Part shown: positions 1 to 64,000 of the stretch, piece after piece
Position numbering within the stretch: the stretch's first letter is position 1
Layout: each line of letters opens with the position of its first letter
NCBI GenBank assembly: GCA_003139695.1
Contig: PLJM01000009.1
Coordinates: 16,267 to 80,266, forward strand
From: Candidatus Dormiibacterota bacterium
GTDB lineage: Bacteria > Chloroflexota > Dormibacteria > Dormibacterales > Dormibacteraceae
Direction of reading: 5' to 3'
DNA: 64,000 nt
Notes under the pieces: model-generated
Databases searched by the model: none
What the model was told of the DNA's origin: nothing
The model's input: only the letters and a program-made list of their open reading frames with translations
Position numbers and translations under genes: made by a program

Positions 1-2
1 AG

Positions 3-1346
3 CCGCAGTACCAGCTCATCCCGACCGCCAGGTTGGCCGCCTCGGGCCTGAACATTCAATCACTGGGCGCGTTCGTCGCTCAGTCGGTCAACGGCCAGGT
101 GGCGACCCAGGCCAATTTACCCCAGGGAACGATGATCGTCCGCGTCGAGCTGCCGCCCGGAACCGCCGACACCGCGGCCACATTGGCTTCGCTGCCGGTG
201 GCGACCGCCTTCGGGATAGTGCCTCTGTCCACGATCGCGACCATTCAAGAGGTGACTGGCCCGCAGACCGTGAACCGGGTCGACGGCGCCCTGGACGCGA
301 CCATCACCGGCACCATCACGGCCAACGACACGCGTGCGGTTCAGACGAGCGTCACCGACGCCCTCAACGGCCTACACCTGCCGGCGGGCACATCGCTGTC
401 GACAGGCGGCGTCTTCGCCCAACTCTCGACCGTGCTGACGCAATTTGCACTTGCCCTGCTGGCGGCGATTGGGCTCGTCTACCTGATCATGGTTGCGACC
501 TTCCGCTCCTTGCTGAAGCCGTTGGTGCTGCTGGTTGCAATTCCCTTTGCAGCGACTGGGGCGATCATCGCGCTCGTCGTCACCGGCACGTCTTTATCAC
601 TGCCTGGCCTGATCGGAATCCTGATGCTGACCGGCATCGTGGTCACCAACGCGATCGTCCTCCTCGACCTCATAGAGCAGTACCGCGACCGCGGCTTGAC
701 CCTGCATGACGCCATCATCGAGGGCGGCCGGCACCGCCTGCGCCCGATCCTGATGACCGCCTTTGCCACCATGCTGGCTCTGGTCCCGCTGGCCGTGATC
801 GGCGGTGGTGGCGGCATTGGCGGCGCTTTCATCAGCCGCCCGCTGGCGATCGTCGTCATCGGCGGCCTGTTCACCAGCACGGTGCTGACCCTGGTTCTGG
901 TCCCAGTCCTGTACGCGCTGGTGTCCCGCTTCGCCAGCCGTCGCTCGACCAGGGATCTCGATGAGCTGCTGGACGCAGCCCAGGAGCGCAGGTTCAAACC
1001 CATTGGTGGTCGCGGATCCGCACTTGCGGCTGCCGCCACGCCCGGCGATGACGTCGGCAGAACGTTCTCGGTCAGCGTCCTCTTGGAGCCGGAGCCTGGC
1101 CGGCCAGGAGATCCCACGGTGCTCGAACGGCTCACCAGCAGCGGCCTTTCGATCGCTCCGGTCGCAGACTCGGCCCAATTCACCGTCACGGTTCCAAATG
1201 TTGCGGCCGAATCCGAGGCCGCCGCCAAAAACGTCGCTGTTTCCAGGGTGAAGGCAATGCTTCCGCGAGAGGGCTATATCGTCTCGAATCCTGAAGTCCA
1301 GGTTGAGCAAGTCCCATTGGCGGCCGCCTCGGCGCAAACGGCATGA
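3..1346 (+). CDS. RND efflux transporter, C-terminal part (cut by window edge)
   Basis: This is the C-terminal portion of an inner-membrane RND (HAE1/AcrB-like) proton-driven exporter. The frame is open to the first base of the window, so the true start lies outside it. After a periplasmic porter-like region of about 130 residues come five predicted membrane helices (about residues 145-165, 172-193, 198-222, 247-267 and 280-309, counting from base 3). The stretch GIVVTNAIVLLDLIEQ matches the conserved helix 10/11 region of RND pumps. A hydrophilic tail of about 130 residues follows the last helix, longer than in AcrB. A DHA2 exporter starts 15 bases downstream on the same strand, so the two may be co-transcribed. 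The family assignment is firm; the substrate is unknown. Confidence 0.9.
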   Translation, partial: PQYQLIPTARLAASGLNIQSLGAFVAQSVNGQVATQANLPQGTMIVRVELPPGTADTAATLASLPVATAFGIVPLSTIATIQEVTGPQTVNRVDGALDATITGTITANDTRAVQTSVTDALNGLHLPAGTSLSTGGVFAQLSTVLTQFALALLAAIGLVYLIMVATFRSLLKPLVLLVAIPFAATGAIIALVVTGTSLSLPGLIGILMLTGIVVTNAIVLLDLIEQYRDRGLTLHDAIIEGGRHRLRPILMTAFATMLALVPLAVIGGGGGIGGAFISRPLAIVVIGGLFTSTVLTLVLVPVLYALVSRFASRRSTRDLDELLDAAQERRFKPIGGRGSALAAAATPGDDVGRTFSVSVLLEPEPGRPGDPTVLERLTSSGLSIAPVADSAQFTVTVPNVAAESEAAAKNVAVSRVKAMLPREGYIVSNPEVQVEQVPLAAASAQTA

Positions 1347-1361
1347 GCGGCGACTAAGAAG

Positions 1362-3086
1362 TTGGCAGCAATCGAGGAACGTGGTCCAGACGTCGCGCAG
1401 AACGGCACCGAGCCAAGCGCCGCGGCGCCATCGCTGATGTCGTTGCCCCCACGGGCGAAATTGACGATCCTGGGGGCGATCCTACTGACCATGTTTCTGG
1501 CCTCGCTGGACCAGACCGTGGTGGGCACCGCGTTGCCGCGAATCGTCACCGACCTCAACGGCGCCAGCCTTTATGCCTGGGTGGTGAGCGCCTACTTGCT
1601 GTCCTCGACGGTGACGGTTCCGATCTATGGAAAGTTCTCGGACGTCTTCGGCCGCAAGCGAATGCTGATGATCGGTGTGTGCATCTTCCTCGCCGGTTCC
1701 TGGCTCTCGGGCGCCTCGCAGAACATGACCGAGCTGGTCGCGTTCCGGGCCGTGCAAGGCCTTGGCGCCGGGGCCCTGTTCCCGATCGTGATGGCGATGA
1801 TCGGAGATCTGTACAGCCCGCGTGAGCGAGGCCGGTTCCAGGGCCTGTTCGGCGGCGTCTTCGTTCTGAGCTTCCTCGTCGGGCCCTTTATCGGTGGCTG
1901 GATCACCGACAACATCAGCTGGCATTGGGTGTTCTACGTCAACGTGCCGTTTGGAATCGCGGCCTTGACTGTATTGGCGATCGTGCTTCCAAGCGCCGGG
2001 CGCCGGAAGGCATCGCTTCGGGATCTCGACTATGTGGGAATCGTTTTCTTCACGGCCGGGGTGGTGCCTTTCATGCTCGGGCTGACCAACAAGGGAAACG
2101 TGACCAGCTCGGGTCAGCTCGCTAGCTGGACCGACCTCAACGTCGGAGGGCTGATTGCGCTCGGCCTGGTGATTCTGGCGGCCTTCTTGTTCGTCGAGTC
2201 AAAGGCGAAAGAACCCATCCTCCCGCTGGACTTGTTCAAGAGTCGCGACTACTCGGTGAGCATGGCGGCGGTATTCGTGTTCGGCGTCGCGATGTTCGCG
2301 GCAGTGATCTTCATGCCGCGCTTCTATCAGACCGTTCGTGGCATCAGCGCCACCGCGTCTGGTTACTACATCTGGCCTCTGCTGGTCGGCCTGATGGGGG
2401 GGAGCATCGGCACCGGCCTGATGATCAGCCGGCTCGGACGATACAAGTGGCTGATGACCGCCGGCGCGGTGGTAATGCTGGTCGGCGGCTTTCTGATGAC
2501 GCACTTGACGGCCGGCGTTTCCGATTGGGTGCTCTGGTCGTGGATGCTCGTGCTTGGCCTCGGCATCGGGCCGGCGATGGCGGGCTACACCGTTGTGGTC
2601 CAGAACTCGGTTCCGACGAATCGCCTCGGTGTGGCAACCAGCACGCTCACATTCCTCCGTCAGATCGGCGCCTCGGTGGGACTCGCCGCTGCAGGCACCA
2701 TCTTCTCGTCCTCGTTCGCCGGCAGGCTGCCGACGAATCTTGCCGAACAGGGTGTGCCGCAATCGCTGATCGCCCAGCTGGTTAAGCTGGCGGGTGCCCT
2801 ACAGAACGTGGGCAACGGGCGCGCTTTGCTCGAGCAGGCGCTACCGGGGCCACTGCAGGCGTTGATTCCCAAGGTGATCGCGGGCGCCGACAATGCCCTG
2901 GCTCTGTCGATTGGCGATCTTTTCTGGATCACGCTCGTGGCCGGAGCTTTAGGGCTGGTATGCACCCTGATCCTGCGTGACCTACCACTACGCAGCGCCG
3001 CCGAGCTGCGGTCTGGTGCGGCGACCTCAGGAGGCGATGGCGGGGTGCCCGCTATCGGTGCCAGCGTTTCTGAGTCGACGTCCTAA
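1362..3086 (+). CDS. DHA2-family MFS multidrug exporter (EmrB/QacA type)
   Basis: This is a 574-residue, 14-helix drug:proton antiporter of the DHA2 family. Visible family marks are LASLDQTVVGTALPRI in helix 1 (motif D1-like), the cytoplasmic loop GKFSDVFGRKRMLMIG (motif A) between helices 2 and 3, and RAVQGLGAGALFPIVMAM (motif B). It starts at TTG 15 bases after the RND gene. The first 40 residues are a hydrophilic leader before helix 1. It is the last gene before the A+T-richer defence island. Closely similar DHA2 proteins are encoded at 10872 and 18989. Substrate unknown; export of toxic organics is the family role. Confidence 0.92.
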   Translation: MAAIEERGPDVAQNGTEPSAAAPSLMSLPPRAKLTILGAILLTMFLASLDQTVVGTALPRIVTDLNGASLYAWVVSAYLLSSTVTVPIYGKFSDVFGRKRMLMIGVCIFLAGSWLSGASQNMTELVAFRAVQGLGAGALFPIVMAMIGDLYSPRERGRFQGLFGGVFVLSFLVGPFIGGWITDNISWHWVFYVNVPFGIAALTVLAIVLPSAGRRKASLRDLDYVGIVFFTAGVVPFMLGLTNKGNVTSSGQLASWTDLNVGGLIALGLVILAAFLFVESKAKEPILPLDLFKSRDYSVSMAAVFVFGVAMFAAVIFMPRFYQTVRGISATASGYYIWPLLVGLMGGSIGTGLMISRLGRYKWLMTAGAVVMLVGGFLMTHLTAGVSDWVLWSWMLVLGLGIGPAMAGYTVVVQNSVPTNRLGVATSTLTFLRQIGASVGLAAAGTIFSSSFAGRLPTNLAEQGVPQSLIAQLVKLAGALQNVGNGRALLEQALPGPLQALIPKVIAGADNALALSIGDLFWITLVAGALGLVCTLILRDLPLRSAAELRSGAATSGGDGGVPAIGASVSESTS

Positions 3087-3203
3087 CGATTAGGGAGGGC
3101 GTTGGCCAGTGCGCGTCCGACCTTAGCCCCCTGGCATGAAGATGCTCAGTGACCGATTGTGTTACACGCCGTCGAGAATGCGCGCGTAATTTATAGACGT
3201 CCT

Positions 3204-3686
3204 GTGGGTAAGGCGTACGTTCCGTGGTCAGCTTCGGCAAACGTGCGGGCAGTCATGCAGGCCAATCGAAAGGTAGGGTCAGGCCCCGAACTGAAGTTGA
3301 GGTCGGCAATTCATCGGCTCGGTCTTCGCTTCCGGGCCAATGCCCGACCAACCGGCCTGAACATGGTTGTCGACATTATGTTTCCCAGCGCAAAGGTGGC
3401 GGTTTTCGTAGACGGTTGCTACTGGCACGGCTGCCTGAGCCATGGAACTTCTCCTAAGACCAACACTGATTACTGGATACCGAAAATCGAGCGGACCCAA
3501 CAACGTGACGCACTGAACGATGACGTACTTCGCCGCGCTGGATGGGAGCCAATTCACGTATGGGAGCACGAGTCGGTTGTCGAGGCCGCAGAGCGCGTAG
3601 CGGCTGCGGTAAGGCTACGGTCAAGGCTTGCCCGCCGTTCCACTATGTCGCCAGAGCCAAATTCGAATACGCGAAATAGTTGTTGA
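3204..3686 (+). CDS. vsr: Very short patch repair (Vsr-like) DNA mismatch endonuclease
   Basis: Vsr nicks DNA 5' of T:G mismatches that arise when 5-methylcytosine deaminates, and normally accompanies a C5 cytosine methyltransferase. The adjacent gene at 3759 is one. Visible family features are the N-terminal ASANVRAVMQANR and PELKLRSAIHRLGLRFR blocks, the catalytic region DIMFPSAKVAVFVDGCYWHGC, the TNTDYWIPKIERTQQRD block and the C-terminal GW-x5-VWEHE. The GTG at 3204 is chosen because it leaves a short leader before the conserved PWSASANVR block; the frame is open from a GTG at 3159. The stop overlaps the -35 box of the methyltransferase promoter. Family assignment is strong; the last ~20 residues are nonconserved. 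Confidence 0.9.
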   Translation: MGKAYVPWSASANVRAVMQANRKVGSGPELKLRSAIHRLGLRFRANARPTGLNMVVDIMFPSAKVAVFVDGCYWHGCLSHGTSPKTNTDYWIPKIERTQQRDALNDDVLRRAGWEPIHVWEHESVVEAAERVAAAVRLRSRLARRSTMSPEPNSNTRNSC

Positions 3687-3711
3687 CCCGAACGTTCGTT
3701 CGGGCTATTCT
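3683..3711 (+). promoter_or_regulatory. Promoter of the methyltransferase gene with an embedded palindrome
   Basis: A sigma-70-like -35 box TTGACC (3683-3688) and -10 box TATTCT (3706-3711) are separated by 17 bases. The spacer is filled by an inverted repeat, CCCGAAC-GTTC-GTTCGGG (3687-3704). A palindrome between -35 and -10 is a classic repressor site, so autoregulation by the methyltransferase or control by another protein is plausible. The boxes are seen; function is inferred. Confidence 0.6.
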
Positions 3712-3758
3712 CTCCGGAGCGCCCGGCTAGTTCACCAGAAGGGGTCTTCCAGACAAGC

Positions 3759-5150
3759 TTGAAGTTCATCGATCTATTCGCCGGCCTCGGCGGCTTCCAT
3801 CTAGCTCTCGAAGGCCTTGGACATAAATGCGTCTTCGCCTCTGAGCTGGACGACGAATTACGTTCGCTGTATGTTCGGAACTTTCCAAGTGCGGTCAAAT
3901 ACGTCGTTGGTGACATTCGAGCTCACCACCACAAAGTCCCGCCACACGACATCCTCTGCGCTGGTTTTCCGTGTCAACCATTTTCCAAGTCAGGATTCCA
4001 AGATGGGCGCTTTGACACTCGTGGGACTCTGTTCCACGACATCATCGCGATCTTGAAGGAGCACAAGCCCAAGTACGTAATCCTTGAGAACGTCGGAAAC
4101 TTCGAGCAACATGACAGTGGTCGTACGTGGGCTGTGGCGAAGGCAAAACTCCAGCGCATCGGTTACACCGTCGTAGCCACTAAGCATGTCAAGAGCGGGG
4201 GCCATGGCCTTATCTCGCCGCATCACCTTGGCTTTCCTCACGCTCGGGAGCGTTTTTACGCCGTTTGCCGGCGTGGGCCCCTTGCTGGCGATATCCTTCC
4301 TTTGCCAGACCGGCTTCGGATCACTGACGTCGGTCCATATCTTCAGGCGGCTTCGCGTTTGACTCAGGACGATCTGGTCGAAACCAAGCTGACGGCATCG
4401 CAGGTGGCCTGCATCGACCACTGGAGCGCGCTCCATCAAGCCCTCCCACCGGGCGTCGAGTTCCCGTCCTTTCCCCTATGGAGTGACGAGTTCGGCGCAA
4501 ACTACTCATACGAGAGTCCAACGCCATTTAAGGCGCGAAAGGATTTGCTCATCAAGTGGACGCGCCACCTTGGCGGCACCGATGAAATGACCCGACATGA
4601 GTTGCTTCAGTTGCTTCCCAGTTATGCCCGCGATGAAGTCACCCGCTTTCCTAACTGGAAGGTCCGTTTCATTGAGCAGAATCGCGAGTGGTACCGGCGG
4701 TACCGGGCCTCATTCCCGTCGGGTTGGTTGGCGCGAACCCGTAAATTCCCTGCTTCCCTTCGGAAGCTTGAATGGAATTGCAAAGGTGAGAAGCGCAACT
4801 TGTGGGCACACATGCTTCAATTTCGGCCATCGGGCCTTCGTGTTAAACGGATGCGTAGTATCCCAGCTCTAGTAGCCCTCACAACTACGCAAATTCCGAT
4901 TATTGGTCCATCGCGCCGCTATATCACCCGAGTAGAAGCTCTGAGGCTGCAAGGCTTTCCCGTGACTCATCAAATCCCCAAAGATCGGGACGCTGCCTTT
5001 CGGGCTTTGGGGAACGCCGTTCATGTTCAGGTTGCATCCGTGATTGCAGCCCGACTACTAGGTCAAGAAGTTCCGTCCACCGCGTCGCCTCTCGTCTCAA
5101 TTGACCTGGCCGCTAGCGAGGAAGTCCGTGCGTTCGCGTCAGCCGGATAG
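3759..5150 (+). CDS. DNA (cytosine-5) methyltransferase
   Basis: This 463-residue enzyme should transfer a methyl group from SAM to cytosine C5 in a specific DNA sequence. Motif I (FIDLFAGLGG) is at the N terminus, motif IV GFPCQPFS has the catalytic cysteine at about residue 72, motif VI ENV is at about 110-112, motif VIII HARERFY near 161-167, and motifs IX/X (ALRLQGFP and FRALGNAVHVQVASV) near the C terminus. The variable target-recognition region is about residues 190-390. The TTG start is chosen because motif I must follow directly. It sits between Vsr and a GHKL ATPase. No classical cognate restriction enzyme is adjacent, so the nuclease role probably falls to the DUF4420 or EEP protein. 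Confidence 0.95.
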   Translation: MKFIDLFAGLGGFHLALEGLGHKCVFASELDDELRSLYVRNFPSAVKYVVGDIRAHHHKVPPHDILCAGFPCQPFSKSGFQDGRFDTRGTLFHDIIAILKEHKPKYVILENVGNFEQHDSGRTWAVAKAKLQRIGYTVVATKHVKSGGHGLISPHHLGFPHARERFYAVCRRGPLAGDILPLPDRLRITDVGPYLQAASRLTQDDLVETKLTASQVACIDHWSALHQALPPGVEFPSFPLWSDEFGANYSYESPTPFKARKDLLIKWTRHLGGTDEMTRHELLQLLPSYARDEVTRFPNWKVRFIEQNREWYRRYRASFPSGWLARTRKFPASLRKLEWNCKGEKRNLWAHMLQFRPSGLRVKRMRSIPALVALTTTQIPIIGPSRRYITRVEALRLQGFPVTHQIPKDRDAAFRALGNAVHVQVASVIAARLLGQEVPSTASPLVSIDLAASEEVRAFASAG

Positions 5151-5156
5151 GTACTA

Positions 5157-6692
5157 ATGCCACTAGCGCGGCGCATCAACATACGCCCCGGCGTCAGCGT
5201 TCTCAGCGTTCTGCGCCATCTGAACTATGAGCCCTGGTACGCGCTAGCGGAATTCGTTGACAACGCAGTGCAGGATGCGATGGTCAAGAAGCACGAGCTC
5301 AGGAAGGCCGAAGGGCCAAGCTACAAACTCAAGGTCCAGATCGAGTACGACTCAACTGATGCGGGAACGATTGCAGTTCGAGATAACGCAGGGGGCATTC
5401 TCGATCGCGATTATGATCGAGCATTCAAGACGGCCGAGAGACCGCCAGACGTCGGCAACCTCGCCGAGTTCGGAATGGGCATGAAGAGCGCCGCCTGTTG
5501 GTTTGCTCGGACATGGGCAGTGCGGTCGAAAGCTCTAGGTGAAAACGAAGAGCGCTTAATTCGATTCGATATCGATGACATCGTTGACCACACAGTCGAG
5601 GAATTGACGGTCCAAACTCGGCGCGGACCCGCATCTGAGCACTACACCGAAATCGTGCTCACGAACTTGCATAGGCAATTACATCCGCGGACGATTGGGA
5701 AGGTCAAAGCCCACCTCGCAAGCATGTACCGGATCTTCATCAGGGACGGCCTTCTCGAACTGGACTACAACGGTGAGCCACTCAATTATGTTGAACCTCG
5801 CATTCTGAAAGCTCCCTTCTTCAAAGATTTGGACGGCCCGAAGCGCCGGTGGCGTAAGGAGTTCGACATTTCATTAGGGGGCCGCAGACGTGTATACGGC
5901 TTCGCGGCTCTGCGGGAGACCGCGAGCGTTTCGGAGGCGGGACTGGCAATTTTTCGCCGTGAACGCTTGATCCAGGGGGGAGCCGACACCGGATATCGGC
6001 CCGACCAGATTTTCAAGAAGTCGAATAGCTATACGTATCAGCGGCTGTTCGGGGAAGTCCACGCCCAAGGTTTTGGCGTTACGCATACGAAAGATGCGAT
6101 CCAGTGGGACGGTCACGAGGAAGCTTTCCTCGAAAGTCTCGACCGTGAACTTAACAGGCCCCCGCTCCGCATGCTGGATCAGGCGGAGGGCTACCGGGTT
6201 CGCCCGCCACGTGTTGACATTAAGAAGGCAGCTGAGAATGCTCTAAATCAAGTGGCCTCGGTTCAAATCACACTGGCTGAGGACGTCGCCAGGATTAGCG
6301 AACCACAAGCCGAGGCGAAGACCGTCCAACATCTCAAGCCGAGTGTTTTGCCATTCAAACGAGTTATGGACCTGACTGTTGGTGACGCAACCTGGCGCGT
6401 CACTTGCGAGGCGTCCAACGATCCGGCCGTCGGTGACTGGTTGTCGGTTGCGGACGATCCGCCCCGGGGTGCAGGACAGCCTCGCAACGTCACCATCCGT
6501 ATAGCCTTAGCCCACCCATTCATGGTCAAGTTTGCGGGACCTGGATCCGAAGCGCTTGAGGCCCTGATGCGAGTGGCCATCGGCATTGGCCTGGCGGAGC
6601 TGGCAGCGCGGGATGGGGGAGTGCGCATGGCCAGTGCGATCCGGATTCGACTGAACGAACTCCTTCGGGGTAGTCTGTCCCGGCAAGGATGA
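5157..6692 (+). CDS. GHKL-type ATPase (MORC/Hsp90-like) of the defence island
   Basis: This is a 511-residue protein whose first ~200 residues form a Bergerat-fold ATPase. The N box is YALAEFVDNAVQDAM (Glu32, Asn36), the G1 box is VRDNAGGI (Asp76 region) and the G2 box is EFGMGMKSAACWFA. This arrangement resembles the MutL/MORC-type ATPases described in prokaryotic restriction-modification operons by Iyer, Abhiman and Aravind (2008). The rest of the protein has no domain I recognise. It starts 6 bases after the methyltransferase stop and is followed 15 bases later by the Z1 helicase, so one transcript is likely. ATP-dependent clamping or remodelling of DNA is inferred from the family. Confidence 0.85.
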   Translation: MPLARRINIRPGVSVLSVLRHLNYEPWYALAEFVDNAVQDAMVKKHELRKAEGPSYKLKVQIEYDSTDAGTIAVRDNAGGILDRDYDRAFKTAERPPDVGNLAEFGMGMKSAACWFARTWAVRSKALGENEERLIRFDIDDIVDHTVEELTVQTRRGPASEHYTEIVLTNLHRQLHPRTIGKVKAHLASMYRIFIRDGLLELDYNGEPLNYVEPRILKAPFFKDLDGPKRRWRKEFDISLGGRRRVYGFAALRETASVSEAGLAIFRRERLIQGGADTGYRPDQIFKKSNSYTYQRLFGEVHAQGFGVTHTKDAIQWDGHEEAFLESLDRELNRPPLRMLDQAEGYRVRPPRVDIKKAAENALNQVASVQITLAEDVARISEPQAEAKTVQHLKPSVLPFKRVMDLTVGDATWRVTCEASNDPAVGDWLSVADDPPRGAGQPRNVTIRIALAHPFMVKFAGPGSEALEALMRVAIGIGLAELAARDGGVRMASAIRIRLNELLRGSLSRQG

Positions 6693-6707
6693 CAGGCCAA
6701 ACCGCCA

Positions 6708-8888
6708 ATGGCTAAGACGATTGGCCAGGGCACGGCCGAAGTAGTACAGGCCACTGGTGCGGCTGGATGGCTTCCCCACGTCGGAACGGAGACTAATGAA
6801 CTCCTCGCAACGTTAGGTATACGTGATTCGGACGACCGCCAACAGATCCTTGACGACGCCCTGTCGATCATGGCGCGATCGGTCGCACCGACTGCCAAGG
6901 TCGCCACGGCAACTGGTTTAGCAGTTGGGCATATTCAGAGCGGCAAGACATCATCCTTCACCGTCGTCGCCGCATTAGCCCGCGACAACGGTTACGCGAT
7001 GGTGATCGTCATCGCGGGCACGTCCCTTCCATTGTTTCGCCAGTCCGATGCACGCCTGCGGCACGATCTCCGGCTCGACGAACGTTCTGATCGCGCTTGG
7101 ATGCCAATCTCAAACCCGACCCGCGCAGAAGCACAACGAGTCCGGGGACCCCTTCGTGATTGGCGTGAAGGCGATACTGCGCAAACGATTCTCATAACTG
7201 TGATGAAGAATCACAACCACCTACGAAATCTGGCAGATCTACTCGACATGCTGGACCTCAAGAACATTCCCGTGCTCGTGGTTGACGATGAGGCAGATCA
7301 AGCCAGCCTGAACAATTTGGTTAAACGGCAAGAGATGAGCACGACCTACCGTGTGCTTCTTGAAGTTAGGAGCAAGCTCCGCCTGCACACCTTCTTGCAG
7401 TACACGGCTACTCCGCAAGCCCCCCTCCTAATCAGCCTGATCGACGCACTGTCGCCAGAATTCTCTCGAGTTCTCACTCCAGGCAAGTCGTACACCGGCG
7501 GTCAGGAATTTTTTCTGGAGGTTCCTGATCTGGTACAGGTGATTCCTGACTCCGAGTTGCCTATCCCTGCGAACAATCTGAAAGAGCCGCCGCTGAGTCT
7601 GCTTAACGCGATGCGACTGTTTTTCGTCGGCGTGGCAGCCGCATACGTGAAATCGGATGGCAAGATGCCGGAAGGCAACCGGTCAATGCTTATTCACCCG
7701 TCCATGGGCGTGCTGCCCCACGCGGAGTTTGAACGTTGGGTTCGATCTACCCAGGACCTTTGGAACCATTTTCTGGCACTTCCACAAATGGACCACGATC
7801 GACAGGACTTTATCTCGGATTTCAAGGTGACGTACAGCGAGTTGGCCACGACGGCAAAAGACATTCCGCCTTTTGATGAAGTCGCAAAGTACCTCTACAA
7901 AGCTGTCAATAGAACCGTAATTACTCTGATGAACTCCACGGGAGTTGGCGGCACACCGAATATCGCTTGGAAGGACACTTATTCCCACATCCTCATCGGC
8001 GGCCAAGCACTCGATCGCGGATTCACAATCGAAGGGCTCACGATCACATACATGCCACGCTCGGTCGGCGTCGGCAACGCGGATACGGTTCAGCAAAGGG
8101 CTCGTTTCTATGGTTACAAGCGTCCATACATCGGGTACTGCAGGGTATTCCTCGAGCGAAATGTCCGCGACCTCTTTCGCAATTACATCGACCACGAGGA
8201 GTCGCTTCGCTCCGAACTAATGAAGCACGGTGACCAACCTTTGGCCGAGTGGAAACGGGCCTTTCTGCTCGACACGCGTTACAGCCCGACGCGCAAGAGC
8301 GTTCTCGGATTCGACATTTTTCAAGGGGACTACGCGAATAAGTGGTTTCGGCCGAACGCCCCTCAGCTCAATGCGGAGGCCGTCGCTAGCAATCAGCGTT
8401 TCGTAGCTGAATTCGTGACCTCGGTGACCGGATGGAAGCCTGACAGTGGACACCCAGATCGCACCGTAGAGGAGATCCACCTCGTTACTGAGGTGCCCGC
8501 ACTTGAAGCCCTGTCTCACTTGCTTGCTCCGCTTCGGATGGTCGATGCCCACGATTCGATTAAGTTCACTGGCCTTTTGCTACAACTACGCACGTATCTG
8601 GAGGACCACCCAGACGATCGGGCAGTGGTCTACAGGATGAGCGGAGGCCGGCCTCGTAAGAGAACGCTGAGCGGCAAGGATGGGACTTTCAATCTATTTC
8701 AGGGCAAGAATCCCAAGAACGGCCCCGTGAAGTACCCGGGAGACGAGAAAATTCGAACGGAGAACGTCTTATCGATCCAGATTCACACCTTATCAATCCC
8801 CGGCCTCAGCTACCAAGTCCCCGCGATAGCCGTCTGGGTTCCCAGCAAGATGTCAGTCGCCTGGCTCTCTGCGCTTCCCAAACTTTAG
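6708..8888 (+). CDS. Z1-domain SF2 helicase-like ATPase
   Basis: This 726-residue protein has the marks of a superfamily II ATPase carrying the Z1 domain. Walker A is GHIQSGKTSS (residues 74-83), Walker B is LVVDDEADQAS (about 190-200), the motif III-like TATPQAP is at 233-239, a motif V-like GGQALDRGFTIEGL is near 430, and the arginine-finger motif QQRARFYGY is near 462. Z1 proteins occur in restriction-modification and phage-resistance operons next to GHKL ATPases and cytosine methyltransferases. The stop lies 10 bases before the DUF4420 start. Probable role: ATP-driven translocation on foreign DNA in partnership with the neighbouring nuclease (inferred). Confidence 0.88.
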   Translation: MAKTIGQGTAEVVQATGAAGWLPHVGTETNELLATLGIRDSDDRQQILDDALSIMARSVAPTAKVATATGLAVGHIQSGKTSSFTVVAALARDNGYAMVIVIAGTSLPLFRQSDARLRHDLRLDERSDRAWMPISNPTRAEAQRVRGPLRDWREGDTAQTILITVMKNHNHLRNLADLLDMLDLKNIPVLVVDDEADQASLNNLVKRQEMSTTYRVLLEVRSKLRLHTFLQYTATPQAPLLISLIDALSPEFSRVLTPGKSYTGGQEFFLEVPDLVQVIPDSELPIPANNLKEPPLSLLNAMRLFFVGVAAAYVKSDGKMPEGNRSMLIHPSMGVLPHAEFERWVRSTQDLWNHFLALPQMDHDRQDFISDFKVTYSELATTAKDIPPFDEVAKYLYKAVNRTVITLMNSTGVGGTPNIAWKDTYSHILIGGQALDRGFTIEGLTITYMPRSVGVGNADTVQQRARFYGYKRPYIGYCRVFLERNVRDLFRNYIDHEESLRSELMKHGDQPLAEWKRAFLLDTRYSPTRKSVLGFDIFQGDYANKWFRPNAPQLNAEAVASNQRFVAEFVTSVTGWKPDSGHPDRTVEEIHLVTEVPALEALSHLLAPLRMVDAHDSIKFTGLLLQLRTYLEDHPDDRAVVYRMSGGRPRKRTLSGKDGTFNLFQGKNPKNGPVKYPGDEKIRTENVLSIQIHTLSIPGLSYQVPAIAVWVPSKMSVAWLSALPKL

Positions 8889-8898
8889 ATTCCTCCGC

Positions 8899-9885
8899 TT
8901 GGATCTTCAAACTCTTTTCAGCAGTTTGGCTATCCCGCAAACCTCGAATGCCTCAGACCGATTCAGCGTTGTTCAGATTCCGAACTACAACTCATATCTT
9001 CTCGGGCGTGACCCGTCCGGGGCGCCCGCCCTCCTTATAAGACAGGCTCAAAGTGCAAAGAATCTGATGAGCGTTGATCTGGAACACCTCCGGGTCGCGC
9101 ATGGTGTTCGATGCCAAATCGATTTTCCTGGCGGGCACCATGAAGTCGAGCAGGTCACCTTGATCCGTTGCACTGCGGATCCCGACTTGGAGCCCATTTT
9201 CCTACGGCTTATGGGAGGCCTGATAGCCGAGTTTGGAGATCCTTCGCCAGATGCCCTCGCAAGACTCGTTGCGCAACTGGTCGATCTGTTTCGCGCTCTG
9301 TCCCAACCGCCTAGGAAATCCATCCAGGGGCTATGGGGCGAACTGCTAATGATTGTGATGAGCAACGACCCGATCGAGTTAGTCAGTGCTTGGCATGTCG
9401 AACCAACTGACATGTACGACTTTAATGGCGGCCAGTTCCGAATCGAAGTCAAGACAAGTGCGTCGCGTCGGCGCACCCACCATTTTCGCCTGGAGCAATT
9501 GCAAGCTCCAACGGGCTCTGAGGCTCTGATTTGCAGCTTGATTACAGAGCGAGTTGGGGGTGGCGCGACCGTAGCAGACCTTGTGACCGAAATCGAGGCT
9601 TTGATCGCGGATCGCCCAGACCTTGTCGTCAGGGCAGAGACCGTCATAGCCGAGACGTTGGGTTCCGAATGGCGAAGTAGCGCTCACGTTACATTCGATC
9701 GTGAGGTAGCGAGCGAATCTCTGAGGTTCATCCCCGTCGCGGACATTCCGTCGATACCCGTCGAGGCGCTTCCTGCTGGGGTAAGCAACGTCCATTTTGA
9801 AGTCAGTCTCGGTGCGGTCCCGGCCACCTCGTTTGATGACCTCAGCACAAAAGGCGGACTCTTCGCTGCCGCCGTTCCGGCGTAA
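8899..9885 (+). CDS. PD-(D/E)XK motif protein (DUF4420-like), putative nuclease
   Basis: This 328-residue protein resembles DUF4420 proteins, which have a restriction-endonuclease fold. The core is visible: the helix IQGLWGELLMI (about 142-152) with a conserved Glu, then YDFNGGQFRIEVKTSA (about 174-189), where Asp and E-x-K make the catalytic D...ExK triad, then HHFRLEQLQA. DUF4420 genes follow Z1 genes in defence operons, as here. It is the best candidate for the DNA-cutting subunit. It begins at TTG, 10 bases after the Z1 stop, with no strong ribosome site, so translational coupling is likely. Sequence specificity and activity are unknown. Confidence 0.85.
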   Translation: MDLQTLFSSLAIPQTSNASDRFSVVQIPNYNSYLLGRDPSGAPALLIRQAQSAKNLMSVDLEHLRVAHGVRCQIDFPGGHHEVEQVTLIRCTADPDLEPIFLRLMGGLIAEFGDPSPDALARLVAQLVDLFRALSQPPRKSIQGLWGELLMIVMSNDPIELVSAWHVEPTDMYDFNGGQFRIEVKTSASRRRTHHFRLEQLQAPTGSEALICSLITERVGGGATVADLVTEIEALIADRPDLVVRAETVIAETLGSEWRSSAHVTFDREVASESLRFIPVADIPSIPVEALPAGVSNVHFEVSLGAVPATSFDDLSTKGGLFAAAVPA

Positions 9886-9994
9886 ATGCGATGAGCCCAA
9901 CAGGAAGCCGAGAGGATCTCGACTAATTCATAAGTCGGAGGACTCCGCCCACGCAGCGACTCACAAAAGGATCAACGTTATAGTCGACGGCTCA

Positions 9995-10753
9995 GTGAGC
10001 ACGCACCTTTCGGTCGCTACATGGAACCTTCAGCGCGTTGCCTCGAGGTCGTGGAAGAAGCTGCCGGCCATTCACAGACGAATGGAGGCGGTTTCGGCAG
10101 ACATCTGGGTGCTTACGGAGACGAGGTCTTCAATAACGCCTGGAGGGGCTTATTGCGGCATTCATTCACCGGCGCACCTATCTCGGCGGCCAGACGCCGA
10201 TGAACGCTGGGTTTCGGTGTGGTCGCGCTGGCCGATTCAGACTGCCAACGTCCGGGTGTCGCCGTGGTCCGTGACGGGAATCGTGCATTCGCCGTTCGGG
10301 CGATTGATTATCCACGGCATGGTCTTGCCTTATCGCCATGAGCCGACCAACGTTGCTGGCGAGTCACCCGTGTGGGCGGAATTCTCCAGGGAATTGTCGT
10401 TGCAGGCACAGGACTGGGTAGCAGTCAGGCACCAACACGGCGGTCTTCCTCTTATCGTTGTTGGTGACTTCAACCAGAACCTGGATGGGGCGCAATGGTA
10501 CGGGACGCCGGCGACGCGACGACAACTCGCGCTTGGGCTTGACGTCGCTGGCCTTCGATGCCTGACTATGGATGACGCGGTAGCGACTGGCAGGCTGAGA
10601 CGCAACCATTTGGTGGATCACGTTTGCGTTTCAACTGATCTTGCTCCGGCCGGGGAGTTCGACTGCTGGGAGCCGCTCGCAGAGGATGGCAAGGCGATCA
10701 GCGACCATCCTGGTGTTGTTGCCCGACTGAGGGCAGTCATGGACGGAGACTAG
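9995..10753 (+). CDS. Endonuclease/exonuclease/phosphatase (EEP) superfamily protein
   Basis: This protein of about 250 residues has the metal-dependent EEP fold of ExoIII/DNase I-like enzymes. In order: VATWNLQRV (Asn metal/phosphate ligand), VLTETRSS (catalytic Glu), VVGDFNQN (Asp/Asn pair), LVDHVCV and the terminal ISDHPGVVARL (Asp-His pair). All the usual catalytic positions appear present. The frame is open from 9797, inside the DUF4420 gene, but the first residues with family similarity follow the GTG at 9995, used here. It ends the A+T-richer island. It may be a cargo nuclease of the defence system or an unrelated phosphodiesterase; a 109-base gap makes operon membership uncertain. Confidence 0.8.
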   Translation: MSTHLSVATWNLQRVASRSWKKLPAIHRRMEAVSADIWVLTETRSSITPGGAYCGIHSPAHLSRRPDADERWVSVWSRWPIQTANVRVSPWSVTGIVHSPFGRLIIHGMVLPYRHEPTNVAGESPVWAEFSRELSLQAQDWVAVRHQHGGLPLIVVGDFNQNLDGAQWYGTPATRRQLALGLDVAGLRCLTMDDAVATGRLRRNHLVDHVCVSTDLAPAGEFDCWEPLAEDGKAISDHPGVVARLRAVMDGD

Positions 10754-10871
10754 GGTCTAAGGAAATTGGCGGACCAGCAGTCGCCTACGATCATGTGCGA
10801 ACGACATTTGCTCCAGGACTTTTGGGTTGACCCCACCTGCGGAACTGGTCGCTCTAGGTAGCCTGAACCAA

Positions 10872-12332
10872 ATGAACGTTCAGTTGGAGCGCGTTCCCTG
10901 GACGCCGCAGCTATATCGCGTTATGGCCGGGCTCATGGTCTCGCTCTTTGTTGCGGCCATGGACGCGACCGTCGTTGGTACTGCCCTGCCCACAATCGCT
11001 CGCGATCTTGGCAGCTTCCAGCTTTATCCCTGGATCGTCGCCGGTTATCTCATCACTGCCACCACCACCGTGCCCCTTTGGGGTCGCCTTGCTGATCTCC
11101 ACGGCCGCCGTCGCGTCCTGCTCGTTGGGATCGTGGTGTTCATCATCGCTTCCGCGCTTTGCGCGACCAGCCCCTCCATGGTGTGGCTCATCGCCTTTCG
11201 CACCTTGCAGGGGATCGGCGCCGGTTGTATCCAGCCCGTCGTTTTCACCATCCTCGGCGACATCTTTCCTCTCAAGCAGCGCGCTCCACTTTCGGGCCTC
11301 TTCAGCAGCATGTGGGCGATCGCGGCGATCATCGGGCCCGCCCTTGGCGCGGTGTTCGTGTCCACGATTGGGTGGCGCTGGATCTTCACCATCAACCTCC
11401 CCCTTGGCTTGGTGGCTTTAGCGCTCGTGTGGGGTTACAAGGAGCGGCGGCCTGAAAAGGCGGGCGCTCGCGGGCTCGACCTTCGCGGCTCGCTGCTGCT
11501 CACCGCCGGCGTCGTCCTTCTTCTTGTCGGCCTCGGGGCTGGCAGCCAGTCGGCCACGCCCAATTGGCTGTTCGTCGTCGCTGCTGTCGTCCTTCTCGCG
11601 TTGTTTGCGCGCGTGGAGTGGGTGAGTGCCAACCCCACGGTGCCTCTCGACTTGCTCCGCCATCGCGTCATCGGCCCTGCGATCGCCGTCGGCGCCCTTA
11701 TGGGCACTGTCATGTTCGGCGTCACCACCTACATTCCGCTCTGGGTGCAGGAGGTGCAGGGCGGCTCGCCCTTTGACGCCGGGGCTGCGGTCGGTGCGAT
11801 GTCGATCGGCTGGCCCGTGGTCTCAGCCCTCGCCGGCTTCTTCATGGTGCGCATCGGTTACCAGCGGCTCGTGGTCGCTGGGACCCTAGCCTTGCTTGCA
11901 GGCACCCTGATGCTGGCCATCGGGTCTCCTGGTCGCGGGATCGTTTGGACTGCCGCGGCATCGCTTGTGATTGGCGCCGGCATGGGCGCCATCGCCGCGC
12001 CCTTGCTCATCGTGATTCAGAACATCGTCGATTGGAGCCGTCGCGGTGCCGCCACCGCCCTCAACCAGTTCTCACGCACCATCGGCGGCGCTGTCGGCGT
12101 TTCGCTGATGGGTGTGTTGCTGCAGCGCTACGTCAACTCGGCCAAAGATCCTCTCGGCGCTCGCACGCAGCTGCAGGCCGGGCTGCACGCTGATTTCGTG
12201 GTTCTCGTCGTGCTGGCTGCGCTGATGCTGGCGATCGCCATCGCCATCCTTGTGGTGGCTCGGCGGGCTGATCAGGAGAAGCAAAGCGCGGCGGCTGCCG
12301 GCGCTGGGTCGATCGGCGCTTCCGCCGACTAG
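10872..12332 (+). CDS. DHA2-family MFS multidrug exporter
   Basis: A 14-helix antiporter of about 486 residues. Motif D1-like FVAAMDATVVGTALPTIA is in helix 1, motif A GRLADLHGRRRVLLVG in loop 2-3, and RTLQGIGAGCIQPVVF (motif B) in helix 4. The ATG at 10872 is preferred to the upstream TTG at 10827 because it leaves a normal short leader. Its stop overlaps the stop of the convergent lipoprotein gene by 4 bases. It borders the right edge of the defence island, mirroring the DHA2 gene at the left edge. Substrate unknown. Confidence 0.92.
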   Translation: MNVQLERVPWTPQLYRVMAGLMVSLFVAAMDATVVGTALPTIARDLGSFQLYPWIVAGYLITATTTVPLWGRLADLHGRRRVLLVGIVVFIIASALCATSPSMVWLIAFRTLQGIGAGCIQPVVFTILGDIFPLKQRAPLSGLFSSMWAIAAIIGPALGAVFVSTIGWRWIFTINLPLGLVALALVWGYKERRPEKAGARGLDLRGSLLLTAGVVLLLVGLGAGSQSATPNWLFVVAAVVLLALFARVEWVSANPTVPLDLLRHRVIGPAIAVGALMGTVMFGVTTYIPLWVQEVQGGSPFDAGAAVGAMSIGWPVVSALAGFFMVRIGYQRLVVAGTLALLAGTLMLAIGSPGRGIVWTAAASLVIGAGMGAIAAPLLIVIQNIVDWSRRGAATALNQFSRTIGGAVGVSLMGVLLQRYVNSAKDPLGARTQLQAGLHADFVVLVVLAALMLAIAIAILVVARRADQEKQSAAAAGAGSIGASAD

Positions 12333-12943
12333 GCCGAGAAGTGCAGCGTCGTCGTGATCATCTTGTCGAAGGCCGCCGTCAGGTCTGGTTCTTTCGGGTA
12401 GCGGTTGTAGATCGCGAAATGCGTCTCGCCGCCCGTGACAAACGCATAGACGACCTGGATTGTGCCTTTTGCCGGCCCTAGTGGCAGGGCCTTGCTGACC
12501 AGGTACGTCCGCCTCGTGCCTTGGATCCCATCAACCACCAGGCTCTTCGACGTTTTCCTCGTCCCGACGTACATCCCTGCGCCGCCGCCCTCGGCCGACA
12601 CTTGGCCCGGCACGCCCCACACCATCATCCGTGCGCCGTTCTGCTCGGAGCTGCATCCATTGGGGTTGATCAGCCACGTGAATGCGCCATGGGTGTCATT
12701 TGACTCGCAGTTGGCATATGTCCAGCCCGCCGGGCAGTCGAACCTGTAGGCGCCGCTGCTGTTCCTGATTGTGGCTGGACAGTCGAGGGTCGCCCCGGGC
12801 GGGGTTGGCGACGGGTAGGAGGTGCGTGGTCCGCTTGCGGGGGGCGGGTTGGTTCGTCCGCCCGAGGTCGGGACGTTTGCGAATGGCGTGCTGCACGCGG
12901 TCATCAGTCCGACCACCACAGATAGGAACGCCAGCCTTGGCAT
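12329..12943 (-). CDS. Hypothetical secreted lipoprotein
   Basis: A protein of about 204 residues with an N-terminal signal peptide ending in the lipobox GLMTAC, so it should be lipid-anchored on the outer face of the membrane. A Pro/Ser/Thr-rich linker follows (about residues 25-50), then a globular domain with several cysteines (CPATIR, CPAGWTYANCES, GCSSEQ). I do not recognise the domain. The ATG at 12943 is chosen because it places the charged residue and hydrophobic core correctly for a signal peptide. Tail-to-tail overlap with the DHA2 gene. Confidence 0.75.
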   Translation of the reverse strand: MPRLAFLSVVVGLMTACSTPFANVPTSGGRTNPPPASGPRTSYPSPTPPGATLDCPATIRNSSGAYRFDCPAGWTYANCESNDTHGAFTWLINPNGCSSEQNGARMMVWGVPGQVSAEGGGAGMYVGTRKTSKSLVVDGIQGTRRTYLVSKALPLGPAKGTIQVVYAFVTGGETHFAIYNRYPKEPDLTAAFDKMITTTLHFSA

Positions 12944-12975
12944 GACTCTAAGACTCAACCGACGAATCGTAGTTA

Positions 12976-13002
12976 CGCGGGCCGGCTGCGTGCCGGCCCG
13001 CG
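12976..13002 (-). terminator. Perfect 11-bp hairpin downstream of the VOC gene
   Basis: CGCGGGCCGGC and GCCGGCCCGCG pair perfectly around the loop TGCGT. It lies 14 bases beyond the stop of the minus-strand VOC gene. There is no U-tract, so it may be a transcript-stabilising or weak terminator hairpin. Confidence 0.45.
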
Positions 13003-13016
13003 CGTTTAGATGTCGG

Positions 13017-13802
13017 TTACCTGGACGGCGCTTCCATCTTCAGAAGGCCGAAGGATGCTCCCTGCGGGTCGCTCACGATTGCGAAGCGACCGCCTGGCAT
13101 GTCCTGCGGGGACAGCATTTCTTTGCCACCCTCCGCGATCACCTTGTCGAATGCCTTGTCGACGTTGTCGACGTTGAAGTAAACCATCCAGTAGCTCGGC
13201 ACCTGGGCCGGCACCATCGGGTTCATCTCCATGCCGCCGGCGATGCTATCGCCATGCAGCTGGAACTCCGTGTAGTCGCCTTTCTGGCCTTCGGTCATCG
13301 GGCTCTTCTTCTCGCCCCAGCCGAACAGCTTCTTGTAGAAGGGCTCTGCCTTGTCGAAGCCACGTGCGTTGAGCTCGGCCCAACCCATCGAGTTCGAACC
13401 CGTGGTCTGCGCGCCCTGCATGTTGGTGGCCTGCCACAGGCCCAGGAATGCGCCGCTCGGGTCCTGAATGATGGCCATGTGGCCCTGGTCCGCGACTTCC
13501 ATCACCGGCGCGATGATCTTGCCGCCTGCGGCCTCAGCCTGCTTGGCCGACTCCGCTGCGTTGGCCGTGCCGATGTACACAGTCCACGCTGAGGGCTGCT
13601 GCTCCATCTGCTTCGGGCCAATGCCCGCTACGTCCTTGCCGCCGGCCGTCGCCATCGCGTAGCCGCCGTACTTCGGGTCGGGGTTGACTTCGACCCTCCA
13701 GCCGAAGACTGCTGAGTAGAACTTCCTTGCGCCTTCCGGATTGCTGGTCGCAAGGTCCGTCCATACGGGCTTGTGCGCTACTGCGGTTTTGGCTTCTGCC
13801 AT
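13017..13802 (-). CDS. VOC-superfamily (glyoxalase/bleomycin-resistance fold) protein, two domains
   Basis: This 261-residue protein contains two tandem vicinal-oxygen-chelate domains (about residues 8-120 and 135-258). Each opens with a paired beta-alpha motif, for example LATSNPEGARKFYSAVFGW and LNARGFDKAEPFYKKLFGW, and each ends with an IIQDPSGA/IVSDPQGA motif. The arrangement is typical of the actinobacterial/Chloroflexi 'VOC family' proteins of unknown substrate. The ATG at 13802 has an excellent ribosome site (AAGGAGG, 7 bases upstream), which decides the start over an upstream extension. A metal-dependent role is expected from the fold, but the substrate is unknown. Confidence 0.88.
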   Translation of the reverse strand: MAEAKTAVAHKPVWTDLATSNPEGARKFYSAVFGWRVEVNPDPKYGGYAMATAGGKDVAGIGPKQMEQQPSAWTVYIGTANAAESAKQAEAAGGKIIAPVMEVADQGHMAIIQDPSGAFLGLWQATNMQGAQTTGSNSMGWAELNARGFDKAEPFYKKLFGWGEKKSPMTEGQKGDYTEFQLHGDSIAGGMEMNPMVPAQVPSYWMVYFNVDNVDKAFDKVIAEGGKEMLSPQDMPGGRFAIVSDPQGASFGLLKMEAPSR

Positions 13803-13870
13803 ATGTAGCCTCCTTGAATCCCCGTGTTGCCAAACGCAACCCAATACAGCGGTGATGGGTGGAGCGATGT

Positions 13871-14416
13871 TTAAGGGTTCGCGATGGCGAAATCGGTCGT
13901 CACGTTGACTCCGTTACGAAGCGTCTGCAGGGTTGAGCAGTATCGCTCCGCGCTTCCCAGCATACGCCTCGCACGCTCCTCATCGAGCCCCTCTTTCAGC
14001 GTCACTCTCGTGCGCATCCGGATTCCGGTTGCGCCCACCGCAACATTGCGATCAGTGGCCATCGTGCCCCTGAAATCCCAGTCGATGTCCACCTGCACCT
14101 CGACCCCTTCCAGCTCGATGCCCATATTGGCCGCCACGGACCTCAAAGTGCTCTCCTCGCAGATCGCCAGGGCCGCCGCCAGGATGTCCCCTGAGCAGGG
14201 CGTGTCGCCGGCGCCGCCGGCGGCGGGGTGGAGGCCTGAGCGGATGACCACGCTCGAGTACTCGACTGGGGCCACCGCGCAGTGGCGGGGGTCGGACATG
14301 TCGGAGGGCACGCTTCGCGCCGATGTGGTGACGAGGGCGGTCTTCGGGTCGGTCTTGTAGCTCTCTTTGAGGGGGGCCTGGATCGCTTTGAGGTCGATGG
14401 AGTAAGGCATCGACAT
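13871..14416 (-). CDS. OsmC family protein
   Basis: An OsmC/Ohr-fold protein of about 181 residues; the family reduces organic peroxides through a cysteine pair. PCSGDILAAALAICEESTL contains the second-helix cysteine region, and ERYCSTLQTLRNG holds the C-terminal cysteine. The ATG at 14416 is chosen over an upstream TTG. It is divergent from the DUF2089 gene across an 84-base region that contains a strong promoter for the latter. A second, unrelated OsmC-type gene lies at 58000. Confidence 0.85.
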   Translation of the reverse strand: MSMPYSIDLKAIQAPLKESYKTDPKTALVTTSARSVPSDMSDPRHCAVAPVEYSSVVIRSGLHPAAGGAGDTPCSGDILAAALAICEESTLRSVAANMGIELEGVEVQVDIDWDFRGTMATDRNVAVGATGIRMRTRVTLKEGLDEERARRMLGSAERYCSTLQTLRNGVNVTTDFAIANP

Positions 14417-14458
14417 ATTCTGCTCCAAGCCTGGTTTCGAGCTGGGCGATGAAGAAAC

Positions 14459-14487
14459 TTGACAAATCGTGGTGCTTTCCTTAATAA
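14459..14487 (+). promoter_or_regulatory. Consensus sigma-70 promoter for the DUF2089 gene
   Basis: TTGACA (14459-14464), a 17-base spacer and TAATAA (14482-14487) form a near-perfect housekeeping promoter. The expected transcription start is only a few bases before the ATG at 14501, so the mRNA would be leaderless or nearly so. Confidence 0.7.
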
Positions 14488-14500
14488 TCTCAACTTAGTG

Positions 14501-14875
14501 ATGGCAAAGACTCAAGAATGGCAAGAACTCACCATGATCACCCAGGGTCGACAGGTGGTGGTGGAGCGGGTTCGGCTTGGCGAGAGTGGGGCTGCCATCG
14601 AAGGGGCTTGGGAGCTGCCCCAGCTCACACGCCTCAGCGCCGACGACCAGGTGTTCGTCATCGCGTTCGTTCGCTCACACGGCTCAATCAAAGAGATGGA
14701 GAGGGTCTTTGGGGTCAGCTACCCCACGATCAAAGCGCGGTTGAACCGCATCGGCGAGCAGCTCAACTTTGTTGATAACAACCCTGCGCCGTCGCGCGTG
14801 GAGATCCTCGAGCGGCTCAGCCGCGGCGAGATCACGGCCGACGACGCCATTCGCCTCCTGGAGGAATTGAAATGA
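14501..14875 (+). CDS. DUF2089-family HTH protein
   Basis: A small (124-residue) protein with the DUF2089 helix-turn-helix core: LTRLSADDQVFVIAFVRSHG, then MERVFGVSYPTIKARLNRIG, where SYPT-x-RLN is the family hallmark. The C terminus (about 95-124) is a SHOCT-like helix pair, EILERLSRGEITADDAIRLL. Many DUF2089 proteins carry an N-terminal zinc ribbon; this one has no cysteines there. It overlaps the next gene by 4 bases (ATGA), so the pair is translationally coupled. A transcriptional role is likely from the fold. Confidence 0.82.
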   Translation: MAKTQEWQELTMITQGRQVVVERVRLGESGAAIEGAWELPQLTRLSADDQVFVIAFVRSHGSIKEMERVFGVSYPTIKARLNRIGEQLNFVDNNPAPSRVEILERLSRGEITADDAIRLLEELK

Positions 14876-15303
14876 CTGAAGAGCGCAGGCAGATCCTGGA
14901 GATGCTGGCCTCGGGCAAGATCAACGCGGGCGAGGCCGACCGCCTTCTCGGTGCGGTGCAGGGAGGGTCCTCGACCGCCACGGCCACTGCAACAGCGCCG
15001 TCCAAGGCGCCCAAGTTCATCCGCGTGATGGTCGACGCCAAGGAAGGCAAGAGCGACAAGCCGGTCCACATCAACCTGCGGGTGCCGATCGCGCTACTAC
15101 GCGCAGGGGTTCGGCTGGCAAGTCTGATTCCGGCCGGTGCCCAGGACAAGTTGAATGAGGAGCTTCGGAAGAACGGGATGGATTTCGACATCAGGCAGAT
15201 CAAGCCTGAAAACCTCAACGAGGTCATCGACCAGCTCCAGGACCTCACCATCGACGTCGACCAGGAAGAGGACGACGTCAAGATCCGGATCTTCTGCGAG
15301 TAA
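14872..15303 (+). CDS. SHOCT-like domain protein (YvlB/LiaX N-terminal type)
   Basis: A 143-residue protein starting with the helix pair RRQILEMLASGKINAGEADRLL, shared with YvlB/LiaX-type envelope-stress proteins and with the end of the preceding DUF2089 protein. An Ala/Thr linker follows, then a domain containing VHINLRVPIALLRAGVRLASLIP, a motif seen in DUF2089-linked proteins, and an acidic C terminus. No transmembrane segment is evident. It is coupled by a 4-base overlap to the DUF2089 gene; the pair probably acts together. Exact function unknown. Confidence 0.78.
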   Translation: MTEERRQILEMLASGKINAGEADRLLGAVQGGSSTATATATAPSKAPKFIRVMVDAKEGKSDKPVHINLRVPIALLRAGVRLASLIPAGAQDKLNEELRKNGMDFDIRQIKPENLNEVIDQLQDLTIDVDQEEDDVKIRIFCE

Positions 15304-15342
15304 GACCGGCGGGGGGCGCCTAGTAGTAGCCAGGCTGGGCGT

Positions 15343-15390
15343 CCCCTCCGGCGGGCTTCGCCCGCCACCTCCCCGGCAAGCGGGGAGGAC
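15343..15390 (+). repeat. Dispersed double-hairpin repeat, copy 1
   Basis: Two adjacent hairpins: GGCGGGC-TTC-GCCCGCC, then CCTCCCCG-GCAAG-CGGGGAGG, ending in AC. It lies between the SHOCT-like gene and the nitronate monooxygenase gene. Same family as the copies listed at 18219, 20696, 22532, 29013, 30320, 35389, 46212 and 52213. Confidence 0.85.
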
Positions 15391-15455
15391 AACCAGTCGG
15401 CCCCTTCGTTTAGGGGGATTCAGATCGGCTGCTCATTTGATACCTTGCGTTGGCC

Positions 15456-16421
15456 ATGCTCGAGACTGCATTCACCCGGCTTGTCAGTTGCACGGTTCCT
15501 ATCCAGCTGGCGGGCATGGGCAGCATTCTTTCTCCCGAGCTCGCCGCTGCCGTGTCCAACGCGGGCGCCCTCGGCCAGCTCACCTTTGCCGGCATCGAGG
15601 TGGATGACGCCAAAGCGCGCCTCGACCGCCTCGCCTCGCTGACCAGCAAGCCTTTCGGCATCAACCAGCTGATCCCTTACCTCAACCGCGACATCCTCGA
15701 GCTGTCCGCCCACAAGGCCAAGGTCATCGACTTCTTCTGGGGTGATCCCGACCCCGAGCTCGTCCGCATCGTCCATGAGGCCGGCGCCCTTGCCTCCTGG
15801 CAGGTCGGCTCGGTGGTCGAGGCGATGGCCGCGGAGAAGGCGGGTTGCGATTTCATCATCGCCCAGGGCGTCGAGGCCGGCGGCCACATTCGGGGCACGC
15901 TGGGCCTCATGCCGCTCTTGGCGCAGGTGCTGGACAAGGTTTCGATACCGGTGCTCGGCGCGGGCGGCATCGGCAGCGGGCGCGGCGTCGCCGCGGTGCT
16001 GGCTTCGGGGGCTGCGGGCGTGCGGATCGGCACCCGTTTCATCGCCGCCGCCGAGTCCAACGCGCACCCCGACTACGTGAGGGCGATCATCTCCGCGCAG
16101 GCCGAGGACAGCATTCGCACCAACCGATTCGAAGTCGAGTGCCCGCTGTGCCCCTCGACCCACGGCGTGCTGCGCTCGGCGCTCGATGCCGCCGAGGCGT
16201 ACGACGGTTCCTTTGTCGCCGAGTTCGAAGGCGAGCCCGTCGCCAGGTTCCGCGGCACCGTTCCGACCAAGGGTTTCACCGGCAACATCGGAGCGATGGC
16301 GTGCTACGCCGGGCAGTCGGTGGGCGAGGTGCGGGGGGTGCAGCCCGCGGCCGAGATCGTGGCGGAGCTGGCCGAGCAGGCCGAGAGGCTCCTCAAAGGC
16401 ACCGCGACCGCGACCGTTTAG
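15456..16421 (+). CDS. Nitronate monooxygenase (2-nitropropane dioxygenase-like)
   Basis: A 321-residue FMN-dependent TIM-barrel enzyme that oxidises toxic alkyl nitronates such as propionate-3-nitronate. Family marks are PIQLAGMGSILSPELAAAVS at the N terminus, GVEAGGHIRGTLG (a conserved loop with the active-site His), then IPVLGAGGIGSGRGVAA and GVRIGTRFIAAAES, the phosphate/FMN-binding strands. The ATG at 15456 is chosen because MLETAFTRL directly precedes the first strand. Enoyl-reductase (FabK-like) relatives share this fold, so that alternative cannot be excluded. Confidence 0.88.
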   Translation: MLETAFTRLVSCTVPIQLAGMGSILSPELAAAVSNAGALGQLTFAGIEVDDAKARLDRLASLTSKPFGINQLIPYLNRDILELSAHKAKVIDFFWGDPDPELVRIVHEAGALASWQVGSVVEAMAAEKAGCDFIIAQGVEAGGHIRGTLGLMPLLAQVLDKVSIPVLGAGGIGSGRGVAAVLASGAAGVRIGTRFIAAAESNAHPDYVRAIISAQAEDSIRTNRFEVECPLCPSTHGVLRSALDAAEAYDGSFVAEFEGEPVARFRGTVPTKGFTGNIGAMACYAGQSVGEVRGVQPAAEIVAELAEQAERLLKGTATATV

Positions 16422-16430
16422 CGGCGGGGC

Positions 16431-17705
16431 CTAGGCCTTCGACTTCTGGCAGTCGTAAACAAGGTCGTAGCCGAACGTGCCGGAGGACATGGTCAGCGTC
16501 GCCGTCCAGGTGCCCTTGAAGTTGTATTTCCGACTGCCGTCGATAGTCATCGTGTAGGCGCAGGTGCCGCTGGCCGCCACCTTGCCAGAGTCGGCGCTGA
16601 CGCTGAGCTTCATATTCTTGGTGGGGTCGCTGGTGAGCGAGAGCACGTACCTCGTGTAGAAAACCTGCCCGTAGCCAGGCAGATCGAAGAAGTAGATGGT
16701 GTTCGCGGCGTTCGGCGCGTTGTAGGTGTGGTTCAAGCAATCCTGCCGCGCGTTCGCCGCTGTGTCGCAGGTGCTGAAGGCCCTCTTGATGGTGCTCTTG
16801 GCTGAGGCGGTTGCGGTCGCGCTGATCGCGCTTGCAAAGACCACTGTTGTGCTGCCGACGATCGCGTCGGCGTCCGCTGAGGCCTTGTTATAGAGATCGG
16901 TGGCGTCCATCGCCACCTTGTGGAAGCCCTGGATTACCTGGATTTCCTTGAGGGCGCCCTGGGGCAGCGTCAGGCCATCCACCGCAATGCTGCCTGGCTG
17001 GTTGGGCAGCGTCAGGTTGATCGAGGCGAACGGGATGTCGACGCGCCAGGAGTTGTAGAAGTTGTAATGGACGCGCGCGAGGTCGCGGTGAACCGTGAAA
17101 GCCTGCACCACGTGATGCCCCGCCCAGGTCATCGTCACGTTGACCGTGCTGGTGTTGGTATCGACGATGGTCGTCGACGCGACCTTGACGTCCTGGAGGT
17201 CGGTGTTCTGCGGGATCGCCAGCATCGCGCTCAGACCGCCCTCGTTGAAGTACTGGCTGTAGGAGCCGTCGCCTTTGAGGTAGTTGGCGTTGGCGATCAT
17301 GTAGGCGGTGTTGCCGCTCTTCTGCGCGGCGAAGTAGTCGGTCACGGTCCTATCAGCGCTGTAGGTGCTGGCTAGCGATGCATTGGCGAGCACGGCTCCC
17401 ACGCCGCCTGCTGCCAGGAGCAGCACCACGATGAGGCCGATTATCAGGAGCAGCCGGCCGGTCCGGCGCGGCTGGGCCGGTGGGGGAGCTACCGGGTAGG
17501 GGGCGTATTGGGACGGGGGCGTGTATTGCGGCTGGGGCGCGTATTCGGGGGGTGGGGAGTAGGCCGGCGGTGGGGAGTAGGCCGGTGGCGCGGAGTAGGC
17601 GGGCTGCGGGTCGGGGACCGGCTGCGGCGCCTCGACGGCGGGCTGTGCCTCGCCGCTCGTTACGTCTCCGGTGGTCCCTGGCTCGGCGGGGTTTTGGCCC
17701 TCCAC
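16431..17705 (-). CDS. Pro-rich, membrane-anchored hypothetical protein
   Basis: A 424-residue protein. Residues about 1-80 are a cytosolic Pro/Tyr/Ala-rich tract with YSPPPAYSPPPEY-like repeats. One transmembrane helix (about 88-110, LLLIIGLIVVLLLAAGG) follows, then an extracytoplasmic domain of about 310 residues rich in Thr/Ser/Ala with a few cysteines (STCDTAANARQDC, GTCAYTM, YDCQ) that could form disulfides. The layout resembles many terrabacterial envelope proteins with Pro-rich N-terminal tails. I recognise no catalytic domain. Confidence 0.75.
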   Translation of the reverse strand: MEGQNPAEPGTTGDVTSGEAQPAVEAPQPVPDPQPAYSAPPAYSPPPAYSPPPEYAPQPQYTPPSQYAPYPVAPPPAQPRRTGRLLLIIGLIVVLLLAAGGVGAVLANASLASTYSADRTVTDYFAAQKSGNTAYMIANANYLKGDGSYSQYFNEGGLSAMLAIPQNTDLQDVKVASTTIVDTNTSTVNVTMTWAGHHVVQAFTVHRDLARVHYNFYNSWRVDIPFASINLTLPNQPGSIAVDGLTLPQGALKEIQVIQGFHKVAMDATDLYNKASADADAIVGSTTVVFASAISATATASAKSTIKRAFSTCDTAANARQDCLNHTYNAPNAANTIYFFDLPGYGQVFYTRYVLSLTSDPTKNMKLSVSADSGKVAASGTCAYTMTIDGSRKYNFKGTWTATLTMSSGTFGYDLVYDCQKSKA

Positions 17706-17786
17706 GTCCTTTCCGGCGCCACGATACTCCCGAAGGGGGCGGAGTGAACGCCGTCTTAAGCGGTCGCTTAGCCTTCGGCTGCCCCC

Positions 17787-18218
17787 TTAAAAGGTCACCT
17801 CGATCAGGGGGCTCGTCTCGACCATGTTCTCCAGGTCCTTGCGCTTCCAGATCTTGGCGATGTGGGGGAGGACCTGGCGCCGCTCCGCGTCCTCGCTGAT
17901 GACCCGGGCGGTCGCCGGGAGGTCGGCGCTCACGGGGCCCTTCAGGTGGAAGGTGAAGTGGGGGTCCTTCTTGAGATTGGCCAGCCAACCGCGGGGGAAC
18001 CCGGGCATGCCGCTGATATAGGTCCGGCCGTCGATTTTGTGGAAGACGATCTCGATCCGGCGGGGCGTGCCGGACTTGGCGCCGGCCGTCGTGATGTCAA
18101 TCACGCCGCCGTGGGAGAGGGCTTTGCTGATGTCGGGGGTAATGGTGGCTTTGGTGTTCACAACTTCTACAACTCGGCCTGAGAGGGTTTGATTCACGGT
18201 GCGTGCGAGCCTGAACAT
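17787..18218 (-). CDS. DUF385/nitroreductase-quinone reductase family protein (F420-type)
   Basis: A 143-residue split-barrel protein of the deazaflavin (F420)-dependent nitroreductase/quinone reductase family. Visible marks are GGVIDITTAGAKSGTPRRIE, in which the GxKSG-xxR pattern is conserved, then YISGMPGFPRGWLANLKKDP and the terminal region PATARVISEDAERRQVL. The ATG at 18218 is immediately preceded by GGAGGGG, which comes from the edge of a dispersed repeat, so the repeat supplies the ribosome-binding site. Reading further upstream would translate the repeat itself. Confidence 0.82.
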   Translation of the reverse strand: MFRLARTVNQTLSGRVVEVVNTKATITPDISKALSHGGVIDITTAGAKSGTPRRIEIVFHKIDGRTYISGMPGFPRGWLANLKKDPHFTFHLKGPVSADLPATARVISEDAERRQVLPHIAKIWKRKDLENMVETSPLIEVTF

Positions 18219-18404
18219 CCCCTCCGGCGGCTTCGCCGCCACCTCCCCGGCAAGCGGGGAGGACAACCGGTCGGCTATTCGCCGACCTACCCTCGGGCGG
18301 CTTCGCCGCCACCTCCCCGGCAAGCGGGGAGGACAACCGGTCGGCTATTCGCCGACCTACCCTCGGGCGGCTTCGCCGCTACCTCCCCGGCAAGCGGGGA
18401 GGAC
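18219..18404 (+). repeat. Tandem array of the dispersed repeat, 70-bp period
   Basis: Three copies of the double-hairpin element occur head to tail with an exact 70-base spacing (equivalent points at 18231, 18301 and 18371). Between copies is another hairpin, GGTCGGC-TATTC-GCCGACC. The array fills the divergent region between the DUF385 gene and the MarR gene. Confidence 0.9.
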
Positions 18405-18443
18405 GACCAGGTTGGATTGGAATAACCCTGAAGTAGGTAATAT

Positions 18444-18455
18444 TGAAGTACTTCA
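18444..18455 (+). promoter_or_regulatory. Palindromic operator at the MarR gene start
   Basis: TGAAGTACTTCA is a perfect 12-base palindrome ending 3 bases before the MarR start codon, and an extra half-site CTGAAGTA is at 18429-18436. A candidate -10 (TAATAT, 18438-18443) lies between them. This is the expected position for MarR autorepression; binding is inferred. Confidence 0.6.
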
Positions 18456-18458
18456 GAG

Positions 18459-18992
18459 ATGCACGAGCCCTTTATCGAGACCGACGCGACCGGCTGTTTG
18501 TATGACCGCCGCGTCCGCGACCGCATGAACCAGGATGTACCCGCTGACGAGGCCGACTCCACCGAGGCCCTCGCCGCCCTGCGGACCGCCTCTCATGCCC
18601 TCCACACCGCCATGGACCGCTGGCTCGAGCACCACGGCCTCAGCGAGGGCCGGATGGGCGTCCTGTGGCGCTTGCGCCACAAAGAATCGATGACGCTGGG
18701 CGACCTCGCCGAGGAGCTCGACGTCAGCCCCCGCAACATCACAGGCCTGGTCGACCACCTCGAGGCTGACGGCCTCATCGAGCGCTTTCCCGACCCCGAG
18801 GACCGCCGCGCGACCCGCGTGCGCCTCGCACCGGCCGCCAAGCAGAAGTTGGCCGCCGTCAAGGAGCAAATGGCTAACCAGAACAGTGGCCTGGTTGCAG
18901 GGTTCACCAACGACGAGCTTAAGGAGCTCCGTCACCTCTGTCTGAAATTGGTCCGCAACCTAACTGCAAGCAAGGAGCTCGAAAAGGTATGA
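18459..18992 (+). CDS. MarR family transcriptional regulator
   Basis: A 177-residue winged-helix repressor. The DNA-binding core is MTLGDLAEELDVSPRNITGLVDHLEADGLIERFPDPEDRRATRVRL split over about residues 78-125, with the wing motif DPEDRRATRV typical of MarR. Flanking helices (about 28-70 and 130-170) form the dimer interface. It overlaps the DHA2 exporter gene by 4 bases (ATGA), and a palindrome sits at its promoter, so it most likely controls that exporter and itself in response to a toxic ligand. Confidence 0.92.
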   Translation: MHEPFIETDATGCLYDRRVRDRMNQDVPADEADSTEALAALRTASHALHTAMDRWLEHHGLSEGRMGVLWRLRHKESMTLGDLAEELDVSPRNITGLVDHLEADGLIERFPDPEDRRATRVRLAPAAKQKLAAVKEQMANQNSGLVAGFTNDELKELRHLCLKLVRNLTASKELEKV

Positions 18993-20647
18993 CCGAAATG
19001 TTGGAGATGCCGCGTCGCCGATTGATCCTCGTCACCGTTGGCGTCATGCTGGCCCTGCTTCTGGCCGCGCTCGACCAGACCATCGTCGGCACCGCGATGC
19101 CCAGGATCATCGCCGAGCTCAACGGCTTCGACCGCTACGCCTGGGTCACCACCGCATACCTGCTCACCTCCACCATCACGGTCCCGATCGCGGGCAAGCT
19201 GGGCGACCTGTTCGGCCGCAAGCCTTTCATCATCGCCGGCATGGCCGGATTCATGGCCATGAGCTGGTTGTGCGGACTCAGCCAGAACATGACTGAGCTG
19301 ATCCTCTTCCGCGGCGCGCAGGGCCTCTTCGGCGGCGTTCTCTTCGCCTCCGTGTTCACCGTCCTCGCAGACATCTTCACCCCGCAGACCAGGGCGCGCA
19401 TGCAGGGCGTCTTTGGTGGCGTGTTCGGCCTCGCGTCGATCATCGGCCCGACGGCCGGCGGCTTCATCACCGACAACTGGGGCTGGCGCTGGGTGTTCTA
19501 CGTGAACCTCCCCGTCGGCGTCCTCGGCATCGCGCTGCTTGCGATGTTCCTGCCCTTCGTTCGGACCAAGGCCTCGTGGCGCAACATCGACTTCGCCGGC
19601 GCCGGCCTTCTGGCGCTTGGCTTGACCCCGATCCTGATCGCCCTTTCCAGCACAACCACCTACGGATGGACCAGCTGGCAGACCCTTGTGCCGCTGATCG
19701 GTGGCATCGTGGTCCTCCTCATCTTCATCTGGGTCGAGCTGCGTGAGAAGGAGCCGATCGTCCCGATTCACCTCTTCCGGAACCGCGCCTACGCGGTGTC
19801 GATCCTGATCGGATTCATCATGTCGTTCGGGATGTTCGGCACGATCATCTTCGTGCCGCTGATCTACCAGGGCGTCCTTGGCATCAGCGCCACCAACTCC
19901 GGGGCGTTGATCACCCCGCTGATGTTCGGACTGATCGGAGCCAGCGTCCTCACCGGCCAGCTCATGGTCCGCATCAAGCGCTACCAGTACCTGGGCACCG
20001 TCGGCGCGGCCGTCACGGCCGTGGGGATGTACCTGCTGTCTGAAATCACCGTTCACTCGACCCAACTTCAGGTCACCGCCTCGCTGGTCTTCGTCGGCAT
20101 CGGCCTCGGCGTGACCATGCCCCTTTACATCCAGGCGGTCCAGAGTGCGGTCGACCGCAAGTTCCTCGGCGTCGTGACGAGCAACATCCAGTTCTTCCGC
20201 AACGTCGGTGGCACGATCGCGACCGCGATCTTCGGTTCGATCCTGGCCAGCCGGCTGGGTCCGAACATCCAGAGCCAGGTCGCCGCCCTCAACCTGCCGG
20301 CTTCCGCCACGAGCGCTTTCAAGATTGGCGGCCAGAGCGCGCAGCAGATCTTCAATCCGGCGACCCTTGCGGCCACCCGCGCGGCATTGCCCGCGGCGGC
20401 TCAACCCGTGTTCGACCAGGTGATCGTGGCCGTGAAGGCGGGCCTCGCCTTAACTCTGCATGAGATGTTCCTCATCGGCACAGTCGCCATCCTCATCTCG
20501 CTCGTGGTCTCGATCTTCATGCCGACCGTGCCGCTGCTGGCGGCGAAGAAGAGGCCGGGGACGCAGCTGGGCGAGGGATCACCGGTCCCCCAGAGCGAAG
20601 ACGAGGTCGAAGAGGAAACCAGAGAGCTGGAGCCGGCGAAAGCCTAA
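18989..20647 (+). CDS. DHA2-family MFS multidrug exporter, MarR-linked
   Basis: A 552-residue 14-helix antiporter. Helix 1 carries LLAALDQTIVGTAMPRIIA, motif A is GKLGDLFGRKPFIIAG and motif B is RGAQGLFGGVLFASVF. A long loop before the last helix (about 430-490) and an acidic hydrophilic tail (about 525-552, rich in Glu) are visible. Closest within the window to the exporter at 1362. Co-transcribed with the upstream MarR gene through a 4-base overlap, so induction by the pumped compound is expected. Substrate unknown. Confidence 0.93.
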   Translation: MTEMLEMPRRRLILVTVGVMLALLLAALDQTIVGTAMPRIIAELNGFDRYAWVTTAYLLTSTITVPIAGKLGDLFGRKPFIIAGMAGFMAMSWLCGLSQNMTELILFRGAQGLFGGVLFASVFTVLADIFTPQTRARMQGVFGGVFGLASIIGPTAGGFITDNWGWRWVFYVNLPVGVLGIALLAMFLPFVRTKASWRNIDFAGAGLLALGLTPILIALSSTTTYGWTSWQTLVPLIGGIVVLLIFIWVELREKEPIVPIHLFRNRAYAVSILIGFIMSFGMFGTIIFVPLIYQGVLGISATNSGALITPLMFGLIGASVLTGQLMVRIKRYQYLGTVGAAVTAVGMYLLSEITVHSTQLQVTASLVFVGIGLGVTMPLYIQAVQSAVDRKFLGVVTSNIQFFRNVGGTIATAIFGSILASRLGPNIQSQVAALNLPASATSAFKIGGQSAQQIFNPATLAATRAALPAAAQPVFDQVIVAVKAGLALTLHEMFLIGTVAILISLVVSIFMPTVPLLAAKKRPGTQLGEGSPVPQSEDEVEEETRELEPAKA

Positions 20648-20651
20648 TAAC

Positions 20652-20741
20652 AAACGGCGGGGAGTTCTAGTCCTCATAAACGGCGGGGAGTTGTAGTCCT
20701 CCCCGCTTGCCGGGGAGGTGGCCCGAAGGGCCGGAGGGGAT
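20652..20741 (-). repeat. Dispersed repeat copy with a short direct duplication
   Basis: A minus-orientation copy of the double-hairpin repeat occupies 20696-20741. It is preceded by two near-identical direct units beginning AAACGGCGGGGAGTT (20652 and about 20678), apparently a duplication of the element's outer part. Confidence 0.75.
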
Positions 20742-20813
20742 GTCCAATTTGGCACTCCTCGCGTTACCTTTTCATTCGATGCCACCCCGATCCATTGCGC
20801 ACGCAGTGGCGAC

Positions 20814-21257
20814 TTGAAGACGCTTGCCTCACAACTGATCGGCACGTGGCAGCTTTTGTCGCGAGAGGACCGGACCGCAGCCGGCGAGCGCCGCATCGAT
20901 CCAGGCCTTGGGGGTGATCCAGTTGCGCTTCTTGTCTACGACGCCGCGGGCAATTTCGCTGCCCAGTTCATGAAGCGAGATCGTTCAAGCGATGCGGGCG
21001 CCGTGACGGAGCGGGCTGGTGTCAACAACAGCTCGGCCGTGAACGGCTACGACGCTTACTTCGGCAGCTACACGGTGGACGAGGCTTCGGGCTCAGTGAC
21101 CCAGGTCTTGCATGGGGCGCTATCGCGGGGCGACGTGGGAAAGGTGGTCACGCGTGAGATGCACGTCGATGGCGACACGCTCACGATCGAGCTGGCAACC
21201 ACAAGCGCCGATGGCGAGCCGGTAACTCGCACGCTGATCTGGCGCCGCTCGGCTTAG
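20814..21257 (+). CDS. Lipocalin-like domain protein
   Basis: A protein of about 147 residues resembling the bacterial Lipocalin_5 domain. It opens with ASQLIGTWQLLSRED, the G-x-W motif of lipocalin-like barrels, followed by ALLVYDAAGNFAAQFM and NGYDAYFGSYTVDEASGSV, typical of this group. TTG at 20814 is used because the frame upstream (open from 20718) translates the adjacent repeat. No signal peptide, so it is probably cytosolic. Ligand unknown. Confidence 0.72.
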   Translation: MKTLASQLIGTWQLLSREDRTAAGERRIDPGLGGDPVALLVYDAAGNFAAQFMKRDRSSDAGAVTERAGVNNSSAVNGYDAYFGSYTVDEASGSVTQVLHGALSRGDVGKVVTREMHVDGDTLTIELATTSADGEPVTRTLIWRRSA

Positions 21258-21302
21258 ACCGAGGAAGTTCCGCTGGCCCAATCAGCGCAAGCTGGTGTCG
21301 CC

Positions 21303-21944
21303 ATGCGGTCGTTTAGCGTCTTCAGCATTGCAATAGCGATCGCCCTGACCGGCTGCAGCGGCACCACAGCCCACGTCCCATCCGCCGCGCCGATCACCGC
21401 CCCTCACGTCGCGTCGGGCGGCTACACGGTCTCAGCCACTCTCGAGTCCTATGCCGATGGCACCGCTATCGCTTGCTACCTCATCGAGCTGTCACTGCCG
21501 GGTGACTGTGGATCAGGTGTTCCGATTTCCGGCCTCGGCAGCGCGCGCCTTCCGTTCGACCACGTCGCGAGGACCCGAGGCGCTTATCTCACGCCAACGA
21601 TGCGGCTGACCGGAACGTGGACTGGCACCTCGCTCGCCCTGAGCGCTCCGCCGGCGCGCTCCGCGACCGCCACCAGCGAAATTGAAGTCTGGTCGGCAAG
21701 CAAACCTCCGGCGGTCGCCCAAATGGTGGGCGGCTCGACCACCCCGGCCGGCTTTCGGGACCAGCAGGTTCTGATGGCCGACCTTGCCGATCTCCAGGCG
21801 CGAGGCATCCTCGTGATGGGGAACGGCTTTGACGAAGCCGGCCTTTTCATCCTCGTCGCGGCGGGAGACCCGGCGACGGTGGATCTATTGCGCTCCCGCT
21901 ACCGCCTCCAAAAGATCTATAGCTGGCTCAACCCGACGCCTTAG
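21303..21944 (+). CDS. Hypothetical lipoprotein
   Basis: A 213-residue protein with a signal peptide and lipobox ALTGC at about residues 14-18. A Ser/Pro/Ala linker follows, then a beta-rich domain containing two cysteines (ACYLIELSLPGDC) and the C-terminal segment ILVMGNGFDEAGLFILVAAGD. I do not recognise the domain. It stands alone on the plus strand between the lipocalin-like gene and a small secreted protein. Confidence 0.68.
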   Translation: MRSFSVFSIAIAIALTGCSGTTAHVPSAAPITAPHVASGGYTVSATLESYADGTAIACYLIELSLPGDCGSGVPISGLGSARLPFDHVARTRGAYLTPTMRLTGTWTGTSLALSAPPARSATATSEIEVWSASKPPAVAQMVGGSTTPAGFRDQQVLMADLADLQARGILVMGNGFDEAGLFILVAAGDPATVDLLRSRYRLQKIYSWLNPTP

Positions 21945-22132
21945 CCGGCAGTTAGGCGGGGTTAAGACGCCCGCTTGGCTTTCACTGGGCGCCGACGGGC
22001 GTCTGAGGATGTCCCCTCCGGCCGTGCCGGCGACTGGCGCCGAGCTTCCTCAGAATTGCGGTAACAAGATCGAATTTATTACGGTTAGGTGTTAGGATCG
22101 TAACTATCGCTAGCGAATCCGTCAGCCCGATC

Positions 22133-22513
22133 ATGTCATTACCGCGCCACCTGGTGGCGGCCGTCGCCGCGCTGGGGCTCCTTGGCCTGATGGCAGTTTC
22201 GGGCGCTGGGTCAGCCTCTGGCTCGACCGCCGGTCAGCGGGCCGCCTCGGTAGACATTTCGTCGGCACAAATGATGGCGGCTAGGTGCGGTGCGCCCGCG
22301 AATCCGTTCCGTTACAGCTTTTGCAAGCCGGGAAAGCTCATCTACAAGCCACCATCATCTTTCTGCCATTACTTCCACTGCATCGCTAGCTTCTGGAAGT
22401 CGACCAAGGGCTATGTGATTCAGTGCCGTGATCTGACGTTCAGTCACTCGGGCGGAAGGTCCGGGTCGTGCTCGTCACACCGTGGAAACTATCGACCGCT
22501 CTACGCCCACTAG
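22133..22513 (+). CDS. Small secreted Cys-rich hypothetical protein
   Basis: A 126-residue protein with a clear Sec signal peptide (hydrophobic core LVAAVAALGLLGLMAVSG, cleavage near Ala-Ser-Gly at about 28-33). The mature part is small and basic and has six cysteines (ARCGAP, FCKPG, SFCHYFHC, IQCRD, SCSSH), suggesting disulfides after export. No family recognised. A repeat copy follows the stop. Confidence 0.55.
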   Translation: MSLPRHLVAAVAALGLLGLMAVSGAGSASGSTAGQRAASVDISSAQMMAARCGAPANPFRYSFCKPGKLIYKPPSSFCHYFHCIASFWKSTKGYVIQCRDLTFSHSGGRSGSCSSHRGNYRPLYAH

Positions 22514-22531
22514 TCAGTGCCTAGCTGAGCA

Positions 22532-22578
22532 TCCCCTCCGGCGCCTTCGGCGCCACCTCCCCGGCAAGCGGCGAGGAC
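22532..22578 (+). repeat. Dispersed double-hairpin repeat, degenerate copy
   Basis: Hairpin GGCGCC-TTC-GGCGCC is followed by CCTCCCCG-GCAAG-CGGCGAGG, with one mismatch in the second stem. It lies between convergent genes. Confidence 0.8.
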
Positions 22579-22588
22579 ATAGGAACTC

Positions 22589-22849
22589 CTAACTCGCTCT
22601 CTTAGCTTTCACTGGGCGCCTGACTTTGCGCCGTCTCGGCAAACTCGGGTTTTCCATTACATCCGCGAACCGCGCCCAGCTCAGCGTCGTCGGGGTTTCC
22701 CTGTTTCGCTTGGCCCACCAGTCGACCGAGCCTCGGCTGATCCGCAGCTCGCCCATCTTGCCGTGCTCGTTTGACACCACGAAGACGATGTCCTTGCTCT
22801 TGAGGTCCATTCGCAGGCCGCGACCAAAAGCGATCTCGACTTTGTACAT
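22589..22849 (-). CDS. Small conserved hypothetical protein
   Basis: An 86-residue protein starting MYKVEIAFGRGLRMDLKSKD and containing MGELRISRGSVDWW and LSWARFADVM. Its pattern (short beta strands, a G-x-L-x-I-S-x-G-x-V-x-W core, a Trp-containing helix, then a basic Lys/Arg tail) resembles a widespread family of uncharacterised proteins of 70-90 residues. No catalytic motif, signal or membrane segment. Function unknown. Confidence 0.6.
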   Translation of the reverse strand: MYKVEIAFGRGLRMDLKSKDIVFVVSNEHGKMGELRISRGSVDWWAKRNRETPTTLSWARFADVMENPSLPRRRKVRRPVKAKRAS

Positions 22850-22919
22850 CGGCTCACTGTAGCCCTGGTTACGCGGCCGTAGACGCCCAGCCCCAAAGGC
22901 TTGCGACCTCGGGGCCTTG

Positions 22920-23176
22920 TGCGTAGGCTGCAGGCCGTTATATCCAGCACAGCAAGGAAGAGCGCGTCTACAAGGACTGGCAGTACGGTGGCACCAGCGT
23001 CGCCTACTTCATCATCAGCTTCTTGACCTGCTATCCCGTTGGGTTGTGGTATCTGGCGCACCGCCTGGCGGTTCCCGACGAAGGTCATGGCCTCGGTTTG
23101 GGGCGACCTTTGTTCCGGTAGCCTTCTACTTCATAGCGGTGGGCAGCGGGCTGCTCCCGCAGGACTACCGCCGCTG
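22920..23176 (+). pseudogene. Possible frameshifted small membrane-protein remnant
   Basis: From about 22937 one frame reads a protein-like stretch with YGGTSVAYFIISFLTCYPVG followed by LWYLAHRLAVPDEGHG, without any start codon. It ends at a TAG near 23119, and a second frame carries VAFYFIAVGSGLLPQDYRR to a TGA at 23174-23176. Together they look like one small two-helix membrane protein broken by a frameshift near 23090. Either a decayed gene or a sequence error. Otherwise the 22850-23228 gap shows nothing. Confidence 0.3.
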
Positions 23177-23228
23177 AGGCCCATCAGCTGAAACCGCCGC
23201 GGCTGCCACCATTCGGGCCGCCGCATCG

Positions 23229-23780
23229 TTGTATAGGTCGGTGGGCGTTTCTCTAGCGAGCCCGGACCTACTGGCAGATGCCATCGATGGCGACGTCGCC
23301 GCCTTCGCACGGATGCTTGACCCGCTTTGGGATCCGGCTTATCGACTGGCATTTGCCATGCTGGATGACCGGGCCGCGGCCGAGGACGCTGTCCAAGACG
23401 CAGCGCTGAATGCGTGGCGAGGCGTCCGCCGCCTGAGACGTAGCACTCCAAGCCTGCGCCCGTGGTTCCTGACCATCGTCGCCAACCAGTGCCGGTCGAC
23501 CAGGCGCGCCCCGTGGTGGCGGGTGATTCGATTGCCAAACCTTCCGGACGGGGCCGGCCGCTCCGGCGCCGGCGATGACGCCAGGCTGGACCTGGAAAGC
23601 GCATTGCGGACTTTGAACGACCAGCAGCGGTTGGTGCTGGCGCTGCACTACTACCTCGACCTCCCGATCGATGAGGTCGCGGCCACCATCGGTGTCTCCA
23701 GGAGCGCCGCCAAATCGCGTGTCATCCGAGCTGTCAGGGCGCTTCGTCCGGCGCTCCAGGGGAGGGAGGTTTCCACATGA
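23229..23780 (+). CDS. ECF-type RNA polymerase sigma factor
   Basis: A 183-residue group 4 sigma factor. Region 2 contains LAFAMLDDRAAAEDAVQDAALNAW (about 38-62), the usual -10-binding helix pattern. Region 4 contains LRTLNDQQRLVLALHYY followed by LPIDEVAATIGVSRSAAKSR, a clear helix-turn-helix. Its stop overlaps by 4 bases the next gene, a one-helix membrane protein, the usual arrangement for an ECF sigma and its membrane regulator. TTG at 23229 or GTG at 23241 could be the start. Downstream are secreted and envelope genes that may form its regulon. Confidence 0.9.
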   Translation: MYRSVGVSLASPDLLADAIDGDVAAFARMLDPLWDPAYRLAFAMLDDRAAAEDAVQDAALNAWRGVRRLRRSTPSLRPWFLTIVANQCRSTRRAPWWRVIRLPNLPDGAGRSGAGDDARLDLESALRTLNDQQRLVLALHYYLDLPIDEVAATIGVSRSAAKSRVIRAVRALRPALQGREVST

Positions 23781-24883
23781 ACGAGAACGACGCGCGTTCT
23801 GCCATCCAGGCCGCGTTCGAGCGAGCCCACGTTTCGCCGGCCTTGGGATTTGAAGCTCGAATGCAGACCGTGCTGTTGAGGGCTGCGCCAGCACAGGCCG
23901 TGACTCGGCGGCCCCATCTCCGTGAGGGCCTGGGCGTCCTGGCCGCGGTGGTTGTGGCAGTGGCCGTCATCAGCGCACTGGTTGGACCTCGACTCTTTAC
24001 GCGTGTGCAGCAACCGGCAGTGGTCGCATCGCCGTCACCGTTGGCGCCTTCTCCGTCTCCGAATGCAAGCGCGTGCCGCCTGCCGGTCCTTGGTTTCCTC
24101 TTGACAGGGGAACAGTTCCATAACACCGCGGGATTCGTCGACGTCGCGACTGGCAAGTTCTCCGCTGCCACCGACGTGTCGTTCGCAGATCTCGCGACGG
24201 TCACGAACGGCGCAACCATCTCGGCGACTGGCGGCGTCTACGACCCGGTGTTAAAGCGCTGGCTGCCCAGCGACGTCCTGTCTCCGGATCAGCTGTCCTA
24301 CGTGTATGTGACCATCAAGGGGGGTGCGTCGACGCTGCACACCTTCGACGTGGTCCATCACACGGATCGAGTTGTGTGGACGCTGAAGGGCGTCAGAGCT
24401 ACTCCTACGGGATGGAAGGACAATGGAATCTACGCATTCACAGATGACCTTTCGGGGAGCAGCGCCCCTCCGCGGTATTGGAGAGTTGACCCGCAGTCCG
24501 GCAAGGCGACTGAGATCGACAGGGCGACTTTCAATCCTTATCTGTCGCTCTTCACCGGCGCCAGTCAGTGGGGGACATCAGGGATCGACCCGGAACGAAT
24601 GATCTACATGATCGGCGGCCTGGACACCAAACACACGTACTTCGTGATCATCGATGGCAGGCGCACCGACATCTACACGGGCGTCGCCAACGACAAGAAA
24701 GACTTCGACCCCTTCAATGTCGTGTACGACGGATCGGTCCTTTGGTTCTCGAATGTCGACGGTAAGTACGTCTGGAGCTGGACGGCGGCAACCGGGCTGA
24801 CGCCCCATTCAGTGAAGCTCCCCGGCGCTCCCTTCACGGGTAAGCAGGAGGCCGGCTATTCCATTGCGGGACCATGCGTGTAA
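23777..24883 (+). CDS. Single-pass membrane protein partnered with the ECF sigma factor
   Basis: A 368-residue protein. A cytosolic N terminus of about 48 residues precedes one membrane helix (about 50-72, LGVLAAVVVAVAVISALVG). A Ser/Pro linker follows, then a large extracytoplasmic domain whose repeated YVYVTIKGG- and WRVDPQSGKATEI-like strands suggest a beta-propeller. The position and topology fit an anti-sigma factor or sensor for the upstream sigma, but the N terminus lacks a zinc HxxxCxxC motif, so the role is inferred from context only. Confidence 0.7.
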   Translation: MNENDARSAIQAAFERAHVSPALGFEARMQTVLLRAAPAQAVTRRPHLREGLGVLAAVVVAVAVISALVGPRLFTRVQQPAVVASPSPLAPSPSPNASACRLPVLGFLLTGEQFHNTAGFVDVATGKFSAATDVSFADLATVTNGATISATGGVYDPVLKRWLPSDVLSPDQLSYVYVTIKGGASTLHTFDVVHHTDRVVWTLKGVRATPTGWKDNGIYAFTDDLSGSSAPPRYWRVDPQSGKATEIDRATFNPYLSLFTGASQWGTSGIDPERMIYMIGGLDTKHTYFVIIDGRRTDIYTGVANDKKDFDPFNVVYDGSVLWFSNVDGKYVWSWTAATGLTPHSVKLPGAPFTGKQEAGYSIAGPCV

Positions 24884-24935
24884 CAATCTGGACTCCGAGA
24901 TTGCCGGAGCTCGTAGCAGTCAAGGGAGGATGTCA

Positions 24936-25559
24936 ATGATCCGGAAGTCGCTTCTGCTCATCGCGTTCGTGGTGGCACTGTTTGCCGCCTCGGCCCCCTC
25001 GACCGGATTCGCCGCCTCGGGCTACAACGGAGCCGCTGCAGCCGCCTACGCCGACACCTACTGGCAGAGGTACAACTCGGCTTACCCTTCATTCGCCAAC
25101 AGTGGTGGAGACTGCACGAACTTCGTATCCCAGGCCCTCTTCGCGGGCGGCATCACGATGCGCCTTTCGCCTCCGAACAGCGGCAATGCCGCCTGGTACA
25201 TGGTGAAGTCCAAGCGCCAGTGGTCCTACGCCCTGCCGTGGGTCAATGCCCAGGACAACAGCATCTTCGCGCTCCAGCATCTGCCGGGCGTCACCCAGGT
25301 CGCGTCGTACTACGGCGTCGCGCCGGGGCAGAAGGTCGCCGATAACGCCACCCAGGGCGACATCGTCCTGTATGACGTCAACAACGACGGCGTTTACGAC
25401 CACGAGGGAATCGTCGTCGCCAACGATGGAACGTCGTGGGATCTGGTCGATGCTCACACCAACAGTCGTTACCACGCGTACTGGACTCTGGCCCAGTACA
25501 ACGCAAGCTGGGCGACCACCCGCATGGTCGTACTGCATATCCCAGCCACCACGAGCTAG
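24936..25559 (+). CDS. Secreted Amidase_6-like (putative amidase) domain protein
   Basis: A 207-residue exported protein with signal peptide IRKSLLLIAFVVALFAAS cleaved near Ala-Ala. The mature domain matches the Amidase_6 pattern: AAAYADTYWQRYNSAYPSF, then GGDCTNFVSQALFAGG with the candidate catalytic Cys, then QGDIVLYD and DHEGIVVANDG with the His, and a final Asp/Asn region LVDAHTNSRYH. The ribosome site AAGGGAGG (24922-24929) is 6 bases from the ATG at 24936 and too close to the ATG at 24930, which decides the start. Peptidoglycan or peptide hydrolysis is possible; substrate unproven. Confidence 0.85.
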   Translation: MIRKSLLLIAFVVALFAASAPSTGFAASGYNGAAAAAYADTYWQRYNSAYPSFANSGGDCTNFVSQALFAGGITMRLSPPNSGNAAWYMVKSKRQWSYALPWVNAQDNSIFALQHLPGVTQVASYYGVAPGQKVADNATQGDIVLYDVNNDGVYDHEGIVVANDGTSWDLVDAHTNSRYHAYWTLAQYNASWATTRMVVLHIPATTS

Positions 25560-25715
25560 CTTCGGCGGCTAGTCTGAATATGAGACGAGCCCGGCCGGGC
25601 AACGTGTTCGTCGCGTTTCTCAGCAAACCGTAAGAATCCGTCCAGCAAGCTCAAAGGTTACGAAGGCATCGTGTGGACAAGAAATCCAATGTCACACGAT
25701 GCGGAGGTGAATCCA

Positions 25716-26915
25716 ATGTCGCAGCAGTATCCGGATCCGGCAGAACCCCTGGCGCCGCGTGCGGAACCCCCGCCGATCCAGGCTACCTATTGGGTACCGC
25801 CGCCCCCGCCGCCCCCTAGCTCGCAGCCGCACATCGGTCGCTGGATCGTTGTCGCGTTCCTGGTAGCGGCCATAGCCGCCGGCGGTAGCGGCATCGGAGT
25901 CGGCTGGGGCCTCGCCAGCGTCTTCCGCCATCCGTCGGCCGTCGTCACGTCTCCGATTGCGATTGCCAGCCCCACCACGCCCCCCAACAACGGCGGCAGC
26001 CTCGACGCCAACGCGATCGCCGCGCTGGTCACTCCCGCGATTGTCGACATCAACACGATCACGACCTCCGGGCAGGCGTCGGGCACCGGCCAGATCCTCA
26101 CCCAGGACGGCGAGGTTCTCACCAACAACCACGTCGTCGATGGCTCGACGAGCATCAGCGTCGTCATCGCCGGCCGAACCGGCAACTTCCATGCGCACGT
26201 CATCGGCGTCGCGCCTGCAAGTGACGTCGCGCTCATTCAGATTGAGGGCGTGACCGGTCTTCCGACTGTGACCATCGCGGCCTCGTCCAATGTGAAAGTC
26301 GGCGATGCTATCGTCGCGATCGGCAACGCCCTCGGCCTGGGCGGCGCTCCGAGCGTTACCAGCGGCAACGTCACCGCGCTCGACCAGACGATCACCGCAA
26401 GCGAGGGTGGCGCCAACTCTGAGCAGCTCTCGGGCATGATCCAGAGCGACGCTGCCATCCAGCCAGGCGACTCAGGCGGAGCGATCGTCAACTCGTCAGG
26501 TCAGGTCGTGGGCATGATCACGGCCGGCGATGTGCAGGGCTTCCGCTCGCAGACCTCCACCACCAACTACTCGATCCCGACTGACACCGCGATCTCCGTC
26601 GTCAACCGGATCCAGTCCGGCCAGGCGGCCTCGGACATCGTCTACGGCCAGGTCGGCTTCATGGGTGTCTCGGTCCGCGACACCAACGCCGGCGGTGCGC
26701 AGGTCGTGACCGTGCAGCCTGGTTCGCCGGCAGAGTCCGCGGGTATCTCGCCCGGCGCGATTATTAGCAAGGTCGGCGGCACGACGATCACGTCGAGCGC
26801 GTCGCTCGGTACTGCGATCCGCTCACACAAGGCGGGAGACGCCGTCTCGATCAGCTGGACCGACCAGACCGGCTCGCACAAGACGACGATGACGCTGGCG
26901 GGAGTCAATCCCTAA
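25716..26915 (+). CDS. HtrA/DegP-like serine protease with PDZ domain
   Basis: A 399-residue membrane-anchored protease for envelope quality control. A Pro-rich cytosolic tail (1-45) precedes one membrane helix (about 47-70). The trypsin-like domain has the catalytic triad His in LTNNHVV, Asp in ASDVALIQI and Ser in QPGDSGGAIV. A C-terminal PDZ domain (about 310-395) begins at GFMGVSV and contains VQPGSPAESAGISPGAII. The ATG at 25716 is preceded by GGAGGTG at ideal spacing, favouring it over upstream GTG/ATG codons. Followed by a strong terminator. Confidence 0.93.
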   Translation: MSQQYPDPAEPLAPRAEPPPIQATYWVPPPPPPPSSQPHIGRWIVVAFLVAAIAAGGSGIGVGWGLASVFRHPSAVVTSPIAIASPTTPPNNGGSLDANAIAALVTPAIVDINTITTSGQASGTGQILTQDGEVLTNNHVVDGSTSISVVIAGRTGNFHAHVIGVAPASDVALIQIEGVTGLPTVTIAASSNVKVGDAIVAIGNALGLGGAPSVTSGNVTALDQTITASEGGANSEQLSGMIQSDAAIQPGDSGGAIVNSSGQVVGMITAGDVQGFRSQTSTTNYSIPTDTAISVVNRIQSGQAASDIVYGQVGFMGVSVRDTNAGGAQVVTVQPGSPAESAGISPGAIISKVGGTTITSSASLGTAIRSHKAGDAVSISWTDQTGSHKTTMTLAGVNP

Positions 26916-26937
26916 CAAGTTCAATAAGAAGCGAATC

Positions 26938-26979
26938 TGCGGCGATGTCCTCGAGTTGACGTCGCCGCACTTCGTTTTT
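26938..26979 (+). terminator. Rho-independent terminator after the HtrA gene
   Basis: A 12-bp stem (outer TGCGGCGA with TCGCCGCA, inner TGTC with GACG including one G-T pair) closes on an 8-base loop and is followed within 5 bases by TTTTT. It separates the protease gene from the ABC transporter genes. Confidence 0.8.
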
Positions 26980-27020
26980 ATCAGCGTCACAAAAGCCGCG
27001 AGCGCGGTGCTTAGTCAGGG

Positions 27021-27932
27021 ATGATCGGCGCCCAACCCGCATTTCGCGCCATCGGCCTGTCCAAGGCCTATGGCAAGAGGTTGGCGGTGGACCGTCTCGA
27101 CCTCCAGGTCGACCGCGGCGAGCTGTTCGGCTTTCTCGGCCCCAACGGTGCGGGCAAGACGACCACGATCCGCATGGCGCTCGGCCTCATCGCTCCGACC
27201 AACGGAACTGTGGAGATTCTCGGCGCCGAGGTCCGCCACAACCGCTCCAAGGTCCTGCCTCGCGTTGGAGCGTTGGTCGAATCTCCCGCGCTGTATGGCT
27301 ATCTGTCGGGCCGCAACAACCTGCGCGTGTTCGGCGATCTTCTCGGCGGCGTGCCGGAGAAGCGGATCGACGAGGTGCTCGAGATCATTTCGCTGACCGG
27401 GCGTGACAAGGACAAGGTGAAGACCTATTCGATGGGCATGAAGCAGAGGCTCGGCCTCGGCGTCGCGCTGCTCAACAACCCCGACCTTCTCATCCTTGAC
27501 GAGCCGGCCAACGGCTTGGACCCCGCGGGCATCGTGGAGATGCGCGACCTGCTGCGCAGCCTTGCCGCAGAGGGAAAGACCGTGTTCATCTCCAGCCACG
27601 TCCTCAGCGAGGTGCAGCAGATCTGCACGCGCGTTGCGATCATCAACCACGGCAAGCTCATCCGCCTGGCGCCGGTGCACGAGCTGCTCGACGCGCCGGG
27701 CGAGTTCGAGATCAAGGTCGATTCGCCCGACGCGCTGGTTGTCGCGCTGCGCCTACAGCCGTGGGGGCAAGAAGCCCGCGTCGAGCACGGCCTGGTCATC
27801 ACTCGCGCGCCCCAGGGTCGAGGTCGCGATCTCATCGCCTTCCTGGTCCAGAACGGCCACCAGCCCGACTCGGTCGGAGAGCGCCAGCGTGACCTCGAGG
27901 ACATCTTCCTCAGTCTGACGGGTGATTCATGA
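27021..27932 (+). CDS. ABC transporter ATP-binding protein
   Basis: A 303-residue ATPase subunit of an ABC-2 type exporter. Walker A GPNGAGKTT is near residue 41, the signature YSMGMKQRLGLG near 136, Walker B LLILDEPANGLDP near 155 and the switch His in FISSHVLSEV. The C-terminal ~80 residues form an accessory domain common in bacitracin/BcrA-type and drug-export ATPases. It overlaps the permease gene by 4 bases (ATGA). The pair forms a simple exporter; substrate not deducible. Confidence 0.93.
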   Translation: MIGAQPAFRAIGLSKAYGKRLAVDRLDLQVDRGELFGFLGPNGAGKTTTIRMALGLIAPTNGTVEILGAEVRHNRSKVLPRVGALVESPALYGYLSGRNNLRVFGDLLGGVPEKRIDEVLEIISLTGRDKDKVKTYSMGMKQRLGLGVALLNNPDLLILDEPANGLDPAGIVEMRDLLRSLAAEGKTVFISSHVLSEVQQICTRVAIINHGKLIRLAPVHELLDAPGEFEIKVDSPDALVVALRLQPWGQEARVEHGLVITRAPQGRGRDLIAFLVQNGHQPDSVGERQRDLEDIFLSLTGDS

Positions 27933-28798
27933 GGCGCCCCAGCTTCGTCGGAGCGGTTCGTGCCGAGGCGATCAAGGTGTCGAACCAGCTGAGCTTCTGG
28001 CTGATGATCGCTGCCGGTCTTGTGCTGCTTGGGATCTCGGTCGTCGGGATCAACACGGTTGGGAATCTTCCCGACACAGCGCGAACCGACCCGAGCGGGT
28101 TCGTCCGCCAGATGCTCGACGTGTACGGCACCATCTTCCAGATCGGGTCTGGGATCGTGCTCCTGATAGTTGGGTCGCGCTTGATCGCGATGGAGTATTC
28201 GTCCGGCACGGTCCGCGTCGCCTACGCGCGTGGGGTGGGCCGGCTTCAGCTGCTGCTGGCGAAGCTCGTGCTGCTGGTCATCGTCGGGATTGGCCTGCTC
28301 GTGGGGTATTTGCTCGTCGTCGGCGCGATAGTAGCTGCGCTGTACGCCACCTGGACGGGAGGCCTGGCAGGCCTTGACACCCTCGGCGCGGGCTTGAAGC
28401 AGGATTTCGGCTACTGGCTCCTGGTCCAGGGGATCAGCATTGGGGTCGTCATTCTGCTGGCGGCAGCTGCTGCCGGGTTGGGCCGCTCGCTTGCGTTCGC
28501 CATGGCTGCCTCGTTGGCCTTCTTTCCCGTTGACAACTTCCTGGTCGGGATCATGGCGCTGGCGGCTCGGGCGACCAGGCACGACTCACCCTGGCACAAC
28601 ATCACCGAGTACCTGCTGGGGCCAAATCTCAACATCGTGCTGAACGTGATCGAGCCGGATCACCTTGGGCGGGCAGCGTTCGCGCCTCCCCTCAACCCGG
28701 TTGATGGGCGGCATGCGCTGATCGTGATCGGGGTCTGGGCGGTGCTTTTCGCGGTCATCGCGATCGGTCGCGCCGTGCGCCCGGACGTGCTGGAGTAG
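27929..28798 (+). CDS. ABC-2 type permease
   Basis: A 289-residue integral membrane subunit with six predicted helices, the first at about residues 22-42 (FWLMIAAGLVLLGISVVGI) and the last at about 263-283. The region RLIAMEYSSGTVRVAYARGVGR is the conserved cytosolic loop of ABC-2 permeases (E-x-SSGT). It is coupled to the ATPase gene. An unusually long loop (about 210-255) lies before the last helix. Confidence 0.88.
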   Translation: MRRPSFVGAVRAEAIKVSNQLSFWLMIAAGLVLLGISVVGINTVGNLPDTARTDPSGFVRQMLDVYGTIFQIGSGIVLLIVGSRLIAMEYSSGTVRVAYARGVGRLQLLLAKLVLLVIVGIGLLVGYLLVVGAIVAALYATWTGGLAGLDTLGAGLKQDFGYWLLVQGISIGVVILLAAAAAGLGRSLAFAMAASLAFFPVDNFLVGIMALAARATRHDSPWHNITEYLLGPNLNIVLNVIEPDHLGRAAFAPPLNPVDGRHALIVIGVWAVLFAVIAIGRAVRPDVLE

Positions 28799-28835
28799 GC
28801 AACGTCCTTCTGCTAACCGGTATCCTTGTCGGGCT

Positions 28836-29009
28836 GTGCGAATAGTCGTCAAGGATCCCGGGGAGTTCGAACAGGCCCTTCGGGATTTCCGTCGCAAGGT
28901 GCAGGAGCAGGGGCTCGTGCGCGAGATGCGACGCCGCTCCCACTACGTGCCGCCGTCGGAGGCCCGCAAGATCAAGAGCCTCCGCGCCCGGCGCCGCAGA
29001 ACCAGGTAG
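28836..29009 (+). CDS. rpsU: 30S ribosomal protein bS21
   Basis: A 57-residue basic protein read from GTG at 28836: it begins MRIVVKDPGEFEQALRDFRR and continues KVQEQGLVREMRRRSHYVPP, then SEARKIKSLRARRRRTR. This is the bS21 pattern: a short strand, a helix with Phe-Arg-Arg-Lys, then R-x-x-x-YxxPSExR-x-K and a Lys/Arg-rich tail. bS21 sits on the 30S platform near the anti-Shine-Dalgarno sequence and aids initiation. It stands alone between the ABC permease and a repeat. Confidence 0.92.
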   Translation: MRIVVKDPGEFEQALRDFRRKVQEQGLVREMRRRSHYVPPSEARKIKSLRARRRRTR

Positions 29010-29012
29010 GTC

Positions 29013-29062
29013 GTCTTCCCCGCTTGCCGGGGAAGTACCCGGCGCAGCCGGGGGATGGGGGC
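29013..29062 (-). repeat. Dispersed double-hairpin repeat between convergent genes
   Basis: A minus-orientation copy: CTTCCCCG-CTTGC-CGGGGAAG followed by a CCCGGCGCAGCCGGG-type hairpin. It fills nearly the whole space between the rpsU stop and the MFS stop and may serve as a two-way terminator. Confidence 0.75.
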
Positions 29063-29064
29063 GC

Positions 29065-30309
29065 TCAACTCTCTGCGTTGGTGGCGACCGGAATCTGGCG
29101 TAGGCGGCCGACGGGACTGAGCCACATCGCGACGCATCCCAACAGGGCTATGAGACCGCCGATCCAGAAGGTTTCGACGATGCCGACGGCTGAGGCGAGC
29201 GCCCCACCCAGAAAGTTTCCCAATGGGAGCGCGCCCCAGACCAACGTCCGGTAGATCGAGTTCATCCGGCCCAGGTATGGGTCCGGGGTCAATGTCTGAC
29301 GCAGGGTGAGCTGGTTCAGGTCGGCTCCGGCGCCGAAGAAGGTGCTGAAGAATAAGAGCCCGGCGAGGAAGGGGACGGCTGGGAGGAAGCCCGCGAGCGG
29401 GAAGACAAACATCTCGACCGGTATGGCCAAGAAGCCGATGACGAGCGCCGGGCCGACACCGATCGCCCGCACCAGGCGCGGTCCCAGCCAGACGCCCGGG
29501 AACCCGGCCAGGCCGCCGATGGTGAATGCCAGCCCGAGCTCGCCAGGTGTGAGGTGAAGATCGCGGTACGCGTACGGGTAGATGATCCCGTCGATGAAGC
29601 TGGCACCGAACAGAGCCAGGGTCATGGTCAAGAACTGTGCCCGCAGGATCACGTTGCCGAGCACGTAACGAAGACCGGCTGCCAGCTCGACGCGCACGCT
29701 CCGGCCTGGCTGCTTCTCGGAGGGTGGCTCTTTGTGCCGGATGGCCAGCAGAGTCAGGACCGAGACAAGGAAGGAGGCAGCGTCAAGGGCCACTGTTCTG
29801 GCGGCGCCAATCGCCTGGACCAGCAGACCGGCGATTCCGGGACCGGCGACGTTGCCGACTACGAAGTTCATGTCGAGGCGGGTGTTGGCCGCGGAGAGGT
29901 CCTCACGGCCGACGAGGATCGGGCCATAAGAAAGGTAGGCGAGGTCGAAGAACACAGTCAGCCCGCCCTTGGCCAAGGCCGCTCCGTAGAGGAGGCCCAG
30001 GCCCAGGTGGCCGAAGACTGCCGCCAGCGGGATCGCGCCAAGCACCGCGGCGCGCCCGAGGTCGCAGACGATGAGGACGGCCCGCTTCGGCAGGCGGTCG
30101 ACGAATACCCCGGCCAACAGTGAGACGAAAGGAAAGGGAACCTTCTGGAGGGCGACGAGGAGGCCGACCTCGAAGGGGCCGGCGTGCAGAGTGAGCACTG
30201 CCAGGGTTGGCAACGCGAGATCGCTGATCGAGCTGCCCAGCGCGCTGATGCCCTGGCCGAGCCACAGCTTGCCAAAGTCCGCGCTGAGCCAGAGCCGCCG
30301 AACGTTCAT
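29065..30309 (-). CDS. MFS transporter (MFS_3/EntS-like)
   Basis: A 414-residue, 12-helix major facilitator protein of the enterobactin-exporter-like group. Visible features are the N-terminal FGKLWLGQGISALGSSISDLALP, LLAGVFVDRLPKRAVLIVCD (motif A variant) between helices 2 and 3, and a second-half GLGPRLVRAIGVGPAL-like loop. The ATG at 30309 is chosen; upstream codons in this frame are translated from the repeat at 30320. Export of a siderophore, antibiotic or other small molecule is the family role. Divergent from the 5S gene. Confidence 0.85.
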   Translation of the reverse strand: MNVRRLWLSADFGKLWLGQGISALGSSISDLALPTLAVLTLHAGPFEVGLLVALQKVPFPFVSLLAGVFVDRLPKRAVLIVCDLGRAAVLGAIPLAAVFGHLGLGLLYGAALAKGGLTVFFDLAYLSYGPILVGREDLSAANTRLDMNFVVGNVAGPGIAGLLVQAIGAARTVALDAASFLVSVLTLLAIRHKEPPSEKQPGRSVRVELAAGLRYVLGNVILRAQFLTMTLALFGASFIDGIIYPYAYRDLHLTPGELGLAFTIGGLAGFPGVWLGPRLVRAIGVGPALVIGFLAIPVEMFVFPLAGFLPAVPFLAGLLFFSTFFGAGADLNQLTLRQTLTPDPYLGRMNSIYRTLVWGALPLGNFLGGALASAVGIVETFWIGGLIALLGCVAMWLSPVGRLRQIPVATNAES

Positions 30310-30319
30310 GTGTTCCCAC

Positions 30320-30364
30320 GCCCCCTCCGGCCCTTCGGGCCACCTCCCCGGCAAGCGGGGAGGA
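30320..30364 (+). repeat. Dispersed double-hairpin repeat upstream of the 5S gene
   Basis: GGCCC-TTC-GGGCC then CCTCCCCG-GCAAG-CGGGGAGG. It lies between the MFS start and the 5S promoter, so the -35 region of the 5S promoter falls inside the element. Confidence 0.85.
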
Positions 30365-30373
30365 CATTTTCCG

Positions 30374-30379
30374 TACAAT
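30374..30379 (+). promoter_or_regulatory. -10 box of the 5S rRNA promoter
   Basis: TACAAT lies 7 bases before the predicted 5' end of 5S rRNA, so the gene is probably transcribed on its own. No good -35 is seen at the expected place, which is occupied by the repeat. Confidence 0.5.
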
Positions 30380-30385
30380 TAGCCG

Positions 30386-30503
30386 GTTCGGTGATTACGG
30401 CGGAGGGGAAACACCCGTTCCCATTCCGAACACGGTAGTTAAGCCCTCCAGCGCCGATGGTACTGTCGGGGTAACCCGGTGGGAGAGTAGGTCGTTGCCG
30501 AGC
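30386..30503 (+). rRNA. rrf: 5S ribosomal RNA
   Basis: About 118 bases with all 5S hallmarks: the terminal helix TCGGTGA/TTGCCGA, the loop B/C region CCCGTTCCCATTCCGAACAC, then GTTAAGCCCTCCAGCGCCGA and the loop E/helix IV-V region ending GGGAGAGTAGGTCG. No 16S or 23S gene is nearby; the flanking genes are an MFS transporter and a flippase, both on the minus strand. It has its own -10 box and terminator, so it is an unlinked 5S gene. Confidence 0.96.
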
Positions 30504-30507
30504 GTTT

Positions 30508-30550
30508 ATTAAGTCCCGCAGGCTCGCAAGGGCAGGCGGGACTTAATTTT
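30508..30550 (+). terminator. Rho-independent terminator of the 5S gene
   Basis: ATTAAGTCCCGC and GCGGGACTTAAT form a perfect 12-bp stem, followed by a short T-run. It starts 5 bases after the 5S gene. The A/T-rich outer stem gives a weaker A/T run on the other strand, so it could also end the convergent flippase transcript. Confidence 0.88.
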
Positions 30551-31869
30551 CATACCGCGACCGGCGCGTCCCCGAGGCTCTCCGCGTGCAGGTGCGGCAG
30601 GAGCAGGTAGCACCTGATGCTCAGCAGCACCAGCAGCGCCAACAGCGCGGCCAGTACGTCCCCAACGATCTGACCGACCCCCGCATGGAACAGCACGATC
30701 AGTGCCGCCTCAGCGATGCAGGCGGCGGCCAGGATCGGCACGAAAGTCCTGTCATGCACCGCCATGAAGAACTGCACGAGCAGGTTGTCCAGCGACAGCG
30801 CCAGGCCGATCACCCCGACCGGGAGCACGTAAGGCGTGGCGTCGCGGAACTGGGGCCCAAACAAAATCCCCACCACGAGCCCGGGCACCACGGCGAACAC
30901 GAGCAGCGCCGCCGCCCCAAGCGCGACAAGGATGCCCGCGGACTGGGCCAGGATGCGCCCAGGGTGCTCCTCCTTGGCGACGGCCTCCACCACCCTTGGA
31001 AAAAGCACCTGGCTGACGCTCAAGGTGAGGAAGAACAGGATCGTCCCAATCTTGTTGAGCCCCCCGTAGATCCCGCCCGCGTGCCCGCTCAGGTAGTGCT
31101 CGGCGAGGATCACGTCCTGGTTGTAGAGCACCTGAATGCCGATGATTCCGGCCGCAGCGGTCAGCGAGAAGCCGAACATCGCCCGCAAAGGCACGCGCGT
31201 CGCGCTCTTCCCGAAGTGATCGCGCAGCGAGAACAGACCAAGTCCGAAGCAGAACGCCAGGCCCATGAAGACCGCGGCCATGGCGCCTGACACTGCGTAG
31301 CCGGCGGTCAGCAAGCCGAACACAACCGTGGTGCGGATGACGAGCTCGAGGCCGAGGTTCAGCGACAGGGAAGTGAATCGCTGCAGCCCCTGCAGGATCC
31401 CGCGGGGTATCGCCACCTGCCAGATCAGGGCGATCGAGAAGCCAAGGATCAGCACCGGCAGCGCCGAGCCAAGGTGCTCGAACTCGGCGACGCGGCGCGC
31501 GATGAGGGTGGTGACGAGCACGGCCGCGAGCCCAGGGATGGCCACCAGGCGGATGGTTCGGGTCATCAGGGACCGCACGCCCGCGTCTCCCCGCGCGATG
31601 AGCGTCGCTGTATAGCGGGCCAGCACGACGACGAGGATCAGTGCGGGGGCGGTGCCCACCGAGTACACCGCGATCAGGAACGCAACCTGACCGTACGTGG
31701 TCGGACCAAGCACGCGGCCGGCGATGGCGTGGTAAACGAAACCGCCGATCCCGGCGACCAGGCCGCCGGCAAACAGAGTTAGGTTCTGCCGGACCAACCG
31801 GCTCTCGCGAATCTGGGCCAGGCGCTGGCCGAGACCCCGTGGTGCGCCGGTCTGCACAGTCCTCGGCAT
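30550..31869 (-). CDS. Polysaccharide flippase-like membrane protein (Wzx/MATE-like)
   Basis: A protein of about 439 residues with 12-14 predicted helices, in the oligosaccharidyl-lipid flippase fold. The N terminus NLTLFAGGLVAGIGGFVYH, then VLGPTTYGQVAFLIAVYSVG, is the classic opening of Wzx/PST proteins (RxLGPxxYG). The ATG at 31869 is used; an open extension upstream has no similarity. The divergent neighbour is a glycosyltransferase, so both probably serve surface polysaccharide assembly. Substrate unknown. Confidence 0.85.
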   Translation of the reverse strand: MPRTVQTGAPRGLGQRLAQIRESRLVRQNLTLFAGGLVAGIGGFVYHAIAGRVLGPTTYGQVAFLIAVYSVGTAPALILVVVLARYTATLIARGDAGVRSLMTRTIRLVAIPGLAAVLVTTLIARRVAEFEHLGSALPVLILGFSIALIWQVAIPRGILQGLQRFTSLSLNLGLELVIRTTVVFGLLTAGYAVSGAMAAVFMGLAFCFGLGLFSLRDHFGKSATRVPLRAMFGFSLTAAAGIIGIQVLYNQDVILAEHYLSGHAGGIYGGLNKIGTILFFLTLSVSQVLFPRVVEAVAKEEHPGRILAQSAGILVALGAAALLVFAVVPGLVVGILFGPQFRDATPYVLPVGVIGLALSLDNLLVQFFMAVHDRTFVPILAAACIAEAALIVLFHAGVGQIVGDVLAALLALLVLLSIRCYLLLPHLHAESLGDAPVAV

Positions 31870-31916
31870 TCTATCCGACGCCCCTGGGGGGTCCCGCCGG
31901 TGATAATTCGTCAGCG

Positions 31917-32810
31917 ATGCCCGAACAGTCGAAGCCCATGGTCTCGGCATTGGTCGTGAGCCATAACGACAAAGAGCTGCTACTCCAGTGCCTGCGCGCC
32001 TTCTACTCGACAGCTGAGGTGCCAGTCGAGGTGGTGGTCGTCGACAACGGGTCGACCGACGGCTCCGCGGCAGCCGTCACGGCTGAGTTTCCCCAGGCGA
32101 CGGTGCTGCTCGAGCAGAAGAACCTGGGCTTTGGCCGGGCCGCCAACATCGGCCTGGAACGCTGCCAGGGCAGGTTCGCCGTGCTGCTGAACCCGGACGT
32201 GGTCGTCGACACGCAGACCGTCGGCCGGCTCGCCGACTTCCTGCTCACCCACGCCAATGCGGGCGCAGTCGGTCCGCGGCTTCTGATGCCTGACGGCAAG
32301 CGAGACCCTGACTCACGACGCGCCTTTCCGGTGCCGAAATCGCTCTTTTATCGCACCCTCGGGCTGAGCCGCCTGTTTCCGAAGAGCCCGCGGTTCGGTC
32401 GCCACAACATGGGGCACCTCGACGAATCCGACATGCATGAGATGGACGCGGGTAGCGCGGATTGCCTGATGCTGCGGATGGCCGCGGTCAACCGAATCGG
32501 GTTCTTCGATCCGCGCTACTTCATGTTCGGCGAGGACATCGATCTCTGTTACCGGCTGAAGCTGGGCGGCTGGAAGATTTTCTACCTGCCCACGGCCATC
32601 GCGAAGCACCAGAGCCGAGTCGCCACCACCAGGGCGCAGCGTGAGGCGAACTACCAGCGCCATCGTGCGATGTGGACGTACCACTTCAAGCACCACTCCA
32701 AAGATGTGTCTGCTTTCGGCAACGGTTTGGTGTGGGCCCAGATCTGGGGGCGGTGGGTGGCTGCTTCGGTCCGGGGCTCGGTCACCAAAAGCAACCGCTC
32801 GTCCTCGTAG
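31917..32810 (+). CDS. Family 2 glycosyltransferase (rhamnosyltransferase-like)
   Basis: A 297-residue GT-A fold glycosyltransferase. Nucleotide-sugar binding is shown by VSALVVSHNDKELLLQCLRA, VEVVVVDNGSTDGSA, and the Asp of LLNPDVVV (the DxD-equivalent NPD). GSADCLMLRMAAVNRIGFFD and FMFGEDIDLCYRLKLGGW give the acceptor-site EDxDLC motif of WbbL-like enzymes. ATG at 31917 chosen: it directly precedes the first strand. It faces the flippase gene divergently. Confidence 0.92.
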   Translation: MPEQSKPMVSALVVSHNDKELLLQCLRAFYSTAEVPVEVVVVDNGSTDGSAAAVTAEFPQATVLLEQKNLGFGRAANIGLERCQGRFAVLLNPDVVVDTQTVGRLADFLLTHANAGAVGPRLLMPDGKRDPDSRRAFPVPKSLFYRTLGLSRLFPKSPRFGRHNMGHLDESDMHEMDAGSADCLMLRMAAVNRIGFFDPRYFMFGEDIDLCYRLKLGGWKIFYLPTAIAKHQSRVATTRAQREANYQRHRAMWTYHFKHHSKDVSAFGNGLVWAQIWGRWVAASVRGSVTKSNRSSS

Positions 32811-32822
32811 GATCAGAGGCGG

Positions 32823-33725
32823 ATGTACCACCAGATCGCGCGCAACAAGCGCAACAGCATCATCGTGGTCGTGCTGTTCATCGCCGTTTGGCTGCTGGCC
32901 GGGTTCGTAATCGGCGAGTTCGGCGGCGGCGGAGTCACGGCTGCGGTCGGCGGCGCGATCATCCTCGGCATCCTGGGGATCTGTGCGGCGCTTTACTCCT
33001 ATTACCTTGGCTCGGCCACCGTCCTGTCGGCGGCCGGGGCGCACGAGGCTGATCGGGGTCAGTTCACGCAGCTCTACAACATCGTCGAGACGCTGGCAAT
33101 CGGCGATGGGCTGCCACCGCCCAAGGTCTACATAATCGAGGACCCGAGCCCCAACGCATTCGCGACGGGCCGCGACCCGAAGCATGCCGCAGTGACGGTG
33201 ACGACGGGGTTGCTCCAGATGATGAATCGCGAGGAGCTCGAGGGGGTGCTGAGCCACGAGTTGAGCCACGTCAAGAACTTCGACGTTCGGCTGCTCCTGG
33301 TCGTCACCACCATGATCGGCATGGCGGGCCTCCTCGCCAGCGTCGTGTGGAACGGAGCGTTTCGATTCAGGACCCGGGACTCGCGCGCCCTGCTCATCAT
33401 CCTGCTGGTCGGCGCCGTCTTCACCCTGATCGCCGTGATCGTTGGACCCCTCATGCAGATGGCACTGTCGCGCCAGCGCGAGTCGCTGGCTGATGCGAGT
33501 GGGGTGGAGCTGACGCGCAACCCGGCAGGCCTCCTCAGCGCTCTGAAGAAGATCGCTGCCAACGAGCAGCCCATGAAGAACTTCAACCACGCGGTCGCGG
33601 CGATGTGCATCGACAACCCGAAGGAGCACCACGGCAGCTTCTTCAACCACCTGTTCGACACGCACCCGCCGATCGAGGAGAGGATCGCCGCCCTGGAGAA
33701 GATCGCGAACGTTCAGCAAACGTAG
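32823..33725 (+). CDS. htpX: HtpX-type M48 membrane zinc metalloprotease
   Basis: A 300-residue inner-membrane protease that degrades misfolded membrane proteins. Two helices (about 14-34 and 38-58) precede the catalytic motif HELSHVKNFD (HExxH; about 145), with the third zinc ligand Glu expected in QRESLADASGVELTRNP. PNAFATGRDPKHAAVTVTTG is a strong HtpX signature. Two further helices (about 160-180 and 193-213) follow the HExxH. Stop is followed 6 bases later by an MFS gene. Confidence 0.93.
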   Translation: MYHQIARNKRNSIIVVVLFIAVWLLAGFVIGEFGGGGVTAAVGGAIILGILGICAALYSYYLGSATVLSAAGAHEADRGQFTQLYNIVETLAIGDGLPPPKVYIIEDPSPNAFATGRDPKHAAVTVTTGLLQMMNREELEGVLSHELSHVKNFDVRLLLVVTTMIGMAGLLASVVWNGAFRFRTRDSRALLIILLVGAVFTLIAVIVGPLMQMALSRQRESLADASGVELTRNPAGLLSALKKIAANEQPMKNFNHAVAAMCIDNPKEHHGSFFNHLFDTHPPIEERIAALEKIANVQQT

Positions 33726-33731
33726 TCGCGC

Positions 33732-34886
33732 GTGGGTCCAAGCACTCACGACCGTCAGCGGGTCGCGGTTTCAGTAGCCTTTCTCGCGTTCGGCGTTGTG
33801 AGCGGCAGCTGGGTCCCGAGGCTGCCAGCCTTCAAGGACCATCTTCACCTGACCGATGGGCAGATCGGTTTCGCACTGCTCATATGCGCAGTCGGCGCCA
33901 TTGTTGGCGCAGGGACGGCGCGTGTCGCGCTCAGTCGAGGAAGCAGGGTGTGGGTCCGTACGTTCACCGTCGTTCTCTGTGTGGCGTTGATTCCAGCGGG
34001 GCTGGCCACAAGTTTCGCGGTACTCGTGGTCGCCTTCCTCGTGCTTGGAGCATGCTCCGGTTTCATCGACGTGCTCGAGAACGCTCAGGCCGCAGAGCTG
34101 GAACGGGTCGCGGGCCGGCCGATGCTAAATGGCTTTCATGGCTTCTGGAGCCTGGGAGCTGTAGTTGGCTCAATCGCAGCAGGCGCGGCCGCATTTCTCG
34201 GCGTTCCACCTCTTGAGCACTTCGTCATCGTTTCGTTGTTGGTGGCCGCCCTCTCGGCTCCGCTCCTCCGTACGCTCCCGAACACGCGTGGCGGCGCGGA
34301 GCCAGTTCACGAGGCGACCACTCGAAGGCTCATGACCCGCTCGGCTGTTCTGGTCGGCGCCCTTGGATTCAGCGCGATCATCGTCGAGGGCGGCGGCAGC
34401 GACTGGAACGCTCTCTATCTGCGCGAGTACGGTCACGCCAGTCAAGGGTTGGCGGCAGTCGGATTTGCGGCATTCAGCGTTGCAATGATGGCGGTGCGGT
34501 TTCGGGCCGATCGCCTCACGGCCCGCACGAGTGCGACGACAGTCGCTCGGCTCGGCGCCTGTTTGTCAGCCGTCGGTTTTGGCGTTGCCATCGTGTGGCC
34601 GGTCGTTCCAGGCGCGATGTTCGGGTTTGTACTGGTGGGTGCTGGGGTTGCAGTCATTGTGCCCCTCGCGTTCAGCGCCGGCGCCAACCTGGGCCGCAGC
34701 GGTACCGCCTTGAGTTTCATCGCCTCCGCGGCCTACGCCGGGTCGATCGCCGGTCCAGGTCTGATAGGCAACGTCGCCGACCACCTGGGTCTCCGCGCGG
34801 CCTTGGGCGTGCCCCTCGCGGCATCTGTGATTGTCGCGATGCTCGCCGCCAACCTGCGGACAGGGCAGAGCGCCCGGCCAACGTGA
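33732..34886 (+). CDS. MFS transporter (YbjJ/fucose-permease-like)
   Basis: A 384-residue 12-helix transporter. The start GTG lies 6 bases after htpX. Features are FLAFGVVSGSWVPRLPAFKD in helix 1, typical of the YbjJ-like group, and GACSGFIDVLENAQAAELER with NGFHGFWSLGAVVGS in the middle, also shared with that group. The second half mirrors the first (GGSDWNALYLREY). Substrate unknown; sugars or efflux substrates are reported in the wider family. Confidence 0.85.
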   Translation: MGPSTHDRQRVAVSVAFLAFGVVSGSWVPRLPAFKDHLHLTDGQIGFALLICAVGAIVGAGTARVALSRGSRVWVRTFTVVLCVALIPAGLATSFAVLVVAFLVLGACSGFIDVLENAQAAELERVAGRPMLNGFHGFWSLGAVVGSIAAGAAAFLGVPPLEHFVIVSLLVAALSAPLLRTLPNTRGGAEPVHEATTRRLMTRSAVLVGALGFSAIIVEGGGSDWNALYLREYGHASQGLAAVGFAAFSVAMMAVRFRADRLTARTSATTVARLGACLSAVGFGVAIVWPVVPGAMFGFVLVGAGVAVIVPLAFSAGANLGRSGTALSFIASAAYAGSIAGPGLIGNVADHLGLRAALGVPLAASVIVAMLAANLRTGQSARPT

Positions 34887-34904
34887 TTCTTCATACTCCA
34901 GCGC

Positions 34905-35351
34905 ATGAGGTTCCGCACCAAGATTCTCGCTGCCGGCAAGACCGCCGCGGGCATTGAGGTTCCACCAAGGTTGGTTCAGGCGCTCAGCTCGAGCAAGGTG
35001 CCGCTGGTACGAGTCACTATCAACAACTACACCTATCGCAGCGCAGTGGCGGTGATGGGCGGCAAGTTCATGATCGGCGTGAGCAACTTGAACCGGAGGA
35101 ATGCGCGCGTCGCAGCCGGCGATACCGTCGACGTCGATCTCGAGCTCGATAAGGAGCCTCGTGAGCTCGCGCTGCCCGAGGACTTCGCGAAGGCGCTTGA
35201 CAAGGATGGCCGGGCGAAGAAGGTGTTCGAGGGATTGTCGAACAGCAAGAAGCAGCGCTTGGTCCTGCCGGTCGCGAACGGGAAGACGCCTGAGACCAGG
35301 CAGAGGAATATCGACAAGGCGATGACTGCGTTGAGAGAGGGCCTGGTCTAA
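34905..35351 (+). CDS. DUF1905 / YdeI-OmdA-like protein
   Basis: A 148-residue cytosolic protein with two parts. Residues 1-80 match DUF1905: a small barrel starting RFRTKILAAGKTAAGIEVPP, with the core GGKFMIGVSNLNRRNARVAA. Residues about 85-148 match the YdeI/OmpD-associated (bacteriocin-protection, OmdA) helix bundle, with LPEDFAKALDKDGRAKKVFE, then LSNSKKQR and TRQRNIDKAMTALREG. This fusion is common in bacteria; its function is not established. Confidence 0.85.
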   Translation: MRFRTKILAAGKTAAGIEVPPRLVQALSSSKVPLVRVTINNYTYRSAVAVMGGKFMIGVSNLNRRNARVAAGDTVDVDLELDKEPRELALPEDFAKALDKDGRAKKVFEGLSNSKKQRLVLPVANGKTPETRQRNIDKAMTALREGLV

Positions 35352-35388
35352 GCAAGCAGGCATCTCCGTCCCCTCTGCATGACTGGGC

Positions 35389-35457
35389 GTCCCCCGCGGC
35401 CCCTGCGGGGCCACCTCCCCGGCAGGCGGGGAGGACTATTTGTCCGCTAAGTAGGCG
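35389..35457 (+). repeat. Dispersed double-hairpin repeat plus extra hairpin
   Basis: GCGGCCCCTGCGGGGCC-type hairpin, then CCTCCCCG-GCAGG-CGGGGAGG (35389-35435). A further hairpin, GTCCGC-TAAGTAG-GCGGAC, follows at about 35442, matching the position of the extra hairpin in the 18.3-kb array. Confidence 0.8.
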
Positions 35458-35490
35458 GACCCCCAATCCCCAACGCACATAATTTCGCGC

Positions 35491-38490
35491 GTGCCGCTCC
35501 TTGCGAAGTTTCTTCACGTTCGGCGGACCGAGCTCCCACGCACCCTTCAGGTGGCCGGCTTCGCCATCGTTCTCGGCTGGGGGGCGTACACCGCGTTCAA
35601 CGGCTCTCAAGCCATGTTCCTGAACAAGGCAGGGCCCGAGGCCTATCCCCTTTTCTTCATCATCCTGGCCCTGGCCGTATGGCCCATGGTCGCCCTCCAG
35701 GGCGCCCTGACACGCCGGCTTGGAGTCGGTCGAGCGTTTCGCGTGATCCTCGCGCTCAACGGCTTGGCGGCGCTTGGGATCTTCTTCGTCTATTTACTCG
35801 ACGAGAGCCCGACGGTTGCGTTCGCCGCCTACGTCGTCTACTCGGTCGGTTTCGAGCTTGTGATGCTCCAGTTCTGGGGCTTCGCCAGCCAGCATTTCAA
35901 CCTGCTCGAGGGCAAGCGCATCTTTCCAGTGATTGCGGCAGGCTCGAGCATTGGCTACATCTTTGCCGGCTTCACGACAACCCTCATCGCCCTCAGCGGC
36001 CGAATCGAGCCCCTGATGCTGGTGTGGACCTTCGGCGCGACGGTGGCGGTCATCCTGTCGATACGCTTGGAGCGCGAGCTCTACCGCCCGTCGTTCGACG
36101 ACGACGCCGACGAGTTCCTCGCACACGAGCACATCGTCCGAGGACGGCTGAGCGCGATCAGCCTCCTGAGGGGGGCGATCCACTACATGACGAGCAGCCC
36201 TCTCGTGCTCGCCCTCGTCTTGCTCGCTTTGGTGCTGCAGATCGCCAGCCGCGTGGGCGACTACCTGGTCGCGCTGATATTTGTGAACTCGACCCACCAC
36301 AACCTGCAGGCACTCACGATCCTCATCGGCAACGCGTGGCTCGCCAGCTACGTGGTGCAGCTCGGCGTCAGCCTGTTCGTTGCGCCATGGGTCCTCGACA
36401 AGCTGGGCGTGAAGAACGCGATCCTCGCCCTGCCGATCTTCACCCTGATCGGTTTCGCGGCAGTCGCGATCAGCCCGGTCCTGGCCACCTCGCTGTTCCT
36501 CTTCATCGTCCGTAATGGGCTCCAGACGGGGCTCGACGATCCGGCGGAGAGCGTTCTCAGCGGCGCGGTGCCGGCCCAGGTCGGACCGAAGCTCAAATTC
36601 CTGCTCGACAACCTGGTGCTCCCGGGAGCAGCGGTGCTGAGCGGCGTCATCCTGCTGGTCGTTCAGCGCACGATCGCCGCCAGCGAAGAGGTACTTGCGC
36701 TCATCGGGATCGTGGTCGCGATCCTGTTCATCGCGGCCGCATTCCGCGTACGTAGCCTGTACGTGAGCGCCATCTACGCACGACTTCGCACTCACGCGAT
36801 GACCCTTAGCGATTTCCAGCGAGCGGTCGGGCGACCCAGCCAGTCGGAGATTGACGAGCTGATGGCCTTCGTGCGCCAGGGAGACGACAAGGTGCGCCAG
36901 TTTGCCGCGGCTGCGCTGGGGCGGCTGGCGCCCGACACGTTCGCCGGCATGCTGCCCGAGCTGCTCGCGTCCGACGACCGTCGCGTGCGCAGGCTTGGGT
37001 TCCAGATGGCGCCGCCGGAGATTGTGGCTCTCGACCAGCTCGAGGCCGCCGTCGACGATCCGGACGGTTGGGTGGTTGCCTCGGCGGCAGTGGCGGGTGC
37101 GGGGCGCAAACCGCCCTGGGCCCGTGTAGGGGAGATCCTCGACCGCCTTTGGACGTCGACGAATGACGAGGACCGCGCGGCCGCAGTGTGGGCTGCGTCT
37201 TTCAAGGGCGACAACGAAAAGGTCGTCGCCGCCCTGCAGGACCAGGTGCCGCGCATCCGCCGGGAAGGGATTCTCAGCTTCGCCAAGCTCAAGGCCAATG
37301 TGCCGGGGGCGTCGGGGCCGTTGATCGCATGCCTTACCGATGCCAACCCGAGTGTCCGGCGCGAGGCGCTGCTGCAAGCAGTGAGGTGGGCGCCGCCGCC
37401 GGAGGACAGTTACGACTACGCGGAAGCGCTGATCGACGGGCTCACGAACCCTGATCGGGAGATTCGCATGCTGGCCGCTGAGGCCCTGGCCACGCAGGCG
37501 CCGGCCGCGCTGGAGCGAACATTGCCGCTGCTTGCGTTTCGCGGCGACGCGGCAGCGGCCACCGTGGAGGCGCTCGTCCGCAGCGGGCGTCCCGACATGT
37601 TCAAGCGAGTGCGTGAACACCTCGAGCGGCTCCTGGGCGAGGGGCTGCACATGGCGAAGCTGTCGCCCCGGGTGGCGAGTGGGGAAGACCACGGAGCGCC
37701 TGACGATCGATACCTGTTTCTGCGCATCACCGTCGAGGATTACGCGCTCCATGCGGCGGAGTCGGGGCTCGCGGCGATGCGCGCGCTCCACGGCAAGCGG
37801 GGCTTTGCCACGGTCGAGCGGGGCATTCGGTCGGCCGGTCCTGCAGCGCGGGTCGAGGGCCTGGAGACGCTGTTAAACTTCGGCCCGGCCTGGCTTGCCG
37901 GGCCGCTGGCGCAGCTGCTCGACCCCGAGGCTATCGATTCGGGGCCGGCGCGACCGCTGTCACCTCACGAGATCGAGACGCTCGCGAACCATGGCGACAG
38001 GTGGGTCAAGGAGGCCGCGGCGGCGGTTTCGACCGGGCTCGACGAACGCATGAAGGAACTGATCGCGCTCAAGAGGGTGCCGCTGTTCAGCACGCTCACG
38101 CTGGAGCAGCTGGCCAGCATCGACCGCCTGATGGTGACGCGCACCTACACGAAGGGCGAGCCGATCTTCACCAAGGGCGATGTGGGGTCCGAGCTGTTCG
38201 TGGTGCTGGAGGGGGAGATCAGGATCCATCTCGACCACGAGGGCCGCGAGGTGACGCTGGCGCGCATCGGGCCGAGCATGGTGCTGGGGGAGATGGCGGT
38301 GTTCGATGAGCAGCCGCGCTCAGCGAGCGCGCAGGCCAGCACGGACACGACGGTGCGAGTGTTGCGCCGCGACAAGCTGAGAGCCGTAGTGCACGAGCAC
38401 CCCGAGGTGCTGCTGGAGTTTGTGAAGAACCTGAGCCAGCGGATCCGGGTGATGAACGAGCAACTGGAGGCGCAAGAAACGGCGCCCTGA
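35491..38490 (+). CDS. NTT/MFS-like transporter fused to HEAT repeats and a cyclic-nucleotide-binding domain
   Basis: A 999-residue three-part protein. Residues about 15-425 hold 12 predicted helices and resemble the Npt1/Npt2 (ADP/ATP translocase-like) fold. Residues about 440-800 are alpha-helical HEAT-like repeats (DDKVRQFAAAALGRL, DPDGWVVASAAV, NPSVRREALLQAV and DREIRMLAAEALA). Residues about 860-990 form a cNMP-binding domain: LFSTLTLEQLASIDRL, then GEPIFTKGDVGSELFVVLEG, VLGEMAVFDEQPRSASAQAS with the phosphate-binding-cassette pattern GEMA-x(5)-PRSA, and the hinge helix. A nucleotide-gated transporter is a reasonable inference. GTG start. Confidence 0.85.
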   Translation: MPLLAKFLHVRRTELPRTLQVAGFAIVLGWGAYTAFNGSQAMFLNKAGPEAYPLFFIILALAVWPMVALQGALTRRLGVGRAFRVILALNGLAALGIFFVYLLDESPTVAFAAYVVYSVGFELVMLQFWGFASQHFNLLEGKRIFPVIAAGSSIGYIFAGFTTTLIALSGRIEPLMLVWTFGATVAVILSIRLERELYRPSFDDDADEFLAHEHIVRGRLSAISLLRGAIHYMTSSPLVLALVLLALVLQIASRVGDYLVALIFVNSTHHNLQALTILIGNAWLASYVVQLGVSLFVAPWVLDKLGVKNAILALPIFTLIGFAAVAISPVLATSLFLFIVRNGLQTGLDDPAESVLSGAVPAQVGPKLKFLLDNLVLPGAAVLSGVILLVVQRTIAASEEVLALIGIVVAILFIAAAFRVRSLYVSAIYARLRTHAMTLSDFQRAVGRPSQSEIDELMAFVRQGDDKVRQFAAAALGRLAPDTFAGMLPELLASDDRRVRRLGFQMAPPEIVALDQLEAAVDDPDGWVVASAAVAGAGRKPPWARVGEILDRLWTSTNDEDRAAAVWAASFKGDNEKVVAALQDQVPRIRREGILSFAKLKANVPGASGPLIACLTDANPSVRREALLQAVRWAPPPEDSYDYAEALIDGLTNPDREIRMLAAEALATQAPAALERTLPLLAFRGDAAAATVEALVRSGRPDMFKRVREHLERLLGEGLHMAKLSPRVASGEDHGAPDDRYLFLRITVEDYALHAAESGLAAMRALHGKRGFATVERGIRSAGPAARVEGLETLLNFGPAWLAGPLAQLLDPEAIDSGPARPLSPHEIETLANHGDRWVKEAAAAVSTGLDERMKELIALKRVPLFSTLTLEQLASIDRLMVTRTYTKGEPIFTKGDVGSELFVVLEGEIRIHLDHEGREVTLARIGPSMVLGEMAVFDEQPRSASAQASTDTTVRVLRRDKLRAVVHEHPEVLLEFVKNLSQRIRVMNEQLEAQETAP

Positions 38491-38587
38491 CGCCTGGCCT
38501 GAGACGCTGGCTAGAAAGCAGCCAAAAGGGCACGAACGGTCGTGTAATCGCGATTTGGGGCGCCGAAAGGGCACGAATGGCGGCGAT

Positions 38588-38612
38588 TCGCTCCCCGGTC
38601 TGCGGGGAGGAG
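38588..38612 (+). repeat. Partial (single-hairpin) copy of the dispersed repeat
   Basis: CTCCCCG-GTCTG-CGGGGAG only; the first hairpin is missing. It lies just beyond the convergent xseB stop and may act as a terminator. Confidence 0.5.
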
Positions 38613-38615
38613 TGG

Positions 38616-38813
38616 TTACTCCTCCGACGCTTCGGGGCGGATTTCGATTTTGTGGCGTGCCGCTTCCAGCCGCTCCGTGCACACCTTCAGGTAGACCCGT
38701 GCTTCGTCCACCGCTTTCAGCGCGTCTTCTAGCGATAGGTCTCCGTCCTCCAGCAGCTTCAGCTTCTCGTCCAGCTTCTCGAGCGCTTTCTCATATGTCA
38801 GCTCTTCGCTCAC
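38616..38813 (-). CDS. xseB: Exodeoxyribonuclease VII small subunit
   Basis: A 65-residue helical protein with the XseB signature LTYEKALEKLDEKLKLLEDG, then DLSLEDALKAVDEARVYLKVC. It forms coiled-coil hairpins that assemble on the XseA C terminus to make ExoVII, which degrades single-stranded DNA to oligonucleotides. It overlaps xseA by 4 bases and is translated after it. Confidence 0.95.
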   Translation of the reverse strand: MSEELTYEKALEKLDEKLKLLEDGDLSLEDALKAVDEARVYLKVCTERLEAARHKIEIRPEASEE

Positions 38814-40159
38814 TGCTCAACCTCCTCCACCCGCGCGCCAAGGTGGCCCGTGGCCAGCCTGATTCGCAGCCTGCGCTTCACCGCTGTGTCTGCCGACGAT
38901 CGGAGGACGGCTCCCGTCTCGGCATCCTGCGTGATGCTGTAGCCGCGCGCCAGCACGCTCTCCGGGCTGAACGCGCTAAGTTGCTGGCGGCGGTGGTTCA
39001 GGGTGCTCGTCGCGACGTCGAACCGCTTCGCCAGCGCCCGTTCGAGCCTCTCGGCCGCGCGCCGGCCTGCCAGTGTCGTGCGGCCTCGCGCCAATCGCGA
39101 CATCGCTGCCGCGGTCAGACGCCTTGACCGCTCGCGCAGCGCATCTTCGCGCCTCGCGACCTGCTGGACCGGGCTGAGCCTGCCCAGGTCGGCGGCCGCC
39201 CGCGCCAGCCGCTCCGACCGCACGCGCACAAGCGTGGGCAGAAGCAATAGGATCCGCTGCCGCTTGAGCATCAGCCGTTCGACCTCCCGCGCGATCCGCT
39301 GCCCCGCCTCACGATCGAGGCGCCGGCCGCGCTCGCGCAGCAACGCGACGAGGTCCGACTTCTTGGGGACGACGCGCGCGCCGGCCTCGGTCGGCGTGCG
39401 GCACTCGGCGTCGGCGACAAGGTCCGCGATGGTGCGGTCGGACGTGTGGCCCAACGCCGTGACCACCGGCAGCCTCGACGCGAGGATCGCGCGTGCCACC
39501 ACCTCGCTGTTGAATCCGTACATCTCCTCGAAGCTGCCGCCACCGCGAGCGACGACTATGACGTCCGCAAGACCCTCCTCGTTGCAGCGCCGCAGAGCCC
39601 GCGCGACGCTGGCCGGCGCCGCTGCGCCCTGCACCTGAACCGGGTAGACGACGATACCCATGTTGGGGTAGCGCTCCCAGATCGTCTCTTGCAGGTCGTG
39701 GATGACCGCTCCCGTCGGCGACGTCAGCAGCGCGACCGCCCTGGGCAGGAAGGGCAACCGGCGCTTGCGGCCTGGTGCGAACGCACCCTCCGCCTCCAGC
39801 CGACGCTTGAGCTCCTCGAGCCGCGCGCGCAGCTTGCCGACATCGTCGAACTCGACCTGGTCGACGATGAAGCTGAGCCGCCCTGTCTTGCCGAAGAAGT
39901 CGATGCGCCCCCGAAATATGAAAACCTGGCCATCCTCAGGGAGCGTCGTGACGCGCCTCGCCTCGTCGGCGAAGAGGACCGAATCCAGCCGGCTCACGCC
40001 ATCCTGGATCGAAAAGTTGAAGTGGCCGGCGGTGCCGCGCTTCATGCCGCTGACCTCGCCTTTGACGAGCAGCGCGGTGAGCGGCCGGAGCTCGCGCCGA
40101 ATCTCGTTGGCGAGCTCGGTCACCGTGTAGGGACGCTGGGCTTCTTCGGGTCGCAGCAC
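38810..40159 (-). CDS. xseA: Exodeoxyribonuclease VII large subunit
   Basis: A 449-residue catalytic subunit. The N-terminal OB domain (about 8-105) begins YTVTELANEIRRELRPLTAL and includes VKGEVSGMKRGTAGHFNFSI. The nuclease domain contains LPRAVALLTSPTGAVIHDL, VVYPVQVQGAAAPAS, ADVIVVARGGGSFEEMYGFN, and VTALGHTSDRTIADLVADAE with RTPTEAGA, the conserved active-site blocks. The C-terminal coiled coil spans about 265-380, and the end SVLARGYSITQD is typical. Complete and normal length. Confidence 0.96.
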   Translation of the reverse strand: MLRPEEAQRPYTVTELANEIRRELRPLTALLVKGEVSGMKRGTAGHFNFSIQDGVSRLDSVLFADEARRVTTLPEDGQVFIFRGRIDFFGKTGRLSFIVDQVEFDDVGKLRARLEELKRRLEAEGAFAPGRKRRLPFLPRAVALLTSPTGAVIHDLQETIWERYPNMGIVVYPVQVQGAAAPASVARALRRCNEEGLADVIVVARGGGSFEEMYGFNSEVVARAILASRLPVVTALGHTSDRTIADLVADAECRTPTEAGARVVPKKSDLVALLRERGRRLDREAGQRIAREVERLMLKRQRILLLLPTLVRVRSERLARAAADLGRLSPVQQVARREDALRERSRRLTAAAMSRLARGRTTLAGRRAAERLERALAKRFDVATSTLNHRRQQLSAFSPESVLARGYSITQDAETGAVLRSSADTAVKRRLRIRLATGHLGARVEEVEQ

Positions 40160-40195
40160 GAGGTTTAGCTTACTTGCCGGTTAGCTGTCGGAAGC

Positions 40196-40723
40196 TCAGC
40201 CTTCCTGGATGAACTGGAAGGTCAGCGTCGAGCCGCTCGAGGTGACGTTTGCGCACGACGGGCCCTGCAGCCCGACTCCCCAGTTAAGGATGCCTTCAAA
40301 GTCGCCGAGCTCGACCACCTCGAGCAGGCGAGGCCCTGTCGACGTGACCTTCTTCGGCCCCTTGTAGTTGGACTGGTCTCCGCGAAAGCCCGTCAGCACG
40401 ATTCGCACCCCGTCGGTGCCGGCAAGGACGACCCGGTTGCCCGATGGGTCCTCGGCGAACTCCGCGCCCGACTGAGTGATCACCTGGAACGGCGGCGTTC
40501 CGGCTGTGAAGTTGAACGTCAGCGTGTCACCCGAAACGGTTGCCGAAACGATCGGAGGGATCGTGCTTGGGGGAGGTTGCGGCAGCGGCCATGACACCGA
40601 GGCGGTCCCGGTGGCATCGCAGGTCGCCGGCGAGGGCTGCGTGGCAGTCGGGGTCGTTCCCCCACAGGCGCAGAGAACCGCCAGAGTCAGGATCGGGGCG
40701 AGAAGTCGCAACTTCGAGTTCAA
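40196..40723 (-). CDS. Hypothetical lipoprotein
   Basis: A 175-residue exported protein with signal peptide LAPILTLAVLCAC; the lipobox VLCAC gives lipidation at the second Cys. A Thr/Pro linker follows, then a beta-rich domain with strands such as VSATVSGDTLTFNFTAG and TSSGSTLTFQFIQEG. GTPPFQVITQSGAEFAEDPSG has a pattern like the AMIN/DUF4232-like envelope domains, but I cannot assign it. It is upstream of xseA on the same strand, 36 bases away. Confidence 0.68.
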   Translation of the reverse strand: MNSKLRLLAPILTLAVLCACGGTTPTATQPSPATCDATGTASVSWPLPQPPPSTIPPIVSATVSGDTLTFNFTAGTPPFQVITQSGAEFAEDPSGNRVVLAGTDGVRIVLTGFRGDQSNYKGPKKVTSTGPRLLEVVELGDFEGILNWGVGLQGPSCANVTSSGSTLTFQFIQEG

Positions 40724-40801
40724 CGGTCGTGAAGGCTAAAGCATGCTCGCGGTTGCTAGCATCGCGGAACGGAAGCTAGCTCAGTAATCCAGACCGGATC
40801 T

Positions 40802-41800
40802 CTACCCCCCGATCTGAGACATGGACTTGGCCGGCTTGATGAAGCCTGGCTTGTTGATGAGGTGGCCCTCTTCCTTGCGCCACACCGCGGTCTCGATCAC
40901 CTGCCCGATGTGCTCGTCTGACGCCCCCGAGCGAAGCAGCTCTCGCAGAGGCGTCTCCTGCAGGGAGAACAAGCAGGTGCGAAGGCCACCCTCGGCAGTG
41001 AGCCTGACCCGGTTGCAGGTCGTGCAGAAAGCTTGGCTGACCGATGAGATGAACCCAAGGCCGCCCTGTGCGCCGTCGGCGAACTTGAAACGGGTCGCGG
41101 GCCCTGGCCGCGCGTCGTTCACCGGCACCAGCGGGAAGAGGTCTTCGATTTGCTCCTGGATGCGCCGGCTCGGCACGACCTGCTCATTCGTCCAGGTGCC
41201 GTCGCCGTCGAGCGGCATGTACTCGATGAACCGAACCTCGTAGCCCTTGTCCCGCGCGAGCCGCGCGAAGTCCACGACCTCGTCGTCGTTGTGGCCCTTC
41301 ATCACGACCATGTTCAGCTTGATCGGCCACAGGCCGGCTTCGCGAGCGGCATCGATGCCGTCCATCGTCCGGTCGAACTGGTCGCTGCGCGCCATCTCGT
41401 GGAAGCGCTGCATGTTGAGGGTGTCGAGCGAGATGTTGATGCGCTTGAGGCCTGCGTCCTTCAGAGCCTGCGCCTTGTCGCGCAACAGCACACCGTTCGT
41501 GGTCATCGTGATGTCGAGGGTCGGGTCGAGCTCGTTGATCATCCCCACCAGCTCCTCAACCTTGATACGCACCAGCGGTTCGCCACCGGTGATGCGGATG
41601 GTGCGGACGCCGTACTTCTGCACGAAGATGCGCGCCAGGCGCGTGATCTCCTCGAAGCGCAGGAGATCGTCTCGCTTCAGCCACTTCAGACCCTCGGCGG
41701 GCATGCAGTAGATACAGCGGAAGTTGCAGCGATCGGTGATCGAGATCCTGAGATCGTCGGCAATACGGCCATAGGAGTCCCTTAACGTTGCCGTCCCCAC
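40802..41800 (-). CDS. moaA: GTP 3',8-cyclase MoaA
   Basis: A 332-residue radical-SAM enzyme for the first step of molybdenum cofactor synthesis. The N-terminal cluster motif CNFRCIYC (Cys25, 29, 32) follows LRDSYGRIADDLRISITDR. ITGGEPLVR is the SAM-binding GGEP motif. The C-terminal second cluster has FCTTCNRVRLTAEGGLRTC, and the protein ends in the Gly-Gly required for activity. GTG at 41800 is the only in-frame start before LRDSYGR. It abuts the ATG of the divergent enoyl-CoA hydratase with no gap. MoaA would supply Moco to the HcrA-type enzyme at 49.8 kb. Confidence 0.95.
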   Translation of the reverse strand: MGTATLRDSYGRIADDLRISITDRCNFRCIYCMPAEGLKWLKRDDLLRFEEITRLARIFVQKYGVRTIRITGGEPLVRIKVEELVGMINELDPTLDITMTTNGVLLRDKAQALKDAGLKRINISLDTLNMQRFHEMARSDQFDRTMDGIDAAREAGLWPIKLNMVVMKGHNDDEVVDFARLARDKGYEVRFIEYMPLDGDGTWTNEQVVPSRRIQEQIEDLFPLVPVNDARPGPATRFKFADGAQGGLGFISSVSQAFCTTCNRVRLTAEGGLRTCLFSLQETPLRELLRSGASDEHIGQVIETAVWRKEEGHLINKPGFIKPAKSMSQIGG

Positions 41801-42592
41801 ATGGCGGATGATACGGCGGTGGGGTACGAAAACATCCTGGTCGAGGTCAGTGCCCCGATCGCGACAATCACACTCAACCGCCCGAAGGTTCTCAACGCCC
41901 TCAGCCCCGATCTCATCCGCGAGGTCAACGAGGCCCTGGGCGAGCTGGACGCCGACTCCAATGTGAGGGCGGTCGTCCTCACCGGTGGGGCGCGTGTGTT
42001 TGCCGCCGGGGCCGACATCTCCGACATGGCCGACCGCACGGCCGTCGACCAGCTGCAGCGCGACCAGACCGGCCGCTGGGCCGGGATCGCCGCCTTCAGC
42101 AAGCCACTGATCGCGGCAGTCAACGGTTACGCGCTCGGCGGTGGGTGCGAGCTCGCGTTGATGTGCGACCTGATAATCGCGGGCGACTCGGCGCGCCTCG
42201 GTCAGCCTGAGATCAACCTCGGGATCATTCCTGGCGCGGGCGGCACGCAGAGGTGGCCGCGCACCGCGGGCAAGCATGCGGCGATGGAGGTGATGCTCCT
42301 CGGGGCACCGGTGACAGCGCGGCGTGCCTACGAGCTGGGGCTGGTCAACAAAGTGGTGCCTGCGGAGATGACGATCACAGCCGCGCAGCGGATCGCGCGC
42401 CAGGCCGCGGAGAAAGCGCCGCTCGCGGCGCGCATGGCCAAGGAGGCAGTGCTCAAGGCATTCGAGACACCTCTTGCCGAAGGCCTGGCGGTCGAGCGCA
42501 AGAGCTTCTACTTCCTGTTCTCGACCGAGGATCAGAAAGAGGGCATGCATGCCTTCCTGGAGAAGCGGCGCGGGGTATTCAAAGGGAAGTGA
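41801..42592 (+). CDS. Enoyl-CoA hydratase/isomerase family protein
   Basis: A 263-residue crotonase. IATITLNRPKVLNALSPDL and GGARVFAAGADISDM form the CoA pocket and oxyanion hole. GYALGGGCELALMCDLIIAG and EINLGIIPGAGGTQRWPR carry the two catalytic Glu positions, so true hydratase activity is expected. It ends 3 bases before a second crotonase and is the first gene of a beta-oxidation-like trio. GTG at 41819 is an alternative start. Its start codon touches that of divergent moaA. Confidence 0.92.
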   Translation: MADDTAVGYENILVEVSAPIATITLNRPKVLNALSPDLIREVNEALGELDADSNVRAVVLTGGARVFAAGADISDMADRTAVDQLQRDQTGRWAGIAAFSKPLIAAVNGYALGGGCELALMCDLIIAGDSARLGQPEINLGIIPGAGGTQRWPRTAGKHAAMEVMLLGAPVTARRAYELGLVNKVVPAEMTITAAQRIARQAAEKAPLAARMAKEAVLKAFETPLAEGLAVERKSFYFLFSTEDQKEGMHAFLEKRRGVFKGK

Positions 42593-42595
42593 GTG

Positions 42596-43387
42596 ATGGC
42601 AACTGAGGTCGAGCAGCACATAAAGGTCGATGTCGAGGGCGGCGTTGGTTGGATCCGGTTCAACCGGCCCGAAAAGATGAACGCGATCGGGACGCTGACG
42701 CGCAAGCAGCTCGGCGATGCCATCAAGCAGGCGGAGAAAGACGATGCCGTGCGCGTCGTCGTGCTGACCGGTTCAGGCCGCGCTTTCTGTTCCGGCGCTG
42801 ATGTCACGGAGATGGTTGGCGATGGCCAGATGCGCACCCCAGAGGATGTAGGCAACGTCCTGCGCAACGAGTACATGCCCATGCTCACGCGACTGCGCAC
42901 CATGCCCAAGCCGGTGATCGCGGCGATGAACGGTCCGGCCGTTGGCATCGGCGCGAGCTATGCGCTGGCGTGCGACATTCGCATTGCGGTGCCCGAGGCT
43001 TATCTCCTTGAAGCTTTCATCAACATCGGCCTCGCGCCCGATGGCGGTGTGAGCTGGCTCTTGCCTCGCCTCGTGGGCACGGGTGTCGCGTACGAGATGT
43101 TCTTCACGGGCAAGCCTCTGTCGGCCACCGACGCGCACCGCCTGGGCGTGATCAACCGCGTGGTTCCACAGGAGCGCTTCGAGGAGGAGGTCCGCGAGCT
43201 CGCAACGCAGCTGGCTGCGCAGCCTCCCAAGGCGATGGCGGCCGCCAAGCGCGCGGTCAACCACGCGCTCGAGTCGAGCTACGAAGAGGCTCTCGAGTTC
43301 GAGTCGTACCTGCAGGAGGCGCAGGCGGCGAGCCAGGAGTTCGTCGACGGAGTGCAGGCGTTTCTCGCACGTCGCGCCAAGAAGTAG
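42596..43387 (+). CDS. Enoyl-CoA hydratase/isomerase (PaaG-like)
   Basis: A 263-residue crotonase. VGWIRFNRPEKMNAIGTLTR and GSGRAFCSGADVTEM are the CoA/oxyanion elements; GPAVGIGASYALACDIRIA lacks the first Glu of a hydratase, while NIGLAPDGGVSWLLPRLVG has Asp at the second acidic site. This pattern is that of PaaG-type delta isomerases rather than hydratases. It sits between another crotonase and a thiolase, overlapping the latter by one base. Confidence 0.9.
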   Translation: MATEVEQHIKVDVEGGVGWIRFNRPEKMNAIGTLTRKQLGDAIKQAEKDDAVRVVVLTGSGRAFCSGADVTEMVGDGQMRTPEDVGNVLRNEYMPMLTRLRTMPKPVIAAMNGPAVGIGASYALACDIRIAVPEAYLLEAFINIGLAPDGGVSWLLPRLVGTGVAYEMFFTGKPLSATDAHRLGVINRVVPQERFEEEVRELATQLAAQPPKAMAAAKRAVNHALESSYEEALEFESYLQEAQAASQEFVDGVQAFLARRAKK

Positions 43388-44586
43388 TGCCTGACGCCGT
43401 AATCGTCGCCACCGCGCGGACGCCGATGGGGCGCTATGGCGGGCAGCTCAAGGATGTGCGGCCCGATGATCTCGCCGCCGTCGCCCTCAAGGCTGTCTGC
43501 GAGCGCGCCGGCCTTGACCCCGCCGACGTCGCCGACGTCATCCTCGGCTGCGCGAACCAGGCGGGTGAGGACAACCGCAATGTGGCCCGCATGGCGCTGC
43601 TGCTCGCCGGCTTCCCGATCGAGGTGCCGGGCCAGACGGTCAACCGCCTGTGCGGCTCCGGCATGCAGGCCACGATCGCCGCGGCGCGCGAGATCCAGTC
43701 GGGTGGCTCTGCCGTCCTGATCGCGGGAGGGGTCGAGAGCATGACCCGCGCGCCCTGGGTGATGCCGAAGCCGGACAGCGCGTTTCCACGCGGTCAGCAG
43801 ACCGTCTATGACACGGCGATCGGCTGGCGCCTGGTCAACCCGAAGATGGCGCAGATGTACGGGACGCTGCAGATGGGGGAGACCGCAGAGCGCGTGGCCC
43901 AGAAATACGAGGTGTCGCGCGAGGACCAGGACGCTTTCGCGCTGCGCAGCCACCAGCGGGCGGTCGCGGCGCAAAAGTCCGGCCGGCTCGCAGAGGAGAT
44001 CGTGCCCGTCGAGGTGGCGCAGCGCAAAGGTGACGCCCTCCGCCTGACCGAGGACGAGGGTCCGCGTCCGGATACATCTCTCGAAGCGCTGGCGAAGCTG
44101 CGCCCTGCGTTCTCTGAGAAAGGCTCGGTCACCGCCGGCAACTCGTCGCCCCTGAATGACGGCGCGACGGCGCTCGTTGTGATGTCGGACGCCGAGGCGA
44201 AGCGCCGTGGCTTGAAGCCGCTCGCGCGTCTGGTCAGCGCCGCTGCCGCCGGCGTTCACCCCGACTACATGGGCATCGGCCCTGTGCCGGCTTCGATGAA
44301 GGCACTCGACCAGGCCGGTCTTCAGGCCTCCGATATAGGAGTCGTCGAGCTCAATGAGGCCTTTGCGTCGCAATCGCTGGCCTGCGTACGACTGCTGGGT
44401 CTCGACGAGGAGAAGGTCAACGTGAACGGGGGCGCCATCGCGCTCGGCCATCCACTCGGCTCGAGCGGCGCGCGACTCGTGGGCACGCTCATCAGAGAGA
44501 TGGCGCATCGCGACGTCGAGTACGGCCTCGCCACGATGTGCATCGGCGTCGGCCAGGGCATCGCATCGGTCTGGCAGAGGGTCTAG
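43387..44586 (+). CDS. Acetyl-CoA acetyltransferase / beta-ketothiolase
   Basis: A 399-residue thiolase. The nucleophile Cys89 is in [10 protein letters not shown]; the C-terminal [17 protein letters not shown] carries the catalytic His, and [10 protein letters not shown] the second Cys. Full length for the family. With the two upstream crotonases it makes a short acyl-CoA degradation module, plausibly for phenylacetate- or fatty-acid-type intermediates. GTG start overlapping the previous stop by one base. Confidence 0.94.
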
Positions 44587-44609
44587 CCGCGGAACGCGAC
44601 CCGCAGGCC

Positions 44610-45269
44610 GTGCGCGCGATGTTCGATCGCATCGCGGGCCGCTACGACCTTGTCAACACCGTGCTGTCGGGTGGCACTGACGCCGGATGGCGAAGGCGCG
44701 CGGCGCGCGTGACTGGTCTAACCGCGGGCGGTTCCGCGCTGGACGTTGCATGCGGATCCGGGAAGTTGACCGCGCAGCTTGCGAAGATCGCCGGCGCGAA
44801 AGGCCGCGTGGTCGGACTGGACTTCAGCCCCCAGATGCTGGAGGTGGCGCGCCGCGATCATCCCGGCATCGAATTCATCGAAGGGGACGCGCTGAAGCTG
44901 CCATTCGATGACGAATCCTTTGACGCCTCGACGATTGCGTTCGGTCTTCGCAACCTCGCCGATCCGGTTGGCGGCCTGCGCGAGATGCTGCGGGTGGTGC
45001 GGAGGCGCGCCGTGGTGCTCGAGTTCGTGCGCCCGCCGGCAGGTCCAGTTGGTACTGCTTACCGCCTGTACTTGAAGGCGCTGCTGCCGGCCATCGGCGG
45101 CGCGATCAGCGGACAACCGTCCGCATACAAATACCTGAGCGACACTGTCGATTCGTACAGAACCCCTGCAGAGCTACACGCGATGGCAAAAGCGGCCGGC
45201 TGGTCGAACGTCGCCTACGAGGGCCTCGCAATGGGAACCGTCGGGATCGTTTGGGGAGAGCGTCCCTAG
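44610..45269 (+). CDS. ubiE: Demethylmenaquinone methyltransferase (MenG/UbiE)
   Basis: A methyltransferase of about 219 residues for the last step of menaquinone synthesis. MFDRIAGRYDLVNTVLSGGT is the MenG N-terminal signature, SALDVACGSGKLT is the SAM motif I, and AFGLRNLADPVGGLREMLRV the family motif IV region. YKYLSDTVDSYRTPAELHAM and GTVGIVWG close the protein. The frame opens at 44538 within the thiolase gene; GTG 44610 or ATG 44619 fit best. It converges with the prenyl synthase operon, with a 4-base overlap of stops, which fits a shared quinone-biosynthesis context. Confidence 0.92.
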   Translation: MRAMFDRIAGRYDLVNTVLSGGTDAGWRRRAARVTGLTAGGSALDVACGSGKLTAQLAKIAGAKGRVVGLDFSPQMLEVARRDHPGIEFIEGDALKLPFDDESFDASTIAFGLRNLADPVGGLREMLRVVRRRAVVLEFVRPPAGPVGTAYRLYLKALLPAIGGAISGQPSAYKYLSDTVDSYRTPAELHAMAKAAGWSNVAYEGLAMGTVGIVWGERP

Positions 45270-46732
45270 GAATCCCGGTCTACTGCTGAGCGGGCCAGGC
45301 CGACCAGCGTTGGGCGCAGGCCGTCCAGCTCGATCGCCTCGAGCTCCCGCAGGGCGCCTTCGACCAGGGCTCGCGCCTCGTCGCCGACTCGCTTCAAGGC
45401 ATCGCTCGACCTGACCAGCTCGGTGACCCGGTTGACCTCAGCGTCCCCTAAGGACCCGGCCAGCAGGCGTCGCACCTCGGGCCCGACCTCTTTGTCCTCC
45501 GCCGCGTAGATCAGCGGCAGCGACAGCACGCGCTGGCGGATGTCCAGGCCCACGGGCTTGCCCGAGTTGGGGCTGAAGTCGACCATGTCGTCGGCCATCT
45601 GGAACGCGACGCCCAAGAGGTCGCCATACCTGCGCAGGGTCTCGACCTCGTCGGGCTTGGCCTCCGACAGCTGTGCGCCTGACGCGCAGGAGGCTGCGAA
45701 GAGGGCCGCGGTTTTGCCGCGCACCACCTTCAGGTAGGAGGCGTGGTCGCCTGGGTAGGCGCCGCGCAAGGCGACGTCGTCGATCTGCGCCGCGCATATC
45801 GCCTCGAGAGCGTCCGCGATCGTCGAGGTCACGTCGTTGTTGCCGATCTCTGCAATCAACCTTGTCGCCTTCGCGAAATAGAAGTCGCCGACTGCGATCG
45901 CCCGCTCCGGGCCCTCAGCCGCGGCGACGGTTGGGCGGCCGCGCCGGTGGGTGCTCTCGTCCACGTAGTCGTCATGGATGAGGGTGGCGTTGTGCAGGAG
46001 CTCCACGGCAGCCGCGAGGGCGGCGGCGCGTAGGGGGTCGTGGCGCGGGCCGATGTGGGCGGTGAGCTGGACCAGTCGGGGGCGGAGTCGCTTGCCGCCG
46101 GCTTCCACGAGGCGGCGCATGGGGACCGCGACGGGGTCGGGGTCGGCGAGTAGCTGGCGGGTGAGCTCGAGCTCCACCAGCTCCTTGTCCGCCGAAGTGC
46201 TCGATTGGACGCCCCCTCCGGCCCTGCGGGCCACCTCCCCGGCAAGCGGGGAGGACAAAGCCCTCGGCGCCCTAGCCACCTCTGACTTCTTGGCCTCGAA
46301 GTCACCGTCCAGCTGGATCGCCAGCTCTCGGGTGCGTGGGCCATCCAGCTCCACCGCGAACACGGATTGCCACCGGCCGAGTACCAGGTCGCCGTTCTCG
46401 ACCAGGAGAGTCGCGAAGCCTGTCAGCAGCAGCTGCCGGCAGTGGGCGTGGCCGTTGATCGGCTCATCCAGCGCGATCTTGAACCTGCGCGCGAAATCGT
46501 CGTGCTCGTAGCCCACGCCGGTCGGGGCAAGCCGCTCGAGCAGCGATTCGAAGTCGCGCAGCAGCAGCGGCTCGTTCTCGTTGACGGCGAGGCCGACTGT
46601 TGTGTGGAGCGACTGGAGGTGAATGCGGCCCATCCGCAGGCCCGACTTGCGGACCTCCTCGCGAAGCTTCTCGGTGATGTCGACGAACTGCGTTGGCGAG
46701 GAGGTCTTGAACCGAAGCCGCTGGGCGATCAT
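45266..46732 (-). CDS. YjbQ (UPF0047) domain joined to polyprenyl diphosphate synthase
   Basis: One frame of 488 residues covers two domains. Residues 1-145 match YjbQ/UPF0047 (secondary thiamine-phosphate synthase-like): SLHTTVGLAVNENEP, YEHDDFARR, INGHAHCRQLLLTG and LGRWQSVFAVELDGPRTREL. Residues about 180-488 are an all-alpha trans-prenyltransferase: GGKRLRPRLV, the first Asp-rich motif HDDYVDES and the second QMADDMVDF, giving the lipid chain for menaquinone. The junction (about 158-173) is encoded by a dispersed repeat inserted in frame. GTG at 46177 could start the synthase separately. Either a real fusion or two coupled proteins. Confidence 0.85.
   Translation of the reverse strand: MIAQRLRFKTSSPTQFVDITEKLREEVRKSGLRMGRIHLQSLHTTVGLAVNENEPLLLRDFESLLERLAPTGVGYEHDDFARRFKIALDEPINGHAHCRQLLLTGFATLLVENGDLVLGRWQSVFAVELDGPRTRELAIQLDGDFEAKKSEVARAPRALSSPLAGEVARRAGGGVQSSTSADKELVELELTRQLLADPDPVAVPMRRLVEAGGKRLRPRLVQLTAHIGPRHDPLRAAALAAAVELLHNATLIHDDYVDESTHRRGRPTVAAAEGPERAIAVGDFYFAKATRLIAEIGNNDVTSTIADALEAICAAQIDDVALRGAYPGDHASYLKVVRGKTAALFAASCASGAQLSEAKPDEVETLRRYGDLLGVAFQMADDMVDFSPNSGKPVGLDIRQRVLSLPLIYAAEDKEVGPEVRRLLAGSLGDAEVNRVTELVRSSDALKRVGDEARALVEGALRELEAIELDGLRPTLVGLARSAVDRDS
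46212..46256 (+). repeat. Dispersed repeat inside the YjbQ-prenyl synthase reading frame
   Basis: GGCCC-TGC-GGGCC then CCTCCCCG-GCAAG-CGGGGAGG. Read on the minus strand it encodes SSPLAGEVARRAGGG, linking the two domains without breaking the frame. Confidence 0.9.
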
Positions 46733-47118
46733 CGGCCGCTCTCGAGGGCGAGGACGAGGAATTCTCGCACCGGCCCCCCGGCTTCCCCGGAAGCAGCGTT
46801 GGCCGACATCTTCTCGATGGCGCGGGCGAAGGCAACCTGCAGGGTCTGCGATGCGTGGTCGGCGAGGAGGCGCGACGCTCGGGCCAGGCAGAGGTCACCC
46901 ATCAAGAGCGGTGCCGCTGCCGCCGCGGGCCCGCCCAATCCCTGCAAGCGAAGTCCTGACTCGATAAGCGCTGCGGCGAGGGCGAGCCTGGGTCTCTCGG
47001 CGGGCTCATAGGCACCGACGAAGTCCATGTAGGACTTGTAGGTGTCCTGGAGCCCGTCCTCCCACAAGCCGTCCAGGCGCTCGAGCTCCCGATCGATCTG
47101 CAGCGCTTGCGCGGTCAT
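46729..47118 (-). CDS. Helical protein, possible regulatory subunit of the prenyl diphosphate synthase
   Basis: A 129-residue all-alpha protein. LLMGDLCLARASRLLADHAS and VAFARAIEKMSANAASGE echo the helices of prenyl synthases around (L-x-GD-x-L-x-A-x-A), but both DDxxD motifs are absent. Hexa/heptaprenyl synthases of some bacteria have such a small non-catalytic subunit (HepS/HexPS component I), and this gene directly precedes the synthase gene with a 4-base overlap. That role is inferred. It also overlaps the TetR gene by 4 bases, so the three are one operon. Confidence 0.65.
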   Translation of the reverse strand: MTAQALQIDRELERLDGLWEDGLQDTYKSYMDFVGAYEPAERPRLALAAALIESGLRLQGLGGPAAAAAPLLMGDLCLARASRLLADHASQTLQVAFARAIEKMSANAASGEAGGPVREFLVLALESGR

Positions 47119-47720
47119 TCGACGGGCTCGATGAGGCTGGCTGCCAGCTGGCTGAAGGCGGAGAGGGCGCGGAGGCAGGACTCGTCGTCCCGCGTCACCA
47201 CGTAGTACAGGCCGAACCCGAGGACTGTGTTGAGGACCAGTGGCACGAGCACCTCGCGGGGCACCGTCAGCCTTATGCGCCCATCCGCCTCGACCCGGTC
47301 GAGCTGCTCCTGGATGACCTCCCGGTAGCGGGTGAACAGCTCGGGCAGGTAGGCCCGAAGGCGCTCGGTGCGAGGGGCCTGGACCAGCAGGTCGAAGGCG
47401 GCCAGCTGGACGTCGCCCAGCTGCCGGAGTGAGGCCCAGATCGACTCGGCGCCCAGCTCCAGGACCTCGAGAGGGTCTGTGAGCTGGTTCATCGCCGCCC
47501 GCAGCTCTTCGACTGACCTGGCGGTCAGGTATCGCCAGGCCTCGACCAGGAGCTCGGACTTGGTGGGGAACCAGTACTGGAGGTTGCCGATCGCGACCCC
47601 GGCCTTGGAGGCAATGGACCGGACGCTGGTGCCGGAGTAGCCGTTTTCGAGTAGGGAGTCGGCGGCTGCGTGGATGATCACTTCCCGGGTGGTCTCGGCA
47701 GCCGCAGTCGCCCCGGTCAT
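47115..47720 (-). CDS. TetR family transcriptional regulator
   Basis: A 201-residue repressor. The N-terminal helix-turn-helix is IIHAAADSLLENGYSGTSVR followed by SIASKAGVAIGNLQYWFPTK, the canonical TetR pattern. The ligand-binding domain (about 60-200) ends with LNTVLGFGLYYVVTRDDES. ATG at 47720 is chosen by the HTH position. First gene of the operon with the HepS-like and YjbQ/prenyl synthase genes, and divergent from the KDPG-aldolase-like gene, with 67 bases between starts for shared control. Confidence 0.92.
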   Translation of the reverse strand: MTGATAAAETTREVIIHAAADSLLENGYSGTSVRSIASKAGVAIGNLQYWFPTKSELLVEAWRYLTARSVEELRAAMNQLTDPLEVLELGAESIWASLRQLGDVQLAAFDLLVQAPRTERLRAYLPELFTRYREVIQEQLDRVEADGRIRLTVPREVLVPLVLNTVLGFGLYYVVTRDDESCLRALSAFSQLAASLIEPVE

Positions 47721-47787
47721 ACGTATGTACCATAGCGCAGCCCGGGAGCCGGCTGCCTCATTCAGGGGGTGGGATAATCGCCCCGCC

Positions 47788-48429
47788 GTGAAAAGTATCG
47801 ACGAGATATTTCCCAACTCTCTTTGTGGCGTCATCCGCACCCTCGATCCCGACGCCGGGTTCAAGGCCTGCCTGGCCGCCATCGAAGGCGGCGTCGGCAC
47901 GATCGAAGTCACAACGACCGTGCCGTCCTGCTTTGAGATGGTGCGCGGAATTCTCGCCACCACCGGCGGCAAGACCGCCATCGGCGTGGGCACCGTGTGG
48001 GATCCCGGCGCCGTTGAGGAGGCCAAGGACGCGGGCGCCGACTTCATCGTCAGCCCCGTCCTGCTCCCGGATGTGGCCGAGGCGTGTCGCAAGGAAGGCC
48101 TGCTCTGCGTGATGGGGGCGCTGACGCCGACCGAGATCTACCAGGCTCGGCTGGCCGGCGCCGCCCTGGTGAGGGTGTTTCCGATCAACCCGGTCGGTGG
48201 ACTCGAATACATCCGGTCGCTGAACGGGCCCATGGGCGGCGTGCCTTACTGGGTCTCGGGCGGCGTCGAGATCGGCCAGGTCGCCGACTACATAAGGCTG
48301 GGGGTCAGAGTCGTGGGTCTCACGGATGCGCTCTTCTCAGCTGACGTGCTGGCCCACAAGGACTGGGACGCGATTCGACGTAAGGCGGAGAGGGCGGCGG
48401 AAGCAGCGGCTTCGGCGAGAGGAGACTAA
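47788..48429 (+). CDS. KDPG/KHG aldolase family protein lacking the Schiff-base lysine
   Basis: A 213-residue TIM-barrel protein aligning along its length with KDPG aldolase (Eda). AAIEGGVGTIEVTTT keeps the catalytic Glu strand, AIGVGTVWDPGAVEEAKDAG the GxGT strand and FIVSPVLLPDVAEACRKEG the following loop. The Schiff-base motif K-x-FPA is here VRVFPINPVGG, so Lys is replaced by Arg. YWVSGGVEIGQV keeps the phosphate/GG loop. A class I aldolase mechanism is therefore unlikely; function unknown. GTG at 47788 chosen. Followed by a strong hairpin. Confidence 0.85.
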   Translation: MKSIDEIFPNSLCGVIRTLDPDAGFKACLAAIEGGVGTIEVTTTVPSCFEMVRGILATTGGKTAIGVGTVWDPGAVEEAKDAGADFIVSPVLLPDVAEACRKEGLLCVMGALTPTEIYQARLAGAALVRVFPINPVGGLEYIRSLNGPMGGVPYWVSGGVEIGQVADYIRLGVRVVGLTDALFSADVLAHKDWDAIRRKAERAAEAAASARGD

Positions 48430-48432
48430 AGA

Positions 48433-48462
48433 ATGAGAGGGAACCAGACTGTTCCCTCTCAT
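48433..48462 (+). terminator. 12-bp hairpin after the aldolase-like gene
   Basis: ATGAGAGGGAAC and GTTCCCTCTCAT pair perfectly around CAGACT, 4 bases after the stop. No T-tract follows, so termination would be Rho-assisted or the hairpin protects the 3' end. Confidence 0.55.
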
Positions 48463-48565
48463 CGAGCGTGCGGCTTCGCCGCAGGCTCTGCTCTCCTTCC
48501 CGGGATTGGATTTATTAAGAATTAGGTGCTCGAGGCGACGAATGGAGTAGCTAAGACAAAGTCAT

Positions 48566-48584
48566 GGCCGGGGGGACCCCGGCC
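48566..48584. repeat. GC-rich 8-bp hairpin
   Basis: GGCCGGGG-GGA-CCCCGGCC lies between the aldolase-like gene and the Flp pilin gene. The rest of 48463-48662 shows nothing I can name. Confidence 0.4.
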
Positions 48585-48662
48585 AACCCTGCCACGCTAG
48601 CGAAGCGCTGGCTGACTTAGCGACGATTTGCGCAGATCGACGGGCCGGGTGACTTAGTCCGG

Positions 48663-48833
48663 TCAGCAGCCTGCGTGGTACAGACACATCGTCTGGATGA
48701 TGTTCGAGTAGAGGTTGATGATCTGGCCGCCTGTGGCGATCAGAGCAACGATCACGATGAGCGCGACAAGCGCAAGGATCAGGGCATATTCGACCATGCC
48801 CTGGCCCGACTGTCGTCTCGGAAAAGTAATCAT
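48663..48833 (-). CDS. Flp family type IVb pilin
   Basis: A 56-residue prepilin: MITFPRRQSGQGMVEYALIL then ALVALIVIVALIATGG and INLYSNIIQTMCLYHAGC. GQGMVEYALI is the Flp/TadF-type processing and N-methylation motif, followed by one hydrophobic helix. Flp pilins assemble into Tad pili for adhesion. The start ATG overlaps the stop of the HcrB-like gene by 4 bases, which is odd because no tad gene is present here; it may be an orphan pilin with coupled translation. Confidence 0.85.
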   Translation of the reverse strand: MITFPRRQSGQGMVEYALILALVALIVIVALIATGGQIINLYSNIIQTMCLYHAGC

Positions 48834-49846
48834 TCTGTCTGTTGACCTAGAAGCTTAACCCTTGAACCCCCGGTTCTGGTCGCTGCGAGTGCGATCGCCT
48901 GCTCGACGACGACCCGGACCATCCGCTTCCTCCAGAAGTGGGTGAGGTCGGCATTATCCAGAGGTTTGGCCGGTTTGGCGGCTATCTCGGCCGCCGCTCG
49001 GACGGTCTCCTCATCGAGTGATTTGCCGGTCAGGAAATCGTCAGCCGCTCGCGCTTCGAGCGGGTGCGAGGCCACCGCTGAGAGCACGATGCGGCACCGC
49101 CTGACCACATCGCCTTCCAATTGCAGCGCGACGGCCGCGCCCGCAATGGGAAAGTCGATCGAGCCCCGCCGCCTCAGCTTCACGTAGGCGCTGTGGTTTC
49201 CCTCGATCGCTGGCAGCCGCAGGGCGGTCACGACCTCGCTTGGCTGCTTAGCCATGTAATCGATGCCGTCGTCGCGATACAGAGCCGCGACGGGAAGCTC
49301 GCGCTCTCCGTCGGCGCCGACCAGGGTCACCAATCCTTCCAACGCCATCGCCATCGGGCCGGTGTCGGACGACGAGACCGCCCAGCACCTCGGGCTGCTG
49401 GGAGCCACCAGGCAGATGGCTCCGTCCTTCTTTAAGCAGAAGCCGATGGCCTTTCGCCACTCGTACGTCATGTCGTAGTAATTGCAGCGGGTGTCCACGC
49501 ACAGGTTGCCGCCGATGGTGCCGGCGTTTCTCAAGGGTGGAGAAGACACGAGACCGGCCGCCTCCGCATAGCCATGGAAATTCGAGCCGAGGTGTGCGTC
49601 CCCAGAGGCGGCGGACAGCGTGACCCCGGCGCCCAGCTCGGTTTCATGTGAGCCGGGACGGACCTGGCGCGAAAGGAAGTCGAGGCCGATGAGCGCCTCG
49701 ACCTCGAACTGGCGGCGCTTCAGCTTTGGAAACAGGTCGGTGCCGCCGGCCACGAACATCGCGCGTGGACCGAGCTCGGTCGCCATGTGCGCCGCCTCGC
49801 GCGCAGTCGTCGGCCGCAGGTACCTAAATCGAGGCAGCCGAAGCAC
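48830..49846 (-). CDS. hcrB: 4-hydroxybenzoyl-CoA reductase beta-like subunit (FAD, extra 4Fe-4S)
   Basis: A 338-residue FAD-binding subunit of the xanthine-oxidase family. FVAGGTDLFPKLKR and AGTIGGNLCVDTRC carry the FAD motifs. Between them and the core lies an insert with Cys121, Cys137, Cys145 and Cys154. These spacings (16, 8, 9) are those of the additional [4Fe-4S] cluster known only in HcrB-type subunits. SPRCWAVSSSDTGPMAMAL follows. It is coupled to the HcrA-like gene (23-base overlap) and the pilin gene. Reductive removal of an aromatic hydroxyl is the known family role; exact substrate inferred. Confidence 0.88.
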   Translation of the reverse strand: MLRLPRFRYLRPTTAREAAHMATELGPRAMFVAGGTDLFPKLKRRQFEVEALIGLDFLSRQVRPGSHETELGAGVTLSAASGDAHLGSNFHGYAEAAGLVSSPPLRNAGTIGGNLCVDTRCNYYDMTYEWRKAIGFCLKKDGAICLVAPSSPRCWAVSSSDTGPMAMALEGLVTLVGADGERELPVAALYRDDGIDYMAKQPSEVVTALRLPAIEGNHSAYVKLRRRGSIDFPIAGAAVALQLEGDVVRRCRIVLSAVASHPLEARAADDFLTGKSLDEETVRAAAEIAAKPAKPLDNADLTHFWRKRMVRVVVEQAIALAATRTGGSRVKLLGQQTE

Positions 49847-52199
49847 TACCGACCTCCAGCGTTCTTGGTGGCGGCTCGACCTTGATGCAGGTCGGGTAGG
49901 GGATTGAGGGAAAGCGCACCGGTCCGAAACGAGGCGCCTCTCCTTTCTCTTTGCGTCGCAGCGCTTCGACTATCTTCTCGGGCGTCACCGGCACCTCATC
50001 GATCCAGACGCCGAGTGCATCGAAGACCGCCGAGCTGACCGCGGGAATGACCGGAAGGAGCGGGCCCTGCCCCGCCTCCTTGGCACCGTAGGGTCCCTCA
50101 GGATCGACGGTCTCGACGATGAACGTCTCGACCTCTGGCATGTCCATGAATGTGGGCGACTTGTACTCCAGCATCGAGGGCCATTTGTGCAGGCCCTTGC
50201 GGAAGGCCTGCTCCTCCATCAGGGCCTCGCCAAGCCCCATGTAGACGCTGCCCTCGACCTGGCCCTCGACCAGCAGCGGGTTGATGGCGCGACCGACGTC
50301 GTGCGCGATCCACACCTTGTTGACCTTCACGATGCCGGTGCGCGGGTCCGCGTCAAGGTCGACGACGCAGGCCGAATAGCTGTAGGCGGGACTTGGTCCG
50401 ACGCCCGAGCCTTTGTACGGACCGGCGATCTTCGGCGGCGTGTAGCTGCCTGCGCTCGTTAGGGTCCCGAACCGAGCCTCGGCGAGGATGCTCGCCTCCT
50501 CGAAGCTCAAGTCGCCGATCCGGCCTGCTGCGACAGTCACTGTGTCACCGGGGCTGCCCGTCTTCGCGGCCACCGCTTCGACAAGCATGTCGCGCATCTT
50601 CCGAGCTGCCTGGAGGGCGGCATTGCCCGCCATGAACGTCACCCGCGATGAGTAGGAGCCCAGGTCGATCGGCGTGGTGTCGGTGTCGGCGGTGACGAGG
50701 CGTATGTCACGGGGTTGGAGGCCGAGCTCCTCGGCGACTATGGCGGCGAGGACGGAATCTGAGCCCTGGCCGATATCCATTGCGCCGCAGTAGGCGGTGA
50801 CGCCGCCGCGGTCGACCTTGATCTGCACCTCAGAGTGCGGCATGTCGTTCCAGTAGATGGCAGTGCCGGCGCCCGACATATAGCTCGAGATCGCGAAACC
50901 CATGCCGCGGCCGCGGCGTTTTTGGCGGGTGCGATATCCGGACGCGGTCAACACACGCTCCGTGCATTCGTCGAGACCACACGACGTTATGCGGAGCCAG
51001 TTGACCGTACGGGTCATCGGCTTGACGAAGTTGCGTTGCTTGAGGTCGACAGAGTCGATGCCGATGTCGTCCGCGATCTTTTCGAGATGCAGCTCCAGCG
51101 CGAAACGGGGTTGGGGAGTGCCATGGCCGCGCTTCGGCCCGCACGGCGGCTTGTTGGTGAAGACGCGGCAGCCTTCGAAGCGGTAGGCGGGGATGTCGTA
51201 GGTCACCGTCTGGAGGGCACCCGTATAAAAGGTCGAGGCCACGCCGTACGAGCCGTAGGCGCCGCCATCGAGTGCGGTCTTGAAGTGCATCGCCGTGATG
51301 TGTCCGTCCTTCGTCACGCCGGTCCGCACCCACATCAGCACGGGGTGTCGGCCTCGGTGCGCGTAGAAGACCTCTTCGCGGGTCAGCGTGCATTTGACCG
51401 GGCGGCCGGTGAGCATGGCCAGCTTGCAGACGATGATCTCGTGCGCGAAGGGGTCGGTCTTGCCGCCGAAGCCGCCACCGTGCGCCGCGCCGATGACGCG
51501 GATCCTGTTCATCGGAAGCTCGAGGACCTTGGCCAGGGCTCGATGTACGTAGTGGACGACCTGCGTCGAGGACCACAGGGTCACGCGGCCATCGACGAAG
51601 GTGGCGATGGCGCTGTGCTGCTCCATCGGCAGGTGCGTGTTGCCCTGGAAGAAGAAGACGTCTTCACGGACGTGGTCTGCGCGCTCGAAGCCCGCGTCGA
51701 CGTCGCCGAACTCGAGCGCGACCAGTTTGTGGATGTTGTTGGGACCGCCGTAGTCCTGGATGCGCTCGTCCTTGGTTTCCGCGAGGGCTTCGTCGATGGA
51801 CATCACGGGCTCGAGGACCTCGTACTCGACCGAGATCGCATCGCACGCCGCGGCGGCGATCTCCTCGTCGATGGCGGCCACGGCGGCGATCGGGTCGCCG
51901 ACGTACCGCACCTTCTCGTGCTCCAGGGCACGCTCGTCCTGCGTGACGGGGAGGATGCCGAACTTGATGGGAAGGTCGACGCCGGTAATCACCGCCTGCA
52001 CGCCGGGCATTCGGCGCGCCGCCGAGGTGTCGACCGACAGGATGCGCGCATGTGGGTGGGGGCTGCGCAGGATGCGGCAGTGGAGGGTGCGGGCGGGGAG
52101 CATGTCGTCGGCGTAGACGGCGCGGCCGGTCACCTTGGAGACGGCGTCGGGCTTGGGGAAGGGCTTGCCGATGACCGAGAAGCCGTTTTGGGCGGTCAT
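49824..52199 (-). CDS. hcrA: 4-hydroxybenzoyl-CoA reductase alpha-like molybdopterin subunit
   Basis: A 791-residue Moco-binding subunit. The N-terminal ald/xan dehydrogenase hammerhead begins KVTGRAVYADDMLPARTLHC. The Moco domain holds AAHGGGFGGKTDPFAHEI, NKPPCGPKRGHGTPQPRFAL, GAMDIGQGSDSVLAAIVAEE and, near the C terminus, YGAKEAGQGPLLPVIPAV with the catalytic Glu. The G-PKRGHGTPQPRFALE block favours HcrA over aldehyde oxidase or CO dehydrogenase. ATG at 52199 is used because codons further upstream translate the dispersed repeats. Neighbours supply the 2Fe-2S and FAD subunits. Confidence 0.88.
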   Translation of the reverse strand: MTAQNGFSVIGKPFPKPDAVSKVTGRAVYADDMLPARTLHCRILRSPHPHARILSVDTSAARRMPGVQAVITGVDLPIKFGILPVTQDERALEHEKVRYVGDPIAAVAAIDEEIAAAACDAISVEYEVLEPVMSIDEALAETKDERIQDYGGPNNIHKLVALEFGDVDAGFERADHVREDVFFFQGNTHLPMEQHSAIATFVDGRVTLWSSTQVVHYVHRALAKVLELPMNRIRVIGAAHGGGFGGKTDPFAHEIIVCKLAMLTGRPVKCTLTREEVFYAHRGRHPVLMWVRTGVTKDGHITAMHFKTALDGGAYGSYGVASTFYTGALQTVTYDIPAYRFEGCRVFTNKPPCGPKRGHGTPQPRFALELHLEKIADDIGIDSVDLKQRNFVKPMTRTVNWLRITSCGLDECTERVLTASGYRTRQKRRGRGMGFAISSYMSGAGTAIYWNDMPHSEVQIKVDRGGVTAYCGAMDIGQGSDSVLAAIVAEELGLQPRDIRLVTADTDTTPIDLGSYSSRVTFMAGNAALQAARKMRDMLVEAVAAKTGSPGDTVTVAAGRIGDLSFEEASILAEARFGTLTSAGSYTPPKIAGPYKGSGVGPSPAYSYSACVVDLDADPRTGIVKVNKVWIAHDVGRAINPLLVEGQVEGSVYMGLGEALMEEQAFRKGLHKWPSMLEYKSPTFMDMPEVETFIVETVDPEGPYGAKEAGQGPLLPVIPAVSSAVFDALGVWIDEVPVTPEKIVEALRRKEKGEAPRFGPVRFPSIPYPTCIKVEPPPRTLEVGSASAASI

Positions 52200-52203
52200 T
52201 GCT

Positions 52204-52854
52204 TTACTGAACGTCCCCATCGGCCCTTCGGGCCACTTCCCCGGCCAGCGGGGAAGATCGCCTTGATTGACTCCGGCGGGCTTCGCCCGCCACCTCCCCG
52301 GCGAGCGGGGAGGATCGCCTTGATTGATTCCGGCGGGTTTCGCCCGCCACTTCCCCGGCGAGCGGGGATGATCGCCTTGTTCGATCTGACGCCAGTTCCA
52401 CCGCGTCCAGGATTTTTGAGTAGCCCGTGCAGCGGCACAGGTTGCCCGCGAGGGCTTCGCGGATCTCATCCCTAGATGGCGCGCCGTTGGATTCGAGCAG
52501 CGACTTCGCCGCCAGCAAGATGCCCGGCGAGCAGTAGCCGCACTGCGCGGCGCCGAGCTCGACGAACGCTTGCTGCAATGGGTGCAGATCCGATCCGTTC
52601 GCCATGCCTTCAATCGTCGTGATCGCCCTGCCCTCGATCTGAACCGGCAGCACCAGGCAGCTCAGCTCCGGCTTGCCGTCGACCAGCACCGTGCACGTGC
52701 CGCACTCGCCCAGCTCGCATCCGTGCTTGGTGCCCGTAAGCTGCATGTCCTCGCGGAGTACCTCGAGCAGCGTCTTGTGGACGGGGATCAGGAGCTCGGC
52801 GCGCTCGCCGTTGACATTGAGTACCACGACCTGGCGGTCGACGTCGCGCGCCAT
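52204..52854 (-). CDS. hcrC: 2Fe-2S subunit (HcrC-like) with a repeat-encoded C-terminal tail
   Basis: A 216-residue subunit. The N-terminal plant-type ferredoxin domain has GCELGECGTCTVLVDG with the distal Cys in LSCLVLP, and the second cluster has AAQCGYCSPGILLAA and AGNLCRCTGYSKI. The normal protein would end at about residue 160 (ILDAVELAS); the last ~55 residues are three translations of the dispersed repeat (SSPLAGEVAGE-type units). ATG at 52854 precedes the first strand. First of the order C-A-B. Electron transfer to the FAD and Moco subunits. Confidence 0.9.
   Translation of the reverse strand: MARDVDRQVVVLNVNGERAELLIPVHKTLLEVLREDMQLTGTKHGCELGECGTCTVLVDGKPELSCLVLPVQIEGRAITTIEGMANGSDLHPLQQAFVELGAAQCGYCSPGILLAAKSLLESNGAPSRDEIREALAGNLCRCTGYSKILDAVELASDRTRRSSPLAGEVAGETRRNQSRRSSPLAGEVAGEARRSQSRRSSPLAGEVARRADGDVQ
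52213..52373 (+). repeat. Three tandem copies of the dispersed repeat inside the hcrC frame
   Basis: Copies at 52213-52258, 52271-52315 and 52329-52373, spaced by 58 bases, with small stem changes (CTTCCCCG-GCCAG and CCTCCCCG-GCGAG variants). The spacing is not a multiple of 3 with 52213-52271 (58 bases), yet stops are avoided in the hcrC frame. Confidence 0.88.
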
Positions 52855-52862
52855 CTCGTCCC

Positions 52863-53630
52863 TCACGATGCGGCGAGCATAGCTTTCAGTACAGACGCAC
52901 ATGCCCAGAGGTCGGGCGCGACTGCGTGAGCGCGGCTGGACACGGGGGTCGGGTCGTCGGGGTGCACCAGGATCGCGCGCATGCCCAACGCGAGAGCCGG
53001 CTCGATGTCGTTCGTCTCCTTGTTGCCGATCACGACACACCGATCAGCCGGCGCACCGCCCGCCCTCATTGCCATCTCGAAGACAGCGGGGTGTGGCTTG
53101 AGGTGGCCCGCGTCAACCGAGGTGACTATCGCGTCAACGTGGTCGGCCATGCCGAGGAGGCGGAAGTCCTCCCAGTAGCTCTGGGCATCGCGCCAGTACG
53201 TGTTGCTTGCAATCACATTGCGCAGGCCGAGCGCGTGGATGTTCGCCAGCAACTCGACGGCGCCAGGCAGCGGCTTGAGCCGGTCGGCGACCGGCAGCGC
53301 CATGGCTCGCCGGATCCTCCCGACCGTCTCAGCGTCAGACGGCAGGCCCTGGCGAGAGAGCGAGGTGGCGACAATGACCTCGGCCGGTGGAATCTTCACC
53401 GTGTGCTCCGTGTTGACGCTCCGCGCCGCGTCGCCGATGCGGCTGCTCTGGATGAGATCGGCGACCAGCGCTTCGACCGCGGCCGGGGTCAAATTACGCA
53501 TGGCACTTGCAACCCGGCGGTGCCGTCCGTCGCCATCCGTCTGGCGCAGCGGCCACGAGTTCGGCCAGAGCGTGCCGCCGACATCGATGAGCGCCACTTC
53601 AAGAGGAAGGTTCACGCGAGTCCCTATCAT
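52863..53630 (-). CDS. HAD-like hydrolase
   Basis: A 255-residue haloacid-dehalogenase-superfamily protein. Motif I is LIDVGGTLWPN, in which the second Asp of DxD is Gly, as in some HDHD3-like members. The C1 cap spans about 20-115. Motif II NVIASNTYW (Ser/Asn) and motif III Lys in GHLKPHPAVF are present, and motif IV is VVIGNKETNDIEPALALGM. Phosphatase or phosphonatase-like activity is possible, substrate unknown. Start ATG at 53630 is 7 bases from the divergent aroC start. Confidence 0.82.
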   Translation of the reverse strand: MIGTRVNLPLEVALIDVGGTLWPNSWPLRQTDGDGRHRRVASAMRNLTPAAVEALVADLIQSSRIGDAARSVNTEHTVKIPPAEVIVATSLSRQGLPSDAETVGRIRRAMALPVADRLKPLPGAVELLANIHALGLRNVIASNTYWRDAQSYWEDFRLLGMADHVDAIVTSVDAGHLKPHPAVFEMAMRAGGAPADRCVVIGNKETNDIEPALALGMRAILVHPDDPTPVSSRAHAVAPDLWACASVLKAMLAAS

Positions 53631-53637
53631 CGCCTCA

Positions 53638-54792
53638 ATGCTGCGGTACTTGACGGCGGGGGAGTCGCATGGTCCCCAGCTGACTGTGATCATCGAAGGA
53701 CTGCCATCGGGATTGGAGATCTCGGAGGACGACCTGCGCCGCGACCTCGCGCGCCGGCAGGGCGGCCACGGGCGAGGCGGCCGCCAGAAGATCGAGACCG
53801 ACTTCGCCCGCATCGTCAGCGGCGTCCGCGGCGGTTTCACCATCGGCAGCCCGGTGACGCTGGTGCTCGAGAACAAGGACCACGCGAACTGGACCGCCGA
53901 GATGACCGCCTCCAAGGAGGGTTTTGCCCCCAAGCCGGTGACCAAGCTACGCCCCGGGCACGCGGACCTGGCAGGCGCGCTCAAGTACGGCCACACGGAC
54001 ATCCGCAACGTCCTCGAACGCTCCTCGGCGCGCGAGACGGCGACGCGCGTCGCCGCCGGCGGGGTGGCCCGCAAGCTGCTCGGCCATTTCGGGATCGAGA
54101 TCCTGAGCTTTACGCAGTCGATCGGCACTGTCGACATCGGCTACGACGGCGTCAATCCCGTCACCGTCACCGTGGAGGAGATCGAGGCTTCACCCGTCCG
54201 CTGCCCGGACCCCGAGGCCTCGAAGCGGATGGTCGCCGACATCGACGAGGTGGGTGAGAAGGGCGACACGTTGGGCGGAACGTTCCGGATCATCGCGCGC
54301 GGCGTGCCGCTGGGACTCGGCAGCTACGTGCACTGGGACCGCAAGCTGGACGGCCGCCTCGCGCAGGCGGTCCTGTCGATCAATGCGATCAAGGCGGTCG
54401 AGTTCGGCGCCGGTTTCGAGGGCGCGGCTCGACGGGGCTCGCAGTTCCACGACGAGATCGACTACCAGGACGGCAGGTTCACGCACCGCACCAACAGGGC
54501 AGGGGGGATCACGGGCGGGGTCAGCAACGGCGAACCCATCGATCTGCGCGTGGCGATCAAGCCGATCTCAACTATGAAAACACCGCTGCCCTCGATCGAC
54601 CTGAACACCAAGGAAAAGGTGCAGGCGCACTACGAGCGGAGCGATGTGTGCGTGGTCCCGGCGGCCGGCGTGATCGGGGAAGCGGTGGTGGCGCTCACGC
54701 TTGCCGATGCGTTTCTCGAGAAGTTCGGCGGCGACTCGATGCCGGAGCTCGAGCGCAACCACCGGGGCTACATCGACTCGCTCGCTCGCTGA
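53638..54792 (+). CDS. aroC: Chorismate synthase
   Basis: A 384-residue FMN-dependent enzyme converting EPSP to chorismate. Visible signatures are LRYLTAGESHGPQL at the N terminus, RRQGGHGRGGRQKIE, LRPGHADLAGALKYGH, ERSSARETATRVAAGG (signature 2), and GGITGGVSNGEPI. Complete, at the usual length. It starts 7 bases from the divergent HAD gene, so the promoters must lie within the neighbouring coding sequences. Confidence 0.97.
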   Translation: MLRYLTAGESHGPQLTVIIEGLPSGLEISEDDLRRDLARRQGGHGRGGRQKIETDFARIVSGVRGGFTIGSPVTLVLENKDHANWTAEMTASKEGFAPKPVTKLRPGHADLAGALKYGHTDIRNVLERSSARETATRVAAGGVARKLLGHFGIEILSFTQSIGTVDIGYDGVNPVTVTVEEIEASPVRCPDPEASKRMVADIDEVGEKGDTLGGTFRIIARGVPLGLGSYVHWDRKLDGRLAQAVLSINAIKAVEFGAGFEGAARRGSQFHDEIDYQDGRFTHRTNRAGGITGGVSNGEPIDLRVAIKPISTMKTPLPSIDLNTKEKVQAHYERSDVCVVPAAGVIGEAVVALTLADAFLEKFGGDSMPELERNHRGYIDSLAR

Positions 54793-54800
54793 ACCAGCCG

Positions 54801-55220
54801 TCAACTCGGCGGAGCCATCGCAGCCCGTGTCGGGTTGATGATCACCGAGCCGCCTGAGCAGATCCATACCTCTCCTGAACCCCCGCCCGGTGGGAACGCG
54901 GCAATGACAAGGGACGTGGCCGCGCCGGGTGGTGTCACCTTGAACTGCGCGGGTTTCACGCACTGGGCGGCGCTGTCGCCCCAGATGATCGGGATGTAGG
55001 CGTGGCCTGCCACCGGATGATCTGGTGTTATCGCCGCGGTGCCGGCAGGCAGTCCCACAATGGCCGCGGCTGGCGCCGTGCCGAAGTATGTTTCGGTGGA
55101 CCAACTGACTCGCGCCGACAACGGGCGTCCCCGAGCGTCGAGCAACTGCAAGCCCGCATATCCGTATAGGTCGCAGTCGCGGCTCGATTTGTTTCTGACC
55201 TCGACGATGCACGCAGCCGG
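54801..55220 (-). pseudogene. DUF4232-like remnant
   Basis: The frame between the stop at about 55221 and 54801 reads CIVEVRNKSSRDCDLYGYAG, then LQLLDARGRPLSARVSW, CVKPAQFKVTPPG and GSGEVWICSGGSVII, a good DUF4232-type (secreted beta-sandwich) domain with its cysteine pairs. It has no start codon or signal peptide in that frame; upstream bases continue the family-like reading only in another frame. It looks like a gene that lost its 5' end by frameshift. 54793-55449 otherwise shows a small hairpin at 55357-55374. Confidence 0.5.
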
Positions 55221-55449
55221 CGCTGAAGGTTATTACCGATATGTCTTTCGCTAGCTGGGGGAGACCCATAGGTGGACTGCGAGCCCGAGTCCGGCCCCCC
55301 GCCGCTCGCGAATCGCGTGTCTTTAGATATGGGGAGACGGTAGGCTGCGGCACCAGAGCCCCTCGTTCGGGGCTGGGTCTGGAAACCCGCTCAGCGTACC
55401 TCGGAGGTAAACGAGTGGCTCGAGGGGCGCCGGACGTACCATCCAGAGG

Positions 55450-56121
55450 ATGCACCCGATCGGCGGGGACCGCTGGGGATGGAGCTTGACCGGCAGCCGG
55501 TCGGTTGACTTCTGCGTGTGGGTGCTCCTGCACGATGGTCTGCGTGTGCGTCCCTTCGATATCCATCCCAACGGAGACGAGCGGCTGCGCCAGCTGGACA
55601 TGGACGCGGCCAGCTGGGCACGGTGGTTCGAAACCGTCGTCAACCGAGACGTGGAGGACCAGGAACGCCTTCGCGTCGGAGGCGACTTTGAACCAATGCT
55701 GGTCTATGAGTCCGATCCACCGACGATTGCAGAGCAGCTCCAGATGAAGGAAGCTCTCCGGGCTAACACGCCTCCAGCACTCTGGACGGAGAGCGCGCAA
55801 GTCGGTGAGTTGTTGGATGGCCTCTGGGACGACTACAGCAGCCGGCCCGTCCTGCGGCGAAATCGCCGCGCCAGATGGGATCGCGATGGCGAGGTGCCGG
55901 GTACGGCACAACAGCACATGGAGCTCTATAGCTCGCTGCATGAGCTAGGGTCTGACTTGCCCAGCCTGCACTGCTACCCGGTCGCCTACCCCGCTCTAGT
56001 CGTCCGCGAGGTCGCTCCGATGGCCTTGGTATTGACATCTCTCAGGCAGTGGACATGGGAGCGATACCGCGATGCGCTACTTACTGGGGTGGCGAGCCTC
56101 GCCGGAGAGACGAGACCGTAG
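55450..56121 (+). CDS. Conserved hypothetical protein
   Basis: A 223-residue cytosolic protein without signal or membrane segment. It opens GWSLTGSRSVDFCVWVLLHD, continues LRVRPFDIHPNGDERLRQL and MDAASWARWFETVV, patterns I associate with a group of uncharacterised Chloroflexi/Actinobacteria proteins (GLxVPPFDxHPxGDxxL). The second half (about 95-223) is helical with no recognisable motif. The start is the ATG before GWSL. Function unknown. Confidence 0.65.
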   Translation: MHPIGGDRWGWSLTGSRSVDFCVWVLLHDGLRVRPFDIHPNGDERLRQLDMDAASWARWFETVVNRDVEDQERLRVGGDFEPMLVYESDPPTIAEQLQMKEALRANTPPALWTESAQVGELLDGLWDDYSSRPVLRRNRRARWDRDGEVPGTAQQHMELYSSLHELGSDLPSLHCYPVAYPALVVREVAPMALVLTSLRQWTWERYRDALLTGVASLAGETRP

Positions 56122-56612
56122 TTCTCGTCGGCGCCGGCGCGCTGGTGGCGTCAATGACGTTCGGCACAGCCTCGCTCGGACGGCCGACCGAGCGCTATGG
56201 CCGACACATGAAGCGCGTGCGCGCATGGTGCGCGACGCGCTGATCGAAGCTGAGTCACAGTCCACGCCACCCAGGGTCGTGCGTGACGAGGGAGGCAACT
56301 TCCCGCCCCAAGAGGCGAGCTAAGGGGACGGAATTGGCCGGCACTCGGTCAAGTTTCGCCGTCATTTGAGTTCAGCGGGGTCGTATATCCAGTCGGAGGC
56401 ACATCAAGACATCGCCTTCCACCTCCAGCCCCGGGGCCGAGGCCAGCGCCCGCGGCTCGCGCATCTCCCGGTTTTAGGTCGAACCGGGGAGGAGGGGCGC
56501 ACGACCATCTCGACGCGATGAACACCGGGCACCCGGCTCTGGCCGAGTCGTGCCGCTCTAGGAAGGCTCGGCTTCGTGAGTTGAGACGAAAGCTGTGGCC
56601 GGCCTCGGGTCG

Positions 56613-56638
56613 AATGATTCGTTTTTGGCCGAATCATT
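56613..56638. repeat. Intergenic inverted repeat
   Basis: AATGATTCG and CGAATCATT pair perfectly around an 8-base loop starting TTTTT. It lies in the 56122-56865 gap, where I see no convincing protein. Confidence 0.6.
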
Positions 56639-56711
56639 TGTTATCAATTGGGCCCATCGAGACATCCCCAAGTTCAAATCCCGTTGCCCTAATGCTGCGC
56701 GACCCATCGCG

Positions 56712-56758
56712 CCCCAACATCTGGGATCGGACCCGGTTCGATCGCCTAGATGTTGGGG
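56712..56758. repeat. Intergenic 11-bp inverted repeat with inner stem
   Basis: CCCCAACATCT (56712-56722) and AGATGTTGGGG (56748-56758) are perfect complements 25 bases apart, and inside them GATCG/CGATC (56725-56729, 56739-56743) can also pair, giving a 47-base cruciform. With the hairpin at 56613 it may mark a small RNA or an element end. Confidence 0.6.
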
Positions 56759-56865
56759 TGACTGCGATCAACTTTTGGTCGGCCTCTCTGGATGAAATTA
56801 GAACTCGGCTACTCCAAGGAAGCGTCCAGGTGGCGCCGAGGCAGCGAGGATCGCCGGCGGTCGGG

Positions 56866-57723
56866 TCATGACGCGACGACGGCCTCGCCGACGCGGATGG
56901 TGCCGGTGGTCAGAGGCGCGAGTCGGATACCAAACCACGTCTTGCCTTCGCGGCGCCGGCGTCTGGCCAGGGTACGGATCGGCTCCTTGCCGCCTTCAAG
57001 GGTGACCGGATCGATCGTGGTCATGACGCATCGGTCGCAGATCATCGTCTTGCGGAATTCGAGGTCACCGATCCTGATCCGCGTCCATGCCTCCTCCTCA
57101 AACGCCATCCCGCCGTCGATGACCACATTGGGCCGAAATCGAATGATGCTTAGCGGCAAGTTGGGCAGTGTGTCGGCGCTGATGTCGGAGCGATCCAGAT
57201 CGGGCACATCGTCCAGGTTGGCGTCGGCAGCGATCCATGCGTTCAACTGAGCCATCGAGGCCTCGCTTACGAGCAGCAGAGGCCCCGCGTCGGCCAGCGA
57301 AAGGGTGTCGCCAGGCTTGCCGCCGTGCTGTTCGGCAATGCTGCGCGCGGTCGGGTCCCCCTGCCAGACAAGGCGTACGGGCCGGCCCACCCGCTGCGTC
57401 AGCCAGCGATTGGTTTCCTCGGAGGCCGGCCGAGCCTGGCCTTGACGGGAATGACTCACCGAAATCGGAGCCGCATAGTGCGGAGCATCGACGAGCGTCG
57501 CCGTGCCGGCGCGATCGAGGATGCGAACTCCGCTCGAGCCGACCGGCTCGGCGCGCATCCCCAGCAGCCCATACATCTCACGAGCCGTGATCTTTGTTCC
57601 GGCATCATCCACCACGCCCCACCGCTTGTCTCCAGCGATGCCCCACGGCTCGATCTCCGCCGTTTCCACATCGACACCGGCCATTGACTTGACGGCGTAG
57701 ATACGAAGCGAGGTCACCTGCAC
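56866..57723 (-). CDS. MOSC domain protein (mARC/YcbX-like)
   Basis: A 285-residue protein with a MOSC_N beta-barrel (about 1-115; VTSLRIYAVKSMAGVDVETA, PWGIAGDKRWGVVDD) and a MOSC domain (about 130-285; LPLSIIRFRPNVVIDG, then CDRCVMTTIDPVTLEGGKEP). The Cys of DRCVMTTID is the molybdenum ligand in mARC/YcbX proteins, which reduce N-hydroxylated compounds. It would draw on the Moco pathway (moaA at 40.8 kb). Full length, strong match. Confidence 0.9.
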   Translation of the reverse strand: MQVTSLRIYAVKSMAGVDVETAEIEPWGIAGDKRWGVVDDAGTKITAREMYGLLGMRAEPVGSSGVRILDRAGTATLVDAPHYAAPISVSHSRQGQARPASEETNRWLTQRVGRPVRLVWQGDPTARSIAEQHGGKPGDTLSLADAGPLLLVSEASMAQLNAWIAADANLDDVPDLDRSDISADTLPNLPLSIIRFRPNVVIDGGMAFEEEAWTRIRIGDLEFRKTMICDRCVMTTIDPVTLEGGKEPIRTLARRRRREGKTWFGIRLAPLTTGTIRVGEAVVAS

Positions 57724-57999
57724 AGCTCGTACACCTCCACTTCGGCTACTTTGAACGTTAGCCAGACCTCGGAACCGGACGCGACTCCTGGGTAGGCAAC
57801 GGCGGCTGAGTCCATCGGGTCAAGGCTGCCGACTCCCGGACGATCAACTGGTCGAGTTCACGCGCCGCGCCAGCTGATTCGAGGACCTGGATAAATCTGT
57901 CTTCGGTGTCTTGAGACAGGACAAAAGTCGACCAATTCTTCGCCCACGGCGTGAGAGTCGGGAGGGGCGCGGACCGGCCGCGCCCCCGTCGGCTCCTTG

Positions 58000-58566
58000 T
58001 CAGAGGACTTCGAGGTTGGTGTGGACGGGCACCGGGTTGGCCAGGATGTCGCGAACCGGCGACGTGTCCTGCACGTACTGGCAGAGCTCTTCCAGCTGCT
58101 CTCGAGTAGCATTCGGTGACTTCACTCGGCTGCGGACCCTGATCTCGGTAAAGCCCGGGCGGCCCTTGCCGAGGCCCAGGAAGGCGTGCAGGTCGATGTC
58201 ACCCTCCACTTCGTACGACAGTTCGGCGATCTCGTAGCCTTTGGCCGCGGCATTCGCGACATAGCCGACCGCGTAGCAGAACCCGAGCGCCGCCAAGCAG
58301 AGCTCGACCGCATTCGGTCCTAGATTGTTGCCGAGCAGGACAGGCGGCTCGTCGCCCTGCAGCTTGAACTGGCCTTCGCGGCGCGACCCGTCCGCCTTGC
58401 CGGCGTGGGTGAAGGGTCCGATTTCGGCCACCGAATGGGTGCCTTCCTGCCACAGGGTCGTGGCCTTGAAAGTCATTTTCGCGACCGAGGCGTTCTCCTG
58501 GATCGCTCCGATCGTCGCCACCAGCTGGTCCACGTTGATCCCGTTACGTATCGCTACCGTCGCCAT
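58000..58566 (-). CDS. OsmC family protein, ECF-regulon member
   Basis: A 188-residue OsmC-fold protein. Core: LLGNNLGPNAVELCLAALGF followed by CYAVGYVANAAAKGYEI, in which the buried Cys of the helix is present, then SYEVEGDIDLHAFLGLG and LEELCQYVQDTSPVRDIL with the C-terminal Cys. Peroxide or persulfide chemistry is the usual role. ATG at 58566 chosen. A promoter of the GCAAT-N18-CGTCTC type lies 64 bases upstream, shared with the sigma-factor operon and the Cys-rich operon. Confidence 0.87.
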   Translation of the reverse strand: MATVAIRNGINVDQLVATIGAIQENASVAKMTFKATTLWQEGTHSVAEIGPFTHAGKADGSRREGQFKLQGDEPPVLLGNNLGPNAVELCLAALGFCYAVGYVANAAAKGYEIAELSYEVEGDIDLHAFLGLGKGRPGFTEIRVRSRVKSPNATREQLEELCQYVQDTSPVRDILANPVPVHTNLEVL

Positions 58567-58629
58567 CTTCCAGACCTCCACTTGTTAACGGCTCAATGAA
58601 GCCTCTTGTTGTGAGCCTCTTGTAAGTAA

Positions 58630-58658
58630 GAGACGCCGGCGACGAGCTCAGTGATTGC
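58630..58658 (-). promoter_or_regulatory. Predicted ECF promoter of the OsmC gene
   Basis: On the minus strand GCAAT (58658-58654), 18 bases, then CGTCTC (58635-58630). Identical boxes with 17-18-base spacers occur upstream of the sigma gene and of the Cys-rich gene at 60496. Confidence 0.65.
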
Positions 58659-58706
58659 CGTGCAATAAGTGGGTGAGTAGGACCGTCTCGAGGCGCCAAA
58701 CGCTGT

Positions 58707-59540
58707 CTATCCCAGCGCCGGTTTTCTGGCCCGGACGATTACGGCGACGGCCAGGTGCCGCTGCCGGCTCGGTGAAAGGGTTTGCCGCATGACTTCGATC
58801 AGGTTTGGTGTGAACAGGGGATAGTCCGAGATCTCATCGATTCCGTACCCGGTGTGACCAAAGAACTCCACCGCGACGAAACCTGCTTTGGAGAGTTTTC
58901 TGGCGAAGACACGCTCCGCCACAGCGCCCGATATTCAACCGGCCCAGGCGGCATCGCTGGTCTTCACCTCCAGCGGCAGCTCTGACTCGACGAGCAGGTC
59001 GGCCATCGTGAGCCGGCCGCCCGGTCGGAGAACTCGATAGAGCTCGGCCAGCACGCGAGACTTGCGCGGGGAGAGGTTGATGACACCGTTCGAGATAACG
59101 GCGTCCACCGAGTCAGCCGGAAGAGGTATCGCCTCCATCTCGCCATGCAGGAATTCACAACTATCGCCTACACCGGCGGCGGCGGCGTTGGCCCTGGCTC
59201 GCGCGAGCATCTCCTCAATCACGTCGATCCCAATCACGCGGCCGCCGGGACTCACAAAGTTCGCCGCGAGGATTGAGTCGATGCCACCTCCGGAACCCAC
59301 ATCGAGCACGGTCTCTCCCGGCCGCAGTTCCGCGCGGCGGACCGGGTTGCCAACGCCCAGCGCCCAGGTCACGGCGCCCTCGGGCAGGAGCCGTCGTTCA
59401 TCCTCACTGTAGAGGCGCGCGACCACCGCTTCGCCGGCTCCCGTGCCGATCGCCTGGTAGGCGTCGGCAACCGCGGCCTTGATGTGCTGTTGGTGAAGGA
59501 GATCCGTCTCGCCGGCGATGTGCCCGAGGCCGCGGATCAC
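58707..59540 (-). CDS. ArsM-related SAM methyltransferase, predicted selenoprotein (Sec202)
   Basis: A Rossmann-fold methyltransferase of 277 residues if the in-frame TGA at 58937-58935 is read as selenocysteine. Motif I VLDVGSGGGIDS is at 78-89; motif post-I, RVIGIDVIEEM; then DAVISNGVINLSP (148-158) and VLRPGGRLTMADLL, all as in arsenite methyltransferases. Homologues continue WAG-C-x-x-G-A; here the Cys codon is TGA, and the frame goes on with ISGAVAERVFARKLSKAGF and 55 more residues to a TAG. A hairpin follows the TGA. GTG start overlaps the anti-sigma stop by 4 bases. ArsM substrate ligand Cys is at this position. Sec is inferred. Confidence 0.8.
58911..58937 (-). promoter_or_regulatory. 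Putative SECIS hairpin and Sec codon, methyltransferase 1
   Basis: TGA (58937-58935), then 7 bases, then stem GCGCT/AGCGT (one G-U) with 7-base loop GTGGCGG beginning with G, 16 bases after the TGA start. This spacing and a G at the loop start match the bacterial SECIS consensus. Confidence 0.55.
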
Positions 59541-59770
59541 CTTTCCAGCTCCTTGACAAATCGCGCCATCCGCTCCCTGACTTCGGCCGGAAGTTCATCG
59601 ACCGACCGCTGATCCTCGAGAACACTCTGCAAGACTCTGGCGAACTCCAGCTCTCCACAACATTGCCTGCAGATGCCTAGATGGTCATCGACCAACTGCT
59701 GCTGCTTGGGTGCCAGGTCATCATCGAGGTACTGCCAGAACTGTTTGACCGCTTCAGTGCAGGTGATCAA
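59537..59770 (-). CDS. Zinc-type anti-sigma factor (zf-HC2)
   Basis: A 77-residue protein with the ZAS pattern Cys4, then His30-x3-Cys34-x2-Cys37 in VDDHLGICRQCCGEL. Such proteins (RsrA/ChrR-like) hold an ECF sigma factor inactive until oxidation or metal displacement of zinc. It overlaps the sigma gene by 4 bases and the methyltransferase-1 gene by 4 bases, so the three are one operon. The N-terminal helix precedes the sigma-binding region normally seen in ZAS proteins. Confidence 0.88.
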   Translation of the reverse strand: MITCTEAVKQFWQYLDDDLAPKQQQLVDDHLGICRQCCGELEFARVLQSVLEDQRSVDELPAEVRERMARFVKELER

Positions 59771-60363
59771 GGCACAACACTCTCCTTCATGTGTGATTTC
59801 GTCAACAGCCCCTCCCGATCGGCATAGTTCCAGAGGTCCCGCTCGAAGAGCTTCCGCGCCCGGTGCAGCCGGGCGAGGATAGTTCCCAGAGGGGCCCCCA
59901 GATTGCGGGCGATCTCCTTGGTGGAATACCCCTCGACGTAATGCAGTACAAGCGGCGCCCGGTAGATCTCAGGCATTGCAAGCAGGATCGCCAGGACATC
60001 ATCGCGGCCGAACTGTGCGATGAAATCGAGGTGCAGCGAATCGGAGTAAGGGAACGGGTCCTCTTCCTCCACCTTTCGGTAGAGCGAATACTCGTCCACG
60101 TCATCAAACGCGAGCTCGTCGATCGACCGCTTCGATCGCCGGAGGCCGTCCCGGTAGACGTTCAGCATAATCGCGCTCATCCAGGCCGGCCCAGCTTCGA
60201 CATGCTGGAGTTGGCCGAACCGCTGATAAGCGCGCATGAGAGTTTCCTGAACGAGGTCCTCCGCGCCGCGGTTCGCGAGTCGGCGGGCGAGGCGGTAGAT
60301 CCGCGGCAGGCTGGCCATGGCGACCTCGGAGAAGCCCGCCTGCGCTGTCTTTCCACCCGCCAT
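59767..60363 (-). CDS. ECF sigma factor controlling the thiol/metal-stress regulon
   Basis: A 198-residue group 4 sigma factor. Region 2 contains YRLARRLANRGAEDLVQETL followed by MRAYQRFGQL, the classic -10 recognition helix; region 4 has MPEIYRAPLVLHYVEGYSTK with EIARNLGAPLGTILARLHRA, the -35-binding HTH (about 135-185). ATG at 60363 is preferred to the TTG at 60372. Upstream is its own predicted promoter (autoregulation). With the zinc anti-sigma it resembles SigR/RsrA redox systems. Confidence 0.92.
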   Translation of the reverse strand: MAGGKTAQAGFSEVAMASLPRIYRLARRLANRGAEDLVQETLMRAYQRFGQLQHVEAGPAWMSAIMLNVYRDGLRRSKRSIDELAFDDVDEYSLYRKVEEEDPFPYSDSLHLDFIAQFGRDDVLAILLAMPEIYRAPLVLHYVEGYSTKEIARNLGAPLGTILARLHRARKLFERDLWNYADREGLLTKSHMKESVVP

Positions 60364-60404
60364 GATGGTCAAAGCCTAGACTCGCGCAAAGTCATCACTC
60401 TTAA

Positions 60405-60433
60405 GAGACGACGCTGACCTGCTCATTTATTGC
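60405..60433 (-). promoter_or_regulatory. Predicted ECF autoregulatory promoter of the sigma gene
   Basis: On the minus strand GCAAT (60433-60429), an 18-base spacer and CGTCTC (60410-60405), about 42 bases before the sigma start codon. Matches the other two sites of this motif in the window. Confidence 0.65.
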
Positions 60434-60447
60434 GATCGCCGTGAGAT

Positions 60448-60475
60448 GCAATAAGAAATCGGCGCCCGGCGTCTC
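60448..60475 (+). promoter_or_regulatory. Predicted ECF promoter of the Cys-rich/selenoprotein operon
   Basis: GCAAT (60448-60452), 17 bases, CGTCTC (60470-60475), then AGGAGGTG and the ATG at 60496. It is divergent from, and partly interleaved with, the sigma-gene promoter. Confidence 0.65.
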
Positions 60476-60495
60476 ATGAATCAGGAGGTGATGAA

Positions 60496-60660
60496 ATGAA
60501 TTGTCCCAAGTGTGGTGGCGAGACTGAGGGTTGGAAGTGTGCCATCTGCGGTGCCGAAGCCGACGAGCATGATCCACAGCACACCCACTCCGGTTCGGAT
60601 CGTTACTGCACGTTGAAGTGCAAGGACTGTGGCAAGGCCGACGTCCATTGCACCTGCTGA
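60496..60660 (+). CDS. Small zinc-ribbon-like Cys-rich protein
   Basis: A 54-residue protein with ten cysteines in CxxC pairs: MNCPKCGGETEGWKCAICGA, then EADEHDPQHTHSG, RYCTLKCKDCGKADVHCTC. The two CxxC pairs at each end suggest two zinc ribbons or a metal/arsenic/mercury chelator. It has a strong ribosome site (AGGAGGTG, 5 bases from the ATG). First gene of the divergent ECF-controlled operon. It is too short for most gene finders. Function unknown; the TGA stop here follows the family's usual terminal CTC, so I treat it as a stop. Confidence 0.8.
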   Translation: MNCPKCGGETEGWKCAICGAEADEHDPQHTHSGSDRYCTLKCKDCGKADVHCTC

Positions 60661-60688
60661 GCAGGGGCGCCGTGTTGAGACTGTGTAG

Positions 60689-61543
60689 ATGATGCCGGCC
60701 GAGCTGACCGCGGAAGAGCAGACGGCGATCCTGGCCGAGCGATACTCGCAACGGGCCGAGGCCTATGACAAGTTCTGGAGCCCGGTGATCCGTCCCGCCG
60801 GCGAACGTCTGGTCAGTCAGCTACCTCTCGGATCTGCGAGCAGCATCATCGACGTCGGCACCGGCGCGGGCGCGCTTTTCCCCGCAATTGCGCGAGCGGC
60901 TCCGAGCGCAACGATCCTGGGTGTCGATCGTTCGGAAGGCATGCTTCGCCTGGCGAGAAAAAAGTACCCAGGTTGGCTGGCGCTCATGGACGTGCAAAAC
61001 TTGGCGCTATCCGCCTATCGATTCGATGCGGCGGTTGTCGCCTTCATCTTGTTTCATCTACCAACGCCCGAAAGATGTCTCAGTGAGGTCAATCGCGTGC
61101 TGAAGCCTGCAGGCGTGGTTGGCACGATAACGTGGGCGGCCGAGCGAACTCCGACGGCCGGCGCCGTGTGGGACGAGGAGCTGGGAGCAGTCGGCGCCCA
61201 AGTTATCGAGCTCCCGGCCACCGATAACCGCGCATGCTGCGACACCGAGCAAAAGGTGACGGCGCTGTTGGAGCAAACGGGCTTTGTCGTGATCCGAGTG
61301 TGGTCAGAGTCCATCGAATATCGATGGCGGCGCGAAGATTACTTCGATTACCAGACGCGCAGTACCTCGCGACTGCGTCTCCTGTCGTTGGACGAGGGTG
61401 TGCGTGAGGCGTGCCTCGGCCGGATTCGCAAACGATTATCCGGCGCGGATGAGAACGAATACGTGTACACGGGCGACGTGGTTATGGCGATGGCTCGGAA
61501 ATCTGATGCTGGCATGCAGACACCGGGAGAGACCGATGGCTGA
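60689..61543 (+). CDS. SAM-dependent methyltransferase (class I)
   Basis: A 284-residue methyltransferase. Motif I is SSIIDVGTGAGALFPAIAR (about 50-68), motif post-I ATILGVDRSEGMLRLAR, motif IV AAVVAFILFHLPTPERCL, and NRVLKPAGVVGTITWAAERT the family's strand 5. There is no in-frame TGA and the end is normal. It overlaps the next methyltransferase (Sec) by 8 bases. UbiE/Methyltransf_11 group; substrate unknown. The C-terminal region has a Cys pair (NRACCDT). Confidence 0.88.
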   Translation: MMPAELTAEEQTAILAERYSQRAEAYDKFWSPVIRPAGERLVSQLPLGSASSIIDVGTGAGALFPAIARAAPSATILGVDRSEGMLRLARKKYPGWLALMDVQNLALSAYRFDAAVVAFILFHLPTPERCLSEVNRVLKPAGVVGTITWAAERTPTAGAVWDEELGAVGAQVIELPATDNRACCDTEQKVTALLEQTGFVVIRVWSESIEYRWRREDYFDYQTRSTSRLRLLSLDEGVREACLGRIRKRLSGADENEYVYTGDVVMAMARKSDAGMQTPGETDG

Positions 61544-62327
61544 CATTCTCAACGTGGTGGACATTGACGAACTTCGTCACCAAGTCCGTCAAAAGTACCG
61601 CGATGTGGCCGCCGATCCGAGCGGCACTCAGCATGTCCATCACTTCCACACCGGCCGAACGCACGCGGTGCGGCTCGGGTACCCAGCGCATCCCTTGAGC
61701 GAACTTCCGGACGAAGCATGCGATGCATTTGCGGGCATGGGCAATCCCTTCTTTTGGGGCGGCCCCAAACCCGGCGAGAAGGTTGTTGATCTTGGATCTG
61801 GAGGCGGCATGGATTCTCTCCTGGCAGCGCTCTGGGTGGGCAGCGAGGGGCGTGTTATCGGAGTTGACATGACGCCCGAGATGCTCGATCGCAGCCGTGC
61901 GATCGCCGAGAAGATGGGTTTGAAGAATGTCGAGTTCCGCGAAGGCCTGATCGAAGATCTCCCTGTGGACGACGGCTGGGCGGATGTCGTCATCTCCAAT
62001 GGGGTGATCAACCTCTGCCCTGACAAGATTGGCGTCTACAGGCAGATCTTCCGCGTGCTGAAGCCGGGCGGCAGGATGACTGTGGCTGACATTTGCTTGG
62101 AGCGTCCAGTTCCCGAGGAAGCCCTCCATGACATTGATCTCTGGACTGGTTGAATCGCAGGTGCCCTGCCGTGTGCAGGGTGGGAGACGGTGATCAGCGC
62201 CGCCGGGCTGATGGATGTCGAGCTGGCGAATCCGATCGACGCCTTTGCCGGTGCCAGCGGAGAGGCCAGCGCGAGGGAGTTCGGAACATTGGGCTATTCG
62301 ATTCGAGCGCGTAAGCCGGTTGAATAA
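61536..62327 (+). CDS. ArsM-related SAM methyltransferase, predicted selenoprotein (Sec206)
   Basis: A 263-residue enzyme if TGA at 62151-62153 is read through. KVVDLGSGGGMDSLLAALW (83-101) is motif I, RVIGVDMTPEMLDRSRAIAE motif post-I, VVISNGVINLCPDK (151-164) and VLKPGGRMTVADICLERPVP follow, all ArsM-like. LWTG is then followed by TGA and IAGALPCAGWETVISAAGLM to a TAA at 62325-62327. In homologues the residue after G is Cys (G-C-x-AGA). The recoded end abuts the DUF2182 gene (GTG at 62329), closing an otherwise 178-base gap. Overlaps the previous gene by 8 bases. Confidence 0.82.
62151..62182 (+). promoter_or_regulatory. Putative SECIS hairpin and Sec codon, methyltransferase 2
   Basis: TGA (62151-62153), then stem CCCTGC (62164-62169) and GCAGGG (62175-62180) closing the loop CGTGT, with two more G-U pairs outside. 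The loop starts about 19 bases after the TGA, inside the range for bacterial SECIS. Confidence 0.6.
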
Positions 62328-62328
62328 A

Positions 62329-63102
62329 GTGCGCTTGCCTGCTGACAGAGCGACGGTACTGGTCGGCGTGACGCTTGTCGCAGTCACGGTAGCTGCCTGG
62401 GTTGCATTTTTGGCACAGGCGGTTTCGCCCACCAGCATTGCGATGGACACGATGTCCTCCGGCGCGGACCTCGCCGGCGCGACTGGTTTCATTGCCGCAT
62501 GGGTCGTGATGATGGCCGCCATGATGCTGCCGTCGGCAGCGCCACTAGTGCTGCTTTATCGCGCGGCCGGAGCTGATGGGCGCGTGGCAAATACGGTCCC
62601 ACTCGTCGCCGGCTACCTGGTCGCGTGGGCGGTTTTCGGCGCCTTGGTATACGCCGCGCAACAGGCGCTTGGCGCGGTGGTCCAGTCCAACGCTACGTTG
62701 GGCAATGCGAGACCCTACGCCGTGGCTGGGATTCTCGCTATCGCGGGCGTCTACCAGTTCACTCCACTCAAGCAGGCATGCCTGCGCGAGTGCCGTTCCC
62801 CACTTGACTTTCTGATGCATCGCTGGCGCGGTGCGGGCGCATTTGATGCTCTCCGATTGGGAGTCGAACATGGCGCCTACTGCGTCGGCTGCTGCTGGGG
62901 CCTCATGGCGGTACTGGTGATCGCGGGCGCTATGAGCCTGCTGTGGGTGGTGCTTATCGGGCTCATCGTATTCGTGGAGAAGCTGATGCCTTTCGGCGAG
63001 CGGGGCGCGCACCTGACTGGAGCTGGGCTTGGGTTGTTGGCAGTAGTAGTGGCTGTACATCCGGATCTTTCGATGTGGCTTCGCGGTGGCATAGGGATCT
63101 AG
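62329..63102 (+). CDS. DUF2182 integral membrane protein
   Basis: A protein of about 257 residues with six or seven predicted helices. AAWVVMMAAMMLPSAAPLVL near the N terminus and ACLRECRSPLDFLMHRWRGAG with GVEHGAYCVGCCWGLM are the DUF2182 signature, rich in Met and Cys and described as putative metal-binding. A TTG at 62320 or GTG at 62329 would start just at the recoded methyltransferase end. DUF2182 genes are commonly followed by DUF1326, as here. Possibly metal/metalloid handling. Confidence 0.85.
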   Translation: MRLPADRATVLVGVTLVAVTVAAWVAFLAQAVSPTSIAMDTMSSGADLAGATGFIAAWVVMMAAMMLPSAAPLVLLYRAAGADGRVANTVPLVAGYLVAWAVFGALVYAAQQALGAVVQSNATLGNARPYAVAGILAIAGVYQFTPLKQACLRECRSPLDFLMHRWRGAGAFDALRLGVEHGAYCVGCCWGLMAVLVIAGAMSLLWVVLIGLIVFVEKLMPFGERGAHLTGAGLGLLAVVVAVHPDLSMWLRGGIGI

Positions 63103-63129
63103 TCAGAACAGTTGAAGGAGGCTTAGAAA

Positions 63130-63747
63130 ATGGCACATTCCCCGGCGGAGAAATGGAAACTGAAGGGCACCGTCCTGATCGCGTGCAACTGCGATTACGG
63201 CTGCCCGTGCAACTTCAACGCTCTGCCCACCCACGGGCACTGCGAAGGCGGCTGGGCCTGGCACGTGATGGACGGCCGCTACGGGGGGCTTGACCTCAGC
63301 GGACTTACTTTTTCGATTGCCGCTGACTGGCCCAAGGCGATCCATGACGGCAACGGCGAGGCTGCTGTGCTAATCGACGAGCGGGCGAATGAGGCCCAAC
63401 GCGAAGCACTCAAGACGCTGGTGTCCGGGTCGGCAGGCGGCCCCTGGGGCATCCTCAAGAACACCTGGACCAAAGTGCATGAGCCGAGATACGTGGCGTT
63501 CGAGATCAACCTGGCCGAGCAACGGAGCCACGTGAAAGCCGGGGACATCCTCGAGCTCGAGATGGAGCCGATTCGAAACCCGGTGACCGCGGCTGAGGTC
63601 ACGCCGGGCGCAGTTCTGCCGGAAGGCTTCATCACAAAAGATCCGCGCTTCGCGTCGTCAAAGTTATTTCGCGTGCAGGAGGGTGTGCACTACGACCACA
63701 GTGGCAAGTACGCCGCCTTCGGATCGTTCGACTACATAGGCCCATGA
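63130..63747 (+). CDS. DUF1326 protein
   Basis: A 205-residue protein with N-terminal LIACNCDYGCPCNFN (Cys19, 21, 25, 27) and HGHCEGGWAWHV, the DUF1326 hallmark of a clustered cysteine metal site. The remaining beta-rich domain ends in VHYDHSGKYAAFGSFDYIGP. It follows DUF2182 by 27 bases and closes the ECF-controlled operon. Function unknown; the pairing with DUF2182 is conserved in many bacteria. Confidence 0.88.
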   Translation: MAHSPAEKWKLKGTVLIACNCDYGCPCNFNALPTHGHCEGGWAWHVMDGRYGGLDLSGLTFSIAADWPKAIHDGNGEAAVLIDERANEAQREALKTLVSGSAGGPWGILKNTWTKVHEPRYVAFEINLAEQRSHVKAGDILELEMEPIRNPVTAAEVTPGAVLPEGFITKDPRFASSKLFRVQEGVHYDHSGKYAAFGSFDYIGP

Positions 63748-63954
63748 GATCCAGATCATCACTTTGAGGCCGCCGTTTCTGACCGCGCCCGTCGACCTGG
63801 TGATCGCATCTCATCTAGTAGTTCATGTAGTAATTCGAGCGACATCGGTGGACGAAATCGGTTGCTAACGTCTACCTAACTGCGCGAATAGAGCTCAAAA
63901 CCCTCGGAAACGGTCTCGCTGGACGGTACCGCCTAGAGTTCGGGACCGTGAGGC

Positions 63955-63973
63955 CCCGGGTTCAAATCCCGGG
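63955..63973 (+). other. T-arm-like hairpin near the window end (tRNA-like, unproven)
   Basis: CCCGGG-TTCAAAT-CCCGGG has the shape of a tRNA T-arm, but no matching acceptor, D or anticodon arms can be folded in the visible bases upstream. 63748-64000 otherwise shows nothing I can name. Confidence 0.25.
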
Positions 63974-64000
63974 TTCCCGGGGAGGCGGGACACTATTTGA

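What the first reader, a model, noticed from the sequence alone, without database searches (positions are those of the whole stretch)
61536..62327. Predicted selenocysteine methyltransferase 2, with the TGA at the same homologous site
A second, diverged ArsM-like enzyme on the opposite strand has LWTG then TGA then IAGALP. Two paralogues with an in-frame TGA at the same aligned Cys position is hard to explain by sequencing error or decay. Reading through makes the gene end 1 base before the DUF2182 start instead of leaving a 178-base gap.
Basis: partly seen in the sequence, partly recalled or inferred. Interest (0 to 1): 0.95.

Follow-up and report, generated by a model that had tools for sequence, protein, structure and literature searches.

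The report
Selenoenzyme hidden behind a stop codon
This bacterial methyltransferase gene carries an in-frame stop codon at a site where relatives in several phyla nearly always carry the same stop (in one family a different one) or cysteine, while the protein sequence continues past it, so the stop is predicted to be read as the rare selenium amino acid selenocysteine, which would give a complete enzyme of a widespread group that databases cut short.

Summary
Window 61536-62327 (+) is one frame broken by a single TGA, codon 206, between LWTG and IAGALP. All 80 loci kept from a genome-collection scan (52-96% identical) have a stop there, 79 TGA and 1 TAG, and the protein reads on in each. Of the 120 best full-length homologues 117 have Cys there. 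The genome has selA, selB, selD and tRNA-Sec(UCA), and a covarying hairpin follows the TGA. Strongest: in the family of Blastococcus, six of six full-length copies carry TAG and their genomes tRNA-Sec(CUA); a seventh copy has TGA with tRNA-Sec(UCA). Selenocysteine is very likely; selenium incorporation is untested. The enzyme resembles arsenite methyltransferase but fails its membership test: two of the three arsenite-binding cysteines are gone and the third is the predicted selenocysteine. Arsenite methyltransferase selenoproteins are already in print, so this is a stand-alone variant of a known kind. The substrate is unknown; a soft metal(loid) or chalcogen species held by one selenolate is my inference.

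The parts
61536..62327 (+). Predicted selenoprotein methyltransferase (called MT2 here), 263 residues with one TGA (U206)
62151..62153 (+). TGA codon predicted to encode selenocysteine 206; aligned with CmArsM Cys224
   Evidence: TGA in 79 and TAG in 1 of 80 loci; alignment to PDB chains, chain numbering counted
62163..62181 (+). Predicted bSECIS hairpin: 7-bp stem GCCCTGC/GCAGGGT with loop CGTGT; the loop starts 16 nt after the end of the stem-side start, i.e. 16 nt after the TGA
   Evidence: 93.3% of cells paired and 30 double-change cells, 0 of 500 shuffles as high; slid controls at most 46.5% paired; two other measures not above shuffles; loop-motif count and synonymous null
58707..59540 (-). 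First ArsM-like methyltransferase (MT1), TGA at 58935-58937, codon 202, in the homologous column
   Evidence: TGA also in its relatives beside MT2 in L030 and L042
58902..58920 (-). Predicted bSECIS hairpin of MT1: stem GGCGGAG/CTTCGCC with the same loop CGTGT, 21 nt after its TGA
   Evidence: the L030 copy has the same loop at the same distance, the L042 copy does not meet the strict motif
60689..61543 (+). Class I methyltransferase without in-frame stop (MT3), overlapping the start of MT2 by 8 bases
   Evidence: 63-67% identical genes directly upstream of MT2 in L019, L020, L022, L024 and L026
59767..60372 (-). ECF-type sigma factor; sigma, anti-sigma and MT1 also lie beside MT2 in L029 (MT1 cut by the contig end), L030 and L042
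59537..59770 (-). Zinc-finger anti-sigma factor (RsrA-like, 45 bits, below the curated cut-off 62.5)
58000..58581 (-). OsmC-like protein (no in-frame stop)
   Evidence: 60% identical copy beside MT2 in L030

Best explanation
Window 61536-62327 (+) is a methyltransferase gene whose in-frame TGA at codon 206 is predicted to be translated as selenocysteine by the genome's own SelA, SelB, SelD and tRNA-Sec(UCA), cued by a likely SECIS hairpin whose loop starts 16 nt after it. Reading through supplies the last two strands of the methyltransferase fold (residues 226-230 and 252-259 in the AlphaFold2 model), which the 205-residue product would lack. Shown by sequence: the stop is conserved, the frame after it is under coding selection, Cys stands there in most full-length homologues, and the stop is TAG where tRNA-Sec has the anticodon CUA. 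Inferred: SelB-dependent insertion in this organism. Also inferred: the selenolate of U206, at the place of the arsenite ligand Cys224 of CmArsM and perhaps together with Cys161, holds a soft metal(loid) or chalcogen substrate for methylation by S-adenosylmethionine. The other two arsenite ligands (Cys72, Cys174) are replaced by Val/Met/Thr and Gly, so a substrate that needs only one or two ligands would fit better than inorganic arsenite. The window and three other loci pair this gene with an ECF sigma/anti-sigma pair, which may make it part of a thiol- or metal-stress response.
Confidence: 0.9

Rival explanations
1. The TGA is a genuine stop: the gene is a recent pseudogene or makes a working 205-residue protein, and the downstream sequence is a remnant.
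For: Gene callers stop there; 118 of 120 listed database proteins end on the residue before it.
Against: The stop and the frame after it are kept in 80 of 80 loci at 52-96% identity; coding-type substitution pattern after the TGA; the last two strands of the fold lie after it; Cys homologues run full length.
Confidence: 0.02
2. The TGA is a sequencing or assembly error, or is read as Trp or another amino acid by a changed code or a suppressor.
For: Two homologues have Trp at the site.
Against: Same codon in 79 of 80 loci; the genome has the full Sec machinery and a TGA inside a formate-dehydrogenase-like frame; TAG together with tRNA-Sec(CUA) is what the Sec reading predicts; Cys, not Trp, is the usual sense residue (117 of 120).
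Confidence: 0.03
3. Selenocysteine is right, but the enzyme is a true arsenite methyltransferase: the single selenolate plus Cys161 replaces the three-cysteine site.
For: Closest solved structures are ArsM; best or near-best NCBIfam hit is arsenite methyltransferase; arsenite methyltransferase is listed as a selenoprotein family in a 2026 review (table passages of PMC13188914).
Against: Cys72 and Cys174 equivalents absent in 91 of 91 Sec rows of the tree set; the same genome has a separate Cys-type copy with all three cysteines; score under the family cut-off (229.6 against 263); no arsenic transport or reductase family among the neighbour families shown (capped lists).
Confidence: 0.3
4. Selenocysteine is right, but the enzyme methylates a small thiol, persulfide, selenide or telluride rather than a metal(loid).
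For: ArsR-type HTH and rhodanese domains in 9 each of 43 co-directional upstream genes; DsrE, metallo-beta-lactamase-fold and cysteine-synthase-like neighbours recur; some copies lie beside selD.
Against: Neighbours vary widely; no enzyme evidence.
Confidence: 0.3

Closest known systems
Arsenite methyltransferase ArsM / AS3MT (NF008823; CmArsM 4fr0, CrArsM 5evj)
   Different: Cys72 and Cys174 equivalents are Val/Met/Thr and Gly; Cys161 present in 88 of 91 Sec rows where ArsM has Ser; score under the NF008823 cut-off
Arsenite methyltransferase selenoprotein (WP_011987699.1, motif UxxG, table of the review PMC13188914)
   Same: Sec in a UxxG motif of an ArsM-like protein; U206-IAG fits
   Different: Its sequence was not compared here; whether it keeps the other arsenite cysteines is not known to me
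NF041537 ArsM/AhpD, NF041536 ArsM/DUF2284 and NF047649 methyltransferase/UXPK-star selenoproteins
   Same: N-terminal domain matches: four MT2-clade proteins score 194-239 bits on these models, a canonical ArsM of the same genome 151-164
   Different: MT2 is stand-alone, 263 residues, one Sec; all curated cut-offs (460-575) are missed and no second Sec-bearing domain is present
UAG-coded selenoproteins of Blastococcus and kin (formate dehydrogenase, UGSC, AhpC; PMC5330540)
   Same: TAG with tRNA-Sec(CUA)
   Different: A methyltransferase; not among the families named in the passages of that paper read here

Membership tests
Bacterial selenoprotein | In-frame UGA (or the lineage's Sec codon) conserved among orthologues with coding sequence after it | tested here: met
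   79 TGA and 1 TAG of 80
Bacterial selenoprotein | Cys in homologues at the same site | tested here: met
   117 of the 120 best full-length homologues; TGT at DNA level in L106
Bacterial selenoprotein | SelA, SelB, SelD and tRNA-Sec in the genome | tested here: met
Bacterial selenoprotein | bSECIS hairpin just after the Sec codon | tested here: met
   Covariation in three of five measures and loop motif; fold stability alone is not significant
Bacterial selenoprotein | Selenium found in the protein | not testable with these tools
   needs 75Se labelling or mass spectrometry
Arsenite methyltransferase (ArsM) | Class I SAM methyltransferase fold nearest to ArsM structures | tested here: met
Arsenite methyltransferase (ArsM) | Cysteines at CmArsM 72, 174 and 224 (criterion in PMC5552862, passages) | tested here: not met
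   72 and 174 absent in 91 of 91 Sec rows; 224 is the predicted Sec; all three present in 17 of 17 ArsM homologues fetched
Arsenite methyltransferase (ArsM) | NF008823 score at or above the curated cut-off of 263 | tested here: not met
   229.6 bits; own Cys-type copy 274.5
ArsM/AhpD, ArsM/DUF2284 and UXPK-star double selenoproteins | Further domain bearing another Sec | tested here: not met
   one TGA, 263 residues, cut-offs missed

The most novel reading that the evidence does not exclude
A cross-phylum class of one-selenolate methyltransferases: in three ArsM-like types (MT2, MT1, and the L105-second-copy/L206 type) the two other arsenite cysteines are gone and the remaining one has become selenocysteine, so a single selenolate takes over from three thiolates and would let these enzymes methylate soft species that offer one binding place, such as dimethylarsenite, an organomercurial or a selenium or tellurium species, under control of an ECF sigma factor in some hosts; in the family of Blastococcus the enzyme is UAG-encoded.
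Probability: 0.3. Interest if true: 0.82.

Novelty: new variant of a known kind. Interest (0 to 1): 0.66.

Why it matters
Many members of this group are cut short by about 58 residues in public records, ending just before the likely catalytic residue (118 of the 120 best hits). The TAG copies are a natural control for a predicted selenoprotein: the codon matches the anticodon of tRNA-Sec in each genome checked. And the loss of two arsenite ligands with the third turned to Sec poses a clear, testable question: what does a single-selenolate methyltransferase methylate?

Tried and rejected
Open frame after the TGA as evidence: dropped, P about 0.17. Hairpin stability against synonymous shuffles: no signal, mean z -0.19 over 82 sequences; kept only covariation and loop position. 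Contrast of hairpins between the TGT copy L106 and its TGA sister L107: dropped, neither meets the strict loop motif. DUF2182/DUF1326 as operon partners: no similar gene at E 1e-6 in any of the 80 loci. Two in-frame TAGs reported in ArsM-like hits of G044 and G076 as further recoded copies: rejected; L204 shows no stop in the aligned part and L205 has TAG at the Trp203 column, not the Sec column. SelB presence as evidence in the window's phylum: weak, since 158 of 201 genomes have SelB over the cut-off. The first anticodon patterns missed hits or misread the loop phase; redone and held against the Infernal alignments.

Literature: PMC13188914, PMC9312934, PMC5330540, PMC2398784, PMC7539508, PMC5029168, PMC12013277 and PMC5552862 were seen as matched passages; of PMC13188914 also the last part of its reference list, of PMC12013277 also the abstract; PMC3877260 only as a search listing with the start of its abstract. 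Haft and Tolstoy 2025 and Haft and Gwadz 2023 are not held and may describe this group. My searches listed nothing that I could recognise as a description of a stand-alone clade like this one or of a TAG-coded methyltransferase; they cover only the open-licence library and I did not read the listed papers through.

Full report
WHAT IS THERE. The finding at 61536-62327 lies on the + strand. Translated with TGA as U it gives 263 residues with one U at 206, in DIDLWTG-U-IAGALPCAGW, and a TAA at 62325-62327. The sister copy (MT1, 58707-59540, minus) has its TGA at codon 202 in the same alignment column, 45% identity over 175 residues. The 57 open codons after the TGA prove nothing alone.

CONSERVATION. 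All 80 have a stop in the column of U206: 79 TGA and one TAG (L092, Blastococcus saxobsidens), and the match continues to residue 256 or beyond in each. In 13 close relatives the differences per site at codon positions 1, 2, 3 are 0.14, 0.06, 0.44 after the TGA and 0.12, 0.07, 0.49 in the 150 codons before it: the downstream part is under the same kind of coding selection. In protein databases the gene is cut: 118 of the 120 best hits end on the residue before the stop. A profile search reaches full-length forms: of the 120 best listed (8000 scored), 117 have Cys at 206, two Trp and one Leu.

MACHINERY. The window's genome (3.3 Mb, 93.9% complete) has SelB (344 bits), SelA adjacent to it, SelD, a tRNA-Sec with anticodon UCA, and a formate-dehydrogenase-alpha-like frame (626 bits, under the model's cut-off of 666) with one in-frame TGA in the context SCNRT-U-HAPSVAGL. 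In 201 genomes of its phylum there were 13 copies of the clade, the window's included: 12 TGA and one TGT. SelB is over the cut-off in 158 of 201, in 11 of the 12 TGA genomes, and not found in the TGT genome G185 (80% complete), which also shows no tRNA-Sec. The exception is G129: TGA copy, no SelB, no tRNA-Sec found, 82% complete. Of the genomes of 50 of the 80 loci, 46 have SelB over the cut-off; the four others are MAGs.

THE CODON MATCHES THE ANTICODON. PMC5330540 (passages) reports genomes, among them Blastococcus saxobsidens DD2, whose tRNA-Sec has anticodon CUA and which read UAG as Sec in formate dehydrogenase, UGSC proteins and AhpC. I therefore searched 96 genomes of the family of L092's genome (Geodermatophilaceae by the label): 7 have a copy. 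The six full-length ones all carry TAG, and all six genomes have tRNA-Sec with the loop CUCUAAA, anticodon CUA. The seventh (G260), at a contig edge and with a frame break in that assembly, has TGA before IAGGLP, read by eye from the stretch printed, and its tRNA-Sec has UCA. G265 has a second tRNA-Sec with UCA on another contig. tRNA-Sec is present in 94 of the 96 genomes, so presence is not the point; the match of codon and anticodon is. A plain stop, a pseudogene or a UGA-to-Trp code would not predict this.

HAIRPIN. After the TGA follows GCCCTGC-CGTGT-GCAGGGT, its loop 16 nt downstream. Over 81 sequences (79 distinct) 93.3% of cells pair and 30 cells change on both sides; 0 of 500 shuffles reach either value or the covariation score, and slid partners reach at most 46.5% paired. 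Two other measures of the same call do not exceed the shuffles (number of pairs with a double change, 413 of 500; further pair types, 470 of 500). In 70 of 82 sequences (81 MT2 plus window MT1) the strict motif (loop CGTG[TC], stem of 4 or more, 14-30 nt away) is found, against 7.5% in synonymous shuffles (1238 of 16400). In 14 sequences the same loop sits two bases further on; in some Chloroflexota (L105, L108, L109, L093) the stem stays while the loop is TGGA[AG]; MT1 has the same CGTGT loop on another stem, 21 nt away. Against this: overall folding energy is not exceptional.

EVOLUTION. In a quick tree of 143 rows (140 different) the clade (91 Sec rows; 29 Cys rows, being 28 of the 117 Cys hits taken at even steps and L106; and the three with Trp or Leu) is one side of a branch with SH-aLRT 100; Sec and Cys need two changes; MT1 (3 rows, long branches) falls with Cys-type ArsM. 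A further Sec type (L105 second copy, L206; not in the tree) also has Val and Gly in place of the two cysteines.

CONTEXT. Neighbours vary. Recurrent ones are an ArsR-HTH/rhodanese regulator (HTH_5 and rhodanese in 9 each of 43 co-directional upstream genes), SelD (4 of 39 downstream, all over the SelD cut-offs), DsrE, MBL-fold, MFS and cysteine-synthase-like genes. The sigma, anti-sigma and MT1 set beside MT2 occurs in the window, L029 (MT1 cut), L030 and L042. DUF2182- and DUF1326-like neighbours were found in none of the 80 loci (some loci are short).

HOW IT MOST LIKELY WORKS. Shown: the gene's conserved structure and its codon/anticodon link. Inferred: ribosomes insert Sec at TGA with SelB and the hairpin; the selenolate binds a soft substrate next to SAM. 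The start of the abstract of PMC3877260 (search listing) says that arsenite binds three cysteines, methylarsenite two and dimethylarsenite one; with one selenolate and perhaps Cys161, a substrate of the latter kind, or an organometal or chalcogen species, is my guess, unproven.

NOVELTY. Arsenite methyltransferase is already listed as a selenoprotein family (PMC13188914, table passages, citing Fomenko 2007), so the kind is known. New here, as far as the library searches show, are the stand-alone cross-phylum clade without the arsenite cysteines and its TAG-coded members; two papers that might describe it could not be read.

Noticed in passing
window 59537-60372 and L029, L030, L042: An ECF sigma factor and RsrA-like anti-sigma factor sit with MT1 next to MT2 in the window and in three actinobacterial loci; possibly a regulated two-selenoprotein cassette.
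   Followed up: partly
L105 2848-3528 and L206 209-925: A third ArsM-like type with TGA at the same site (DDWFR-U-IGGALPE), also without the other two arsenite cysteines.
   Followed up: partly
P0124, P0125, P0228: Homologues nested among Sec copies with Trp or Leu at the site; P0125 is named Blastococcus deserti, while the B. saxobsidens copy has TAG. Possible recent loss of Sec.
   Followed up: no
L106 (G185) and L107 (G056): Sister copies with TGT and TGA; the TGT genome shows neither SelB nor tRNA-Sec. A candidate recent Sec-to-Cys change.
   Followed up: partly
G265, loci L145 and L178: One genome record with two tRNA-Sec genes, anticodons UCA and CUA, on different contigs; contamination or a real pair is open.
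   Followed up: no
window 60496-60660: Small Cys-rich protein (54 aa) upstream of MT3, no Pfam match.
   Followed up: no
window about 52200-52450: Repeated peptide-like units (RRSSPLAGEVAG...) where two long ORFs meet, which look by eye like molybdopterin-type dehydrogenase subunits; suggests a short inserted DNA repeat read as protein.
   Followed up: no
MT2 residue 213: Cys213 is encoded by the hairpin loop in most Sec copies (61 of 81) but is Cys in only 24 of the 120 full-length homologues, where Val is commonest (70), so it may be kept for the RNA rather than the protein.
   Followed up: partly
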